This document shows, piece by piece, positions 1 to 54,990 of a stretch of DNA of 54,990 nucleotides; position 1 is the stretch's first letter, and every line of letters begins with the position of its first letter. The notes below the pieces were generated by a model that made no database searches, was not told where the DNA came from, and worked only from the letters and a program-made list of their open reading frames with translations. The position numbers were made by a program, and so were the translations under genes. The DNA lies in assembly GCF_900167095.1 (NCBI RefSeq), contig NZ_FUXG01000021.1, forward strand, positions 1 through 54,990. The letters are read 5' to 3'. This DNA comes from Oceanospirillum multiglobuliferum. Its GTDB lineage: Bacteria > Pseudomonadota > Gammaproteobacteria > Pseudomonadales > Halomonadaceae.

Positions 1-19
1 CGTGAGGCTTGACCATATA
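1..19 (+). rRNA. 23S ribosomal RNA, 3' terminal end (partial)
   Basis: The first bases (CGTGAGGCTTGACCAT) match the conserved 3' terminus of 23S rRNA as found in Pseudomonas and Oceanospirillales, and lie about 160 bases before a 5S gene in the same direction. The rest of the gene lies before the window. The exact 3' end is uncertain by several bases. Confidence 0.8.
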
Positions 20-177
20 ACACCAAAGCAGTTTTTGACTTGCTTAACAATCGACGGATACGTCAGAGATTACAAGCGACAAGCTCAGGCTTGGACGTAA
101 GAATACAAGATACGAACAAAGTAGAAAGTCTAATAACAGATAGGCTTAATTGGCAGACATTCAATCTACACCTTTTT

Positions 178-298
178 TGCTTGACGACAATAGCGTATTG
201 GAACCACCTGATCCCTTCCCGAACTCAGCAGTGAAACGGTACAGCGCCGATGGTAGTGTGGGGTCTCCCCATGTGAGAGTAGGACATCGTCAAGCGCC
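178..298 (+). rRNA. rrf: 5S ribosomal RNA
   Basis: The segment has the 5S core (CCGAACTCAGCAGTGAAAC, then GCGCCGATGGTAGTGTGGGG, then CATGTGAGAGTAGG). Its ends, GCTTGACGA and TCGTCAAGC, pair to form helix I. The length of about 120 nt is normal. It closes an rRNA operon whose 23S tail is at the window start. No tRNA lies between 23S and 5S. Two short reading frames crossing this gene are artefacts. Confidence 0.97.
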
Positions 299-306
299 TT
301 ATATAG

Positions 307-337
307 AACCCCAGTCTAGCGATAGACTGGGGTTTTT
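307..337 (+). terminator. Rho-independent terminator of the rRNA operon
   Basis: A 12-bp perfect stem (AACCCCAGTCTA / TAGACTGGGGTT, loop GCGA) runs directly into a T run, about 10 bases after the 5S 3' end. This is a strong intrinsic terminator for the rRNA transcript. Confidence 0.95.
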
Positions 338-430
338 GCGTTTAAAGCGTTTGGAGTGCTTAACAATAAAAGACGGAAGCTCTTTAGTTTAGTGTTTAGG
401 GGAGATTACAGTTGGAAATTAGAATATTAG

Positions 431-459
431 AAAGTCGGCGTAAAATGTATACCGACTTT
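431..459 (-). terminator. Stem-loop downstream of the soluble MCP gene
   Basis: A perfect 8-bp inverted repeat (AAAGTCGG / CCGACTTT, 13-nt loop) lies 28 bases past the stop of the minus-strand MCP gene. The arm ends in TTT on the minus strand but no long T run follows, so it is a weak or processing-type terminator. The flanks (338-430 and 460-486) show nothing else. Confidence 0.5.
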
Positions 460-486
460 CCTGAGTAGCTATTTGATTAATTATCT

Positions 487-1599
487 TTAAGACTTTTTAG
501 CCCGACGCTGTTTGTCTTCGTCTGCGATTGCATTGAGCACATCAACGACAATACCGCTTTGATCCTCCATCTCTTTTAGATGAGTGAGTGCTGTCCGGCA
601 ATCGCCTGATTGGGCTGATGCGACCGCAGATTGTCCTGCACGATGTACACCTGCATGTGGTGTTTCAAGTTGTTTAAAGTTACGCAGGCTGGAATAGCGT
701 TCTTTGCCCTCACCCTGATAATACCACTTGCCTAAACGGCATTGAGTGTGATCTGTTAGATCATGGCTAGACTTACGGTTAAGTCCTAAATAAGCTTGAT
801 AAACTTCATTTTTATAAACGATATGGTCTAGTTTAACGGTTTCAATGAAGCTTGAAGTTGCACTGCCATCAATGGTTATTTTCATATCTTTAGACAGTTG
901 AACAACTTCTTGAATCAGGGATTCTGCTTCGGCAACAGAGCTACTGATCTCGTGAGCTTCTTCATCCATTAACTTTGCACTGTTAGCCGTTTTGGTTGTC
1001 TGCTGTTCAATGATTTCCACAAGACTCGTGATTTCGGCTGTTGCACTACTAGCACGCTGTGCTAGGCTACGGACCTCATCTGCAACAACCGCAAACCCAC
1101 GGCCATGCTCTCCTGCACGAGCCGCTTCAATTGCAGCATTCAGTGCTAGCAAATTGGTTTGTTCAGAGATGGTATGAATAATATTTACAAACTCTGAAAT
1201 TCGACCTGATGCATCGTCTAACACAGCAACTTCTTTATGAGTACTGCTAGACTGTTGGCTAATCTCTTTAGATTGCACGTTGATTCGAGACAAAAGTGCA
1301 AGGCAGCGGTCAAAAAGCTGATTCGAGTCTTTAAGTGCGCTGCTTTGCTGTGCAAGTTGCTGAGCTGAGTAAGCTACTTTTTCGCGAACCTCATTAAGAG
1401 AGGCGTGTCCTGTACCCCATAAGGTATGAAATTTTTTATTGAGGTCGTGCAGCTCATCTTTGCCATTATTTGTCGACTTTAGTTGATATAGCTCAGATTC
1501 TAGCGCAGACTTCTCTTGGTTTAGGCGCTGATTTTGGGTTTCTAAATCATCTATTTTACGTTGTAGTTCAAGTATCGTTTTCTTGCCGCTGTTCCACAT
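487..1599 (-). CDS. Cytoplasmic methyl-accepting chemotaxis protein with C-terminal CZB zinc-binding domain
   Basis: Soluble chemoreceptor of about 370 aa with no membrane segment. The N-terminus is a coiled coil rich in Leu, Glu and Gln (residues ~8-50). The MCP signalling hairpin follows, with the tip [19 protein letters not shown] (~150-170) that contacts CheA and CheW. The C-terminus (~245-335) is a CZB domain: ...LDHIVYKN..., [12 protein letters not shown] and a PHAGVH motif supply the His/Cys zinc ligands. CZB receptors are known to respond to zinc, hypochlorous acid or redox state; the signal here is inferred only from the domain. A TTG four codons upstream is possible, but the ATG at 1599 has GGAG six bases before it and is preferred. 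The gene stands alone, divergent from the DUF748 gene. Confidence 0.93.
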
Positions 1600-1791
1600 A
1601 ACCCGCTCCAAGCGATCTAACTGTAGGGTAGATATCGTAACGCAGTGTAAGCAAATATTAATCTTATCTTACCAATGTCTGCATAGTATTGTCATAAATA
1701 AGATTAGATATTTCTGACTCTGCTATATGCCATAAAATGTCTTGTATAAGAGCGGTCATATATTTGACTAAAGTCTTGGGGTGCTTCGTTT

Positions 1792-4314
1792 ATGTTTGTG
1801 CGACTAAAGAAAGGACTATTAACCACTATTTTACTAATAGTGTTGGGTGTGTGTTTGCTACTCAGTCCATGGGGGTTAACCAAGTTAAGCAATTATTTAG
1901 GCCAGCCCTATTTGTTATCTGTGGACAGGGTTAGCTTGACACTACGCCCTTTTGGTTTGCAGTTGCACGATATTGTGTTAGGTAAAGGAGATAGCGCACT
2001 AACGTTAACTCAGTTAGATCTACGTTTGAACCCTGCGGCCTTATGGGGTGAAGTTGCAGAGTTCACGGTTGTGGGTGATCGTTTACGCGTTGGTTATCAA
2101 GGCAATGATCCGATGGTAGCAGGATTAACTTTGCTACAGTGGCAAAAGCAGCTAAAACTTGATGCTGATACCTCAACGCAAGCGCCCTCTAACTCTTTGT
2201 CTTCTACAGCAAGCTCCGAGGAGAAAAGTGACGCATTACCCGCACTAATAATACCAAGCATCCGATTCGCAGAAATTAATCTGCAGTCAGAGCGAGCTGG
2301 CTGGCCTAATGTTGTGATTAAAAATATACAAATGGGCGCAATTAGCACAGAAGCAACAGAGCAGGCTGCAAGTCTAAAAGCATCCATTAATACAGGCAAA
2401 GGCGACTTTCTATTATCAGGATATTTCTATCCTTTAGCTCAGCAGCACAGTGGTGAGTTTGATATTGAAGTTAAACACTTCCAGCCCACGAATCGCTGGC
2501 TAAAGTTTGTCCCAGCGGCACTTAATAGTGTCAATGTTAACGCAAAACTGAAAGCAGCATGGAAACAAAATAAGAGCAGCCCACTACCAAAATTTCATCT
2601 ACAGGGTGATATCAACTTAAATGCACTGCACTGGAAAACACTTGGACAGGATCTTCAGCTTGCTGCATTAGAGCTTAATGGATTAGTGCTTGATGAGCGC
2701 AGTATTCGGCTATCTGATCTGGATTTGCAAAAATTGGCGTTGAAGTTAGATGGTAATCCAAATACGGCAATTCAATACCAACTAGAGCAACTAACATTAT
2801 CAGAATTTATCCTACATCATTGGCTGCAACCTGAGCACTTTGAGCTGGATCTGGTACAGCTTGATTTAACTGGGCAACGTTTTCAGCAAGCTAGTACTGA
2901 TCTATTGTTGCAGAAATTGGCATTATCTAGCGTGGTGATAACACCTTCACAGCTGGCATTGTCACAAGTACTTGGACAGCAGATAGCGCTACAACTGCAT
3001 GGAAAGACTACTGATCTGGCGTCGGGTGCTTCACCTTTGACTAACCAATACCTGCTACAACACTTTGAGCTAAAAGGTTTAGAGCTTGTGGACTGGCAAT
3101 CAAGACCTCAAATAAAACTTAAACAAGCTGTAATTGTTGATGGTGAGTTGAACTGGCAGAAAGAAGAAATAGCGGTTTCAAAAGCTATCCCTACAGCTGA
3201 AGCATCAAAAAGCGAAGTGAAAAATGAGATGCTAGATGCAGGTTCTGTTAATGAAGTTTCAGCTAATGAAGAGCCGGAAAAAGCAAGGGAGCATTTATCT
3301 GTTCAAGTACAACAACTAAACATTCAGCGACAAAAGGTGCTTTACCAAGACCACAATTTACTGAAGCCAACTCAGAGTGAGTTCCTACTGGAGTCCATGA
3401 CATTAAATGATTTTGAATGGCCTTCTGATAAAACCGCTCACTGGACATTAGACGCTTGGCTAGATGGACAGAGTCATTGGCTATTAGCAGGAAGTTTACA
3501 GCCGGAACCATTAGTATTTACCGCTACAGGCAGTCAAAAAGGGTTAGCACTACCCTCTATTAGTCCTTATGCAGAACAGGTTGCCCAAGTTTATTTTCTG
3601 CAAGGTGTCATGGATAACCAAATTAAGTTGGATTTTGAGCAAGATCATCTTAAAGGCGAAATAGGCTTTTTGTTTCATCAGCTTGATATGTCGCTAAAAG
3701 GTGAATTTGCCTCGCAAAACTTACCCTTGCAAATGGCTCTTTCGATATTAGAAGACAGTGATGACCGTATAGAACTAAACATTAGCATTGACAAAAAAGG
3801 CGATGAATTGAAAGTCGGAAGTGCCGATGTGATTCGCGAATTTATTCTCAGTGCCAGCCAAAAAGGCGCACTTAGCTACTTGAAATATACCCTTCAGCCT
3901 TTTGCTTCTCTAATGACTTTAAAAAGCCTAGGAGAAAGCTTGTTAGAAGGAGGAGCAATACCTCTTGAGCCTGTCGAGTTTGAACTGCTTCAAGCAGAGT
4001 TGAATGCTCAGCAAAAAGCCTATGCTGATAAAATAGGTGTGATACTAAAAGAGCGCACAGCTTTGAAGCTAACGAGCTGTTTGCGTTCTAATCAGGCGGA
4101 GTACCAGTTGCTACTGGAGCAGAATAAGGGAGATGTTAAGCTCAGCCAAAAAGCATTTTTGACACTAGAGCAAGGACGTTTAAGGCAATGGCGCAGAATT
4201 ATGGCCAGCAAAGGAGTTGCTAGCCAATTAAAAGCCTGTGAATTACCAAGAAAAGAACTCAGTTCGCAGGATGCTAATGGTCCTGCAATGCTAGTATTAA
4301 AGTTAGCACCATGA
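1792..4314 (+). CDS. DUF748 / AsmA-like inner-membrane-anchored periplasmic protein
   Basis: 840 aa. One N-terminal membrane segment (residues ~8-26, KKGLLTTILLIVLGVCLLL) is followed by a very long beta-rich periplasmic part. This is typical of the DUF748 branch of the AsmA/TamB-like proteins: early LxLRPFGLQLHDIVLG and LRLNPAALW motifs, repeated short amphipathic strands, and a low-complexity Glu/Ser linker (~450-500). AsmA-like proteins are linked to lipid traffic to the outer membrane; the function of DUF748 members is not firmly established. There is no strong ribosome site before the ATG, and the start is chosen because it just precedes the membrane segment. A lipoprotein gene follows after 34 bases, so the two probably form an operon. 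Confidence 0.85.
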   Translation: MFVRLKKGLLTTILLIVLGVCLLLSPWGLTKLSNYLGQPYLLSVDRVSLTLRPFGLQLHDIVLGKGDSALTLTQLDLRLNPAALWGEVAEFTVVGDRLRVGYQGNDPMVAGLTLLQWQKQLKLDADTSTQAPSNSLSSTASSEEKSDALPALIIPSIRFAEINLQSERAGWPNVVIKNIQMGAISTEATEQAASLKASINTGKGDFLLSGYFYPLAQQHSGEFDIEVKHFQPTNRWLKFVPAALNSVNVNAKLKAAWKQNKSSPLPKFHLQGDINLNALHWKTLGQDLQLAALELNGLVLDERSIRLSDLDLQKLALKLDGNPNTAIQYQLEQLTLSEFILHHWLQPEHFELDLVQLDLTGQRFQQASTDLLLQKLALSSVVITPSQLALSQVLGQQIALQLHGKTTDLASGASPLTNQYLLQHFELKGLELVDWQSRPQIKLKQAVIVDGELNWQKEEIAVSKAIPTAEASKSEVKNEMLDAGSVNEVSANEEPEKAREHLSVQVQQLNIQRQKVLYQDHNLLKPTQSEFLLESMTLNDFEWPSDKTAHWTLDAWLDGQSHWLLAGSLQPEPLVFTATGSQKGLALPSISPYAEQVAQVYFLQGVMDNQIKLDFEQDHLKGEIGFLFHQLDMSLKGEFASQNLPLQMALSILEDSDDRIELNISIDKKGDELKVGSADVIREFILSASQKGALSYLKYTLQPFASLMTLKSLGESLLEGGAIPLEPVEFELLQAELNAQQKAYADKIGVILKERTALKLTSCLRSNQAEYQLLLEQNKGDVKLSQKAFLTLEQGRLRQWRRIMASKGVASQLKACELPRKELSSQDANGPAMLVLKLAP

Positions 4315-4348
4315 TGATTTTAACAACCCTTTAGGGAGATCGGGAATA

Positions 4349-5044
4349 ATGAAAACAAGTCACTATTTATTGGCGACATCTTTGGCCGTTACATTATTGG
4401 CGGGCTGTGCCAGCGATGATGTTCAAGAGCAGCCGATGGAGCAAATGAGTGAGCAAAATGTAATGGGGGGGGCAGGCCCTATGACGTTGGCACATATCAA
4501 TCATGTCCGCAGCCGATGGGCAGATACACCTAATCAAGTGGGTTTGTTAACGATAGCTAGGGAAGAGGCTGCTATAGCTCGTACTCACGCTCACTTGGCG
4601 GCAAAAAAAGCAGATAATACGGACTGGGTGAAAATGCATGCCGTACATATTAAACATGCATTAATACCTAATGGCGAAAAGGGACCAGGGAAGGGCTACG
4701 GTTTGATTAAAGCCGTTGCAGGTGTCCAAAAGCACACAATGTTGGCATTAGAGCAAGATGATAAGTCTCAAGCCGTAGCACTTTATGGCGAGCAGATTGT
4801 TGCTAGTACCGATAGTATAAATATGCGTTTGGAACAGATGTACAATCTAGTTGCTGAAATATTAAGAGCACCTAGAAGTGAAAACCTATCATCTCAAGCG
4901 CACATGTTAGCCAAACTATCAGACCAAGTTCTGATGGGCGAAGACCTGAATCAAGATGGTGAGATTGATTGGCGTAACAATGAACCTGGGCTGAATCAAA
5001 CCCTGCGTTATCTTAATGATCTAAGTCAAAAAGAAGCGCTATAA
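4349..5044 (+). CDS. Hypothetical outer-membrane lipoprotein with an EF-hand-like loop
   Basis: 231 aa. A type II signal peptide ends in the lipobox LLAGC (Cys at ~20), followed by Ser-Asp-Asp, so sorting by the Lol pathway to the outer membrane is likely. The body is mostly helical with several His residues (HTHAHLAAKKA; MHAVHIKHAL). Near the C-terminus (~205-214) the stretch DLNQDGEIDW fits a calcium-binding EF-hand loop. I do not recognise the family. A GGGAG ribosome site lies 9-13 bases before the ATG. It follows the DUF748 gene by 34 bases and is followed by a terminator, so the pair is probably one transcript. A structural role in the envelope is only a guess. Confidence 0.8.
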   Translation: MKTSHYLLATSLAVTLLAGCASDDVQEQPMEQMSEQNVMGGAGPMTLAHINHVRSRWADTPNQVGLLTIAREEAAIARTHAHLAAKKADNTDWVKMHAVHIKHALIPNGEKGPGKGYGLIKAVAGVQKHTMLALEQDDKSQAVALYGEQIVASTDSINMRLEQMYNLVAEILRAPRSENLSSQAHMLAKLSDQVLMGEDLNQDGEIDWRNNEPGLNQTLRYLNDLSQKEAL

Positions 5045-5088
5045 AAGTCCAGTGGAGCCTAAAATCACGAGTCAAATCCTATAAAAAG

Positions 5089-5137
5089 CCCCTCAATATG
5101 ATCCTGTTCACATTGAGGGAGGCTGGTCGTTTTTATT
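5089..5137 (+). terminator. Intrinsic terminator after the lipoprotein gene
   Basis: Hairpin with arms CCTCAAT..TG and CA.ATTGAGG around a short loop, followed within about 12 bases by a T-rich run (GTCGTTTTTATT). It lies 45 bases after the lipoprotein stop and separates that unit from the next MCP gene. Confidence 0.7.
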
Positions 5138-5256
5138 ACTTATTTGATTTATAAGGGATTATTCTTATTGAAGTCTATCTTATACATATTTTTTGTATGC
5201 CTATGTGTCATCGTGTAAACTAATTGACAGTCGACATATTTGAAGTGAATCCCACC

Positions 5257-6939
5257 ATGATCCTACCCAGCCTTAAAAGCAAAACCTTAGTGTTTGTTGT
5301 CATCAGTATTGTCTTTCTGTTAGTACAGATGGTAATGCTGCGTAATGAAACCTCGCAGGTCATACTTAATGTAGAACAATTGGCTGAGCAACGTATTCCC
5401 CAGTTGGAAAAAGCCCATGAGATGCAAATTGCGGTGATCCAAGTGCAGCAGTGGTTGACCGATATCAGTGCCACTCGAGGCTTAGATGGACTCAATGATG
5501 GCTTTGATGTAGCGGAAGAAAATGCGGTGCTCTTTCGCCAGCGCACAAACGAATTGCAACAAGTGGATCAGGCTAACGCAGCATTTTACCGTGAGTTATT
5601 GCCTGTTTTTGAAGCTTATTACAACACGGGCAAAAAAATGGCGCAGGGCTATATTTCTGAAGGGCCTGCAGTTGGGAACAAATTAATGGCGGAGTTTGAC
5701 AGCACCGCCACAGCGATCAATGAAAAAATTGATCAATTAATGGTTTCGCATAAAAACAATACCAATACAGCGCTGGCTCAAGCGGTTGCAAGTGCCAAAA
5801 GTACTCAAAACACCAGTATGTTATTCACGGGCTTATTGGCATTGCTAATGCTGTCGCTAACTGCAGGATTAAGCTTTTTTGTGCTGACCCCTATTAAGCG
5901 CATGTTTATATTGGTTGAGGAGCTGGGTAAAGGTGAGGGTGACCTATCGCAGCGTTTACCGGAAGATCGCAAAGATGAAATTGGTGATTTAGCGCGCTCA
6001 TTTAACCATTTTCTAACTAAAACGGATCAAACGGTTGCTACCGTGATGAAGTCTGTGGTGCGTTTGATTCCAATGGCAGATGAGCTGTCTGAAACCAATA
6101 CCCATGTTCAAGACCGTATCATGAAACAGAATGAACAGAGTAAAAAAGTGCACAGCTGCATGCACACTACCCGTGATGCCTCTGACTCTGTTGCAAGTGC
6201 GGTACAACGTATTTCTGCTGCCACCACTCAAGGCTACGACCGCGTTCAGCGTGGCCAAGAGGTTGTGATTAGCTCCAGTCAAACAATGGAGCGTTTGGCA
6301 TTACGTTTAGGCCAAGCCCAAGACACCATTACCCGACTCAGCGAGAGCAGTGAGCGCATTGAGGGGGTGATTGATGTGATTCGTAGCATCGCAGAGCAAA
6401 CCAATTTGTTGGCTTTAAACGCGGCTATCGAAGCGGCTCGTGCAGGTGAAGCTGGCCGTGGTTTTGCTGTGGTCGCCGATGAGGTACGTGGCTTGGCAGG
6501 TAAAACCCACGAATCAACCGCAGAAGTTCAATCTATGGTCGAAGCGATTCGCAACCAAACCCAAGAGGTGGTTGAGGTCATGGGGCAAAGTATCAGTGAG
6601 GCTAACGCCAGTCGTGAATTAACAGAGGCGAGCAAAGAAAGTCTATCTGAAATTAATGATGCTATTTTGCATATCAAAAGCTGCTCAGAAGAGATTCTTG
6701 AGGCTATCAGCATTCAAGGTGATAACTTTGACAAAGTTGGTCGTAACTTCGATGTAATGGATGAATACTTCCGAGAAACATTAGCCTCAGGTCAGCTGAC
6801 GTTTAGCTTTGGCGAAGATTTGAAAAAAATGAGTGCCAAGTTACAGAAGTTAATGGGTGAGTTTAAGGTAACTGATCGCAGTATTAGCACCAAACAGCGT
6901 GCCGGTGTACGCGTTAATCAAGAGGCGGAGCTGTTCTAA
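5257..6939 (+). CDS. Transmembrane methyl-accepting chemotaxis protein
   Basis: Chemoreceptor of 560 aa. TM1 spans residues ~9-28. A helical periplasmic sensor of about 150 residues, probably a four-helix bundle, follows. TM2 is at ~185-208, then a HAMP domain ([25 protein letters not shown]). The signalling hairpin has the tip [23 protein letters not shown]. The C-terminus ends in ...NQEAELF and has no NWETF-type CheR tether, so adaptation would rely on other receptors or direct binding. A TTG start 11 codons upstream exists, but the ATG at 5257 begins directly before the basic residue and TM1 and is preferred; its ribosome site is weak. The 3' end overlaps the convergent MocR gene by 26 bases. 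Confidence 0.93.
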
Positions 6940-8353
6940 GCGCCAGCTCTCCTAATGTTTTTAATGCGTTTTCAACTGTGCTACTCCAAGGAATAGCACA
7001 GTTGAGACGCAAATAGTTCTGATACTGCTCTCGTGCTGAAAACAGTCGCCCCGGCATGACACCAATCCCTTCTTGCAACGCTAAATGATGCAAATTCATT
7101 GAATCGACCCCTTCCGGTAGACGTACCCACAAAATATAGCCTCCAGAGGGGTGGCTTAGGCTGGTGCCCTCTGGGAAATAACGCATGACAGCAGCACTCA
7201 TCTTTTGCACTTGTGTGGCATAAGATGATTGGATACGCCGTAAATGACGGTCATAGCCACCGTTGGCGAGAAACTCAGCTACAGCCATCTGGCTTAATGT
7301 GGATGTGCCAACACTGCTAAAAGATTTCAGAAACTCTAGCTGAGATTGGTAGCGACCTGCAGAAACCCAACCAACTCGTAAGCCTGAAGCAATTGATTTT
7401 GAAACTGAAGAGCAGTAGAGCACTCTGCCGTCTTCATCATAGGCTTTAATCGCTTTTGGCCGACTGCCCGAATAGTTAAGATCGCCAAAGAGATCATCTT
7501 CTATCACAGGAATCTGTAATGGTTTTAACATTGCCAGCAACTGTTTGCGATGAGCGTCAGGCATAGTTGAACCTAACGGGTTGTTGTTAGTGGGTACTAG
7601 CGCAACTGCTTTAATCGGCCATTGCTCTAAGGCGAGCTTAAGCGCTTCTAAACTAATACCTTGTTCTGGGTGACAGGGAATCTCAACGGCTTTCATACCT
7701 TGAGATTCAATGGCCTGTAGCAAGCCCACAAACGCAGGGCTTTCTATTGCGATCACATCTCCTGCTTTAGCCACGGCTCTTAAACAAAGTGTTAGGGCTT
7801 CTTGGCAACCATTGGTGATGACAATTTCATTGGCGCTAACATGGCAGCCCGACTCTGCCATACGCTTAGCCAACTGCAAGCGTAACTCTTCTAATCCTGG
7901 TGGGAAAACAGACACCACCACCTCATCCATACGCTGGCGCACCAAGCTACCCATAATGCGTTGCAACTGCTTAACAGGTAAAAACTCAGCAGATGGAATC
8001 GCTGCACCAAGATTAATCAAACGTGGTTGTTGGCAACGTTTGAGCACCTCCGCAGCAGATTGCTTAATACTGACCGCAGTAGGTAGCGCTAAATCATCGG
8101 CTGCTTTTGATAGCATAAAAGCTGAACTAACAGGCAAGCGTACCCTCTCTCGGACATAAAAACCGGATTGAGGGCGAGACTCGATATGTTGGCGCAGCTC
8201 CAATTGCTCATAAGCGCTTTGAATGGTTGCTATACTGACCTGTTTTTGTTTGCTTAGCCTGCGAATAGAAGGCAGCTTGTCACCTACTTGAAATACGCCT
8301 TGGTCGATCTGAGAGGCCAATTCATCTGCAATCTGTTGATATAAGGTTGACAT
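6914..8353 (-). CDS. MocR/GntR-family PLP-dependent transcriptional regulator
   Basis: 479 aa. An N-terminal GntR winged helix (residues ~1-70: [36 protein letters not shown]) is joined by a linker to a fold-type I aminotransferase-like domain. Visible are the TNGCQEAL segment, NPLG, the [12 protein letters not shown] aspartate region and [15 protein letters not shown], whose lysine should bind PLP. MocR regulators sense PLP or amino-acid derivatives. The ATG at 8353 is chosen over a longer reading because the domain starts there. It is divergent from the indolepyruvate oxidoreductase gene, with a three-copy repeat between them, so it probably controls that gene and itself. The 26-base tail overlap with the MCP gene is unusual. 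Confidence 0.93.
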
Positions 8354-8534
8354 ACTTTGTTCTCTACACTGCTGACTGAGGCCACAAAACAAAACGAGGC
8401 GATAAAAGAAAAGATAGCGATGATCAGTGTTTGACTACTATTAAAACTAGAGTTACGTGGTTATCAAAAGTAACCCTATAGAGGGTTCGCTTGTTGAAAG
8501 CTGCTCATTGTGATCTCTTGTCGTGCTTTTGATA

Positions 8535-8588
8535 GGTACAGTTTAGGTGAAAGCTAGCAGTACAGTTACTATAAATTGAAACTGTACC
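8535..8588. promoter_or_regulatory. Candidate MocR operator: three TACAGTT boxes
   Basis: GGTACAGTTT (8535-8544) and AAACTGTACC (8579-8588) form a perfect 10-bp inverted repeat. A third box AGTACAGTT (8559-8567) lies between them in the first orientation. They sit in the 366-base gap between a MocR regulator gene and the oxidoreductase gene. Mixed direct and inverted repeats are typical of MocR operators. Assignment to this regulator is inferred. Confidence 0.65.
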
Positions 8589-8657
8589 GATTCAATCAGT
8601 AAAAACTAGCTCTGCAACAGATCAGTAATATTGACCAAAATACTGGGTAATCAAAAA

Positions 8658-8689
8658 AGGTAGGCGTACTGCAGCTAAAAGACCTACCT
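8658..8689 (+). other. Leader stem-loop before the indolepyruvate oxidoreductase gene
   Basis: AGGTAGG (8658-8664) and CCTACCT (8683-8689) are complementary, with an 18-nt loop, and end 30 bases before the start codon. It may be a leader hairpin or an extra operator. The rest of 8354-8719 beyond this and the three boxes shows no recognisable element. Confidence 0.35.
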
Positions 8690-8719
8690 AATTAGCCAGA
8701 ATAATTATAAGGCAGGGTC

Positions 8720-11700
8720 ATGACTTACAAAATTTTAAATGGTAACGAACTGATTATTCAGGGCGGACTGGAAGCAGGCTTCTCTCTTTATACAGGCTAT
8801 CCCGGTTCTCCGCTGGCGGACTATTTCAACATCTTGCATGCACGCAAAGATGAACTGCATGATAAAGGCATTCGCGTTGCCCTTGGCAATACAGAAGCTA
8901 ACGCCGCAGCTATGGCCGGTGGTGCTAAACAGGCTGGCCGTAATGTGATGGTTGGCATGAAGTCAATGGGGCTTCATGTGGCTTCAGATGCCTTGTCTGT
9001 GGGTAACTTTGCCAATGGCGGTATGCCAACGATTGACCCTGTCACCGGTGAAACTGTTTATTCCGGTGTGGTTGTGGTTGTGGGTGATGACCCTTGGTCG
9101 ATGTCTACGTCAACCGCAGCAGATTCGCGCTACCTATTCAAGCATCTTCACATGCCTTTTTTGGAGCCTTCCACGCCTCAAGAGTTGAAAGACTGGATTG
9201 CCCATGCTCTAACTCTATCTCAGCGCTCCTCTTTATATACGGGTGTATTAGTGACCACTTTCATTGCGGAAGGTGGTGGGCGAGTACAAATTGGTGACGA
9301 AGCGCTTGTACCTCAGGAAAGGACAGACTTTGATCCAAGCACCTTTAACTTGTCTGAATCGGTGATGGTACCACCTAACTCTTTAGGTGCGGATCAGCGC
9401 ATGATTCGCCAACGTTTTCCAAAAGTGAAGAAACTACTAAAAGAGTTGGCATTAGACCGTCAATTGGGGTTTGCTGACGCCAAAATTGGCTTTATCTCTT
9501 CAGGGGTGGTGTACGAATCACTCAAGCAAATCATGGAAGAAGAGCAGTACTTAGACGAGTTTTCACTGTACAAAGTGGCGGCGTCTTACCCATTAGTTGA
9601 CGAACTGTTGGTGCCTTGGCTGTCGAAACTTGAAACCTTAGTTGTGGTTGAAGAAAAGCGCGGTTTCTTAGAAAACGAACTGCTGCACTTATGCCAAGAG
9701 CATGACATCAAGTTGAAACTCTTTGGTAAAGACTTCCTCGACCCGAGTTTGCCTGAGGGTGAACAGATATTGGAAGGCTTCCCCGCAGATGGTGGTATCT
9801 CTTACGAAATTTTACGCAGTAAGATGAACCAGTTGATGGGCTTATTGCATCGTCATCCTTGTCAGCACAAAACCCCAGAGCTTATCCGATTAGATAACCC
9901 GCTGCCGATGCGTTTGCCGACATTCTGCCCAGGTTGTCCGCACCGTGAAACCTTAAGCTTGTTAAAAGAGCTGCGCAAAGTCTTCAAAGAGGAAGAGGGG
10001 ATTAACCTGATTTCGCATGGTGATGTGGGCTGCTACTCGCTGTCGTTCCTAGAACCCTTTAAAGAGATGCACGACATTTCAGCGATGGGGCAGGGGGGCG
10101 CATTTGGTGCGGGAATGGACTTGTTCTCCAATAACCCATCAGTGGTGTTGATGGGAGACTCGACCTTCTTCCACTCAGGATTAAGTGCGATCTCGAACTC
10201 GGTACAGTTAGGTCACAACATCACTTACATCGTATTAGACAATGACTTCACCGCGATGACTGGTCACCAGATGTCGCCTAGTACTGGTCAGTCTGTTGAG
10301 GGGCGCAAGCGCCCAGAGCAGGATATGCTGAACCTAGTACGCGGCATGGGTGTTGATGAAGCGGTTGAGGTGAATCCATCTGATCGTTATTTCTATCGCA
10401 ATGTGTTGAAGCACTATGTGAAGAAATCAGGCACTAAGGTTATTGTTTCTAATAAAGAGTGCGGCTTAACCTTCGCGGCTAGCCAGAAAGCCCGTGATCG
10501 TAAAATCTTCGGTGCAGGCGAAACTAAGCCTGTGCAAACCTTTTTCCAGATCAACACCTCGGCTTGTGAAGATTGCCGTATGTGTGTGGAGATGACAGGT
10601 TGTCCCGGCCTATCTCAAACTGAAGATGCCTATGGCCCGAAAATGTTCATTGACCCTCAGATCTGTGTGTCGGACGGTTACTGCTCGAAGATTCTGGCCT
10701 GCCCAAGCTTTGAAAAAGTAGAAGTGATCAACTATCACCCAACTCGTTACCAAACGGCTGAGCAGGGCTTAAAAGCCGCATCTGCCAGTTTGCCAGAGCC
10801 AGAAAGGGTGAAAAGCTTTGACGATATTCTGCAAGGCAGTGACTGGCGAGTGGTGGTAACTGGTGTAGGTGGTTCAGGCGTGACCACCATCTCTCGCGTG
10901 CTGGCGGAAGCTGGTGAAGAGATGAATGGCATTGATGATCTTGATTTTAAGTTTATGGATCAGAAAGGTCTGGCGCAGCGTAATGGTCGAGTGACTGGCC
11001 ACTTAAGTATCTTTAATCGTAATAAGTCAGCCAGTGCGATTACGCCACTTGGTACAGCCGATTTGGTATTGTCACCTGATCTATTGGATGGCAGTGCGGC
11101 AGTTGGTTTCTTAGCACCTTATGGTCAAGCCTTGTTAGATGAAGAGTTTCAGATTCCGCTTAGTATTTTGCTGAACTACGGTGAAGAGCAGGAAGTACTG
11201 AAATCGGCCAAACTGCGTGAACAACTGGCAGATAAGCTAAAAGAGCGTGCATTCTTTAGCCCAATGAAAGCTGTTTCCCACCGTCAGTTGGGTAAAAGTG
11301 TATACGCTTCGGCAATTTTACTGGGTATCGCATATCAAAAAGGCATGTTGCCGTTTACAGAGGCAAATATGGAGGGGGCTTTCCGTCGCAGTGTGCCGAA
11401 AGCAGAGTTTGATAACAACTGGCGTGCTTTCACTCTAGGGCGTGAAATGGTGGTGATGGGGGTTGAAGCATTCCGAAACCAATACCTGCCACAAATTGAG
11501 AACAGTTTGATTAGCTTGTTCCGTCAAAGTGTACAAGAAAGTGCAGCGGTTTGGGAAAGCAGTGACCGTTTGGCTCAGCTGTTCGATCAAGGTTTAAAAG
11601 AGCTACAAGTCTTATTCCCTGAGATCGATCATAATCATCTGGCTCACTATGTACATGATCTAGTGGTCTATGATCGCAATCAGGCTTTGACGGGCTTTAT

Positions 11701-12229
11701 GGCCGATGCGAAAGGTTTAAAAAGCCTCTACCCTGATCCGTCTCTGCAAAAAATTGCGCTGCGGGCATTGTGTAAAACCTACTGGATTAAGGATGAGGTC
11801 TTTGTTGCGCATCTGATGATTTCGCCATTGAAAGAAGCGCAAGATCAGCAAGCCTATCAACACCTTGGCACCGACTACCGCATCATTCACTTGAACCGTC
11901 CAGAGTTTGATTTGATGGATCGCCGCATCGCGTTTGAGTTTTCACCTAAGAAGTGGATGCTAAAACAGATGCGTCACCAGCGCTGGTTGCGTAAGGCACA
12001 AGCTAAAGTACATGCGCAGGAACATGAAATTGCACTGAAAATACGCCACGAGCTGTTGAATGCAATCCCTAAACAAGAGGGAGATAAACGCCAACAGCTG
12101 ATGCGGTTAGACAACATTAAAGGCTATCGCCAAGTGCGTTATGAGAAGGCAGCTAAAGTGTTTGACAACATGCAGCCTCCTGCTAGCACTGGGCAGCAGA
12201 TTCCAGTTGTACAGGTGCATCAACCTTAA
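8720..12229 (+). CDS. Indolepyruvate:ferredoxin oxidoreductase, fused single-chain type
   Basis: 1169 aa, the usual length of the fused enzyme. It oxidatively decarboxylates aryl-2-oxo acids (indolepyruvate, phenylpyruvate) to aryl-acetyl-CoA with ferredoxin as acceptor. The N-terminal pyrimidine-binding domain has TGYPGSP (~26-32). The TPP domain has FCPGCPHRE (~404) and GDVGCYS. A cysteine-rich [4Fe-4S] segment (~615-663) has CEDCRMC, GCP, QICVSDGYC and LACP. The gamma domain starts at VVVTGVGGSGVTT (~711), and the C-terminal third is the domain usually attached to this family. The start has an AGGCAGGG ribosome site. Its product type, arylacetyl-CoA, is interesting because a PaaX-like regulator and PaaA-like oxygenase occur 15 kb downstream. 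Confidence 0.95.
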   Translation: MTYKILNGNELIIQGGLEAGFSLYTGYPGSPLADYFNILHARKDELHDKGIRVALGNTEANAAAMAGGAKQAGRNVMVGMKSMGLHVASDALSVGNFANGGMPTIDPVTGETVYSGVVVVVGDDPWSMSTSTAADSRYLFKHLHMPFLEPSTPQELKDWIAHALTLSQRSSLYTGVLVTTFIAEGGGRVQIGDEALVPQERTDFDPSTFNLSESVMVPPNSLGADQRMIRQRFPKVKKLLKELALDRQLGFADAKIGFISSGVVYESLKQIMEEEQYLDEFSLYKVAASYPLVDELLVPWLSKLETLVVVEEKRGFLENELLHLCQEHDIKLKLFGKDFLDPSLPEGEQILEGFPADGGISYEILRSKMNQLMGLLHRHPCQHKTPELIRLDNPLPMRLPTFCPGCPHRETLSLLKELRKVFKEEEGINLISHGDVGCYSLSFLEPFKEMHDISAMGQGGAFGAGMDLFSNNPSVVLMGDSTFFHSGLSAISNSVQLGHNITYIVLDNDFTAMTGHQMSPSTGQSVEGRKRPEQDMLNLVRGMGVDEAVEVNPSDRYFYRNVLKHYVKKSGTKVIVSNKECGLTFAASQKARDRKIFGAGETKPVQTFFQINTSACEDCRMCVEMTGCPGLSQTEDAYGPKMFIDPQICVSDGYCSKILACPSFEKVEVINYHPTRYQTAEQGLKAASASLPEPERVKSFDDILQGSDWRVVVTGVGGSGVTTISRVLAEAGEEMNGIDDLDFKFMDQKGLAQRNGRVTGHLSIFNRNKSASAITPLGTADLVLSPDLLDGSAAVGFLAPYGQALLDEEFQIPLSILLNYGEEQEVLKSAKLREQLADKLKERAFFSPMKAVSHRQLGKSVYASAILLGIAYQKGMLPFTEANMEGAFRRSVPKAEFDNNWRAFTLGREMVVMGVEAFRNQYLPQIENSLISLFRQSVQESAAVWESSDRLAQLFDQGLKELQVLFPEIDHNHLAHYVHDLVVYDRNQALTGFMADAKGLKSLYPDPSLQKIALRALCKTYWIKDEVFVAHLMISPLKEAQDQQAYQHLGTDYRIIHLNRPEFDLMDRRIAFEFSPKKWMLKQMRHQRWLRKAQAKVHAQEHEIALKIRHELLNAIPKQEGDKRQQLMRLDNIKGYRQVRYEKAAKVFDNMQPPASTGQQIPVVQVHQP

Positions 12230-12249
12230 CCTTTTACTGCTGGATGATA

Positions 12250-12368
12250 ACCACTGCCGTAGTGCTCAACGGCAGTGGTATAAGATTTGAGGTTCCGAGT
12301 CGTTAAAAGCGCGTCAACTTGTTGATTAAGCGCTCTGCACATTTCCCCGCCATTGGCGGGGATTTTTT
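12250..12368 (+). terminator. Double stem-loop and terminator after the oxidoreductase gene
   Basis: A first perfect 11-bp stem (ACCACTGCCGT 12250-12260 / ACGGCAGTGGT 12269-12279) has no T run. A second stem (CCCCGCC 12345-12351 / GGCGGGG 12355-12361) is followed by six T residues (12363-12368) and is the real intrinsic terminator of the plus-strand transcript. It ends 12 bases before the convergent trhO stop. Confidence 0.85.
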
Positions 12369-12380
12369 GTCTTAAAGGTC

Positions 12381-13370
12381 TTAAGCCAGCTTAGTTTGGT
12401 TGTGCTTTCTCTGTGTTTCTTTGAGCTTGAATTTCTGTTCACGATCTTTGGCTGCATGATGTTTAGCTTGACCGCCCACATGTTCAACACCTCGGGCTTT
12501 TGCCAGTTGCACTTGCTGCTCTCGGTCGCGGAAGCGCTTAAGCTGCTCTTCTGTATGAGTGCCAAAACACTTTGGACAACTGACACCGGCTTCATATTGT
12601 GCAGATAGCTTGTCAGCCTCAGTGATTGGCAGACGGCAGGCATTGCACATCTCATATTGGCCTTTCTCTAAACGATGGTTTACAGCAACACGGCCATCAA
12701 AAACATAACACTCACCTTGCCATAGTGACTCGCTTTCGGGCACTTCCTCTAGGTATTTCAGAATACCGCCTTCAAGGTGATAGACCTCATCAAAGCCTTG
12801 CTCTTTTAAGTAAGCGGTTGATTTTTCGCAGCGGATGCCACCAGTACAGAACATGGCAACCTTTTTATGTTTTGCGGGATCTAGGTGTTCTTTTACATAG
12901 GCTGGAAACTCGCGAAAACTGCTGGTGCTCGGGTTTTCGGCATATTTAAAGGTACCAATTTCAATCTCGTAATTATTGCGAGTGTCCACCAATAATACTT
13001 CTGGATCACTGATTAGCTCATTCCAATCTTTAGGTTTTACGTAGGTGCCAACCACATGGCGTGGGTCAATCCCCTCAACACCCATGGTGACGATCTCATT
13101 TTTTAATTTAACTTTGGTTCTATTAAATGGATTTTTGTCATGAAAAGATTCTTTGGTAACAATATTGCTAAGGCTGCTGTCTTTGGCTAACCAAGCTAAA
13201 ACCTCGGCGATGCCGTTGGCTGATCCAGCAATAGTACCGTTAATACCTTCTTCTGCTAATAGCAGCGTACCTTTAACGCTGTTAGCTAACATGATCTGCT
13301 GTAGTGGTTCACGTAATGTTTTAAAGTTTTTAAGACGAACAAATTTATATAGTGCGCATACCGTAATCAT
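12381..13370 (-). CDS. trhO: tRNA uridine(34) hydroxylase TrhO (rhodanese-like, YceA/UPF0176)
   Basis: 329 aa, normal for the family. TrhO carries out oxygen-dependent hydroxylation of wobble U34 to ho5U in tRNA, using its rhodanese domain. The N-terminal domain has [15 protein letters not shown] (~35-50). The rhodanese domain has [14 protein letters not shown] and the active-site loop [11 protein letters not shown] (~190), with the conserved Cys. The C-terminal zinc-finger-like tail has CNACRLP and SCPKCFG, ending in a basic, Gln-rich stretch. A longer reading frame of 17 codons exists, but the ATG at 13370 has GGAG at the right distance and matches the family start. It stands alone between convergent and tandem neighbours. 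Confidence 0.95.
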
Positions 13371-13511
13371 AAAATCTCCAGCTAAACGAATCGTAAATCC
13401 GTCGCAAGTAATCTGTATCAAACCTGACTTAATTTGTCAGGTATTAGGTATGGGATTGTAATGATTCGGTTGAGATTAGATAGCATTATTGCTGGGACAG
13501 CGGTATGAATA

Positions 13512-13546
13512 GGCCATATCCAAGTACTAGTGCTTTGAATATGGCC
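13512..13546. terminator. Stem-loop downstream of the luciferase-like gene
   Basis: GGCCATAT (13512-13519) and ATATGGCC (13539-13546) form a perfect 8-bp stem with a 19-nt loop, 13 bases beyond the stop of the minus-strand gene. No T run follows, so termination there is uncertain. Confidence 0.4.
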
Positions 13547-13558
13547 ATTGTTGGCTGG

Positions 13559-14566
13559 TTATAACGCTTCAGCCAATAGTTGATAGCTTTGCAGTCGATC
13601 TTGAAAGCTGTGTGTAACTGTGACCAGGCCAATTTCATCGCACTGGTAGGCTTTTGTCAGTTGGTTGATTTCATCCCAGCATTGCGTTGCAGTACCAACG
13701 GTAAAGCCGTTAAGAATATGGTCATACTGTGATTGGTAAGAGTGTGATAGTGCGTTATAGCGATCCTGCACTTGCTCGGGGGTTAAAAAGGGTTCCCTAA
13801 GCCCCATTTGTGCAGCCAGCTTTCGGTAAACTGCGGTTCCTGCTATTAGACGAGCTTCTTCATTTGTTTCTGCACAGATACAGGCAATCGCCAGCATTTT
13901 ATTGGGTGTACCTGCATGTTTTGCTTTTTGCCATTCATTTAGGTGTGCTTTGAAAATATCTGGACTACAGTTGTCTGGGTCAATAAAACGCGCAAGGGCA
14001 ATATGGTAGCCCAAGTGCCCTGCAAGTCCTGCACTACCGCCACTAGAACCTAACATCCACATTTCAGGTTTGGGGTCATTATCTGGCAAAACCTTCAAAC
14101 TATGGAAGGCATTGTCTTTAGGCATAGAGCCATCAATAAAGTGTTTAAGATCTTGGGCTTGTGTGGCGTATAACTCACCATTATGCGGTCTTGAGAAATA
14201 AGACAGTGCTTGAGAGGTCAGCTGCGTACCACCGGGTGCGCGACCGATACCTAAGTCTATTCGATCTGGAAACAGTGTCGCCAGCATCTTAAAACACTCA
14301 GCAACTTTGTAGGGGCTATAGTGGTTGAGCATTACTCCGCCGCTGCCGACACGAATGTTTTTGGTGATACTGGCAATATGTGCAATCAATATTTCTGGGC
14401 AAGGATTGGCAAAGTGAATGCTATCGTGGTGTTCCGCAACCCAGTAGCGATAATAGCCTAGCTGGTCACAGGCTTGTGCAAGTGTGGCAGATAAACTAGG
14501 GGACTCTTTTGCAGGGTGAGAGCCATATACAGGGGATTGGTCTACAACCGATAACTTAATACTCAC
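13559..14566 (-). CDS. Luciferase-like flavin monooxygenase (MsnO8/YhbW type)
   Basis: 335 aa. The sequence shows the bacterial luciferase-like TIM-barrel pattern: LSVVDQSPV at the N-terminus, YYRYWVAEHHD (~40-50), IRVGSGGVMLNHYSP (~72-86), DLGIGRAPGG (~105) and MLGSSGGSAGLAGHLG (~170). These are hallmarks of the MsnO8 family of FMN-dependent oxidoreductases, whose substrates are mostly unknown. The start is a GTG with AAGGA seven bases before it. It lies 139 bases from fpr on the same strand; a functional link to that flavin reductase is possible but unproven. Confidence 0.9.
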   Translation of the reverse strand: MSIKLSVVDQSPVYGSHPAKESPSLSATLAQACDQLGYYRYWVAEHHDSIHFANPCPEILIAHIASITKNIRVGSGGVMLNHYSPYKVAECFKMLATLFPDRIDLGIGRAPGGTQLTSQALSYFSRPHNGELYATQAQDLKHFIDGSMPKDNAFHSLKVLPDNDPKPEMWMLGSSGGSAGLAGHLGYHIALARFIDPDNCSPDIFKAHLNEWQKAKHAGTPNKMLAIACICAETNEEARLIAGTAVYRKLAAQMGLREPFLTPEQVQDRYNALSHSYQSQYDHILNGFTVGTATQCWDEINQLTKAYQCDEIGLVTVTHSFQDRLQSYQLLAEAL

Positions 14567-14705
14567 AGGTGATTCCTTTTATAGTTAATATATTAACTAT
14601 ATCCTGTTTTGTACTTTTTGTTAAATCAGCATACCGAATGACTCATGCTGCAAGCTTTAAAACAGGACATCCTTATCCTTAGCACTGCCTTAACCATGGG
14701 ATTGA

Positions 14706-15479
14706 TTAACTCTCCACAAAGGCTCTTTCGATTACATAGTGGCCTAAGTCACCATGGCGTGCCTCAATGAAACCTTGCTCGTTCAATATCTCGCAAGTCT
14801 CTTTCAACATGCTTGGGCCGCCGCAAATCATAAAGCGGTCATTTTCTAAATCGAACGCAGGTAGCCCCAAGTCTGTAAATAATTTACCGCTACGCATTAG
14901 GTCGGTTAAACGGCCTTCATTGGTATAGGCTTCGCGTGTCACTGTTGGGTAATAGACCAGCTTTTCGCGGACAACATCACCAAAAAATTCGTTATTGGGT
15001 AGCTCGTCTAATATCACATCTTGATAAGCCAGCTCTGCCACGTAGCGACAGCCATGAGTCAAAATGACTTTGTCATAATGCTCATAAATTTCAGGATCAC
15101 GAATAATGCTCATAAAGGGTGCCAACCCTGTACCAGTGCTGAGCAAATATAAGTTTCTACCTGGCAGTAAATGGTCTTGAATTAATGTACCAGTGGGTTT
15201 GCTACTGAGCATAATCTCATCGCCAACTTGAATATTTTGTAGACGAGAGGTTAAAGGGCCATCAGGTACTTTAATGCTGAAGAACTCTAAATGATCTTCG
15301 TAGTTGGCGCTGGCGATACTGTAGGCGCGCATCAGTGGCTTTCCAGCAACTTCAAGGCCAATCATAATGAAGTGACCATTTTTGAAGCGTAAAGAAGAGC
15401 CTCGACTGGTTTTAAAACTGAACAAAGTATCAGTCCAGTGATGTACGCTGAGTACTTGCTCTTTCACTAACCCTGCCAT
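14706..15479 (-). CDS. fpr: Ferredoxin/flavodoxin-NADP+ reductase
   Basis: 257 aa, typical of bacterial plant-type FNR (Fpr). The FAD-binding RAYSIAS motif is at ~50-56. The NADP-binding STGTGLAPFMSIIRD is at ~108-122, and CGGPSML is at ~218. The C-terminus ends in YVIERAFVES, the subclass found in Pseudomonas and relatives. It transfers electrons between NADPH and ferredoxin or flavodoxin and supports oxidative-stress defence and Fe-S repair. A ribosome site AGAGG lies six bases before the ATG. It could recycle ferredoxin for enzymes encoded nearby, but it is a housekeeping gene in most relatives. Divergent from arfB, with 217 bases between. Confidence 0.95.
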   Translation of the reverse strand: MAGLVKEQVLSVHHWTDTLFSFKTSRGSSLRFKNGHFIMIGLEVAGKPLMRAYSIASANYEDHLEFFSIKVPDGPLTSRLQNIQVGDEIMLSSKPTGTLIQDHLLPGRNLYLLSTGTGLAPFMSIIRDPEIYEHYDKVILTHGCRYVAELAYQDVILDELPNNEFFGDVVREKLVYYPTVTREAYTNEGRLTDLMRSGKLFTDLGLPAFDLENDRFMICGGPSMLKETCEILNEQGFIEARHGDLGHYVIERAFVES

Positions 15480-15696
15480 TTTTTGCCTCTTTTGTCGTGA
15501 TGACGCTGAAATTATTGCTGCGCTGAAATGCAGCTGTTGAATTTATGTCAGTCAGTGTAATGCAACGTATAAGTATCTAATAAACTGATAATTTTGATAT
15601 GATTAATCGTTTTTTTAGATAACTCGTTTGCGTAAGTCTCGTTAGACTGAGTTTTAAATCTCAATTTTTAGATTTTTGTTATTGAAAGGTTATGTT

Positions 15697-16110
15697 GTGC
15701 TGATTATTTCTGGCCCGTTGGCTATTGCAGATGATGAGATTGAACTCAGTGCCATTCGTGCTCAGGGCGCAGGTGGTCAAAATGTCAATAAAGTGTCATC
15801 GGCCATTCATCTACGTTTTGATATTCATGCCAGCTCTTTGCCCGAGTTCTATAAGGCGCGTTTATTACAGCTAAGTGATAACCGTATTAGCAAAGAAGGC
15901 ATCATCATTATTAAGGCGCAACAATACCGTACCCAAGAAAAAAATCGTGAAGATGCACTAGAGCGCTTAAAAGCGTTAATTTTAAGTGCAGTGATTGTAC
16001 AAAAAGCACGTAGAGCCACGCGCCCTACAAGAAACTCACAGAAAAAGCGTGTGGATAGCAAAACCCGGCGCGGCAATATTAAATCGTTAAGAGGCCGAGT
16101 GACTGATTAA
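15697..16110 (+). CDS. arfB: Alternative ribosome-rescue peptidyl-tRNA hydrolase ArfB (YaeJ)
   Basis: 137 aa. The RF1-like catalytic motif AQGAGGQNVNKVSSAIHLRF (GGQ at ~25-27) hydrolyses peptidyl-tRNA on stalled ribosomes. The basic tail (ARRATRPTRNSQKKR...RGNIKSLRGRV) enters the empty mRNA channel. Length and tail match E. coli ArfB. I chose the GTG at 15697 because AAGG lies seven bases upstream and the protein then begins LIISGPLAI, aligned with the known N-terminus; a TTG seven codons earlier is less likely. Confidence 0.94.
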   Translation: MLIISGPLAIADDEIELSAIRAQGAGGQNVNKVSSAIHLRFDIHASSLPEFYKARLLQLSDNRISKEGIIIIKAQQYRTQEKNREDALERLKALILSAVIVQKARRATRPTRNSQKKRVDSKTRRGNIKSLRGRVTD

Positions 16111-16256
16111 TTAATCTACCATAGCCTAGTTTAATCTAGGGTTGTCCCTAGGTTTAGTGACACCGTTACTCTGTTAAGCTGTAGCTAATAACAATTTGAA
16201 ACCAAAGGCTTTTTCGATATTAAAGATAAAGCTAATGATGAGTAGGGTGGTATGAT

Positions 16257-16472
16257 ATGGCAGAAGAAATAACTCGGTGTGATATCAATGAGATATATTG
16301 TTTTGAAGGTTGTGCCAGTACGGGTAAACAATGCTCTTTTTTTGATCAAAACCTACAAGCTTACTTGATGTGCCCCTCTTTGATCTGGCTGCAATATGCG
16401 GGAAAAGATTATAAACCAAGCATCAGCGAGATGCCGCAAATACAATCTTGTAGGCAACAGGTAAGCACCTGA
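16257..16472 (+). CDS. Small cysteine-rich protein of unknown function
   Basis: 71 aa with six cysteines (C8, C15, C19, C26, C39, C65), including C-x6-C-x3-C-x6-C near the N-terminus. This spacing could bind zinc or a small Fe-S cluster. No signal peptide is seen, so it should be cytoplasmic. I do not recognise the family. It lies 147 bases after arfB on the same strand and is followed by a strong palindromic stem-loop. The start has AGGG 13 bases before the ATG, which is weak. It could be a genuine small gene; composition is like its neighbours. Confidence 0.6.
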   Translation: MAEEITRCDINEIYCFEGCASTGKQCSFFDQNLQAYLMCPSLIWLQYAGKDYKPSISEMPQIQSCRQQVST

Positions 16473-16489
16473 ATAAAAGTATTTCGGTG

Positions 16490-16512
16490 TTTTCCGGCCA
16501 GTGGCCGGAAAA
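16490..16512. terminator. Strong short palindromic stem-loop
   Basis: TTTTCCGGCC (16490-16499) and GGCCGGAAAA (16503-16512) form a perfect 10-bp stem with an AGT loop. It lies 18 bases after the Cys-rich mini-gene and 74 bases past the end of the convergent Xre gene. The A/T arm ends could serve as terminator U tract in both directions. Confidence 0.6.
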
Positions 16513-16585
16513 TATGAGAATTCTGTTTAGAAAAAACGCTGTGTGAGTGCTTATTGGCGCTGTCAATGCATAGCGCTGATTAAGA

Positions 16586-17404
16586 CTAACAGTGCTTAGC
16601 CCGAAAGTGCCAATCCTCAGCTGCCATTGTATTGATGATTGACTGCCTTAACGTGAAGTCAATTTCATTGGAATCCTGATTGTACAATCCACAAAGCGCC
16701 AAAGCGCGTTGTTTATCAACAGATTCACCAAGGTATTCATATACCACCCTTGTACAGCAAGGCATACGTTCACCACTACCTGATACCCCCTGTTTTAGAC
16801 CACTAAGCCGAGACACTCTGTTTTTGAAAGAGGGAAATAAGGTGGTCAATGTCATTTCATTGCCCGTCAGAGACTCATAGTCGATCATAAAAATACGATC
16901 TGTCAGAAGGTGTACAACACCTAAATAGATGGCATGGCAGGTTTTATCTTGTGCAGACTCTTTTAAACGCTCAGTTCTCTGGTAATAAACACAATCATCC
17001 TGCTGTTGAATACAAATTAGTGTACGCAATATTTTTCCGGGGCAGGCCATCGACTGGTAGTACTCAAAGTAGTATCCCAAATATTTGTCTAAACCTGAGA
17101 GGCTGCTGTGTTGCTTGAGTATATTAAAATGCTCTATTTCTGGGCGTAATGGCGCTTTTGAGCTTGAGGTTTTAGGGCGAACCTGTATTAAACGTTGAAA
17201 CTGGTCATGAGGTAAGAGAATTTCGTACTCCTCTACGCCAAAAAAATCACAAAAGCGCAGCATAGTGTGTGCAGAAGGCTTACATCGACCGCTTAAATAA
17301 CGATTAAACTGCGGCCTGTTGACATTTAAACGTCGGCAAACTTCAGATATTGATTTGTAGAAACTGCACAACAGCCTCAAATTGCGTGAAAAATCATCAT
17401 GCAT
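16586..17404 (-). CDS. Xre-type HTH transcriptional regulator
   Basis: 272 aa. The N-terminal helix-turn-helix (residues ~8-60: NLRLLCSFYKSISEVCRRLNVNRPQFNRYLSG..KPSAHTMLRFCDFFGV) is Xre/Cro-like. The remaining ~200 residues are an unrecognised domain with many Cys and Tyr, probably a ligand sensor. The ATG at 17404 has AAGGGG eight bases before it; a longer frame lacks this. The gene is divergent from the AGCS symporter-aspA-ansA unit. A long inverted repeat lies between, so it probably regulates asparagine/aspartate use. That role is inferred from position only. Confidence 0.8.
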   Translation of the reverse strand: MHDDFSRNLRLLCSFYKSISEVCRRLNVNRPQFNRYLSGRCKPSAHTMLRFCDFFGVEEYEILLPHDQFQRLIQVRPKTSSSKAPLRPEIEHFNILKQHSSLSGLDKYLGYYFEYYQSMACPGKILRTLICIQQQDDCVYYQRTERLKESAQDKTCHAIYLGVVHLLTDRIFMIDYESLTGNEMTLTTLFPSFKNRVSRLSGLKQGVSGSGERMPCCTRVVYEYLGESVDKQRALALCGLYNQDSNEIDFTLRQSIINTMAAEDWHFRAKHC

Positions 17405-17490
17405 TGTAGTCCCCTTCAAATTGACGCCCACCTTATCCGGTTGCCGAGAGAAATCATAAGCTAAGGTTTATAGGATGAATATAGCTTGAT

Positions 17491-17539
17491 TGGCGCTACT
17501 TGATGCTATTTTGACAACAAAATGCATCAACTGGTGCCA
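17491..17539. promoter_or_regulatory. Long inverted repeat operator between Xre regulator and symporter
   Basis: TGGCGCTACTTGATGC (17491-17506) and GCATCAACTGGTGCCA (17524-17539) are inverted repeats matching at 13 of 16 positions, with a 17-base spacer holding TTGACA (17511-17516). It lies between two divergent genes, so it is a likely operator of the Xre-type regulator. Confidence 0.6.
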
Positions 17540-17633
17540 GTTAGCCAAATACCCACCCGTTATTTTCTTTGTTTGAATAGACACTTCCTAACAATAAAAA
17601 AATGCGAGATTGATTCGCACGTGGAGACTTTCA

Positions 17634-19109
17634 ATGCTAGATCTACTGAACGATATACTCTGGGGCAAAGTGCTAATCGGGGTGCTCATTCTATTGGGGC
17701 TATGGTTTACAGTGGCTTCAAATTTTGTGCAGTTTCGATACTTTGGTCGCATGTTTCGTATTTTAGGGCTGAAACAAGCTAAGCATGATCAACATGGACA
17801 TTTAAGCTCATTTCAGGCGCTGCTGCTGTCAGTAGCTGGGCGTGTGGGGGGCGGTAATATTGCGGGTGTTGCGGTTGCTCTGACATTAGGCGGTCCAGGT
17901 GCTATTTTTTGGATGTGGGTGGTGGGCTTAATGGGTATGGCAACCAGCTATTTTGAATGCACTTTGGCACAGGTTTTTAAAAAGGCTGAGCCAGATGGTA
18001 CCTATCGTGGGGGACCTGCTTACTATATTGCCAAAGGTTTAGGGGGTAGCTGGAAGTGGCTGGCGTTTCTGTATTCTATTTTACTGCTGGTGACTTTCGG
18101 CTTCGGTTTTACCGCGTTGCAATCTTATTCGGTTGCAACCTCTATTAATGATGCTTTTGGTATCTCAACTTATTACACCGGCATTATGTTGGCACTGGTT
18201 GTGGGGCTGATTATTTTTGGTGGTGTAAAGCGTATTGCCAAGGTTTCGGAGGTGCTAGTACCTGTTATGGCGCTGGGTTACTTAGGCATTGCACTGGTAG
18301 TACTGAGTATTAACTTAGAGAAAATTCCTGACGTAATCAGTTTGATTGTGCGTAGTGCATTTGGTTTGGAGCCTGCCGTTGGCGGTGGTATCGGCGCTGC
18401 GATTTTAATGGGTGTTAAGCGAGGCCTATTTTCTAACGAGGCAGGTTTGGGTAGTGCGCCAAACGTTGCCGCAGTTGCTTACGTGCCACACCCGGCAAGC
18501 CAAGGTATTGTACAGTCATTTTCAGTTTTTATTGATACGCTGATTTTATGCTCTTGCACGGCTTTTATTATTTTACTGAGCGGTGTCTATGATCCTGCGA
18601 CAGTCGGCAGCCAAGGTGGTGTTGCATTAACTCAAATGGCGTTGGCAGAACATGTTGGTGAATGGGGACGTATGTTTGTCAGTGTGGCGCTGCTGCTGTT
18701 TGGTTTTAGTACCATTTTGTATAACTACTACTTGGGCGAAAATAGCTTGAACTACCTCAGCGAAGAAAATAGCAATCTATTTAACGGGTTCCGTGTTGCC
18801 ATTATCTGTCTGTGTTGTTGGGGGGCTATTATGGATCTTGGCACTGTATTCGCTTTTGCAGATGTCACGATGGGATTTTTAGCCTTGGCTAATTTATTTG
18901 CACTGGCACTGTTATTCAAAACAGGCCTGCGCATTATGAAAGACTACGATCAACAGCTTTTGGAAGGCCATGAGCAACCTACTTTTGATCCTGCAGATTT
19001 TCCTGACCTTGATATTGATTCAAAAGCATGGGAACTAGAGCCTGAACACCAAGCGTTGAAGCGGACGCCGATACAAGGCCAAAAATCTACAGTAGTGACA
19101 CAGTCTTAA
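17634..19109 (+). CDS. Sodium:alanine/glycine symporter family protein (AGCS)
   Basis: 491 aa with about 11 membrane segments. Family hallmarks are AGRVGGGNIAGVAVAL (~74-89), GGPGAIFWMWVVGL (~92-105), GGPAYYIAKGLGG and MGVKRGLFSNEAGLGSAPNVAA (~260-281). AGCS carriers take up small neutral amino acids with Na+. The position directly before aspA and ansA suggests import of an amino acid related to asparagine or aspartate, though the family is named for alanine and glycine. The ATG at 17634 follows TGGAGA by seven bases and is preferred over an upstream TTG. The C-terminal ~50 residues are a hydrophilic tail. Confidence 0.92.
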   Translation: MLDLLNDILWGKVLIGVLILLGLWFTVASNFVQFRYFGRMFRILGLKQAKHDQHGHLSSFQALLLSVAGRVGGGNIAGVAVALTLGGPGAIFWMWVVGLMGMATSYFECTLAQVFKKAEPDGTYRGGPAYYIAKGLGGSWKWLAFLYSILLLVTFGFGFTALQSYSVATSINDAFGISTYYTGIMLALVVGLIIFGGVKRIAKVSEVLVPVMALGYLGIALVVLSINLEKIPDVISLIVRSAFGLEPAVGGGIGAAILMGVKRGLFSNEAGLGSAPNVAAVAYVPHPASQGIVQSFSVFIDTLILCSCTAFIILLSGVYDPATVGSQGGVALTQMALAEHVGEWGRMFVSVALLLFGFSTILYNYYLGENSLNYLSEENSNLFNGFRVAIICLCCWGAIMDLGTVFAFADVTMGFLALANLFALALLFKTGLRIMKDYDQQLLEGHEQPTFDPADFPDLDIDSKAWELEPEHQALKRTPIQGQKSTVVTQS

Positions 19110-19143
19110 TCACTCTTAACTTTAATGCACAATGATGCAATCT

Positions 19144-19167
19144 CAGCGGTTTAATAATGAACCGCTG
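19144..19167 (+). other. Stem-loop between symporter gene and aspA
   Basis: CAGCGGTT (19144-19151) and AACCGCTG (19160-19167) form a perfect 8-bp stem followed by TTTGGTTTC. It is a weak attenuator or processing site in the 103-base gap between the symporter gene and aspA. Confidence 0.45.
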
Positions 19168-19212
19168 TTTGGTTTCGTCGCCCTTGCCAATACTTCCTGA
19201 TGGAGTTTAAAA

Positions 19213-20625
19213 ATGACAGTACGTACTGAACATGATTTATTGGGTGATATGGATATTCCTGCGGATGCCTGGTATGGCGTACAAACTCAGCGCGCAGTCG
19301 ATAATTTTTCGATTACAGGAGTGCCTATCAGCCACTTTCCAGAGCTGATAAAGGCATTGGCACTGGTCAAAATGGCGGCAGCCAAAGCCAATGAACAGCT
19401 AGGTTTAATCAGCAGTGCCAAGGCCAATGTTATTATCGAGGCTTGTCAGGACATTTGTCAGGGGCATTTGCAAGATCAGTTTGTGGTTGACCTGATACAA
19501 GGTGGCGCTGGCACATCAACGAATATGAATGCCAATGAGGTGATTGCTAACCTTGCGTTGGAAAAACTTGGACATGGTAAAGGTGAGTACCGTTATCTTC
19601 ATCCCAATGATGATGTGAACTGCTCGCAATCTACCAATGATGCCTATCCAACAGCAGCTTGTTTGGCGATTCAATTTGCAGCAGAGCCTTTGATCGACAC
19701 GATTCGAAGCTTAGTTGCATCGCTTTCAGTCAAAGGGGTTGAATTTTCTGATGTGGTTAAAATGGGGCGTACCCAACTGCAAGATGCAGTACCTATGACT
19801 TTAGGCCAAGAGTTTGAAGCCTTCGCGGTGACACTCAGTGAGGATATTGATCGCTTACATGAAGCTTGTGCGCTGTTATCTGAGGTTAACCTTGGTGGTA
19901 CAGCTATTGGTACTGGTATTAATACCCATCCTGAATACTCTGCTTTGGCGATTAGCTATCTTTCTGATTTTTCAGGTAAGGCTATGAAGCCAGCCGCAAA
20001 TTTGGTTGAAGCCACTTCTGATATGGGGGCGTTTGTTCTTTTCTCAGGCATATTGAAGCGCTTTGCGATCAAACTTAGCAAAATTGCGAATGACTTGCGC
20101 TTACTATCCAGTGGTCCAAGAACCGGTTTTGGTGAAATTAAATTACCGCCAATGCAGCCGGGATCTTCAATTATGCCGGGCAAGGTAAATCCGGTGATTC
20201 CTGAAGCAGTTAACCAAACTGCCTTTCAAGTGATTGCCAATGATCTTGCGGTTACCTTAGCGGCAGAGGCTGGTCAACTACAGTTGAATGCGATGGAACC
20301 ATTGATTATTTATAACTTGCTGAATTCTATGAGAATGCTTTGCTCAGCTTGCACTATGTTAGAGGAACGCTGTATCAAGGGTATTGAGGCTGATCGTGCC
20401 CGTTGTGCTGATCTGTTGAATATTAGTATTGGCAGTATTACGGCGCTAGTGCCTCATATTGGCTATGCCAATGCCTCTCGTATCGCTCAGGCAGCATTGC
20501 ATACAGGCAGCACAGTGCGTGAACTTATTTTGTCTGAGCAATTATTAAGCGAAGAGACTTTGGATCAGTTGCTGAGTCCACAGTCTATGCTAACACCTCA
20601 ATTCAGAACAACTGCGAAACAATAG
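19213..20625 (+). CDS. aspA: Aspartate ammonia-lyase
   Basis: 470 aa. Converts L-aspartate to fumarate and ammonia. It belongs to the fumarase/aspartase superfamily. Signature GSSIMPGKVNPVIPE (~317-331) holds the catalytic serine loop. GGAGTSTNMNANEVI (~97-111), NDDVNCSQSTNDAYPTA (~132-148) and MGRTQLQDAVPMT also fit aspartase rather than fumarase C. A ribosome site TGGAG lies before the ATG. The stop is two bases before ansA, so the pair is translated together: asparagine to aspartate to fumarate. Confidence 0.95.
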   Translation: MTVRTEHDLLGDMDIPADAWYGVQTQRAVDNFSITGVPISHFPELIKALALVKMAAAKANEQLGLISSAKANVIIEACQDICQGHLQDQFVVDLIQGGAGTSTNMNANEVIANLALEKLGHGKGEYRYLHPNDDVNCSQSTNDAYPTAACLAIQFAAEPLIDTIRSLVASLSVKGVEFSDVVKMGRTQLQDAVPMTLGQEFEAFAVTLSEDIDRLHEACALLSEVNLGGTAIGTGINTHPEYSALAISYLSDFSGKAMKPAANLVEATSDMGAFVLFSGILKRFAIKLSKIANDLRLLSSGPRTGFGEIKLPPMQPGSSIMPGKVNPVIPEAVNQTAFQVIANDLAVTLAAEAGQLQLNAMEPLIIYNLLNSMRMLCSACTMLEERCIKGIEADRARCADLLNISIGSITALVPHIGYANASRIAQAALHTGSTVRELILSEQLLSEETLDQLLSPQSMLTPQFRTTAKQ

Positions 20626-20627
20626 TC

Positions 20628-21638
20628 ATGAGCGCGCACATACTTATTTTATACACTGGTGGCACTATCGGTATGATCCGCTCTGCTCGGGGGTATGTGC
20701 CAAAAGAGGGCTTCGAGGCACGGCTGGCAGAGCAGCTTCAGTGTCAAAGCTCTGATCAACTGCCAATGTATAGTGTTTTAGAGTTTGAACAGTTGATCGA
20801 CAGCTCTAATCTACATCCCCGCGATTGGACTGCAATTGCGACAGTGATTACTGAGTATTGGGAAATGTATGACGGCTTTGTTGTCTTGCATGGTACTGAC
20901 ACTATGGCTTACACAGCGTCTGCATTGTCTTTTATGCTAAAGGACCTAGACAAGCCCGTGATTGTCACGGGGTCGCAAATCCCTTTGTCAGAGTTGCGTA
21001 ACGATGCTTTAGATAATCTTATAACGAGTTTGATATTGGCTGGGCAGCAGAGTATTTCTGAGGTCTGTATCTATTTTAATGGTCGATTATTACGTGGTAA
21101 TCGCAGTACTAAGCTAAAAAGTGTTGGCTTTGATGCCTTTGACTCTCCCAACTATCCTTGGTTGGCAGAAGTCGGTATTCATATCACCTTGAAAAAAGAG
21201 CTGTTGCTGAAACCTAGCACACCTTCCTTCCATCTTTTTGACTTTAATCCTGATGCTGTTGCTATGGTGCAGATGTACCCTGGTATCCAAGCGCAGGTGG
21301 TTGAGGCCGTTCTAAACAGTGGTGATGTGAAAGCGCTTATTTTGCAATCTTACGGTGCAGGTAATCCACCCGACAGTAACCAAGCGTTAATGCAAGTATT
21401 GGCGCAAGCCAGTTTGAGAGGCATTGTTATTGTCAATATCAGTCAATGTTTGCAAGGTGGTGTTTATCAAGGCGCTTATGCTACGGGAGAAACCTTAAAC
21501 CAAATGGGTGTTATTTCTGGGCATGATTTAACCTTGGAGGCGGCTTTCACTAAGCTTCATTGCTTGATCAGCGCGGGATACAGCCCCTATTACATCAGTG
21601 AGCTTATGCCAACGGCTCTCTGTGGAGAGTGTCGTTAA
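20628..21638 (+). CDS. ansA: Type I (cytoplasmic) L-asparaginase
   Basis: 336 aa, matching E. coli AnsA in length and motifs. The first catalytic threonine is in LYTGGTIGM (~8-16). The second conserved block is HGTDTMAYTASALSFML (~87-103), followed by KPVIVTGSQIPL. There is no signal peptide, so it is cytoplasmic and hydrolyses asparagine to aspartate and ammonia, feeding AspA encoded two bases upstream. The C-terminus carries GYATGETLNQMGVISGHDLTLEAAFTKL in pieces typical of the family. It is the last gene of the symporter-aspA-ansA unit, convergent with a LysR gene 24 bases away. Confidence 0.95.
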   Translation: MSAHILILYTGGTIGMIRSARGYVPKEGFEARLAEQLQCQSSDQLPMYSVLEFEQLIDSSNLHPRDWTAIATVITEYWEMYDGFVVLHGTDTMAYTASALSFMLKDLDKPVIVTGSQIPLSELRNDALDNLITSLILAGQQSISEVCIYFNGRLLRGNRSTKLKSVGFDAFDSPNYPWLAEVGIHITLKKELLLKPSTPSFHLFDFNPDAVAMVQMYPGIQAQVVEAVLNSGDVKALILQSYGAGNPPDSNQALMQVLAQASLRGIVIVNISQCLQGGVYQGAYATGETLNQMGVISGHDLTLEAAFTKLHCLISAGYSPYYISELMPTALCGECR

Positions 21639-21662
21639 GCTGCTTAATATTCAAACTCTGGT

Positions 21663-22589
21663 TTAAAGTTTCAAGGTTTCTCTGCGCTGATAGATATTTT
21701 CATAAACAAAGTGCCTGAACCATTTGTGTAAATGATCATGGTGCATACGGGCATGCCAGAACATGGATATTTCGATAGGTGGAATTGAAAACGGAGCTTC
21801 AATCACTGCAAACTTGTCAGAGTCTGCATAGCGCCGGATAAAATGACTAGGCAATAAAATCATCAAGTCGGTGGAGGCGATAATCTCTAATGCTGCAAAA
21901 AAATGCGGTACGCGTACGCCAATATTTCTAGTCTTGCCCTGTTGTTTAAGCAGCTCATCCACAACGCTTAAACCTGAGCCGTTAGGACTGACCATGACAT
22001 GGTTTAGTGCGAGGTATTGCTCAAGGCTAACCCCGTTAGCGTTAGGGTGGTGTTTACGTACCAGTCCAAGATAATGGTCTTGTGCAACAATGCGTTGAAA
22101 AATATCCGCGGGAGGCTGGTCAGATGCACCGCCAATCATTAAGTCGACCTTGTTATCTTCTAACTCTGTCAATAAGTTTGATCGCCAGTCAACGGCCGAT
22201 AAACGTACATAAGGTGCTGCTTCATTGAGCAAGGGAACTAGCCTTGGCAATATCGTATGCGAGCCATAATCTGTAGTCGCTAAACGAATAGCCCCCTGGT
22301 GAGTCAATGGATTGAATGCATCGGGCATCAATAAGATCAATGCACTTTCAAGCAACTGATTTAACTTCGGCTGTAACCGTTCCGCTTTGGTGGTAAGTGC
22401 CAAATGTTTGCCCGATTTAACCAAGATAGGGTCATCAAACATCTCGCGCAATTTGGCCAAAGTACGACTCACAGCAGACTGTGTTAGATTCAGTTTTTCT
22501 GCGGCTTGTGTCACATGCCTTTCATCTAACAGCACTTTGAGCGTGACGAGTGCATTCAAATCAATTTTCTTGAGCGTTTGAATATCCAC
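21663..22589 (-). CDS. LysR-family transcriptional regulator
   Basis: 308 aa. The N-terminal winged helix (residues ~9-68: LNALVTLKVLLDERHVTQAAEKLNLTQSAVSRTLAKLRE) is followed by the periplasmic-binding-protein-like effector domain. The N-terminus and SGKHLALTTKAERL resemble the NodD/LeuO-like branch of LysR proteins. It is divergent from the thioesterase gene with a LysR-type palindrome between, so it likely controls that gene. The effector is unknown; a CoA-pathway intermediate would fit the neighbourhood. Confidence 0.92.
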   Translation of the reverse strand: MDIQTLKKIDLNALVTLKVLLDERHVTQAAEKLNLTQSAVSRTLAKLREMFDDPILVKSGKHLALTTKAERLQPKLNQLLESALILLMPDAFNPLTHQGAIRLATTDYGSHTILPRLVPLLNEAAPYVRLSAVDWRSNLLTELEDNKVDLMIGGASDQPPADIFQRIVAQDHYLGLVRKHHPNANGVSLEQYLALNHVMVSPNGSGLSVVDELLKQQGKTRNIGVRVPHFFAALEIIASTDLMILLPSHFIRRYADSDKFAVIEAPFSIPPIEISMFWHARMHHDHLHKWFRHFVYENIYQRRETLKL

Positions 22590-22636
22590 ACTTTGCCCCT
22601 ATTTCAGCTTAAGATCAGCTTGAGAGCTTATCATTA

Positions 22637-22652
22637 TGATTAAATGTAATCA
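22637..22652. promoter_or_regulatory. Candidate LysR box
   Basis: TGATTA (22637-22642) and TAATCA (22647-22652) form an inverted repeat with AATG between, fitting the T-N11-A type LysR site. It sits in the 143-base gap between the LysR gene and the thioesterase gene. Confidence 0.5.
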
Positions 22653-22732
22653 CAAACATTTAAACAATGAATTTAACTTATAGCTGAAAAAATAGAACAA
22701 TAGTCCTATTCAAATCCAAGTGAGAGAGACTT

Positions 22733-23170
22733 ATGGCTCAAGTAAGTGATGCACTTTACGAAAAAACCATTGAGGTTCGTTGGTCAGACTGTGATGCGAA
22801 CCAACACATGCGCCACAGTGCTTACGCTGATTTTTGCGCCCATACCCGTGTTGGCTTTATGCATCAAGTTGGCATTAACGAAAAATGGCTAAAAGAGCAT
22901 GGGTTAGGCCCTGTGCTGTTTAAAGAGGAAACAGAGTATTTTCGAGAGTTGTTTATGGGGGAGTTGGTGCGTGTAACCCTAGAAGCAGGCGAACCGACAG
23001 GCTCTGAAAAATCAATTTGTGTCATCAATCATCTTTATAACGCAAAAGGCGAATTGGCCGCACGACACCGCGCCGTTTTTGGCTGGTTTGATATGACTCA
23101 GCGCAAAGTGGTTAAGCTGCCAGAAACTATTCGTCAGCTTTGTCTGCCGGAACCAGAAACCCTAGAGTAA
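22733..23170 (+). CDS. Acyl-CoA thioesterase, hotdog fold (4HBT type)
   Basis: 145 aa single hotdog domain. VRWSDCDANQHMRHSAYADF (~15-34) carries the conserved acidic residue of the 4-hydroxybenzoyl-CoA thioesterase-like active site (Asp in WSDCD.N.HM). It would hydrolyse a CoA thioester; the substrate is unknown. A GAGAGAG ribosome site precedes the ATG. It is divergent from the LysR gene and convergent with the thiolase-like gene. Neighbouring CoA-type and diiron genes suggest it may release stalled CoA esters in the same pathway. Confidence 0.9.
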   Translation: MAQVSDALYEKTIEVRWSDCDANQHMRHSAYADFCAHTRVGFMHQVGINEKWLKEHGLGPVLFKEETEYFRELFMGELVRVTLEAGEPTGSEKSICVINHLYNAKGELAARHRAVFGWFDMTQRKVVKLPETIRQLCLPEPETLE

Positions 23171-23222
23171 GCCTATCTGATAATCCCGTAGGCAGTACAT
23201 TTTTAAGTCCTGAAGGCAATTG

Positions 23223-23260
23223 CCCGCCTGATCCTTAAACCCGACAGGCGGGATTTTTTT
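23223..23260 (+). terminator. Intrinsic terminator after the thioesterase gene
   Basis: CCCGCCTG (23223-23230) and CAGGCGGG (23245-23252) form a perfect 8-bp stem with a 14-nt loop, followed by A and a run of seven T residues. It ends 18 bases before the end of the convergent thiolase-like gene. Confidence 0.93.
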
Positions 23261-23277
23261 GCATTATTTAAAGCAAG

Positions 23278-24318
23278 TTATGACTTTAAAACAGCAATGC
23301 CTTGTTTATAACCTAAGCCACCGTTGCCATGCACAATACCCAGCTGATTATCGCCTGCTTGCAAACTGAGACACATTGAAATTAAGCCATTTAAGGCGGG
23401 ATTGTTCCAAGCACCTCGACCTAAGTTCATCCCACCTGTTTGAGTAACAGGCTTGGTGGATAGCAATGCTAATAAAGCAGCTTTGTCTGTTGCCGCTCCT
23501 GACTTTACCAGTAACGCAAGCGGTACAACAGGGTAGCAGGTATAGGCGTCTAGTTTGACATTGGGAGCCGCAATAGCGGTAGCCATCTCGATACCTGATT
23601 GCACTTCTGCATAGTGCAGCGCCTTTTCTAGCGCGTGATAGGTTGCCAAGTTTTTAACCTGTTCTGGGCCATCTGCATCAGCAAGTCCTATACCTATGCC
23701 TTGTATTCTGATGGGCTTAATTGCGGGGCTGAGTTGCGGCAATGTTGCAGGGGTACAGAGCACAAGACAACCTTCGAAATCGACTAATGGATTTGCGCAA
23801 TCGACACCACGGAATAGCTCTGTGAGCAGTGAATACCAGCGCTGGTCTGGTAGTGGTAAATCAAGTTCTGCTGCGGTTCTGGAGAGGTTGTTAAATAGCG
23901 CATCGCGCAGCTCAATAAAGTCATCAAGGCTCAAGTTGTGCAGCTGGCAAAACTGTTTGGCAAGGGCGGTATAGCCTTCTGGCAAGCTGCCTGCGTCACC
24001 ATATACATTCATCAATTGATGACGGTCGGCTTTACTGTATTCAGAGCGTAAGTAATCACGCCCATGAATGACCACAATATCGGCATCAGACTCGTTGAGC
24101 AGGCGATTGGCCACGGCTAAAGCTTCTATAGGCGCACAACCACTGCGATAGTGGTTATCTTGTACTGGACTGTTCCAGTCGGTGCGCAGCGGGTCAATTT
24201 CTAATGTTCTAATGCGCAGATTAAGCTGTGCAGCTTGAGCCAGTATTTGCTCAGAGGCACTGAGGTCGCCCTGCTGGTCTAATATTCGATCAGCGGCAAT
24301 AATGCAGTTTTGTGTCAT
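23278..24318 (-). CDS. Thiolase-superfamily protein, short and lacking the GHPxG motif
   Basis: 346 aa, shorter than classical thiolases (about 390). RSGCAPIEALAVANRLLNE (~61-79) aligns by eye with the nucleophile-cysteine helix of thiolases, followed by DADIVVIHGRD. The C-terminus has GGMNLGRGAWNNPALNG and ends in VHGNGGLGYKQGIAVL. The catalytic GHPxG histidine motif and the second cysteine (CxG) are replaced. This resembles SCP-x-like 'acetyl-CoA acetyltransferase' relatives in which activity is uncertain. It follows the DUF2889 gene by 52 bases on the same strand, so the two may share a transcript. It could be a thiolase for a branched or aromatic beta-ketoacyl-CoA or a non-catalytic partner. 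Confidence 0.75.
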   Translation of the reverse strand: MTQNCIIAADRILDQQGDLSASEQILAQAAQLNLRIRTLEIDPLRTDWNSPVQDNHYRSGCAPIEALAVANRLLNESDADIVVIHGRDYLRSEYSKADRHQLMNVYGDAGSLPEGYTALAKQFCQLHNLSLDDFIELRDALFNNLSRTAAELDLPLPDQRWYSLLTELFRGVDCANPLVDFEGCLVLCTPATLPQLSPAIKPIRIQGIGIGLADADGPEQVKNLATYHALEKALHYAEVQSGIEMATAIAAPNVKLDAYTCYPVVPLALLVKSGAATDKAALLALLSTKPVTQTGGMNLGRGAWNNPALNGLISMCLSLQAGDNQLGIVHGNGGLGYKQGIAVLKS

Positions 24319-24370
24319 GTTCCGACCCCTATTGATTATGCTTATGGTTTCTTGTTTTTAAACTATTGGT

Positions 24371-24925
24371 TTATGACTTAGACTCAGTAGTTGCAAAATC
24401 AGGCCATAACCTCTTTGCCACAGAGGAGTGCTCTGCCAACGAGTGACAAGTGTTCATAATGGCAGGCTTGCTACCACTGGCTTCTTCTTTTTTCTTCAGT
24501 TCTGAGTACAGCGCCTGATATGCCGTCGTCGCCATAGGCCCTAGTAGCTCTGTATGATGGGTGCAGCCGTATTGATTACCAAGGCGTGCTTTGATCTCCT
24601 TATTCCATCCTGCGCCAATTTTTAAACCAATCAGTTTTTTATAAGCAGGGGTGATATCAGCACAGATATTAAAAGGTGCATAGTCTGTGCAGGCTTCTGC
24701 ATCATGGATCAATAGATCCACATCAATACTGATTCTTAGCCACATCTCATGTACAGGCTCGCCTGCGGCAATTACACCACCACGATCTTCGTTGTCTATA
24801 GCTTTGGTTTTGATGTCGGTCATATGGCCTTCAATATCCCAAAGGCCATCGTTACGGGCGTAGGCACGGCAAGTTACTGTGCGAGTGTGTACTAACTGCC
24901 GTGTTTGGCCATCTGATAAAGGCAT
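24371..24925 (-). CDS. DUF2889 domain protein
   Basis: About 184 aa. The pattern RTVTCRAYARNDGLWDIEGHMTD near the N-terminus, HEMWLRISIDVDLLIHDAEACTD in the middle and GCTHHTELLGPMATTAYQAL toward the C-terminus fit DUF2889, a family without known biochemical function that I associate with CoA-dependent aromatic or lipid catabolic loci. The conserved Cys and His residues could bind a metal or be catalytic. The ATG at 24925 is used; an upstream TTG is less likely. It precedes the thiolase-like gene by 52 bases. A terminator separates it from the reductase gene upstream. Confidence 0.78.
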   Translation of the reverse strand: MPLSDGQTRQLVHTRTVTCRAYARNDGLWDIEGHMTDIKTKAIDNEDRGGVIAAGEPVHEMWLRISIDVDLLIHDAEACTDYAPFNICADITPAYKKLIGLKIGAGWNKEIKARLGNQYGCTHHTELLGPMATTAYQALYSELKKKEEASGSKPAIMNTCHSLAEHSSVAKRLWPDFATTESKS

Positions 24926-24990
24926 AATCAATTACCGAAACAAATTAAGGTCATGTATTAGGTTGAGTATATTGTTATGGATGAGCCGAT

Positions 24991-25018
24991 AAAAAAGCCG
25001 ACTATTTGTCGGCTTTTT
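24991..25018. terminator. Bidirectional terminator between reductase and DUF2889 genes
   Basis: A-run plus GCCGAC (24991-25002) and GTCGGC plus T-run (25008-25018) form an 11-bp stem able to terminate in both directions. It lies 30 bases past the stop of the minus-strand reductase gene, so DUF2889 and the thiolase-like gene probably need their own promoter in 24926-24990. Confidence 0.85.
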
Positions 25019-25048
25019 GGTAGCTAGATAAGGTGCTCAAGCTGGAGC

Positions 25049-26338
25049 TTATCCTAAAACGGCAAGCATTTCAGCGATTGAAGTGAACTTTTCCCTTGGT
25101 TTTCCCTCAGGCGCACGGTCAACCTCTGCTTGGCTGATTCTCTGCCAGTCCTCGTTGTTCACCACACGTATGTTGCGCTCATTTAGCAGTTGATCCATTG
25201 CGTGGCTGCCTGCTTTATGTTCAACAATAGGTGTTGCTTCTAAGTCAGCAATAATGCGCTTGGCCACATCCATTGAGTCTGCACGGTTTGCAGGAATCAC
25301 ACCGTTAGGGCCACGTTTGCACCATCCTGAGGTATAGACACCTGACTCAACAAAGCCGTTGTCATTGGCAACAATACCGCGCTGTTCATCAAACGGCATA
25401 CCGGGAATGGCTTTGCTGCGGTAGCCAATGGCAGAAAATAGGGTGTCAACGGGTAGATTAACGCTTTCGCCAGCACTGTTTTCAAGTATCAAATTGCTGA
25501 TGCGACCATTGTTTCCTGTAATGGCCTTTGGGCTATGCCAAAATAAAAAGTGCAAACGTACTGGTTTTTGCTCAGGGGTATTGGCCGCATACTCCTGTAG
25601 AATCTCTAGGTTGCGTTGGCGCGCTTTGGCATCGCGAGGGTCATAACCTTCGCCCACTTCTGCTGGTACTTCAATGTTCTGTACCAGTGGTACACAGCGT
25701 GTCATCTCTGCAAATTCGCCCAGTTCTGGCGGGGTAAAGCTGGCCTCAATTGGGCCACGACGACCAATCAGGTAAATATCTTCAACGGTAGATGCTGCAA
25801 TGGCATCTTGGGCGTGCTGGCTGATATCTGAGCCGACCATCTCTTCTGGTGTTTTAGCCAAAATACGGGCGATGTCCAAAGATACGTTACCGTTGCCGAT
25901 AATGGCGATAGATTTGCCATCTAGCTTCGGGTTGAGATCACGGTGATCAGGATGGCCGTTATACCATGCCACAAAACGACCTGAGCCATAAACGGCATCA
26001 AGGTCGCTGCCTTCGATGCCCAGCTCTCGATCTTCTAGCGCGCCAATGGTGATGATTACAATGTCGTAAATAGACTTAAGCTCGTCATAACTGACATCGC
26101 GGCCAATCTCAACGTTACCCAGAAAACGCACATTGTCTTTTTGCAACGTGCGTTCAAACTGGCGGGAGATATTCTTAGTGCCAATGTGGTCAGGGGCAAC
26201 GCCTGCGCGTACCAAGCCAAACATGCTAGGTAGTCGATCAATCAGATCCACTTGGCTGTTTTCAATCTTTTTGGATAACAGATCTGCAAGGTAGAACCCA
26301 GATGGGCCGCTGCCAACGATTGCGATACTGGTTGTCAT
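25049..26338 (-). CDS. Adrenodoxin-reductase-type ferredoxin:NADP+ oxidoreductase (FprA-like)
   Basis: 429 aa. An N-terminal FAD site GSGPSGFYLADLL (~8-20) is followed by MFGLVRAGVAPDH (~40-52), the hallmark of FprA/adrenodoxin reductases. The NADP site is IIGNGNVSLDIARIL (~148-162). GYRS...GMPFDE and the C-terminal SGWCKRGPNGVIPANR region (~330) complete the family pattern. It passes electrons from NADPH to a ferredoxin. No ferredoxin gene is nearby. It lies 26 bases downstream of the PaaX-like gene on the same strand and divergent from the diiron gene, so it is the likely electron source for that oxygenase. Start: second ATG (26338) with GGAG nine bases before; the first ATG touches the ribosome site. 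Confidence 0.92.
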   Translation of the reverse strand: MTTSIAIVGSGPSGFYLADLLSKKIENSQVDLIDRLPSMFGLVRAGVAPDHIGTKNISRQFERTLQKDNVRFLGNVEIGRDVSYDELKSIYDIVIITIGALEDRELGIEGSDLDAVYGSGRFVAWYNGHPDHRDLNPKLDGKSIAIIGNGNVSLDIARILAKTPEEMVGSDISQHAQDAIAASTVEDIYLIGRRGPIEASFTPPELGEFAEMTRCVPLVQNIEVPAEVGEGYDPRDAKARQRNLEILQEYAANTPEQKPVRLHFLFWHSPKAITGNNGRISNLILENSAGESVNLPVDTLFSAIGYRSKAIPGMPFDEQRGIVANDNGFVESGVYTSGWCKRGPNGVIPANRADSMDVAKRIIADLEATPIVEHKAGSHAMDQLLNERNIRVVNNEDWQRISQAEVDRAPEGKPREKFTSIAEMLAVLG

Positions 26339-26364
26339 TTTTATCATCTCCAGCTTAAAAGAAA

Positions 26365-27285
26365 TTAAAGGCCACCGAAGCGCTTGTAGAATGCTGCGGA
26401 CGCATCTGGTAGAGGGCCTTCGGCAGTTTCAAGGCTGCTGGATAGGTGCAATTCGGTTTTTTCTGTGACTAATCGGTAGAGATTGCGACAAAGTAGGCGG
26501 GCTGAGGTGCCTTCCCAGTCGCTGGGCAGTAGCTCTTCCGGTAGTTGTGGGTCGCGTAATAAAACACGACGGTATTCATGGATCAAAAGGGTACGTACTA
26601 AAAAACAATCTTCAGGATCTAGCTGGTCTGCGCTTTTTAGCTCATTCCAAACGGGGCGGAACTTGTTCAAAAACAGCTTATAGCTTTCTGAGAGTTGATC
26701 AAGGTTCCAGCAATCACGTACTAATAAGCGTAAAGGTTTGCCGTTCAGCAAATCTTGCTTATAAGTATCAAAAATGATGGCATCATCCAGTGCGTTTAAA
26801 TCTTTCAATGTGGTTTTTAGCTCAGTCATATCGGCCATTGGGTGAGCTAAAACACCCGGTGCGATATTACCAAAGCCTAGCCAGCCTAACTCTTCTTTTA
26901 CGTTTTTCTTGGTTTCGGCCTCAATTTGATTGGTCAGCACGATACACCAGCGACCATCCCAGTCAGGAATGACTGGGGCATAAACACGTTTGAATGCTTT
27001 TTCAAATCGACGGCGACCTGCGCCCGTTAAGCTGTAATAGCTTCTGCGACCAATTTGTTCTGCGTTTAACCACTCTTCTTTGGCTAAACGAAAAACAGAA
27101 GTGCGCACCAAGCGCTGATTTAAACCTAAAGGTTCCAATAGGTTGATCAAGCTGCCTAGCCAAACTGTACCGCCTCTTGGTGCGATAGCGTCACCATAAA
27201 CTGTAATGATCAGGGAGCCCGCTCGAATGGGGCGCTGTTGGCAAAAGTCATTCACAAGCTGTTGAACGGTACGATTATTTGGCAT
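26365..27285 (-). CDS. PaaX-family transcriptional repressor
   Basis: 306 aa, the usual PaaX length. Conserved stretches are LIITVYGDAIAPRGGTVWLGSLI (~25-47), QRLVRTSVFRLAKEEWL (~57-73), IGRRSYYSLTGAGRRR (~80-95), WDGRWCIVLTN, LGWLGFGNIAPGVLAHP, LLIHEYRRVLLRDPQLPEELLP and a C-terminal FYKRFGGL. PaaX represses phenylacetate genes and is released by phenylacetyl-CoA. The paa ring-opening genes are not here, so this relative probably senses another aryl- or acyl-CoA made by this island. The ATG at 27285 aligns with known PaaX starts; an ATG eight codons earlier is possible. It forms a pair with the reductase gene and is divergent from the diiron gene. Confidence 0.92.
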   Translation of the reverse strand: MPNNRTVQQLVNDFCQQRPIRAGSLIITVYGDAIAPRGGTVWLGSLINLLEPLGLNQRLVRTSVFRLAKEEWLNAEQIGRRSYYSLTGAGRRRFEKAFKRVYAPVIPDWDGRWCIVLTNQIEAETKKNVKEELGWLGFGNIAPGVLAHPMADMTELKTTLKDLNALDDAIIFDTYKQDLLNGKPLRLLVRDCWNLDQLSESYKLFLNKFRPVWNELKSADQLDPEDCFLVRTLLIHEYRRVLLRDPQLPEELLPSDWEGTSARLLCRNLYRLVTEKTELHLSSSLETAEGPLPDASAAFYKRFGGL

Positions 27286-27447
27286 GGCTATGATTTTTTT
27301 GTAACACATAATAAAGAGTATTGAGATGGCTTCGAATTGTACGGTGCGACACTGATACAGGCAAGAGTTAAGCTTCAGTAGGGTGATTTCTATCCCTGTG
27401 AATTATTGGTCACATTTACAAATGATACAAAAAATTAACATCGAGTG

Positions 27448-27477
27448 TTGACAGGGTATCGCTTGATACAATATCTT
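27448..27477 (+). promoter_or_regulatory. Promoter of the diiron gene with operator in its spacer
   Basis: A consensus -35 box TTGACA (27448-27453) and a -10-like TATCTT (27472-27477) are 18 bases apart. The spacer contains GTATC (27456-27460) GCTT GATAC (27465-27469), an inverted repeat. TGATACA occurs here (27464-27470) and also at 27423-27429 and 27353-27359. A repressor bound in the spacer would block RNA polymerase; the PaaX-like protein encoded divergently is the obvious candidate. Confidence 0.65.
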
Positions 27478-27563
27478 AGGTGCGTTGGCTGTGTTTTGTG
27501 TCGCTTTGGGCTGTGTGCGGCATGGAATGGTGCAGTCGGTTTATAAAATAACAAATAGCTTGA

Positions 27564-27598
27564 GTGTAACGACTACGACAGAACTTGAAGCGTTACAC
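27564..27598 (+). other. Leader inverted repeat before the diiron gene
   Basis: GTGTAACG (27564-27571) and CGTTACAC (27591-27598) form a perfect 8-bp stem with a 19-nt loop, ending nine bases before the AGAGGA ribosome site. In a transcript from the promoter at 27448 it would be a 5' leader hairpin; as DNA it could be a second operator. Confidence 0.5.
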
Positions 27599-27620
27599 AC
27601 AGAAAGTAGAGGAAATCCAC

Positions 27621-28400
27621 ATGAAAATGTACGACAAAGGCGATGTGCTGCCACCTGAGTATAAAGAGCTACTGGTTAATCTGATGACGTTCCAAGCTGA
27701 TTCAGAATATGCAGGTGCACAACGTGTTGCTGAAAACCATCGCTTTGCTCCTCGCCCTGAAGAAGCTTACCGTCTGTCCAAAAAAGTGATGGAAGAGATG
27801 GGTCATGGCTACTACATCTGGAACCTATTGCGTGATCTAGATGTAGACGTGGATTCACGTCTACATGAGCTGGCTTCTAATCCAGACAATCCAGATCCGA
27901 AGAAAGTGAACGTGATCAACGGTTTCCGTAAAGAAAACTGGTCAACTTTCTTTGAGTGCTGGGAAGATGTTGCCCTGTTCTCTACTGTAGTAACGCCAGC
28001 GGCGGTTGCTTTCCTAGGTCAGTATCGTGAGTGTTCTTACCTACCTTGGGCGAAAGTAAACGTACGTATTCATAAAGAAGAGTATGGCCACCTAGCATTT
28101 GGTGTGTGGGCGTCTAAGCGTTGCATCGAGTTCGGCGGTGAGAAAACTCGCGAATTCATGCAAGAGCGTATTGCTAAGTTTATGCAGATTGGTCTGGGCT
28201 TCTATGGTCGTCCGTCAACAGGTTCAGGCAAATCTGAGATGTTCGACAAGTACTACGAGTACGGCATCAAAGTTAAGAAGCCAGAAGAGCTGCAAGCAGA
28301 GTATCTGGAACTGCTAGAAGACCGTCTGAAAGATATCGGCTTTGTACTGCCACAAGGTGTAGAGCCGAACTATGATATGCGTGTTGGCTATAACTCTTAA
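27621..28400 (+). CDS. PaaA/PaaC-family diiron protein, putative CoA-ester oxygenase
   Basis: 259 aa ferritin-like helical protein of the phenylacetic-acid catabolic (PaaA/PaaC) superfamily. The diiron ligand pattern is visible: E29 in ADSEYAG, E59-x2-H62 in EEMGHGYY, an acidic pair E115/D116 on the third helix, and E154-x2-H157 in KEEYGHLAFG. PaaA uses such a site to epoxidise phenylacetyl-CoA. This protein is about 50 residues shorter and lies without PaaB, C, D or E, so it is not the classical complex. With a PaaX-like repressor and NADPH:ferredoxin reductase divergently encoded, it is a plausible oxygenase for another acid or its CoA ester. The ATG at 27621 has AGAGGA seven bases upstream; the longer TTG frame is rejected. 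Confidence 0.87.
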   Translation: MKMYDKGDVLPPEYKELLVNLMTFQADSEYAGAQRVAENHRFAPRPEEAYRLSKKVMEEMGHGYYIWNLLRDLDVDVDSRLHELASNPDNPDPKKVNVINGFRKENWSTFFECWEDVALFSTVVTPAAVAFLGQYRECSYLPWAKVNVRIHKEEYGHLAFGVWASKRCIEFGGEKTREFMQERIAKFMQIGLGFYGRPSTGSGKSEMFDKYYEYGIKVKKPEELQAEYLELLEDRLKDIGFVLPQGVEPNYDMRVGYNS

Positions 28401-28422
28401 TCGTTAACACGAGGTTTTACTT

Positions 28423-28827
28423 ATGATTATTCCATCTCCAGATCAACTGGTCGAACAAGGGGCCAGTGTATTGGCGAAGTTTGGCTACGAGCCTTTTGGT
28501 GGCGAAGAAGAGCACTGGTCGGCGATGTGGGATCTGTTGAAAGGTGATTTTACCACCCAGAAACACCCTGAGATTCCGTCATTTGACGACCTAAGCTTAA
28601 GCTTAAAAGAAGCTGCCAAAGTGTATATGCGCCGTCGTTTGATTGCTGATCGCTTTTTTGAAGAGTGTCGTAAAGCGCAAGCGGACCTGTTCAAAGGCAT
28701 CGATACAGATGGCGTTGAGCGTTACACCATCGCACGAGATGCGTATGAGGATAGCGTTGGCGACTTCGGAGCAGCGCGAGAGCGTATCGCAATGCTGCTG
28801 GATGGTAAGTACTGGGAAGAAGACTAA
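28423..28827 (+). CDS. Unrecognised partner protein of the diiron oxygenase
   Basis: 134 aa, acidic and helical, no signal peptide or membrane segment. It begins 22 bases after the diiron gene with GAGG eight bases before the ATG, so it is co-transcribed, and a terminator follows. Features include WSAMWDLLKGDF (~30-41), a basic YMRRRLIADRFFEECRKA (~70-87) and a Trp-Glu-Glu-Asp C-terminus. I do not recognise the family. Its position suggests a small regulatory or effector subunit of the diiron enzyme, as seen in other multicomponent oxygenases, but nothing in the sequence proves this. Confidence 0.75.
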   Translation: MIIPSPDQLVEQGASVLAKFGYEPFGGEEEHWSAMWDLLKGDFTTQKHPEIPSFDDLSLSLKEAAKVYMRRRLIADRFFEECRKAQADLFKGIDTDGVERYTIARDAYEDSVGDFGAARERIAMLLDGKYWEED

Positions 28828-28865
28828 TCGGTTCTTCCGGTTAGCTTCTACTCAGGTCTGATCAT

Positions 28866-28907
28866 AAAAAGGTGGCTTTGTTTAACAGAGTCACCTTTCG
28901 TTGTTTT
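28866..28907 (+). terminator. Intrinsic terminator after the diiron unit
   Basis: AAAAGGTGGCT and AGTCACCTTT form an imperfect 10-bp stem (with a mismatch) followed by CGTTGTTTTTAG. It separates the two-gene diiron unit from the ABC transporter genes. Confidence 0.75.
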
Positions 28908-28928
28908 TAGTTAACATGTTATAAAGAT

Positions 28929-29010
28929 AAAACTGTTTTAACCTGTGTTGCCATGTACCCAGTGGTGTACTCAATGACTCTGTTGTTAGGGTTGGTCATA
29001 AAACAGTTTT
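28929..29010. promoter_or_regulatory. Paired palindromes upstream of the ABC transporter operon
   Basis: AAAACTGTTTT (28929-28939) and AAAACAGTTTT (29000-29010) are each palindromic and together form a perfect 12-bp inverted repeat. Their centres are 71 bp apart, close to seven helical turns, which suits two sites bound by one dimeric or looping regulator. They lie in the otherwise empty 28828-29144 interval. I see no clear -35/-10 pair nearby. Confidence 0.5.
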
Positions 29011-29144
29011 AGATGATAAAGAACAAGAACGATTACATCTAAAAAAAATATAATAAAAACGTAATAAAAAGTTGGTCGGTACAACTCAAATCCGAAATGC
29101 TGCGTCCAAAAAAATAACAATACAATAAATTGGAGAACACAAAC

Positions 29145-30296
29145 ATGCTTAAGCGAGTAGCTATCAAAGGTGCTATGGCCCTTGCAGTTTCAGCGGCCCT
29201 AATCAGTGGTGTGCAGGCTGCCGATACGATCAAAATCGGTTCCTTCCTAGCCGTTACCGGCCCAGCCTCTTTCCTTGGCGACCCAGAACTTAAAACCTTG
29301 CAAATGTACGTTGATAAAATCAACGCAGAAGGCGGTTTGCTTGGTAAACAAGTTGAACTTGTTCACTATGACACCGCAGGTAATGCACAAAAAGCCCGTA
29401 CCTTTGTGAAGCGTCTTATCGAATCAGATAATGTTGATCTAATCGTTGGTGGTAGTACTTCTGGTGCGACACTCGCTGTTATTCCATTGGTTGAAAGTGC
29501 AAAAGTACCTTTTATCTCGCTTGCGGGTGCTGTTGCGATTGTTGATCCAGTGAAAAAGTGGGTTTTCAAAACACCACACACAGACCGTATGGCCGCAGAA
29601 AAAATCTTTGAAGATATGAAATCTCGTGGCTTCAAAAAAGTGGCTCTAATTTCAGGTACGGGTGGCTTTGGTCGCTCAGGTCGCGCTCAAGCAACACAAG
29701 TAATTGGCAAATATGGTCTAGAGTTGGTGGCGGATGAGACCTATGGTCCAAAAGACACTGATATGACTGCACAGCTGACTAAAATTAAATCTACAGCAGG
29801 TGTGGATGCGATCCTAAACTTTGGTTTTGGCCAAGGTCCTGCCATTGTGACGAAAAACTATAAACAGCTGGGTATTGATCTGCCGTTGTATCAATCACAC
29901 GGTGTAGCCTCTAAGAAATTCATTGAGCTAGCAGGTAACGCATCTGAAGGTGTACGCTTGCCAGCCGCAGCACTATTACTGGCAGAACAGCTACCGGATA
30001 GCAGTGCGCAAAAACCAGTCGTTGTAAAATACAAAACCGAATACGAGCAGAAGTACAACTCAGAGGTTTCAACCTTTGGTGGGCACGCGTATGACGGTTT
30101 GATGCTGGCTGTGAATGCCATCAAAAAAGCAGGATCAACAGACAAAGAAAAAGTGCGTGCTGCTATCGAATCTACTAAAAACTATGTGGGTACAGGTGGC
30201 GTCGTGAATATGTCTGCAGAAGACCACTTAGGTCTTGATCTGTCTGCGTTCAAAATTTTGGAAATTCGTAACGGCGACTGGACATTAGTTAAGTAA
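29145..30296 (+). CDS. ABC transporter periplasmic substrate-binding protein (Liv type)
   Basis: 383 aa. The signal peptide ends GVQA before ADTIKIGSF (~28). The mature part has TGPASFLGDPELKTLQMYVDKINAEGG, the usual start of the peripla_BP_6 family, and VGGSTSGATLAVIPLVE around residue 100. These proteins bind branched-chain amino acids or, in many soil and marine bacteria, aromatic acids, amides or urea. The preceding diiron/PaaX genes suggest an aromatic or related acid here, which is inferred. The ATG at 29145 follows GGAG by nine bases; a TTG five codons upstream overlaps that site. First gene of a five-gene operon. Confidence 0.93.
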   Translation: MLKRVAIKGAMALAVSAALISGVQAADTIKIGSFLAVTGPASFLGDPELKTLQMYVDKINAEGGLLGKQVELVHYDTAGNAQKARTFVKRLIESDNVDLIVGGSTSGATLAVIPLVESAKVPFISLAGAVAIVDPVKKWVFKTPHTDRMAAEKIFEDMKSRGFKKVALISGTGGFGRSGRAQATQVIGKYGLELVADETYGPKDTDMTAQLTKIKSTAGVDAILNFGFGQGPAIVTKNYKQLGIDLPLYQSHGVASKKFIELAGNASEGVRLPAAALLLAEQLPDSSAQKPVVVKYKTEYEQKYNSEVSTFGGHAYDGLMLAVNAIKKAGSTDKEKVRAAIESTKNYVGTGGVVNMSAEDHLGLDLSAFKILEIRNGDWTLVK

Positions 30297-30330
30297 GCCA
30301 AAGCTCGAAGTTTTCATATCTATAAAAAAG

Positions 30331-30358
30331 AGCAGGGGCGTAACAATACCCCTGCTCG
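30331..30358 (+). other. Stem-loop between binding-protein and permease genes
   Basis: GAGCAGGGG (30331-30339) and CCCCTGCTC (30350-30358) form a perfect 9-bp stem with a 10-nt loop, without a T run. Such hairpins behind binding-protein genes usually protect the upstream mRNA and raise its level over the permease part. Confidence 0.7.
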
Positions 30359-30393
30359 GTCTCTCTACGTTCATCAAAAGTAAGTGATAGGTT

Positions 30394-31269
30394 ATGTCAG
30401 TAGAATTTCTGCAATACCTGTTTTCTGGCGTCACTATTGGTGCTACCTATGCATTGGTAGGCTTAGGTTTCGCCATTATTTATAACGCCAGCCATGTGAT
30501 TAACTTTGCCCAAGGCGAATTCATCATGATTGGAAGTATGGCTACGGTCAGCTTCTTAGCGATGGGAATGCCGATGCCAGTGGCGATTTTATTAGCCGTC
30601 GCACTCGCTGTAGTAACAGGCATGTTATTACAGAAGTTCGCGGTTGCTCCGGCAAAAAATGCGGATGTGGTCACCATCATTATTATTACAATCGGTGCTT
30701 CCATTTTACTGCGTGGTTTGGCTCAAGTATTTTGGGGTAAATCATTCCATGCGTTGCCAGCGTTCTCTGGTAACGAGCCGATCAATATCGCTGGCGCGAC
30801 TATTGTGCCGCAAAACCTGTGGGTGCTAGGCGTTACCTTGGTAATTGTAGCCGCAGTGTCTTGGTTTTTTACCAAAACCATTATTGGTAAAGCGATTTTA
30901 GCCACCTCTCACAATGCCGATGCCGCTAAGTTAGTGGGTATTAACACCAACATGATCTTGTTGTTTGCCTTTGGCTTGTCGGCTTTGCTGGGTGCCGTGG
31001 CAGGGATCATTGTGGCACCTATTACCACCACCAGTTATGAAGTGGGCATTATGCTGGGTCTAAAAGGCTTTGTAGCAGCAGTGCTTGGTGGTTTAGGCAG
31101 CGGTGTTGGCGCTATTGTGGGTGGTTTGATTTTAGGTATCGCGGAAGCGATGGCCGCAGGTTACATCTCATCAGATTACAAAGATGCCGTACCTTTTGTG
31201 ATTATTCTTTTCATCCTGTTCTTCATGCCGAGCGGTTTGTTTGGTAGCCGCGGAACGGAGCGTGTGTAA
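30394..31269 (+). CDS. Liv-type ABC transporter permease, LivH subunit
   Basis: 291 aa, about eight membrane segments. The N-terminal GATYALVGLGFAIIYNASHVINFAQGEFIMIG in its parts (GATYALVGLGF, IINFAQGE-like segment at ~30-45) is diagnostic of LivH. GLSALLGAVAGIIVAPI and LGGLGSGVGAIVGGLILGIAEA near the C-terminus contain the coupling loop to the ATPases. It forms the inner-membrane channel with the LivM partner whose start codon overlaps this stop by one base. Confidence 0.94.
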   Translation: MSVEFLQYLFSGVTIGATYALVGLGFAIIYNASHVINFAQGEFIMIGSMATVSFLAMGMPMPVAILLAVALAVVTGMLLQKFAVAPAKNADVVTIIIITIGASILLRGLAQVFWGKSFHALPAFSGNEPINIAGATIVPQNLWVLGVTLVIVAAVSWFFTKTIIGKAILATSHNADAAKLVGINTNMILLFAFGLSALLGAVAGIIVAPITTTSYEVGIMLGLKGFVAAVLGGLGSGVGAIVGGLILGIAEAMAAGYISSDYKDAVPFVIILFILFFMPSGLFGSRGTERV

Positions 31270-32219
31270 TGTTTGAAAAACTCAACTCCCCTAGAACTGG
31301 TGGTTTATTAGCGCTGATATTGGCCGTGTTGATTTTACCGCTGTTCTTTCAAAATACCTTCCACTATGACGTTGCCATTCACGTAGCCATTAGTGCAACC
31401 GTAGCGATCAGCTTAAATCTATTGGTGGGTTACGCAGGCCAGATTAGTCTGGGTCATGCGGGCTTTTTTGGTGTGGGTGCTTACTCCAGTGCGATTTTAA
31501 CAGGCTGGGACTTTGGTTGGTCGCCAATTACAGCCATGCTGGTTGCGTCTTTAGCTGTAGGTGTGCTGGCGTTAGTGGTCTCTGGGCCTATTTTACGTCT
31601 TAAAGGCCATTACCTTGCAATGGCGACTTTAGGCTTGGGCATTATTATCGCTATTGTGATCACAACTGAAGATTGGTTAACAGGCGGCCCTGATGGTTTA
31701 TCCGTAGAGCCACTGACCATTTTTGGCCTTTCACCTCAAGGTGAAGCGCAATGGTACTGGGTGTTTTGTGTGGTTTTAATCGCCAGTGTTTGGCTGTCGT
31801 TGAATCTGATCGACTCTCCGGTAGGACGTGCGATGCGTGCTGTGCATGGTTCAGAGGTAGCCGCGCAAGTAGCAGGTGTTGATACCACTTACTTTAAGAC
31901 CTTAATTTTTGTGATGTCAGCCATGTTTGCCTCTTTAATGGGCAGCTTAAGCGCACATTATTCTGGCTTTGTGACCCCCGATATTGCAGGTTTTCACCAC
32001 TCAATCGAATTGATCACCATGGTGGTTTTAGGTGGTATGGCGTCTGTATTTGGTGCCATAACAGGTGCTGTTATCTTGACGCTGCTACCACAAATGCTCA
32101 CTGGATTAGAAGATTGGGAAATGGTGATTTTTGGCTTGATCTTGATGCTGACCATGATTTTTATGCCAAAAGGACTTGTCCCTACTCTACTGACTAAATT
32201 TCGTCGAGGTGAGGCATGA
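31269..32219 (+). CDS. Liv-type ABC transporter permease, LivM subunit
   Basis: 316 aa with about nine membrane segments. LNLLVGYAGQISLGHAGFFGVGAY in its parts (GYAGQISLGHAGF, ~55-67) is the LivM signature. LRLKGHYLAMATLGLG (~112-127) and a C-terminal VVLGGMASVFGAITGAVILTLLP segment fit the family. Translationally coupled at both ends: the start overlaps the LivH stop by one base and the stop overlaps the next start by four (ATGA). Confidence 0.94.
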   Translation: MFEKLNSPRTGGLLALILAVLILPLFFQNTFHYDVAIHVAISATVAISLNLLVGYAGQISLGHAGFFGVGAYSSAILTGWDFGWSPITAMLVASLAVGVLALVVSGPILRLKGHYLAMATLGLGIIIAIVITTEDWLTGGPDGLSVEPLTIFGLSPQGEAQWYWVFCVVLIASVWLSLNLIDSPVGRAMRAVHGSEVAAQVAGVDTTYFKTLIFVMSAMFASLMGSLSAHYSGFVTPDIAGFHHSIELITMVVLGGMASVFGAITGAVILTLLPQMLTGLEDWEMVIFGLILMLTMIFMPKGLVPTLLTKFRRGEA

Positions 32220-32971
32220 GTTTATTAAAAGTATCAGGCCTGACAAAAACCTTTGGTGGCGTACACGCCATTGAAGACCTCTCTTTTGAGATCAAAAAAG
32301 GCACAATCCATTCGGTGATAGGCCCCAATGGGGCGGGTAAAACCACACTATTTAACTTGCTGACAGGGGTCTATACCCCAACTCAAGGTGCGGTAAGTTT
32401 TAACGGTGAAAGTGTATCGGGTAAAAGTCCACACTACTTGGCAAAACGCGGCATGAGCCGCACTTTTCAGAACTTGCAGATCTGTATGAACATGTCGGCA
32501 GTGGAAAACGTGATGGTGGGTCGTCACCTGCACATGAGTCATAACCCTATTGCCGCAATGCTTCGTCTACCCAGTATTACCAAGCAAGACAAAGCCTGTC
32601 GAGAAAAAGCCATTGAATTAATGGAGTTTGTCGGCACAGGTCAGTACATCAAAACCAATGCAGATGCGATGTCTTACGGTGCGCTCAAACGTTTAGAGAT
32701 TGCCCGTGCGTTAGCCGCTGAACCTGAAATCTTATTGCTAGACGAACCTGCCGCAGGTTTGAACGGCACTGAAACGGCAGAGGTGGATGAATTGATTCAG
32801 AAGGTCGCAGACTCGGGTGTCACCGTCATGCTGGTTGAGCACGACATGAAGCTGGTGATGAACATCTCCGATTACTTGTTGGTGTTGGATTACGGTAAAA
32901 AACTGGCGGAGGGTACGCCAGAAGAGATCCGTAACAATCCTGCTGTAATTGCGGCCTATCTTGGTGCTTAA
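32216..32971 (+). CDS. Liv-type ABC transporter ATP-binding protein, LivG subunit
   Basis: 251 aa, normal length. Walker A GPNGAGKTT (~37-45), GMSRTFQNLQI Q-loop (~80), the ABC signature read as SYGALKRLEIARAL (~153-166, a variant of LSGGQ common in LivG), Walker B EILLLDEPAAGLN (~172-184) and the switch histidine in VEHDMKLVM. It hydrolyses ATP to drive the importer. No extra domain is attached, unlike its partner encoded 21 bases downstream. Confidence 0.94.
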   Translation: MSLLKVSGLTKTFGGVHAIEDLSFEIKKGTIHSVIGPNGAGKTTLFNLLTGVYTPTQGAVSFNGESVSGKSPHYLAKRGMSRTFQNLQICMNMSAVENVMVGRHLHMSHNPIAAMLRLPSITKQDKACREKAIELMEFVGTGQYIKTNADAMSYGALKRLEIARALAAEPEILLLDEPAAGLNGTETAEVDELIQKVADSGVTVMLVEHDMKLVMNISDYLLVLDYGKKLAEGTPEEIRNNPAVIAAYLGA

Positions 32972-32992
32972 CCTGACTCGGAGGAAAGTGTT

Positions 32993-34369
32993 GTGACAAC
33001 TGAAACAGTTGAAAACCGCTCGCTGATGAATGGCGCAATCCGAGTCATCATTGCAGAGCACGGGGGTGTCTGGCGGGTGCTGGATATTCTAGAGCAGCTG
33101 CAAACGCAGATGAACCTGCACGATGAAGCACCGGATGAAGTGTTGATTGGCACGATTCTAGATTACCTAGAAAAGTTCTCGCAGCGCATTCACCGTTCAG
33201 GTGAAGACGTTTTGCTCTATAGCCTGTTGGTGCAGCGCCACCCGGATGCCAAAGGCCTGATCGACAAGCAGATTCAAGATCATGTTGTGGGTGCTGATCG
33301 TATCCCTCAATTGAGATTGCTTTTGAATGATTGTGCTCGCCACTACCCGCAAGGCCGAGATGAGCTTAGCAAGCAACTGAGTAAATTCACCTTTGCGCTA
33401 CGTAAACACATCAAGCGTGAAGAGGGTATTGTGGTGCCTCTTGCTCGCCAGCACTTGCTAGACAGTGACTGGGAAGCCATTGTGAATTCAAAGGATCAGA
33501 TGAATGATCCTCTGTTTGGTAGCAATGTTCGCGAAGAGTTTAGCGTATTGCGTAGCCGAATTGTCTCAATGACCCCCACAGGAATGGGCGGGCTAGGTAT
33601 TGCTCACGCACATCTACAGCAGCCTTTTGCCAGTATTGCCAGTGACAACAGCGCCCCGAAAACTCTGTTAGAGATTAAAGATCTCACCAGCCATTACGGG
33701 CGAATTCAAGCACTGCATGGCATCTCGATAGAGATTAAAGAAGGAGAGCTGGTCGCTTTGGTGGGCGCTAATGGAGCAGGTAAGAGTACCTTGCTACGTA
33801 CCATTAGCGGCATTCAGCCTATGAGTGGCGGTAGTATCAACTTCAACGGCCAAGACCTTGCTGTTGTCTCTGCCGACAAGCGCGTTTTTGCGGGTATCTC
33901 ACAAGTGCCTGAAGGTCGGCAAGTGTTTGGGCCTATGAGTGTTGAAGACAACATCCGCCTTGGTGCCTACAGTCGTAAAGACAGTGCGGAGATTGCCGCA
34001 GATATGGAAAAAATGTACGACCTATTCCCTATCCTGCGTCAGAAATGCAAACAGGCTGCGGGTACATTATCAGGTGGCCAACAGCAAATGTTAGCGATGG
34101 CACGCGCCTTAATGGTTCGTCCTAAACTTCTGCTTTTAGATGAACCTAGCATGGGGCTTGCACCACTGTTGATCGAAGAGATTTTCAATGTTGTAAAGCG
34201 CTTGAAAAAAGAGGGCATGACTATTTTCTTAGTGGAGCAAAATGCTGCTCAAGCCCTGTCATTGGCTGACCGTGGCTATGTGCTTGAAACGGGCCATGTT
34301 GTGCTCAGTGGCCCCGGAAAAGTGCTCTTGAATGATGATAAAGTGAAAGCCGCTTATTTAGGGATGTAG
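32993..34369 (+). CDS. Hemerythrin-like domain fused to Liv-type ABC ATPase (LivF)
   Basis: 458 aa, nearly twice the usual LivF length (about 235). Residues ~15-160 form a helical hemerythrin/HHE-like domain with plausible diiron ligands H23, H67-x3-E71, H97 and H139-x3-E143. After a ~55-residue linker, residues ~221-458 are a complete LivF ATPase: Walker A GANGAGKST (~257), LSGGQQQMLAMARAL (~359), Walker B LLLLDEPSMGLAP and VEQNAAQAL. Hemerythrin domains bind O2 or sense O2, NO or iron. The fusion suggests import is tuned by oxygen, which the diiron enzyme encoded upstream would need. Start is GTG with GGAGG eight bases before it. The reading frame is continuous, with no sign of a frameshift or sequencing join. 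Confidence 0.9.
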   Translation: MTTETVENRSLMNGAIRVIIAEHGGVWRVLDILEQLQTQMNLHDEAPDEVLIGTILDYLEKFSQRIHRSGEDVLLYSLLVQRHPDAKGLIDKQIQDHVVGADRIPQLRLLLNDCARHYPQGRDELSKQLSKFTFALRKHIKREEGIVVPLARQHLLDSDWEAIVNSKDQMNDPLFGSNVREEFSVLRSRIVSMTPTGMGGLGIAHAHLQQPFASIASDNSAPKTLLEIKDLTSHYGRIQALHGISIEIKEGELVALVGANGAGKSTLLRTISGIQPMSGGSINFNGQDLAVVSADKRVFAGISQVPEGRQVFGPMSVEDNIRLGAYSRKDSAEIAADMEKMYDLFPILRQKCKQAAGTLSGGQQQMLAMARALMVRPKLLLLDEPSMGLAPLLIEEIFNVVKRLKKEGMTIFLVEQNAAQALSLADRGYVLETGHVVLSGPGKVLLNDDKVKAAYLGM

Positions 34370-34442
34370 TTTTTTTGGGAGTACTGCACCTAGAGCCTGA
34401 TTGGAATAATAGGTTCTAGGGGTTAGTCGATGTGCCTGTTTT

Positions 34443-34468
34443 AGCCCTGCTTCGGTAGGGCTTTTTTT
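34443..34468 (+). terminator. Intrinsic terminator of the ABC transporter operon
   Basis: AGCCCT (34443-34448) and AGGGCT (34457-34462) form a stem around a TTCG-containing loop, followed by a T run. It lies about 75 bases after the last transporter gene. Confidence 0.92.
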
Positions 34469-34548
34469 GTTCATCTAACAAAAGCACTGTATTTTGTCGC
34501 CATACTGACAGGTATAATGCCTGTTTAGCTACTTTAGTGGACATTGCC

Positions 34549-35199
34549 ATGACTGACGAGATTAACTACAAAAACAACCCGCTACATGGGGTTAGTTTAA
34601 AAACCTTGTTAACTGAAATGGTGGATCACTACGGTTTTACAATTTTGCATGCCTACCTGAATATCAACTGCTTTAAAACCAAACCGAGCATTGAGTCCAG
34701 CGTTAAGTTCTTGAAAAAAACCGATTGGGCACGGGAAAAAGTAGAAGCCTTCTACCTGTACCAATTCAAAAATCTACCTAGAGCCTCAGCCGACCAGTTT
34801 GCGTTACCACCGAGAGACCGCATTGTACCTTCAGATCAAAAGCCTAAAGAACCTGCGGCATTAAGCCTAGAAGATGCTGAGCGCCTACGTGAAAAGCGAG
34901 AGAAGAAAGCCGCCGAGCGTAAACAAAACTCAAGCCGCCGTCCTGATTCCGGCAAACGCTTTGGCACAGCTCGCAGTGGTGGAAAGTCGAACCATAGTGT
35001 ACAAAAAAATGATGTTTGGCAGCAAGAGCGCAGTTCAGCAAACCGCCCTGAGCATACCCGCAGAGAGTCAACAACAGCGCAATCTACAAGCGGTAATATT
35101 TGGAATAGCAGGGTTAGCAACTCAAGCCCCCGTGAACCGCAAACAGAGCAGAAATCCAACGAAGGCAGCGTGAACCCTTGGACGCAGGGGAAAAAATAG
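34549..35199 (+). CDS. VF530 family (DUF2132) DNA-binding protein with long basic tail
   Basis: 216 aa. Residues ~1-75 match the small VF530/DUF2132 family: [22 protein letters not shown], then [32 protein letters not shown] in pieces. That domain is usually the entire protein (about 70-80 aa). Here a hydrophilic tail of about 135 residues, rich in Lys, Arg, Gln and Ser and probably disordered, is attached. The family is said to bind DNA; its role is unclear. The ATG at 34549 is favoured over one four codons upstream because the domain starts there. Monocistronic. Confidence 0.85.
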
Positions 35200-35220
35200 C
35201 AGGTTAGATCAAGTCTATCC

Positions 35221-35309
35221 GTAGGTTGGAGAAGCGATGCGTCTTTTAGCAGTATAACGCCAACGAAGGGCTATATTGTCATATTGTGCTTGTCGCTTAT
35301 CCAGCCTAC
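35221..35309. repeat. REP-like palindromic intergenic element
   Basis: GTAGGTTGGAGAAGCGA (35221-35237) and TCGCTTATCCAGCCTAC (35293-35309) are inverted copies matching at 15 of 17 positions, 89 bp end to end. The GTAGG.TGG...AAGCGA form is that of common interspersed palindromic repeats in gammaproteobacteria. It fills the gap between two convergent genes and may also act as a terminator. Confidence 0.6.
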
Positions 35310-35312
35310 TTG

Positions 35313-35963
35313 TTATGCGCTTATACTCTCGTTCGGTGCAATACTTCTCTCTAGTATCTTTGTTACGGCCTCTACCATCTCTTGACTGACGTTGTGCTCT
35401 AAGCCTTCAAAAACCTCTAAACTTGTCGTTACGCCCAAAGCTTTCAGCCAAGCCTCACCTTGCTGAGAGTGATTTAGGGTAATGACTTGATCTGCTGATC
35501 CGTGCAGAAAATGTACGGAGGTATTGGCGGGCTTGACCAGAGGTTGCTCTGCAAAACGTCCTGCTAATGAGATGATGTGATGCGCCAATGGCTGTGGTTC
35601 TAACTGTGTAGAAGATAGCGCCATTATTGCACCTTGGGAAAAGCCGATAATACTGGTGTTTTCTGCGCCAAGCTTAGCGTTTGACTGCCAATTTCTAACA
35701 CAGTTAACAAAGGCGGGCATGGCGTGCTGAATACGGCTTAAGCGATTGTCTTCGGTAACGCCTTGTATAGAGAACCATTGAAAACCATGGCCTAAATGAA
35801 AGGCGTAAGGTGCTGCAACGGATACAATCATAGACTGTGTCATTGACTCTGCAAGCCATTGCCCTAGCGGTAATAAACTACGGGGTGTTGCCCCAACACC
35901 ATGAAAAAGCAGTATCAAATGCTGAGGGAATACCGGCTGTTGAATAACAATGCTATGGCTCAT
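35313..35963 (-). CDS. ypfH: Serine esterase of the YpfH / carboxylesterase type
   Basis: 216 aa alpha/beta hydrolase. LILLFHGVGATPRSLLPLG (~16-34) holds the oxyanion region, GFSQGAIMAL (~108) the nucleophile serine, GSADQVI (~160) the aspartate and GLEHNVS (~190) the histidine. Sequence layout matches E. coli YpfH, an esterase with activity on short acyl esters. Convergent with the VF530 gene across a palindromic repeat. A physiological substrate is not known. Confidence 0.87.
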   Translation of the reverse strand: MSHSIVIQQPVFPQHLILLFHGVGATPRSLLPLGQWLAESMTQSMIVSVAAPYAFHLGHGFQWFSIQGVTEDNRLSRIQHAMPAFVNCVRNWQSNAKLGAENTSIIGFSQGAIMALSSTQLEPQPLAHHIISLAGRFAEQPLVKPANTSVHFLHGSADQVITLNHSQQGEAWLKALGVTTSLEVFEGLEHNVSQEMVEAVTKILERSIAPNESISA

Positions 35964-36078
35964 GGTGGTCTCCGGAACAAAGGAGGTCGCACTGTAAGTG
36001 AGAAAAGCATTTAAATAAACTGCTCAGAAATAAATTGAGCGTTGAACAAAGTGCAACAATGCGCCAATTTCAGTTTGG

Positions 36079-36294
36079 CTAATGCCAGCCTTGTTGCCAT
36101 AAGGTTTCATCTTTTAAGCTTTGCCACTGAATCTGTGTAGTACGGTGTGACAGTATGGCCTCTATCTCGCAGGCGATAACGCGCCCCTCTTCATCAAACT
36201 CGACATCTGTGATCAAAAAGTGCTTTTCTTTATTGATTGGTTTAACTGCTGTCCACTTACTGTGATGCAGTTTCTTAGGATTAATTGAATTCAT
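36079..36294 (-). CDS. TIGR02450 family Trp-rich small protein
   Basis: 71 aa with four tryptophans and the family pattern: NPKKLHHSKWTAVKP at the N-terminus, KEKHFLITDVEFDEEGRV in the middle and a C-terminal IQWQSLKDETLWQQGW. No signal peptide. Members are short conserved proteins of unknown function in proteobacteria. It is followed on the same strand by ypfH 115 bases away and preceded by blc 47 bases away. Confidence 0.87.
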   Translation of the reverse strand: MNSINPKKLHHSKWTAVKPINKEKHFLITDVEFDEEGRVIACEIEAILSHRTTQIQWQSLKDETLWQQGWH

Positions 36295-36341
36295 TACAAC
36301 CTCTCTGCGAGCTGTAGCATTGGTAGGCTACAGCCGTCCGG

Positions 36342-36875
36342 TTATTGGTTGGCTTGATCAACAAAGATTAACTCGTTGGTATTAAACCCCCGTGCTTTTG
36401 CCGCTTGGATAAAGCGTTCGCGGATATCTGTGCTTAAAGTTGGCGTGCGAGAAAGTAGCCAAAGATAGTTGTGATTTGGCCCAGAAATGAAGGCATATTG
36501 ATAGTGCGCTTTGTCTAATTCAAATACCACATAAGCACCATAGAATGGGCCAAAGAAAGATACCTTCAAATAACCTTGGTCAGATGACTCAACAAAATAA
36601 GCTTTGCCTTCGGCTTGTTGCCAAGCGCCTTTCTCCTCAGAGTAACCACGATTGATCACCTTTACTCCGCCATCACTACGTAAACTGTACTCTGCGCTTA
36701 CTTGCGTTAGACCTCGCTCAAATGAGTGGTCTAAGCGGGCGATTTCGTACCAAGTCCCTAGATAGCGTTGTAATTCAAACTGGTCAACGGGAGTGACTTG
36801 TTTGGGCATGCCTGTGCAGCTTGCCAAAAGGACTATAGATAATAAAAGCCCAGCTTTAAGCGACAAGTTTTTCAT
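36342..36875 (-). CDS. blc: Bacterial lipocalin (outer-membrane lipoprotein Blc)
   Basis: 177 aa. A type II signal peptide ends in LLASC (~20). The lipocalin motif YLGTWYEIARLDHSFERGL (~38-56) and the C-terminal LSRTPTLSTDIRERFIQAAKARGFN pieces match Blc, which binds lysophospholipids or fatty acids at the outer membrane under envelope stress. The ATG at 36875 is preferred to a GTG two codons earlier. Possibly co-transcribed with the TIGR02450 gene. Confidence 0.94.
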   Translation of the reverse strand: MKNLSLKAGLLLSIVLLASCTGMPKQVTPVDQFELQRYLGTWYEIARLDHSFERGLTQVSAEYSLRSDGGVKVINRGYSEEKGAWQQAEGKAYFVESSDQGYLKVSFFGPFYGAYVVFELDKAHYQYAFISGPNHNYLWLLSRTPTLSTDIRERFIQAAKARGFNTNELIFVDQANQ

Positions 36876-36968
36876 AAGCACAGCCTTTTGATTTCTGAAT
36901 GTTTTGAGATCAGTTTAACCTAGCTATACGTAAACTTGTCGCGATTGGAGCGGATAAATCTGTTTGGG

Positions 36969-37556
36969 CTACAGTTTTTTCTCTAGGCTAAACGCACCTC
37001 TTAAGTCGCCTACCTTAAAACCTGTGGCATTATCATGAGGGTAAAGGCTATTGAGCTTGGCATTTACTGCGGGATTTAGCTCACTACCATGACAAGCTAA
37101 ACATTGTTGTGCTACAGGAATAGCCTTCATCATACGTAAGCTTTTTTGGCCATTTGTCGCTGTGATTACTTCTGAATAAGCAAGCTTGGTTAGATCTGCG
37201 CCTTGGTCCGCTTGTAGTGCAAACTGTTCTAAAACTTTACGCTCCCAAGCATCTGGCGCATTGTTAGGGTTACGCAACTTTAAGCTAGTACGCCCAATTG
37301 TCCAACCCTTCATACCCGATACATCATCAGTGATAGGTATTGCTTTGGTGTTGCAAACTTCAATTGTCGCAGGTAAACCGTCACGTTGAGCGGTGGTTTT
37401 CAGCTCTTTGCCAAGGCTGCTTGCGAGTGTCTGAATGACACTTTTAGCTTCAGCTTGTAATGCACTAACCTCTGCTGGAGTAGATTCGGCCAGAGATACG
37501 CCAGATACACCTAAAGAGAGGCTTGTCACAATAGCTTTAATTAAACGCTTATTCAT
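36969..37556 (-). CDS. Periplasmic DUF3365 (Tll0287-like) c-type haem protein
   Basis: 195 aa. The signal peptide ends SLAES (~24). The central part (EVCNTKAIPITDDVSG...IGRTSLKLRNPNNAPDAWE) is the DUF3365/Tll0287 sensor-like fold. A single haem-c site CLACH is at ~155. Relatives occur as stand-alone periplasmic proteins or as sensor domains of kinases and chemoreceptors and are thought to sense redox or gas. It is downstream of the syp-like operon (130 bases after the sigma-54 regulator gene, same strand), but separate transcription is likely. Confidence 0.87.
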   Translation of the reverse strand: MNKRLIKAIVTSLSLGVSGVSLAESTPAEVSALQAEAKSVIQTLASSLGKELKTTAQRDGLPATIEVCNTKAIPITDDVSGMKGWTIGRTSLKLRNPNNAPDAWERKVLEQFALQADQGADLTKLAYSEVITATNGQKSLRMMKAIPVAQQCLACHGSELNPAVNAKLNSLYPHDNATGFKVGDLRGAFSLEKKL

Positions 37557-37686
37557 AAGTATTACCGAATTATCCTATCAAGGTATTAGAAAGTACTTAT
37601 ATTATTGAGCGTATGCAAAATTAGCAATGCCTTAAATTATTGTGCGACTCTAGCGATAGCGGTACAAAGCTTTACCTTAGTCAATT

Positions 37687-39252
37687 TTATTCAACTAGCA
37701 GACTGTCCCAAGTCTGTTTTTTGCGATAGATCGTTGAGGGACTGATCTCTAATAACGCCGCAGCTTTAGGAATATTGTCATCACATAGATGGATGGCGTG
37801 CTCTATCACCTCTTTTTCAACCTGCCATAATGGCCTAATTTGTTCTGAACTGCTGGCCAGTAAAGGGCTGGTGGGCTGTTCTGTTTGCTCTAAGCTTTCT
37901 GCACTTTCAGCCAGCGGGTTTGTTGTATCATTCGGGATAGGTTGTATTGGTTGGAAAGGCTGTTCAGTTGGCGCTATTGGGCTTTCAGCATTCAAGTCGA
38001 TGTTTTCATCCAGTGCTTTTTGGGTAAATTGTGGCGTTGCAAACTGGCTGATACGTTGCTCTATATTGGCGGTTAAATTATTCAAAGGTGGCGGTAGCAT
38101 GTCGGCACTGACTTGCTCGCCATCATTCAACACGATGATATTCCGAATCACATTCTGTAGTTGGCGAATGTTGCCCGGCCAGTTAAAGCTACTGAGAATC
38201 ACCTCAGCTTCTGGATCAAACTGTTTGAATTTCTTACCTTCCTCTTTGCTGTACAGTTTCAGAAAGTGTCGCGCCAAAATCATAATATCGCTACCACGTT
38301 CTCGCAGTGCTGGAAGTTGAATGGGAATAACGTGTAGGCGGTAATAAAGGTCTTCCCTAAAGCGCCCTGCCTCAACCTCTTTTAGTGGCTCACGATTAGT
38401 GGCACATACAAAGCGCACATCTACTTTTTGTGTTTGGCTGCTGCCTACCTTTTGAAAGGTGCCTGTTTGAATGAAACGTAGTAGCTTAACCTGCAACTCA
38501 AGATCCATTTCGCAGATTTCATCTAAAAATAGGGTGCCCCCATCTGAACGCTCCGCAGCACCTTGACGTGGGCTTACTGCGCCAGTAAATGCCCCCTTGA
38601 TGTGGCCAAAAATCTCGCTCTCCATTAAATCCTTTGGAATCGCGCCACAGTTAAGTGCAACAAAAGCCCCTTTATTACGGGGGCTTAGCTGATGAATGGC
38701 TTCGGCACATACTTCTTTACCTGTACCGCTTTCACCCGTGATAAATACGGTTGCCTTACTAGGTGCTGCACTTTCAATAATGCTGTAAACCCTTTGCATA
38801 GGCAGTGCGCCACCAACAAAACCAGCAAAACGTTTGCGCTCGAAACTGTCTTGAAAATTTTGTAACTGTTTCTCTAATAGCTTACTTTTCAATGCGTTTT
38901 TGATGGTGACGATAAGGCGGCTGGAATCAAAAGGCTTTTCTAAATAGTCCACTGCGCCGTAATGCATAGTTTCTACCGCCGTGGCCACAGAGCCGTGGGC
39001 GGTCATGATAACCGTCGCTGCGGGGTACTGTTGTTCATGTAGGCGCTTTAAAATTTCAATGCCGTTGAGATCGGGGAGTTGCAGGTCTAAAAGTAAGCCG
39101 TCAAAAAGCTGTTGGCTTAGCAGGGCTAATGCTTGTTGCCCAGTTTCAGCGACGGTAATTTTATAAGCTTCTTTCTCTAAATAGCTTTGATATAACCCAG
39201 ATAGCGATGGGCTATCTTCAACAATCAATATTGACAGTGCCTGTTGATCCAT
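37687..39252 (-). CDS. Sigma-54-dependent response regulator, SypG-like
   Basis: 521 aa. The receiver domain (~1-120) has phospho-acceptor Asp in GLLLDLQLPDLNG (~57). The AAA+ domain (~146-375) has Walker A GESGTGKE, the sigma-54-contacting GAFTGA and Walker B GGTLFLDE. A ~90-residue Pro/Gln-rich linker precedes the Fis-type HTH at the C-terminus (AAALLEISPSTIYRKKQTW). Order and the six upstream genes match Vibrio fischeri SypG, the direct activator of syp transcription. It is the last gene of the operon and would act at the sigma-54-like site upstream of the first gene, giving positive feedback. LuxO and other sigma-54 regulators are related alternatives. Confidence 0.9.
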   Translation of the reverse strand: MDQQALSILIVEDSPSLSGLYQSYLEKEAYKITVAETGQQALALLSQQLFDGLLLDLQLPDLNGIEILKRLHEQQYPAATVIMTAHGSVATAVETMHYGAVDYLEKPFDSSRLIVTIKNALKSKLLEKQLQNFQDSFERKRFAGFVGGALPMQRVYSIIESAAPSKATVFITGESGTGKEVCAEAIHQLSPRNKGAFVALNCGAIPKDLMESEIFGHIKGAFTGAVSPRQGAAERSDGGTLFLDEICEMDLELQVKLLRFIQTGTFQKVGSSQTQKVDVRFVCATNREPLKEVEAGRFREDLYYRLHVIPIQLPALRERGSDIMILARHFLKLYSKEEGKKFKQFDPEAEVILSSFNWPGNIRQLQNVIRNIIVLNDGEQVSADMLPPPLNNLTANIEQRISQFATPQFTQKALDENIDLNAESPIAPTEQPFQPIQPIPNDTTNPLAESAESLEQTEQPTSPLLASSSEQIRPLWQVEKEVIEHAIHLCDDNIPKAAALLEISPSTIYRKKQTWDSLLVE

Positions 39253-39292
39253 TGCCCTATTCCTTATTGGTGTGGCTCAATTACTAGATATT

Positions 39293-40795
39293 CTAGGCTA
39301 TTTTCTCCAATAAAATCACACTGATATCATCATTGATTTGATGCTGACTAATCCACTGGTCTAGTGCATGTTGTAGCTGTGTTAGCGGCTGGTCTTGTTG
39401 TTCACAAATTAATTGCTGTAGTTGTTGGAGATGTAAAACTTGTTGTTCGGTTTGGTTGGAGATCTCCAATAAGCCGTCAGAGAACAGCATTAAGCGCTCG
39501 CCCTTCTTCAAATGAAAAGTAAAGCCTTGATATTCAGGCTCAGTGTTCAACCCTAACAGTGCACCTGTGCAAGGTAGTGATGCGATTTGATTTTGGCTGA
39601 TATGCCAAGGCGGTAAAGCACCTGCGTTGAAGAGTACGAGCTGGTCATCTTGCGCTATCAGTATTTGCAGCGTGGTCAGTAGTTCAGGCTGAGATTGATC
39701 AAGCCATTGAGAAAGCTGGGTCAGCTGTTCTGTTGGTGGCAGGTTACAGGCTTGATGTTGTAAGCCTTGCAAGAAGCCTTGTTGGCGTCCAGCCATAAAA
39801 CAAGCTGCAATATCATGTCCCATCACATCTCCTAGATAAAGCTGTAACTGATCACTAGGGGGGCATAACCAATAATCTCCGCCACCAATCTGGGCGCTAT
39901 ATGACAAGCTGGCCACCTGATAGCGGCTGACTTGTGCGGGTAAGCTAGGGCGTAGATGTTGTTTTAGGTCGCGGTCGATCAGTGCAAAGGTGTGTTGCAG
40001 TAAACGTTGTGAGCGCTGTATCACTCGCGTAATCACTTGGTTGATCTGCTCGCGCTGCACAGGCTTGAGAAGAAAGTCATCAATGTCTTTATGAACAACA
40101 GACTCGGCTAGGCCCGCATCATCATCTCCTGTTAAGAATATAAAAGGGGTCATCTGTAAGTGTGAATAGTGTGAGATTTGGTGACGAAAACTTAAGCCGT
40201 CGATCTCGGGCATGCGTATATCTGAAATGATTAAATCAGGTTGATGGGTTTTGAGCCAAATTTCAGCCTCTCGTGCAGAGGTGAAACTTTGTACTTGATG
40301 AGGCTCTAGATACATGGCGATCATATTGAGTTGAATCAGATCATCATCTACCAACAAGATCAGCTTGGCATCAAACTGTTGCTCTAATTTAAGCTGCAAG
40401 CACCACCGATTGAACGACTGTGCATGAGTGGCGGGAATGTAATCCACTTGGTCAAACTGCTCTTGTAGTAGAGCCAAGCCGTAACCGCTGCAATTCGGCT
40501 CTTCTTCTAATAACTGGTCAAGTGCTGTGCAGTGTTGGGGCGTAAAGGCTGAGCCATTGTCAGCTAGAGTAAGACTGTAGTGTTGATGGCTCCAACGGCA
40601 TTCTAAATTGATTTGAGTTGGTTTGACGGTACTGTGGCGTAAGAGATTGGCCGTGAGCTCTGTCACCGCTAATAGTATGGTGTTGCGCTGCTCTAGCTGG
40701 AGTGAGCTGTGTAATAATACCGCCGCCAGTGCATGGCGTGCTTTTCGTGGCAACTGTGGGCTGTATTCAAAGTGCAGCTGATACTGTCGTTCCAT
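39293..40795 (-). CDS. RsbW-like kinase / receiver / PP2C phosphatase switch protein, SypE-like
   Basis: 500 aa with three domains. The N-terminal HATPase (~10-135) has an N box AVTELTANLLRHS and LADNGSAF, as in anti-sigma serine kinases. The receiver (~143-260) has the phospho-acceptor in LIISDIRMPEIDG. The C-terminal SpoIIE-type PP2C phosphatase (~290-498) has GGGDYW, LGDVMGHD, FSDGLLE and NDDISVIL metal ligands. This order is that of SypE, which phosphorylates or dephosphorylates SypA to control biofilm formation. The partner STAS protein is encoded at the head of this operon. The start is three bases after the kinase stop, so the two genes are coupled. Confidence 0.92.
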   Translation of the reverse strand: MERQYQLHFEYSPQLPRKARHALAAVLLHSSLQLEQRNTILLAVTELTANLLRHSTVKPTQINLECRWSHQHYSLTLADNGSAFTPQHCTALDQLLEEEPNCSGYGLALLQEQFDQVDYIPATHAQSFNRWCLQLKLEQQFDAKLILLVDDDLIQLNMIAMYLEPHQVQSFTSAREAEIWLKTHQPDLIISDIRMPEIDGLSFRHQISHYSHLQMTPFIFLTGDDDAGLAESVVHKDIDDFLLKPVQREQINQVITRVIQRSQRLLQHTFALIDRDLKQHLRPSLPAQVSRYQVASLSYSAQIGGGDYWLCPPSDQLQLYLGDVMGHDIAACFMAGRQQGFLQGLQHQACNLPPTEQLTQLSQWLDQSQPELLTTLQILIAQDDQLVLFNAGALPPWHISQNQIASLPCTGALLGLNTEPEYQGFTFHLKKGERLMLFSDGLLEISNQTEQQVLHLQQLQQLICEQQDQPLTQLQHALDQWISQHQINDDISVILLEKIA

Positions 40796-40798
40796 TAC

Positions 40799-43700
40799 TT
40801 AACCCTCAATAGTTGAACCCTGCTTATCTTCTGATTGGTTTTGATACGCTTTAAGTAACGCCACTGATGCAGGTAACAGAGTTTGTAATTGTGTAATCAG
40901 CTTTTGGTGCTGCTGCCCTTGTTCATAGCGGCAGTCATGCTCTAGCTGTCGGGCTAACTCGGCAACTTGTAGTAAGCCAAAGCTAGCACTGGTGCTTTTG
41001 ATGGTGTGAGCCTGCTCTCCAATTGCGCTAATTTCTTGAGCTTGCTGGTGTTGCAGCACAAGTTGCATGCGATGATCTAGCTCCTTCAAAACAATACCGA
41101 TCATCTGTGTGCAGCGGTCTAAACCAATGTCTTGCTCCATTTGCTTGATTACTGAAATAGAGAGCGCGTCTATATCGGCCATAGTGTCTCTTGTCTGAGT
41201 GTCTTTTGTCTCAGTGGCAGGGTCTACAGCGCTACCCTCTGCTTCAGATGTTTCATCTGTGAGCGATAACTCGGGCTTAGCTTTGTGGTTATAAGTCTTG
41301 TCGTTATGGGGCAACCATCGCAGCAGTAAGCGCCTCAGCTCTGATAAGTTCACGGGTTTAGGTAAGAAGTCGTTCATACCCACCTCAAAGCAGCGTTCTT
41401 TGTCTGAAGTAACCACGTTAGCCGTCATGGCGATAATAGGGATGTGCTGGTATTTGACTTGTGCCCTGATCAGTTGAGTCGCCTCGTAACCGTTCATTTC
41501 TGGCATTTGCAGATCCATTAAAATCAGGTCAAAAGGTCGTTCTTTTAATGTTTGCAGCGCCTCAACACCGTTATTAGCCACTTCAATCTGTTGGTTCAGA
41601 GCCTCCAGCATACGAGTGGCAATCAGTTGATTGGTGATACTGTCTTCAACCAGTAGCACGCGATATTGCTCGTTCAGCGGCTGTTCTGATTGGGACAGTA
41701 CAGTAGGGCTGTAGTTGGTAACGGTTGTATCGGTTTTGGGGCACTTAAGATACACGCAAAATTGGCTGCCTTTTCCTTCTATACTGCTAAAAACAATGTA
41801 TCCCCCCATGAGTTTTGCAAGTCGCTGACTGATAACCAAACCTAAGCCTGAACCACCAAAGCGCCTAGAATCACTCTGATTGGCTTGAGTGAATTCGTTA
41901 AAGAGTAGAGCCTGTTTGTTGGCAGAAATTCCTACACCTGTGTCGGTAACGGCAAGACGGACGTAGAGTAGTTGGTCATTACTTTGTGGTAGTTTTTCCA
42001 ACTCAACATGAATATGACCTTTAGGGGTGAACTTCACTGCATTACTGAGCAGGTTTAAGCAGATTTGTCGAATGCGCCCAGCATCAGCTAACACACAACG
42101 GTTGATAGAGGGGTCAATACTCACCTTAATAGGTAATGACAACTGTTGAGCTTTAGGGCCAATAATCACTAGAGCTTCGTCGATAATATTAGCTAAGCTG
42201 ATTTCATTACTTTCAAGCGTCATTTTTCCGGCTTCGATTTTTGCGAAGTCTAAAATGTCGTTGATCAACTGCATCAGTACATCACTGCTCAACTCTGCGG
42301 CTTGAACCAACTCTAGTTGTTGAGTGCTTAATGGTGCATTTTTCAATAAAGAGATTGAGCCATGAATGCCATTTAAAGGGGTTCTAATTTCATGGCTCAT
42401 GGCGGCTAAAAATTGCGATTTGGCAATGTTGGCGCTGTCGGCCGCCTCAATAGCCGCCTCTAGGCGTTGTTGATCTTGTATTCTTTGGGTGATGTCACTA
42501 ACCACTAAGGTGTAGTAGAGCTGCCCATTGGCATCAAAGGCTTGAATATTAAATTCGATATGTAAAACCTCACCCTCTGGCGTTATCAGTTGTTGTTGGT
42601 GCAAATGGCTATTGATTAGGCTGTGGCGCTCAAGGGTTTCTATACGGCTTTCATGATCGACTCTTGCGATATGTAGCAGGTCAAATAGATCCAGTGATTC
42701 TTGCTCGGGTTTAATTCGGTTAAGCAGGTTAAACATACTCAGATTAAAACTAATGGTATTGCCCTCGTTGTCCATTAGTAAAATCGCGTTAATACTGGCA
42801 TCCATTAACGCGGCTTTTAGAGCATTTTGCTGCTCAACCTCTCGCTGAATACGCTTTTCTAAAGATAAATTGCGTAGAGAGATAATCGTAAACGGCTCTT
42901 GCTCAGAACCCGTTTGAGAACCTCTAATCTCTACAGGGATAAAGCGCTGGTTTGGTGTGAATATACAGCTGTCTTCTAAATGAAAAGGCACTTGGTGACG
43001 GTAAAGTTGTGCCAATGCTGTTTTAGCCGCAGGCGGTAGTAGGGCATCTATTTGAATATCCGTTGCGGTCTCAAGGCCTAGGAGTTGTAGTGCGGCTAAG
43101 TTGGCAACAAATACCTCTTGTTGCGCGTTTAAGCCTAAAATACCCTCATCGGTGCTGTTTAATATCAGCTCTAAGCGGCGGTCTTTTTGCAACAGGTCGT
43201 GGTAAAGCGCATTTTGCTCATCTGATATTAGGCTTAAACGCTTAGACATACGATTAAAGGCTTCTGCGGTAGGTGTCAGTTCGCCTAAGTGTTCACTTTT
43301 AATCTTATAGCCAAGCTGACCAGATTCAACGGCACTGACCGCTTGCCTAAGCGCCTGTATACCTTTGCCATAATCACGAAATAGCCCCAAACCTAATAGC
43401 GCTACACCAGCAAGCAAACCTAAGGTTGTATAAAGGTGTTGCTGCTCTAGCTGGCGTAATGCTTTAACGGTAGGACGCAGGTTAAGGGCAATATCCACTT
43501 GATAGCGATGACTGCCAATACTCAGATCAGAGGTGGTGCAATAATAGGGTTTCTCTAGACTTAAATAGGTGTCGGGCTTGAAGTTGCCGTTGAAATAGCT
43601 GGCTCTTGCTTCTAATAAAAGCTTAGGTTTATCCGTTTCTATTGGGCTACTTTGCTGCTGGTCTCTAACGCGAATATAAGCGATATCACCCTGCCCTTGT

Positions 43701-43930
43701 GTCAGTTGAGTCAGCGCCAGCTCTAAGCGCTGCATAGGGGCTGTTAAGCCACCTTGTTGGCTATGAGATTTAATCAGGCTATCAATGAATTGATAATGGC
43801 TTTGATATTGAGCTTGAATACTGTTTTTGGTGTTCTGAGCTAAAGTTTGGCTGTGCAGATAGTAAAGTGTGCCGCCTATGGCGCACTCAATCAGTATTAA
43901 GCTGATTAACAAGCGAATTCTAAAACTCAT
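40799..43930 (-). CDS. Hybrid sensor histidine kinase with receiver and HPt domains, SypF-like
   Basis: 1043 aa. TM1 at ~7-25, a periplasmic sensor of about 140 residues, TM2 at ~165-185 and HAMP follow. Two PAS-like domains (~250-490) precede HisKA with FLAAMSHEIRTPLNG (His ~511). HATPase has LSNAVKFTPKG and GSGLGLVISQRL. The receiver has LILMDLQMPEMNG (Asp ~805). HPt has HTIKSTSASFG (His ~975). This complete phosphorelay suits control of both the SypE- and SypG-like regulators encoded just downstream. The ATG at 43930 has AGG six bases before it; the longer frame would start inside the upstream gene. In V. fischeri the order is E then F; here it is F then E. Confidence 0.92.
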   Translation of the reverse strand: MSFRIRLLISLILIECAIGGTLYYLHSQTLAQNTKNSIQAQYQSHYQFIDSLIKSHSQQGGLTAPMQRLELALTQLTQGQGDIAYIRVRDQQQSSPIETDKPKLLLEARASYFNGNFKPDTYLSLEKPYYCTTSDLSIGSHRYQVDIALNLRPTVKALRQLEQQHLYTTLGLLAGVALLGLGLFRDYGKGIQALRQAVSAVESGQLGYKIKSEHLGELTPTAEAFNRMSKRLSLISDEQNALYHDLLQKDRRLELILNSTDEGILGLNAQQEVFVANLAALQLLGLETATDIQIDALLPPAAKTALAQLYRHQVPFHLEDSCIFTPNQRFIPVEIRGSQTGSEQEPFTIISLRNLSLEKRIQREVEQQNALKAALMDASINAILLMDNEGNTISFNLSMFNLLNRIKPEQESLDLFDLLHIARVDHESRIETLERHSLINSHLHQQQLITPEGEVLHIEFNIQAFDANGQLYYTLVVSDITQRIQDQQRLEAAIEAADSANIAKSQFLAAMSHEIRTPLNGIHGSISLLKNAPLSTQQLELVQAAELSSDVLMQLINDILDFAKIEAGKMTLESNEISLANIIDEALVIIGPKAQQLSLPIKVSIDPSINRCVLADAGRIRQICLNLLSNAVKFTPKGHIHVELEKLPQSNDQLLYVRLAVTDTGVGISANKQALLFNEFTQANQSDSRRFGGSGLGLVISQRLAKLMGGYIVFSSIEGKGSQFCVYLKCPKTDTTVTNYSPTVLSQSEQPLNEQYRVLLVEDSITNQLIATRMLEALNQQIEVANNGVEALQTLKERPFDLILMDLQMPEMNGYEATQLIRAQVKYQHIPIIAMTANVVTSDKERCFEVGMNDFLPKPVNLSELRRLLLRWLPHNDKTYNHKAKPELSLTDETSEAEGSAVDPATETKDTQTRDTMADIDALSISVIKQMEQDIGLDRCTQMIGIVLKELDHRMQLVLQHQQAQEISAIGEQAHTIKSTSASFGLLQVAELARQLEHDCRYEQGQQHQKLITQLQTLLPASVALLKAYQNQSEDKQGSTIEG

Positions 43931-43965
43931 AATAAACCTGTTTTTAGTGTGCCAACGTCTTGGCA

Positions 43966-44673
43966 CTATACCCTAAGGTTAAGTAAGGTTGATTGGTTAA
44001 CCCAGTGTTTTAAACGAGCACATATCTTAGGTAGAAAAGGTTTTAAGCGGTTGGCCTCTCGTTTTAACTCATCGGCTAATGAAGGATGCTCAACATCATT
44101 CATAATACAGCCAATAAGGTTGGCTTTAACTTGTTGTAGCTGTTCGCAGCTCTCCTCCAATATGCTCTGTGTGGTAAAGCCAGACTTGATCAGTAATAAG
44201 GTGGCATCGGTTTCAGAGCAAACAGTGCTTGCGGGAATATTACGGTAGTTAGTGGCATTAAGCGGAGAAGTGTCAATAATCACTCGATCATAGCTTTGCA
44301 GCCAATGCTGAATGGTCTCAGAAAACGCGCCTTGATTACGAAACGAGAGCGACGCTGTATTGCCCACAGGTGCAGGTAAATAATGTGTGCCTTGTGCCGA
44401 TGGCGCGCAAATAGACGCGGTGGTTGACGCTCCAGCTTGCCAAGCCTGACGCTGAAAACCAAAAGAGTGGTCAAGGTTAGGACGCTGTAAGTTGAGATCA
44501 ACCAACAGCACTTTATAACCATCAGCCTGATAGCGTTTTGACAGGGCATAGGCCAGCATCGAAGTGCCACAGTCACCATGACAGCCTGTTAACGCCGTGG
44601 TTTTATAGCCTTGAGCTTCTAATTGGCGATAGATGCGCTCTAGCTCAACATAGTGTACGGGTAAAGTGTTCAT
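43966..44673 (-). CDS. CpsD/ParA-like P-loop protein without Walker A lysine, SypD-like
   Basis: 235 aa in the MinD/BY-kinase family that works with polysaccharide exporters. The expected Walker A (G-x4-GK[ST]) reads TGCHGDCGTSMLAY at ~28-41, with Thr in place of the lysine. Walker A' VLLVDLNLQRPNLDHSFG (~55-72) and Walker B DRVIIDTSPLNA (~130) are kept. There is no tyrosine-rich tail, so autophosphorylation as in true BY-kinases is unlikely. It sits between the SLBB exporter gene and the sensor kinase gene, as SypD does. Loss of the lysine suggests altered or absent ATP hydrolysis with a structural role at the exporter. Confidence 0.85.
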   Translation of the reverse strand: MNTLPVHYVELERIYRQLEAQGYKTTALTGCHGDCGTSMLAYALSKRYQADGYKVLLVDLNLQRPNLDHSFGFQRQAWQAGASTTASICAPSAQGTHYLPAPVGNTASLSFRNQGAFSETIQHWLQSYDRVIIDTSPLNATNYRNIPASTVCSETDATLLLIKSGFTTQSILEESCEQLQQVKANLIGCIMNDVEHPSLADELKREANRLKPFLPKICARLKHWVNQSTLLNLRV

Positions 44674-44726
44674 GGTGGCCTCTCCTATGGTGCTATGTAC
44701 GGTTTTTCTACATGGTAGAAAACGGT

Positions 44727-46853
44727 TTATAGCAACAGCATTAAGGTTAAAAGACTGACCAGATCACGCACTAAAGCCATACTCTCTGACCAGCGGCTTT
44801 GGCTGCGCACGGGCATGAAAACAGTATCTCCTGCCCTTACTACAGGCAATAAGTGTGCCTGTGGCGCTTTTAAATAAGCTCTTAAATCAAAATGAGTGGT
44901 GCGCGTGTCGCAGCAACCTTGATGCACAATATGTACATCCTCTGTCAGTGCCTCGCTTGTGGGGCCGCCCGCTAAGGCCAATAGGTCTAACAGATTCATA
45001 TCATCATTAAAGCGATAGTAGCCGGGGCTGTTTAAGGCTCCCATAATGCGAACCGACTTATGAGCTTGGTTAGGGTAGTTGGTTAACACTTGGTCAGGGA
45101 TAAAAATAGTGTCCCCTGCTTGCAGCTGTGGCAGTAAGCTTTGATCGCCTGTTTCAAAGTACAGTGCCAGATCAATTTGTGTTAGCTGCACTGCTGATTG
45201 GTTACGGTGAATTACCCGCACCTCTCTTAGGTCTGCCTGTTGGCTGGGGCCATTGGCTGCAGCCAATACATCTAAGAAGCTGAGTTCAGGGCTAAAGCGA
45301 TAGCGACCTGGCACTCCCACCTGACCCAAAATAAAAACGGACTCTTCACTTGATTGTTTAATCCAAGCCGCTTTATTACCTGAGGGTAGTTCTGGCTGGC
45401 GAGGAATGATGACCGTGTCACCGCCCTTAAGCTGCGGTAATGGCGTTTTATCTCGACCAGAAAGGTAGGCTTCTAGATTGAAAATTTCTGGTGCTTGCCC
45501 TTTTCGCTTAATACTGAGTTGCGCTAGATCGGCATCTTTGGCGGGGCCGCTACTCTCTGCTAGCAGATCAAGTAACGTCATCTCATTAGACCACTCATAA
45601 CGTCCGGGGTTGGTGACCGCTCCCAGAACATGTACCGCTTTATCAGGGCTAATTTTTAACCAAGAGGTTTGGTTCAAGTCATTTTTCTCAGGCACAAAGA
45701 TCGCATCACCTGCGGCAATTGTCGGCACACTTTGAGTATTTAAGCCCTCGGTATAAGCTTGCAGATCAAAGTTCACCACGGTGCCATTACGCCGAATAAT
45801 ACGAATTTCACGGCTTCTGGCATAACGAGTAGGGCCGCCAGCATTGGCTAAAATATCAAAGAAGCTTGCCTCTGCTTTGCTTTCATAAGCGCCGGGGCGA
45901 AACACTTCACCCATGATATAAATGGTACTGTTACCTGTTTTAATCTCTTCCTCTTTCATGGGCACAAAAATGGTTGCCCCTGCGGCCACTGCGGGCATTG
46001 ACCTTGAGCTGCCGCTGTCTAAATAGGCTTTAAGATCAAAGAGCTGTGGTTCTCCTTCGGTAATGAGGCGGATCTGTGAAACACTGGCAAAGCGAGTGAC
46101 ACCACCTGCCCGCATCAGCAGATCAACCATATTTTGATCGGCTTCAAAACTGAATGTACCGGGGTTATGCACCTCACCAAAAATACGTACAGACTGCTTT
46201 TTTTCTGCGGCATCGCCACCAGCCAATAAACTGGCGGCATCAAACTCAACTTGCACGTTGCCTGTTAGAGGTGAGGAAGGTACAAACACTATGTCTAAAG
46301 GTTGTAGATCAGGTATTAGTGCTTCATCTCCGCTGTCCATATACTTTTTAAAATCAACAACCTGAACTTGCCCTGCCCGCTTGATCTGGATGCGGTCTAA
46401 CTGCGCACCGGGTTTTAAACCACCCGCTGCCGTTAGTGCCATTTGCAAATTGCCTTGGCCTGAAATATTCACCTCGCCGGGCGTTTGAACGTAGCCCAAC
46501 ACGGTAACTAACAAGCGTGATTCTTTCAGGTTGATCTGGAGCTGCTCTGTATTGCGATAACTCTGCGCAAGCTGCTGGCGCACGACGCTTCTAAGGTCTT
46601 CAATGGTTAAGCCTGAAACTTTTACTAAACCTACTTCAGGCAGATTGATATAGCCTTGACGGTCAACCTCGAAGCTGTTTTCAAATCCTTCCTCACCTAA
46701 AAAGCTGATCTGTAATTGATCACCAATGCGGATTAGGGTTCTAACCTCGGTTTCAGCGTAAAGCCCCGTAGATAACAAGCTGCAAGCCATTGCTAACAGC
46801 CATATCCGTATCAATATGAAAGGTTTTACTGTCCTGTGATTACAGATGTCCAT
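44727..46853 (-). CDS. Polysaccharide export protein with six SLBB repeats, SypC-like
   Basis: 708 aa. A classical signal peptide (to ~34, GLYA|ETE) has no lipobox. The polysaccharide-export domain follows (LIRIGDQLQISFLGEEGFENSF..., ~40-115). Six SLBB domains then repeat about every 95 residues, each starting like VxGxVxNPGxY and containing LLDLLAxAGGP (e.g. VRIFGEVHNPG, IYIMGEVFRPG, VHVLGAVTNPG, VFILGQVGVPG, VRIMGALNSPG). A hydrophobic C-terminus (LVSLLTLMLLL) may insert in the membrane. Wza has far fewer SLBB domains, so this is a long form. It would form the outer part of an export channel. One base separates it from the OmpA-like gene. Confidence 0.93.
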   Translation of the reverse strand: MDICNHRTVKPFILIRIWLLAMACSLLSTGLYAETEVRTLIRIGDQLQISFLGEEGFENSFEVDRQGYINLPEVGLVKVSGLTIEDLRSVVRQQLAQSYRNTEQLQINLKESRLLVTVLGYVQTPGEVNISGQGNLQMALTAAGGLKPGAQLDRIQIKRAGQVQVVDFKKYMDSGDEALIPDLQPLDIVFVPSSPLTGNVQVEFDAASLLAGGDAAEKKQSVRIFGEVHNPGTFSFEADQNMVDLLMRAGGVTRFASVSQIRLITEGEPQLFDLKAYLDSGSSRSMPAVAAGATIFVPMKEEEIKTGNSTIYIMGEVFRPGAYESKAEASFFDILANAGGPTRYARSREIRIIRRNGTVVNFDLQAYTEGLNTQSVPTIAAGDAIFVPEKNDLNQTSWLKISPDKAVHVLGAVTNPGRYEWSNEMTLLDLLAESSGPAKDADLAQLSIKRKGQAPEIFNLEAYLSGRDKTPLPQLKGGDTVIIPRQPELPSGNKAAWIKQSSEESVFILGQVGVPGRYRFSPELSFLDVLAAANGPSQQADLREVRVIHRNQSAVQLTQIDLALYFETGDQSLLPQLQAGDTIFIPDQVLTNYPNQAHKSVRIMGALNSPGYYRFNDDMNLLDLLALAGGPTSEALTEDVHIVHQGCCDTRTTHFDLRAYLKAPQAHLLPVVRAGDTVFMPVRSQSRWSESMALVRDLVSLLTLMLLL

Positions 46854-46854
46854 A

Positions 46855-47751
46855 TTAACGATCTCCCCAAAGCTCCGTTACTGACGGCCAGTGTTTGACC
46901 TGCTGGCTGCGACTGCTGCGCTCCAGCAATAAACGAAGATTAAACCTTACTCGACGATTTTGTGCGCGGTTTTGTGCTAACGCATTGGTCGCAATAGGAT
47001 TATGCTCGCCTTGAGCATCCGTTAAAATTTGATGATCAGCAATACCTTGCTGTTTTAAAAATGTTGTTACAGCCTCAGCTCGTTGTAGTGCTAACTGTGC
47101 ATTATAAGACTCTGAGCCAACAGCATCGGTATGACCGATTAACTCGACGCGATAGACCGGATGGTTTTTCAACCAATGGCTTAAATTCAATAGCGGTGTG
47201 ATCATCTCGTCAGGTAGTTTGGCTTGGTCGGTGGCAAAGCTGAATCGGCTTAACTCATCCAGTAGTGGCTGCATCGCCGTCAGTTGGCGGTCAGGTTGGC
47301 TGTCCATGCAGGTTGTGCGCGTTTGTAGATAGCGCAGACCATACTCCGTATCGTTAATCTGTTGATCAAGCACGCGTAAATCATGTAAAGCATCTTGGTT
47401 TAAACCGCTTAAGTGTTCTTGCTGAATGCGGTGTGCCAGTTGCTGCATACGATAAATACGCGCAGGTACACAGTCGCCGCCACCGGATAAGTTGAGTTGT
47501 TCGATACGCAAATTGGCAATACGCAACGCATCGGCTACTCGATTTTTTAAGCCTTGCTCAAGGGGGTAAGGGTAAGGTTGATAGCTGTTTTGTACGTCGT
47601 TTTGAGAGGCAGACCAACTCACACAGCCGCTACTGAGCATAACGCTTATCAATAAAAGCAGCTTTAAAATAAACAGGTAGACCGGAGCAGGTGCTCGTAA
47701 TGGTTGAGCACCTGCAATATTGTTGCCTTGATGAGATTGGGCTAATTGCAT
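46855..47751 (-). CDS. OmpA-like peptidoglycan-binding lipoprotein, SypB-like
   Basis: 298 aa. A long cytoplasmic N-terminal stretch precedes a type II signal core (LFILKLLLLISVMLSSGC, Cys ~43). A helical middle part (~60-170) is followed by an OmpA C-terminal domain: ELIGHTDAVGSESYNAQLALQ...AEAV and NRAQNRRVRF (~200-285), which binds peptidoglycan. It would anchor the export apparatus to the cell wall. A later start is possible given the long n-region, but GGAG lies seven bases before this ATG. Its place and domains match SypB. Confidence 0.9.
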   Translation of the reverse strand: MQLAQSHQGNNIAGAQPLRAPAPVYLFILKLLLLISVMLSSGCVSWSASQNDVQNSYQPYPYPLEQGLKNRVADALRIANLRIEQLNLSGGGDCVPARIYRMQQLAHRIQQEHLSGLNQDALHDLRVLDQQINDTEYGLRYLQTRTTCMDSQPDRQLTAMQPLLDELSRFSFATDQAKLPDEMITPLLNLSHWLKNHPVYRVELIGHTDAVGSESYNAQLALQRAEAVTTFLKQQGIADHQILTDAQGEHNPIATNALAQNRAQNRRVRFNLRLLLERSSRSQQVKHWPSVTELWGDR

Positions 47752-47809
47752 GATCCTTCTCCCCTATTCCTGATCTACCACAGGCCTACAGATTCGCAGA
47801 TTATCCAAA

Positions 47810-48151
47810 TTAAGAGACCAGCGTTTCTGTCACACAGCTTCTGATGTCGGCATGAACCGGAATCGCTCTATTGATACGTAACAAAGTGGTAAGTTCTTTA
47901 GGTTGACCTGTTAAACCAACCAAAACCAGCTTTCGGTTTTGCTCACGTAGGCGCTTAAATAGAAACACTAAAGCACCAATACCTGAAGAGTCCATAAAGG
48001 TGACTTTGCTGAGATCGCACAGAATATGACCTGAGAACTGAGTGGGGATCTTTTCAAGCAGATCTTTGCGCTCAGCTACGGCAACACAATCAAGCTCGCC
48101 GCTGATCTCTAACACCTCATACTCATTTAAAGTGTAGTGTGATTGATACAT
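47810..48151 (-). CDS. STAS-domain anti-sigma-factor antagonist, SypA-like
   Basis: 113 aa single STAS domain: LEISGELDCVAVAERKDL, then LCDLSKVTFMDSSGIGALVFLFKRL. The serine in DSSGIGAL (~56) is the usual phosphorylation site. In V. fischeri unphosphorylated SypA promotes biofilm formation and SypE controls its phosphorylation; a SypE-like protein is encoded five genes downstream. First gene of the operon, GGAG seven bases before the ATG, preceded by a sigma-54-like promoter. Confidence 0.93.
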   Translation of the reverse strand: MYQSHYTLNEYEVLEISGELDCVAVAERKDLLEKIPTQFSGHILCDLSKVTFMDSSGIGALVFLFKRLREQNRKLVLVGLTGQPKELTTLLRINRAIPVHADIRSCVTETLVS

Positions 48152-48192
48152 GATCTTGCTCCTTAATAACCTACTTGTTTTGTCTGTTACTG

Positions 48193-48208
48193 AGCAGAAA
48201 CCACACCA
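48193..48208 (-). promoter_or_regulatory. Sigma-54-type promoter of the syp-like operon
   Basis: On the minus strand TGGTGTG-N4-CTGCT has the GG-N10-GC spacing of -24/-12 promoters and differs from TGGYAYR-N4-TTGCW at two positions. Its -12 GC lies about 43 bases before the STAS start codon, leaving a short leader. The operon encodes a sigma-54 activator, which supports the call. Confidence 0.6.
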
Positions 48209-48277
48209 ATTATATTAAATTCTTTAAAAACAATGAGTTAGAAGGTTGTCGGAACGTCAGGTAATAAAGAATTGCAC

Positions 48278-48298
48278 TTTGCATTTGCAAAATGCAAA
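48278..48298. promoter_or_regulatory. Candidate enhancer site for the SypG-like activator
   Basis: TTTGCATTT (48278-48286) and AAATGCAAA (48290-48298) are perfect 9-bp arms around GCA. The centre lies about 80 bp upstream of the -24 element, the right range for a sigma-54 enhancer site. It lies between the divergent syp-like operon and tag, and nothing else in the gap explains it. Confidence 0.6.
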
Positions 48299-48391
48299 AA
48301 CTTAGAAGTGATCACCCATAAGTTAAGGTTGATTGAATTCAAGTAATCAGTACTCTTCAGATTCACTTGATTATTGCATGGAGCCACAACT

Positions 48392-49039
48392 ATGAATCCA
48401 GCAGGTTTAATTTTAGGACAAGATCAGCAGCATCGTTGTTGGTGGTGCGGCGAAAATGATGCGCTTTATCAGCATTATCATGACCATGAATGGGGGCACC
48501 CTGTCACTGACGATGTGCGTTTGTTTGAAAAAATCTGTTTAGAAGGTTTTCAAGCGGGCTTAAGTTGGATCACCATCTTACGTAAGCGGGAAAATTTTAG
48601 GGCTGCATTTGCAGGCTTCGATTTTCACAAGTTGACCCACTTTACAGAACAAGATGTTGAGCGCTTGTTGCAAGATGCCGGCATTATTCGCCATAGGGGT
48701 AAAATTCAAGCCACCCTTAATAACGCTGCCCGAGCGGTTGAAATGCAGCAAGAGTTTGGCTCATTAGCCGCTTATTTTTGGCACTTTGAACCCACACTAG
48801 AGCAGCGGCCAAACCAAGCGGATTACGAGAGCATTCGGCAAATCGCTCAAACTGAGTTGTCTCAGAAAATGAGTAAAGACCTGAAAAAACGGGGTTGGAA
48901 GTTTGTAGGCCCCACCACTTGTTATGCCTTTATGCAGGCAATGGGTTTGGTGAATGATCACCTTGAAGGTTGTTATGCCAGACAAGTTTGTTTAGACGCA
49001 AGAGCTGCACTCGATAAACCTATCGTGCTTGATAAGTAA
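48392..49039 (+). CDS. tag: DNA-3-methyladenine glycosylase I
   Basis: 215 aa. RCWWCGENDALYQHYHDHEWGHPVTDD in its parts (~11-37) includes the zinc-binding Cys and His residues of the Tag family. KICLEGFQAGLSWITILRKRENFR forms the helix-hairpin region, and the C-terminal GPTTCYAFMQAMGLVNDH has the second zinc motif. It removes 3-methyladenine from alkylated DNA. The ATG at 48392 has GGAG eight bases before it. Monocistronic and divergent from the syp-like operon. Confidence 0.95.
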   Translation: MNPAGLILGQDQQHRCWWCGENDALYQHYHDHEWGHPVTDDVRLFEKICLEGFQAGLSWITILRKRENFRAAFAGFDFHKLTHFTEQDVERLLQDAGIIRHRGKIQATLNNAARAVEMQQEFGSLAAYFWHFEPTLEQRPNQADYESIRQIAQTELSQKMSKDLKKRGWKFVGPTTCYAFMQAMGLVNDHLEGCYARQVCLDARAALDKPIVLDK

Positions 49040-49064
49040 AAGCGCAATGAAATTAGCAAAACTG

Positions 49065-49092
49065 GCCGCCTCATCAAAAAATGATAGGCGGC
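49065..49092. terminator. Stem-loop between tag and fghA
   Basis: GCCGCCT (49065-49071) and AGGCGGC (49086-49092), extended by ATC/GAT past one bulged base, form a stem between two convergent genes. It can serve both transcripts; T runs are short. Confidence 0.65.
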
Positions 49093-49115
49093 AGTAAAAT
49101 CAGATGATCTAGTAC

Positions 49116-49973
49116 CTAAGCCTTTTTTAGATGACTGGCGTGAAAGCTTAAATGCAGGTCAATAAAGCTGGCAATAAAGTAGTAGCTATGGTCATACCCC
49201 TGATGACGATAAAACTGTACAGGATAGTCGGCTTGTTGTGCCGCAGCTTGTAGCGCCTCTGGTTTTAGCTCTGTATGCAAAAATGAGTCATCTTCACCTT
49301 GATCAATGCGTATAGGTAATTTGATTAGCTTAGGCTGCGCCGCTGTTTGCTTGATCAGCTCGCAGCTGTCGTAAGCTCGCCAATGCTCAAGATTATTGCC
49401 TAAGTATGCACTGAATGCGGTTTGCCCCCAAGGGCAGTTCATTGGGTTGCTGATAGGGCTAAAAGCTGAGACGGCACAATATTGATCAGGGTTTCTCAAG
49501 GCAATAACAAGCGCACCATGCCCACCCATTGAGTGACCTGCAATAGAACGCTGTTGTGTGACTGGAAAGGTGGCCTCAATCAGACTTGGCAACTCCTGCA
49601 CAATATAATCGTACATTTGATAATGAGCCTGCCAAGGCTGCTCTGTAGCATTAAGATAAAAGCCCGCTCCTTGCCCAAGACTGTAACTGCTGTCGTCGGC
49701 AACCGCCTCTCCCCTTGGGCTAGTGTCAGGTGCCACAATGGCAATGCCTAGCTCGGCGGCCACTCTCTGTGCCCCTGCTTTTTGCATAAAGTTTTCATCG
49801 GTGCAAGTCAGGCCTGAAAGCCAATACAACACAGGGACTTTTTCGCCATTGTTTACTTGAGGCGGCAAGTAAATAGCAAAGCGCATCTCGCAGTTTAAAA
49901 CGGTTGATAGGTGACGATACTGCTTATGCCATCCGCCAAAGCTTTTGTTACAACTGATATTCTCAAGGCTCAT
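49116..49973 (-). CDS. fghA: S-formylglutathione hydrolase
   Basis: 285 aa, normal length. LYWLSGLTCTDENFMQKAGAQR in pieces (~45-65), the nucleophile motif GHSMGGHGAL (~146-155) and SPISNPMNCPWGQ are diagnostic of FghA/FrmB. The acid and His lie in DQGEDDSFL and GYDHSYYF. It hydrolyses S-formylglutathione to glutathione and formate, the second step of formaldehyde oxidation, after the dehydrogenase encoded 77 bases upstream. The ATG at 49973 follows AGGAG by six bases; a longer frame is rejected. Confidence 0.95.
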   Translation of the reverse strand: MSLENISCNKSFGGWHKQYRHLSTVLNCEMRFAIYLPPQVNNGEKVPVLYWLSGLTCTDENFMQKAGAQRVAAELGIAIVAPDTSPRGEAVADDSSYSLGQGAGFYLNATEQPWQAHYQMYDYIVQELPSLIEATFPVTQQRSIAGHSMGGHGALVIALRNPDQYCAVSAFSPISNPMNCPWGQTAFSAYLGNNLEHWRAYDSCELIKQTAAQPKLIKLPIRIDQGEDDSFLHTELKPEALQAAAQQADYPVQFYRHQGYDHSYYFIASFIDLHLSFHASHLKKA

Positions 49974-50050
49974 CACATACTCCTGCATCACCCTTAATCG
50001 TAAACACACGAAAAAAGGTGATGGTGCTGGAAAGGTATTGCAGGTTTGGG

Positions 50051-51241
<1,191 letters not shown>

Positions 51242-51333
51242 CTATAAAAATGATAATTGGCTTTTTTTGCAAATGACTTTTACTGTCGTGTAACAATACA
51301 ATTGCCCTTTACCACCAGCATAGCGAGTGAATC

Positions 51334-52230
51334 ATGACGCCAAAATGGGACGGTGTAAGTGAATTTGTCGCAGTAGTCGAAACAGGTAGTTTTACAGAAG
51401 CTGCCAAGCGTATGGCACTTTCAACCGCACAGATTAGCCGACAAGTGAGTCAGCTTGAACAACGCTTAGCAACCAAACTGTTGTATCGTACAACCCGCAA
51501 AGTTTCAGTAACCGAAGCAGGCCAGCTTTACTACCAACACTGTCGACAGGTATTAGAAGGTTTAGCAGAGGCAGAACGTGCGGTGGTACATTTGCAGGAT
51601 ACGCCAAGAGGCAAATTGAAAATCACCGCACCTATCACCTACGGTGAAAACATCATCGCCCCATTGCTGAATGACTTTGCCTTGCGCTACCCAGAGTTAG
51701 ATATTCAGCTGGTGCTTAGCAACCAACGCTTTGATCTGGTTGAACAAGGGTTTGACCTTGCCATCAGAATTGGCCGATTAGAAAACTCAAGCATGATCGC
51801 CAAACCGCTATCCATGCGTAGCCTTTATACCTGCGCGGCACCTGATTATCTTCGCCAGTACGGCGAGCCGCATACCTTGTCAGAACTGGCAAGGCATAAC
51901 TGCTTACTGGGCACCTTAGACTATTGGCGCTTTCAAGATGAACAAGCCAAACAAGAACATCACAAAGAGCGCAACCTACGGGTGAGTGGACGTCTAAGAT
52001 ACAACAGCGGCACCGCACTGTTAGATGCTGCTCTTAAAGGCCTTGGCATTGTTCAACTGCCTGATTTTTATGTACGAGATTATCTTGAACAAGGCTTATT
52101 AGTAGAGCTGCTACGTAACTATCAACCCATTGACGAGAATATTTGGGCGCTGTATCCGCATAACCGACAACTGTCGGCAAAAGTGAGATTATTGGTGGCG
52201 TTTTTAGAAGAAGCGTTACTCAGTAGATAA
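51334..52230 (+). CDS. LysR-family transcriptional regulator next to frmA
   Basis: 298 aa. The winged helix (~6-65: FVAVVETGSFTEAAKRMALSTAQISRQVSQLEQRL) and the effector domain (LKITAPITYGENIIAPLLNDF...) match the CrgA/AaeR-like LysR branch. It is divergent from frmA with 152 bases between, an arrangement in which LysR proteins commonly activate the formaldehyde genes. No clear palindrome was picked out in that gap. Confidence 0.92.
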   Translation: MTPKWDGVSEFVAVVETGSFTEAAKRMALSTAQISRQVSQLEQRLATKLLYRTTRKVSVTEAGQLYYQHCRQVLEGLAEAERAVVHLQDTPRGKLKITAPITYGENIIAPLLNDFALRYPELDIQLVLSNQRFDLVEQGFDLAIRIGRLENSSMIAKPLSMRSLYTCAAPDYLRQYGEPHTLSELARHNCLLGTLDYWRFQDEQAKQEHHKERNLRVSGRLRYNSGTALLDAALKGLGIVQLPDFYVRDYLEQGLLVELLRNYQPIDENIWALYPHNRQLSAKVRLLVAFLEEALLSR

Positions 52231-52699
52231 AGCGGGGTTTAAGGTCAGACGGCATGGCTTAGTGCAGAGTGCGTAATCAACGCAGTCTGTTAAACCTTTG
52301 GCTATAAGGTTGAGGAAAGAGTGTTGTTAGAACTACAGAAAAGAGAGTTTCATTATAAATAAATAGTGAATCAACTATTTGGTTTCACGTATCACACTGT
52401 TGGTGTTGGCAGAAAAACATATGTAGAGGTTGATTTACTTTAAATACTCTGAGTCAGTACGGGAAGCGATTTGCTCAGCAAGTGCGATTGGAATTGTACA
52501 TTGCCTTTCTCGAAAACTGACCATGGCCAAATTGCCAATGAAAATACATTGCTCAAGTTTCAATATTCGGGTACGTTGACGGCCTATTTGGCCTGCCGAT
52601 CTTTAGAGATACAATATGGTGAATAATCTCATTTAAGATAAGTTGTGCGGTTTATTTTTATTTTTTAGGCGTTGTATCTATATTTTTAAGGAGGAAGAA
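52231..52699. other. Gene-poor interval with degenerate sequence
   Basis: No gene is recognised. A 7-bp inverted repeat AAATAGT/ACTATTT is at 52361-52380. A short open stretch at about 52440-52520 reads ...YGKRFAQQVRLELYIAFLEN then stop; it lacks a start and I cannot place it, so it may be a gene remnant. The interval marks the passage from the frmA region to foreign-looking DNA. Confidence 0.5.
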
Positions 52700-53773
52700 T
52701 TGAAACTATCTGAACTTTTAAGAAAGGAAAATAATAATATAGATCTGTTTAGAGTTATTGCCGCAGTTATGGTTATATATGGCCATTCTTATGCTATTTC
52801 TCCTGAGGGAGGAAAGTTTGATTTAATTGGTGGTTTAATTGGTTATGACTATTCTGGCTCAATAGCTGTAAAGATTTTCTTTTTTCTTAGTGGGCTGGTT
52901 GTTACTAATTCTCTTCTTAATAATGGAGATTTAATTCGTTTTTTTATGTCTCGTGTTTTTAGAATTTGGCCTGCTCTTATATTGTCTAGTGTTTTGACAG
53001 CTTTTGTCATTGGGCCAATCCTGACATCATACTCTATCGCTGAATATTTTAGTAATAAGGAAGTATATAGCTATATCTTTAAAATATCAGTAATGAATAT
53101 TCAATTTACTCTTCCTGGCGTCTTTTACAATAACCCATATCCAAATGCAGTGAACGGGTCTCTGTGGACTATCCCGTATGAAGTGCTTGCGTATGTATTA
53201 CTATTTGTATTTCATGCTATTGGTGTGCTCAGCTCAAGAAAGTTAAGTGTAGCTATATTTGCTGTTATATTAATTGCGCCATTATTAAATTCAAAGGCAA
53301 TATTTCCTTGGATTGTATCAAATCATGAGGTTGATTTTCTGTCTCCATGCTTTGCATTTGGAGCGATTCTTGCACTGAATAAAGATCTGGTAGTAATGCG
53401 TTTTAGCTTGTGTGCAGGTTTTTTTGTACTTTATTTTTTGTTTTCAGATACTATTTATGCGCCATATTTGCTGTATGCATCAATATTCTTTTTTATACTT
53501 TATGTGTCGTCGAGAAGTTTGTTTTTAAAGCTTAAGCCTAAAGCTGATATATCTTATGGTGTTTATCTTTGGGGTTTTCCCGTCCAGCAGATTATGGTGT
53601 ACTATTTTAGCGGTCAGGGCGTTTTGTTTAATCAAGTAACATCAATATTAGCATCTCTTGCTCTTGGTTACTTATCTTGGCATTTATGTGAGAAGCACTT
53701 CATTAAATATGGTTCAAACCTGTCAACTTTTGTTAAAGGGCGGTTGCAGACTTTGGGGGCAATACCCCACTGA
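52700..53773 (+). CDS. Acyltransferase-3 family membrane protein
   Basis: 357 aa with about ten membrane segments. NIDLFRVIAAVMVIYGHSYAI (~12-30, in pieces) with the catalytic-type His, FFFLSGLVVTNSLL (~55-68), RVFRIWPAL (~83) and NGSLWTIPYEVLAY (~148) are hallmarks of O-acyltransferases that acetylate surface polysaccharides. Start is TTG at 52700, because AAGGAGG lies five bases before it; a longer frame lacks a ribosome site. The gene is clearly more AT-rich than its neighbours (many TTT, ATA, AAT codons), a sign of horizontal transfer. The function could be O-antigen or capsule modification. Confidence 0.88.
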   Translation: MKLSELLRKENNNIDLFRVIAAVMVIYGHSYAISPEGGKFDLIGGLIGYDYSGSIAVKIFFFLSGLVVTNSLLNNGDLIRFFMSRVFRIWPALILSSVLTAFVIGPILTSYSIAEYFSNKEVYSYIFKISVMNIQFTLPGVFYNNPYPNAVNGSLWTIPYEVLAYVLLFVFHAIGVLSSRKLSVAIFAVILIAPLLNSKAIFPWIVSNHEVDFLSPCFAFGAILALNKDLVVMRFSLCAGFFVLYFLFSDTIYAPYLLYASIFFFILYVSSRSLFLKLKPKADISYGVYLWGFPVQQIMVYYFSGQGVLFNQVTSILASLALGYLSWHLCEKHFIKYGSNLSTFVKGRLQTLGAIPH

Positions 53774-53810
53774 ACTGATGTGATTGCGTTATCACTTCGC
53801 TAATAAAAGG

Positions 53811-53955
53811 CGAGAGTCGAGTCGGTATTCCTCAAGTGGGTCGTTACTGGCAACATCATGCACAACTCTTTGGATAACGAGCTTGGTGAAATACCCTGTG
53901 CGGAGCTATATGCAGGGTGTTGTGGGGGCTGAGGACTAAAAAACTCGACTTATTC
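53811..53955 (+). mobile_element. Possible 3' remnant of a group II intron
   Basis: The stretch around 53890-53955 (TGCGGAGCTATATGCAGGG, then TGTTGTGGGGGCTGAGG, then CTCGACTTAT) resembles the end of bacterial group II introns: a domain V-like hairpin, a G.TGTGGGGG linker and a CTCGA.T end. ACCCTG/CAGGGT form the short stem. AGTCGAG (53815-53821) and CTCGACT (53944-53950) are a perfect inverted repeat enclosing the region. No reverse transcriptase gene is present. The call rests on recall of intron ends, without alignment. Confidence 0.3.
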
Positions 53956-53960
53956 GTAAC

Positions 53961-54494
53961 CTATTGAGTAAAAAGCTGTTCTACCGTATTCATTGGCAAG
54001 AACATACGAACTCGACAGTTATGCTCGCATAGAACCTCAAAGCCAAATTTCGTATAAAAGGCTTGGGCAGAGCTAGTCAGACAATCAACAACAATGGCAT
54101 ACGCTTTCATGTGATGATTGACTGCCCATAAGTACTTAAGTGCCCTAATTAGGCTAACCTTTCCCAAGCCAGAGCCGTGATACTCCTTATGTACGGCAAG
54201 CTGAGCAAGTAAGAATACAGGTATGGGATAACTAGGGAGCTTCTTTGAGAGTTGTACGGGTAAGGTTTCGCGGCTAATTGAACTTGCTGCCACACTGTAA
54301 AACGCACAAATCGCATACTTTTGATTGAGCAATGGCTGAAGACTAGGTAACACCATTGTCCGGCTAATACCCGCTTGCATATGTTTAGCCGCTTGAGTTT
54401 TGATAAACGTATTTAACTCTTGCTCACTACAATCAAAAGAATTGCGATCATGTTTCGATTTACTCAGTTCAACGAACGCCTTACCCCAACTCAC
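53961..54494 (-). CDS. GNAT-family acetyltransferase toxin (TacT/AtaT type)
   Basis: 177 aa. The order FVELSKSKHDRNSFDCSEQELNTFI at the N-terminus, HMQAGISRTMVL, ICAFYSVAASSI, PVFLLAQLAVHKEYHGSGLGKVSLIRAL (acetyl-CoA loop GSGLGK ~115) and AQAFYTKFGFEVL is that of toxins that acetylate the amino group of aminoacyl-tRNA. The start overlaps the antitoxin stop by four bases (ATGA). The toxin frame is intact, with the tyrosine in FYTKFGF kept. Its antitoxin has lost the N-terminus. Confidence 0.92.
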   Translation of the reverse strand: MSWGKAFVELSKSKHDRNSFDCSEQELNTFIKTQAAKHMQAGISRTMVLPSLQPLLNQKYAICAFYSVAASSISRETLPVQLSKKLPSYPIPVFLLAQLAVHKEYHGSGLGKVSLIRALKYLWAVNHHMKAYAIVVDCLTSSAQAFYTKFGFEVLCEHNCRVRMFLPMNTVEQLFTQ

Positions 54495-54688
54495 TTAATG
54501 CTACTCTCATCTGTAAATTTCGCCGCTTCAAGCAAAGCCTGATTGGGTGCTTTAGCTTTATCGCACGCATGCATAAATTTATCAAAGACGTTGTCCTTAA
54601 CAGCGATGCTCTCATGCTTTTCAATTACGTGCGTAGCGTCTTCGTCCATTAACCTAACTACATATTCAGTTAAACTTCTTAGCGGCAA
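54491..54688 (-). pseudogene. DUF1778 (TacA-like) antitoxin, N-terminally truncated by IS30 insertion
   Basis: About 63 codons match the C-terminal two-thirds of DUF1778 antitoxins: SLTEYVVRLMDEDATHVIE, then KDNVFDKFMHACDKAKAPN and ALLEAA. The usual N-terminal ribbon-helix-helix (about 25-30 residues) is missing; the sequence becomes IS-like immediately upstream and has stops. A start would be TTG at 54688 or an internal ATG at 54649. The toxin-binding C-terminal helix and tail appear intact, so neutralisation may persist while DNA binding and autorepression are lost. Confidence 0.85.
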
Positions 54689-54689
54689 A

Positions 54690-54990
54690 TTCTGAGTGCA
54701 ACACCTAATCCAATATCGGGTAAGGTGTTGTTATGACATACAAAGAACTCAACATAGAAGAGCGTGCCACTATTCAAATTGGCCTGCTTCACAATCTCAG
54801 TCTGCGAAGTATTGCTCGCCTACTTGATCGAAGCCCCTCAACAATCAGTCGAGAGATTCGTCGTAACCAGCTTGCCGATGGCCTATACGAAGCACCTAAG
54901 GCTCAAGCCAACCGTCAGGCTCGAAGAGTAGGCTGTCGACCAGTGAAAAAGCTTGCTCAGGGTAATGAACTGTTTGACCTCGTGATTTTG
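54690..54990 (+). mobile_element. IS30-family insertion sequence, left end (continues beyond window)
   Basis: The element starts at or near the antitoxin break (TCTGAGTGCAACACCT, ~54691-54706) and encodes an IS30-type transposase N-terminus. CAACACCT (54699-54706) and AGGTGTTG (54723-54730) form a perfect 8-bp inverted repeat just before the transposase ATG. The right end and target duplication are outside the window, so the exact left boundary is uncertain by a few bases. Confidence 0.85.
54733..54990 (+). CDS. IS30 family transposase, N-terminal part (partial)
   Basis: 86 codons are open to the window edge. The protein starts MTYKELNIEERATIQIGL, with a helix-turn-helix (SLRSIARLLDRSPSTISREIRR, in parts at ~23-45) typical of IS30 transposases. 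APKAQANRQARR follows. The DDE catalytic domain would lie beyond the window. The ATG lies two bases after an inverted repeat and close to the left terminal repeat, as usual for this family. Confidence 0.93.
   Translation, partial: MTYKELNIEERATIQIGLLHNLSLRSIARLLDRSPSTISREIRRNQLADGLYEAPKAQANRQARRVGCRPVKKLAQGNELFDLVIL

Follow-up and report, generated by a model that had tools for sequence, protein, structure and literature searches.

The window, that is, the whole 54,990-nucleotide stretch of Oceanospirillum multiglobuliferum DNA analysed here, bears a genuine gene fusion in which a hemerythrin-like (HHE) domain and a LivF-type ABC ATPase are encoded in one frame. The fusion gene closes an importer gene cluster of the branched-chain type, and relatives of this cluster are commonly found with phenylacetate (paa) genes. 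This association supports an O2-linked reading, in which a redox- or O2-responsive HHE module would tie phenylacetate-type import, via the LivF ATPase, to O2-dependent catabolism; we hold the chances of this reading to be about even.

The fusion gene lies at 32993–34369 on the forward strand, as are all features of this paragraph, and encodes 458 aa from a GTG start. The open reading frame and Pfam analyses reproduce the frame, coordinates and two-domain composition given in the earlier note. An RBS-like GGAGGA (32980–32985) is located 7 bases before the GTG, and a terminator-like hairpin with a T run (34443–34468; consensus match only) is located 3' of the gene. The Hemerythrin domain (Pfam PF01814; 33038–33445; aa 16–151) scores 44 bits against a curated cut-off of 25.3 (E 3.8e-11), and its helices extend to about aa 193. 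A linker (33578–33661; aa 196–223) leads to the ATPase domain (33662–34366; aa 224–458), in which ABC_tran matches aa 241–386 (E 3.7e-32) and LivF is the best NCBIfam match (aa 223–457; 280 bits, under the cut-off of 441). Walker A (GANGAGKST), the Q-loop (SQVPEGRQ), LSGGQQQ and Walker B (LLLLDEP) are all present, and the LivF half is thus intact, as had been claimed.

The hemerythrin fold that had been proposed for the N-terminal part agrees with the PF01814 match and with the results of structure prediction. The AlphaFold2 model of aa 1–210, made with nine relatives, is all-helical (pLDDT 82.6, pTM 0.81). Foldseek places 3cax and then both chains of 2p0n as the top three PDB matches of this model (probability 1.00 each; TM-scores by target 0.32 for 3cax, and 0.73 and 0.75 for the 2p0n chains) and YtfE eighth (probability 0.51); the E-values are 0.01 or weaker (0.01–0.1 for the top matches) and are weak by themselves. 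3cax and 2p0n are labelled merely as uncharacterised in the Foldseek listing, and we take them, as well as YtfE, to be hemerythrin-type proteins. From its all-helical fold and these matches to 3cax and 2p0n, with their weak E-values, the model is classed as an up-down four-helix bundle. The hemerythrin-type fold is a frequent oxygen sensor. In sequence searches of the PDB, the window HHE domain alone gave nothing above noise, and a 10-row HHE profile gave 2p0n as the fourth match (E 0.0019), with FBXL5 (0.061) among the weak matches. The first three matches of the profile search were designed helical-repeat proteins, in which one short repeated stretch was matched, and these were discounted as evidence. 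In the full-length model, two well-predicted domains are joined by a segment of low confidence (pLDDT under 50 at aa 204–220) and the pTM is 0.52, so that the relative placement of HHE and LivF is not fixed by the model.

The window has all the components of a LivFGHM-type importer in one cluster. On the forward strand, a PaaA-like diiron oxygenase candidate (27621–28400; TIGR02156 68.7 bits, cut-off 280) is followed by p134 (28423–28827; no Pfam or NCBIfam family), a periplasmic binding protein (PBP) gene (29145–30296; Pfam Peripla_BP_6), the permease genes livH (30394–31269) and livM (31269–32219), the ATPase gene livG (32216–32971; livHMG by Pfam and NCBIfam) and the fused HHE-livF gene. 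The start of the PaaA-like gene at 27621 was set by comparison with the L149 locus, and 27618 was used in the family searches. Divergently, the reverse strand has the repressor gene paaX (26365–27309; TIGR02277 323 bits, cut-off 264.55), which is the sole PaaX match in this genome, and an FAD/NAD(P)H reductase gene (25049–26347), which adjoins paaX also in L074, L149, L173 and L174. The identical nine genes are present in the identical order in genome G161 (L149). The paaA, paaC and paaE genes of the window genome are located on another contig. The PDB relatives closest to the PBP, 3sg0 and 4dqd, are named just extracellular ligand-binding receptors.

The operon that had been placed behind a diiron oxygenase gene stands in part: a PaaA-like gene is present at that place, also in the distant L149, but a 317-base gap containing a terminator-like hairpin (28868–28898, forward strand; consensus match only) separates the PaaA-like gene and p134 from the transporter genes. 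As this hairpin between p134 and the PBP gene has a T-rich tail, the PaaA-like gene may be transcribed apart; terminator-like hairpins in the window number 14 versus 9.0 (sd 3.2) in shuffles, which is little above chance.

Several side observations concern these neighbours. p134 follows the PaaA-like gene in two distant genomes (in L149 at 13556–13936, with the orthologue in the same order) and perhaps encodes a partner subunit. Besides true PaaA and PaaC, the window genome encodes two PaaA-like proteins (27621–28400 and G000:C20:56810–57523), and G161 and G284 also encode two each, below the PaaA cut-off. A GC-rich hairpin with a T run is located on the minus strand between the PBP gene and livH (30330–30357). 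A DUF2889 gene (24371–24931, reverse strand) also adjoins paaX in Allopseudospirillum (L137), and a 346-aa protein that matches nothing in Pfam or NCBIfam (23278–24318) is encoded beside the DUF2889, reductase and paaX genes in Oceanospirillum (L074, L173, L174).

The phenylacetate link recurs in the fused loci of other genomes. When genes at 68 fused loci were labelled by phmmer against proteins encoded in the window, in L087 and in L137, a complete PBP/livH/livM/livG set was found in 64 loci, paaX in 56 and any paa gene in 59, supporting the link between the fused importer and O2-dependent aromatic catabolism that had been drawn from the window. The nine loci without paa genes are seven from Ectothiorhodospiraceae, L084 and the short contig L140. 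Near the operon, PaaZ, PaaK, PaaN, PaaY, PaaA, PaaC and PaaE score above their NCBIfam cut-offs in L087 or L137. Among the LivFs of 150 genomes, the five nearest that lack HHE are encoded in the same operon and all adjoin paaK- or paaN-like genes, the weakest neighbour being a paaK-like match in L250 (212 bits). As the unfused importer is also found beside paa-like genes, HHE seems to be an addition to a phenylacetate-linked importer. The label phenylacetate-linked suits this importer better than that of a generic LivF system, and the gene context of the importer suggests that its substrate is probably phenylacetate or a close aromatic acid.

The fused frame is present in seven of 78 related genomes including the window genome. 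Among 274 genomes of the class, G161, G284 and G278 were further bearers. Among 398 genomes of the phylum, the fusion was found in the window genome, G067, G470 and G505, and two other long frames (G665:C33, 371 aa; G445:C76, 401 aa) also came up. A 418-aa open frame in G075 was rejected because it does not encode a LivF fusion. When named genomes were scanned with the N-terminal domain of the fused proteins, 75 loci were obtained, comprising 68 fused loci (L074–L140, L146) and seven separate HHE genes. The bearers include Oceanospirillum, Marinospirillum, Nitrincola, Allopseudospirillum, Mangrovitalea, many Marinobacter, a Vreelandella, Ectothiorhodospira and Halorhodospira (Ectothiorhodospiraceae), and a few metagenome bins, and the alphaproteobacterium Azospirillum lipoferum 4B (L179) also has a fused protein. 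The occurrence in other genomes asked for in the earlier note was thus found, and because unbroken fused orthologues recur across many independent assemblies, assembly error is excluded; that the fusion is a product of chance or of assembly has a negligible probability.

The best LivF tree and the best HHE tree each require three changes of fusion state, none of 200 bootstrap trees manages with only one, and no fewer than two are required by the HHE branches with good support. These counts speak for several fusions or for losses, yet AU tests, with p 0.228 for LivF (0.188 when Azospirillum is omitted) and 0.267 for HHE, do not reject one fused clade. L074, a long branch, was omitted from the second LivF tree.

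The full set of candidate diiron ligands is present in the window protein, in the pattern H23-H67xxxE71-H97xxxA101-H139xxxE143, and its conservation among fused proteins is uneven. Of 72 fused proteins, all have H23, H139 and E143, but 17 retain E71 and six retain His97, with Tyr97 in the other 66. Position 67 is His in 64, Gln in seven and Arg in one, and position 72 is acidic in all 72 (Ser in the later-added A. lipoferum L179). All six ligands are found in six of 73 fused proteins (the window, L149, L150, L046, L140 and L179), in which rows L046 and L140 are the same genome's protein twice. A protein with a frame-broken LivF half (L097) was counted for HHE ligands and left out of the 26 lineages defined at <85% identity, in which H23, H139 and E143 are each kept in 26, H67 in 22, E71 in six and H97 in five. 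A complete conserved diiron site was therefore rejected for the family and is kept for the window; as E71 and H97 are poorly kept, the six-ligand site applies to the window and to a few remote fused lineages but does not extend to the Marinobacter-type majority. Ligand variation among orthologues, which the earlier note had set as a refuting condition, is thus half borne out. All of the 12 standalone HHE proteins compared have the full six-ligand set, and Tyr97 proteins form one branch of the tree (support 93/95, just below the starred level). For these reasons, the window protein retains what looks like the older ligand set, with the set of the majority changed. As a side observation, in Tyr97 proteins T71 mostly pairs with H101 and E/D71 with D101, as if ligands were swapped, and these pairings are clumped by phylogeny.

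Gln67 is found in all seven Ectothiorhodospiraceae genomes, and a search of the same seven found no PaaA match. In the 16 other genomes searched, PaaA is over the cut-off in 13 and below it in G161, G284 and G742, with G284 and G742 giving identical match places. The coincidence of Gln67 with the lack of a PaaA match fits site loss where the O2-using pathway is absent, and counts as one event because it concerns one clade. L103 has Arg67 although its genome has PaaA.

Within Oceanospirillum, the locus is found in pruned forms. In G002 and G003, the PBP gene is located beside paaX with no permease genes at the locus (L173, 9213–10364; L174, 8753–9985). In O. sanctuarii (G005, L074), HHE-LivF alone is left and the PBP and livHMG genes are absent from the locus; the Q-loop Gln, LSGGQ, the D-loop and VEQN are missing from the LivF half of this protein. 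Identity to the window protein is 67% in HHE and 49% in LivF, whereas each of the remaining 71 of the 72 proteins compared is closer to the window protein in LivF than in HHE. The dN between the window and L074 is 0.276 for HHE and 0.460 for LivF; dN alone is compared because dS is saturated in this pair. In O. sanctuarii, HHE either serves some purpose other than transport or is seen at an intermediate stage of decay of the gene.

HHE is also associated with aromatic import as a separate gene. In a 3-hydroxybenzoate cluster of A. oryzae, livF is followed after 17 bases by an HHE gene, and in Azospirillum sp. B510 a single gene separates an HHE gene from a divergent Liv-type importer. A ring-hydroxylating oxygenase gene (Ring_hydroxyl_A 65.8 bits) lies on the opposite strand some 5 kb from the A. 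lipoferum fusion. Benzoate clusters, mainly of Rhodocyclales, are described in one study as containing an HHE gene of unclear role with an ABC transporter (PMC6449761). Of six stretches round standalone HHE genes of the nearest type, one (L254) has livF within 2 kb, and no livF was found near the HHE gene in the other five; two Variovorax standalone HHE genes likewise have no livF near and are neighboured by stress genes. A C-terminal GLG motif was rejected as a mark of importer-linked HHE as unlinked HHE proteins share it.

In the proposed mechanism, the fusion would be one of the two ATPase subunits of the importer, with HHE added as a regulatory module. The candidate non-heme iron site (H23/H67/E71/H97/H139/E143 in the window) would bind O2 or change its redox state, this change would be relayed via the short linker to the ATPase, and ATP hydrolysis, and hence import, would be favoured when O2 is present for the PaaABCE epoxidase and the PaaA-like protein. 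Substrate, iron binding, the O2 or redox signal and the existence and direction of gating are inferred, whereas the fusion and its conservation, the paa context, the hemerythrin-family match with a fitting fold and the intact LivF motifs are observed. Besides the paa genes and the family match with its fold, the O2-linked reading is supported by the recurrence of importer-linked HHE near other O2-using aromatic genes, the Gln67 change in Ectothiorhodospiraceae, H23, H139 and E143 in all 26 lineages and the better-kept HHE half in O. sanctuarii. Counting against it are the variable E71 and H97, Arg67 in L103, the lower conservation of HHE than LivF in nearly all comparisons, the importers that exist without HHE, the standalone HHE genes without livF near and the lack of a domain contact fixed by the model.

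The altered ligands bear on several readings of the HHE domain. We consider it rather unlikely, if worth stating, that the importer is O2-gated with the Marinobacter-type majority using a Tyr site (H23, H67, D/E72, Y97, H/D101, H139 and E143) outside mycobacteria; the Tyr ligand of mycobacterial hemerythrin-like proteins is said to be unique to mycobacteria (PMC8913304). The metal site might instead have been lost in most lineages, leaving HHE as a structural or interaction module (e.g., with PaaX or an enzyme) and the window copy as a relic. This would explain why E71 and H97 are so seldom kept and H67 is lost in eight of 72 proteins, but the invariant H23, H139 and E143, the acidic position 72 and a position 97 that is always Tyr where it is not His point to an altered yet constrained site, and the window copy has the full ligand set; such a loss is unlikely. 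It is more doubtful still that HHE senses NO or nitrosative or redox stress, not O2, and halts import in denitrification or stress. A mycobacterial hemerythrin-like protein with a Tyr iron ligand reacts with NO (PMC8913304), and Tyr occupies position 97 in 66 of the 72 fused proteins, its match to the mycobacterial Tyr position being putative, but the gene context seen is one of oxygenases and paa genes.

HHE might also act as an O2 or iron buffer or scavenger, tethered to the importer near the site of demand without gating the ATPase. Protection or an oxygen store or scavenger has been proposed for the HHE of benzoate clusters (PMC6449761). The O. sanctuarii protein, in which HHE is kept with a degraded ATPase, also fits a function that is not routed through ATP hydrolysis. 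A store, however, needs many copies, and importer ATPases are not usually abundant; in addition, coupling is hinted at by the linker length, which is 21 residues in 58 of the 73 fused proteins, though 28 in the window. We judge this buffering role improbable, and the gated importer with an O2- or redox-responsive HHE module is the reading that we prefer.

Known systems resemble the fusion in parts. P1B-5 ATPases are transport ATPases with a hemerythrin-like domain, the role of which (O2/redox or iron sensing) is left open (PMC9388753); unlike the subunit of an ABC importer with an N-terminal domain and the motif H-HxxxE-H-HxxxE found here, they are P-type transition-metal transporters with a C-terminal domain and the motif H-HxxxE-HxE-HxxxxD. 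Hemerythrin sensors also have a hemerythrin domain fused to an output domain, and activity or output follows the redox state in two systems (PMC9388753); they differ in having the canonical H-HxxxE-HxxxH-HxxxxD and signalling outputs, whereas the fusion has another ligand set and a transport ATPase. The COG3945 HHE gene of benzoate (box/ben) clusters is found with a putative benzoate ABC transporter, and in the BenR case in one operon with it (PMC6449761), but it is a separate gene in a benzoate context, in contrast to the LivF-fused domain in a phenylacetate context, and the two are likened by context, not homology. LivFGHM-type aromatic-acid importers have the same PBP, two permeases and two ATPases, but their LivF lacks the extra domain and is only about half as long. 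Mka HLP, a mycobacterial hemerythrin-like protein, has a Tyr ligand to which Tyr97 of most fused domains, in a predicted metal site, is a putative equivalent, but it is described as a standalone NO peroxidase (PMC8913304).

Among the open-licence full-text matches listed, which were available in part, no report of this fusion was found; a domain-architecture figure in PMC4919030 may include it. A known sensor domain and a known importer type thus seem to be joined in a combination that is new, with a predicted ligand set that is unusual in most members. If gating by HHE is true, it would place post-translational control of nutrient import inside the transporter motor, with a diatomic gas as the effector, and would explain in physical terms why HHE genes of unclear role accompany benzoate importers. 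A reconstituted LivFGHM would then be a ready system for the role of hemerythrin domains on transport ATPases. At the end of the window, the start of a transposase-like frame (54733–54990; family judged by eye) is cut by the contig end.
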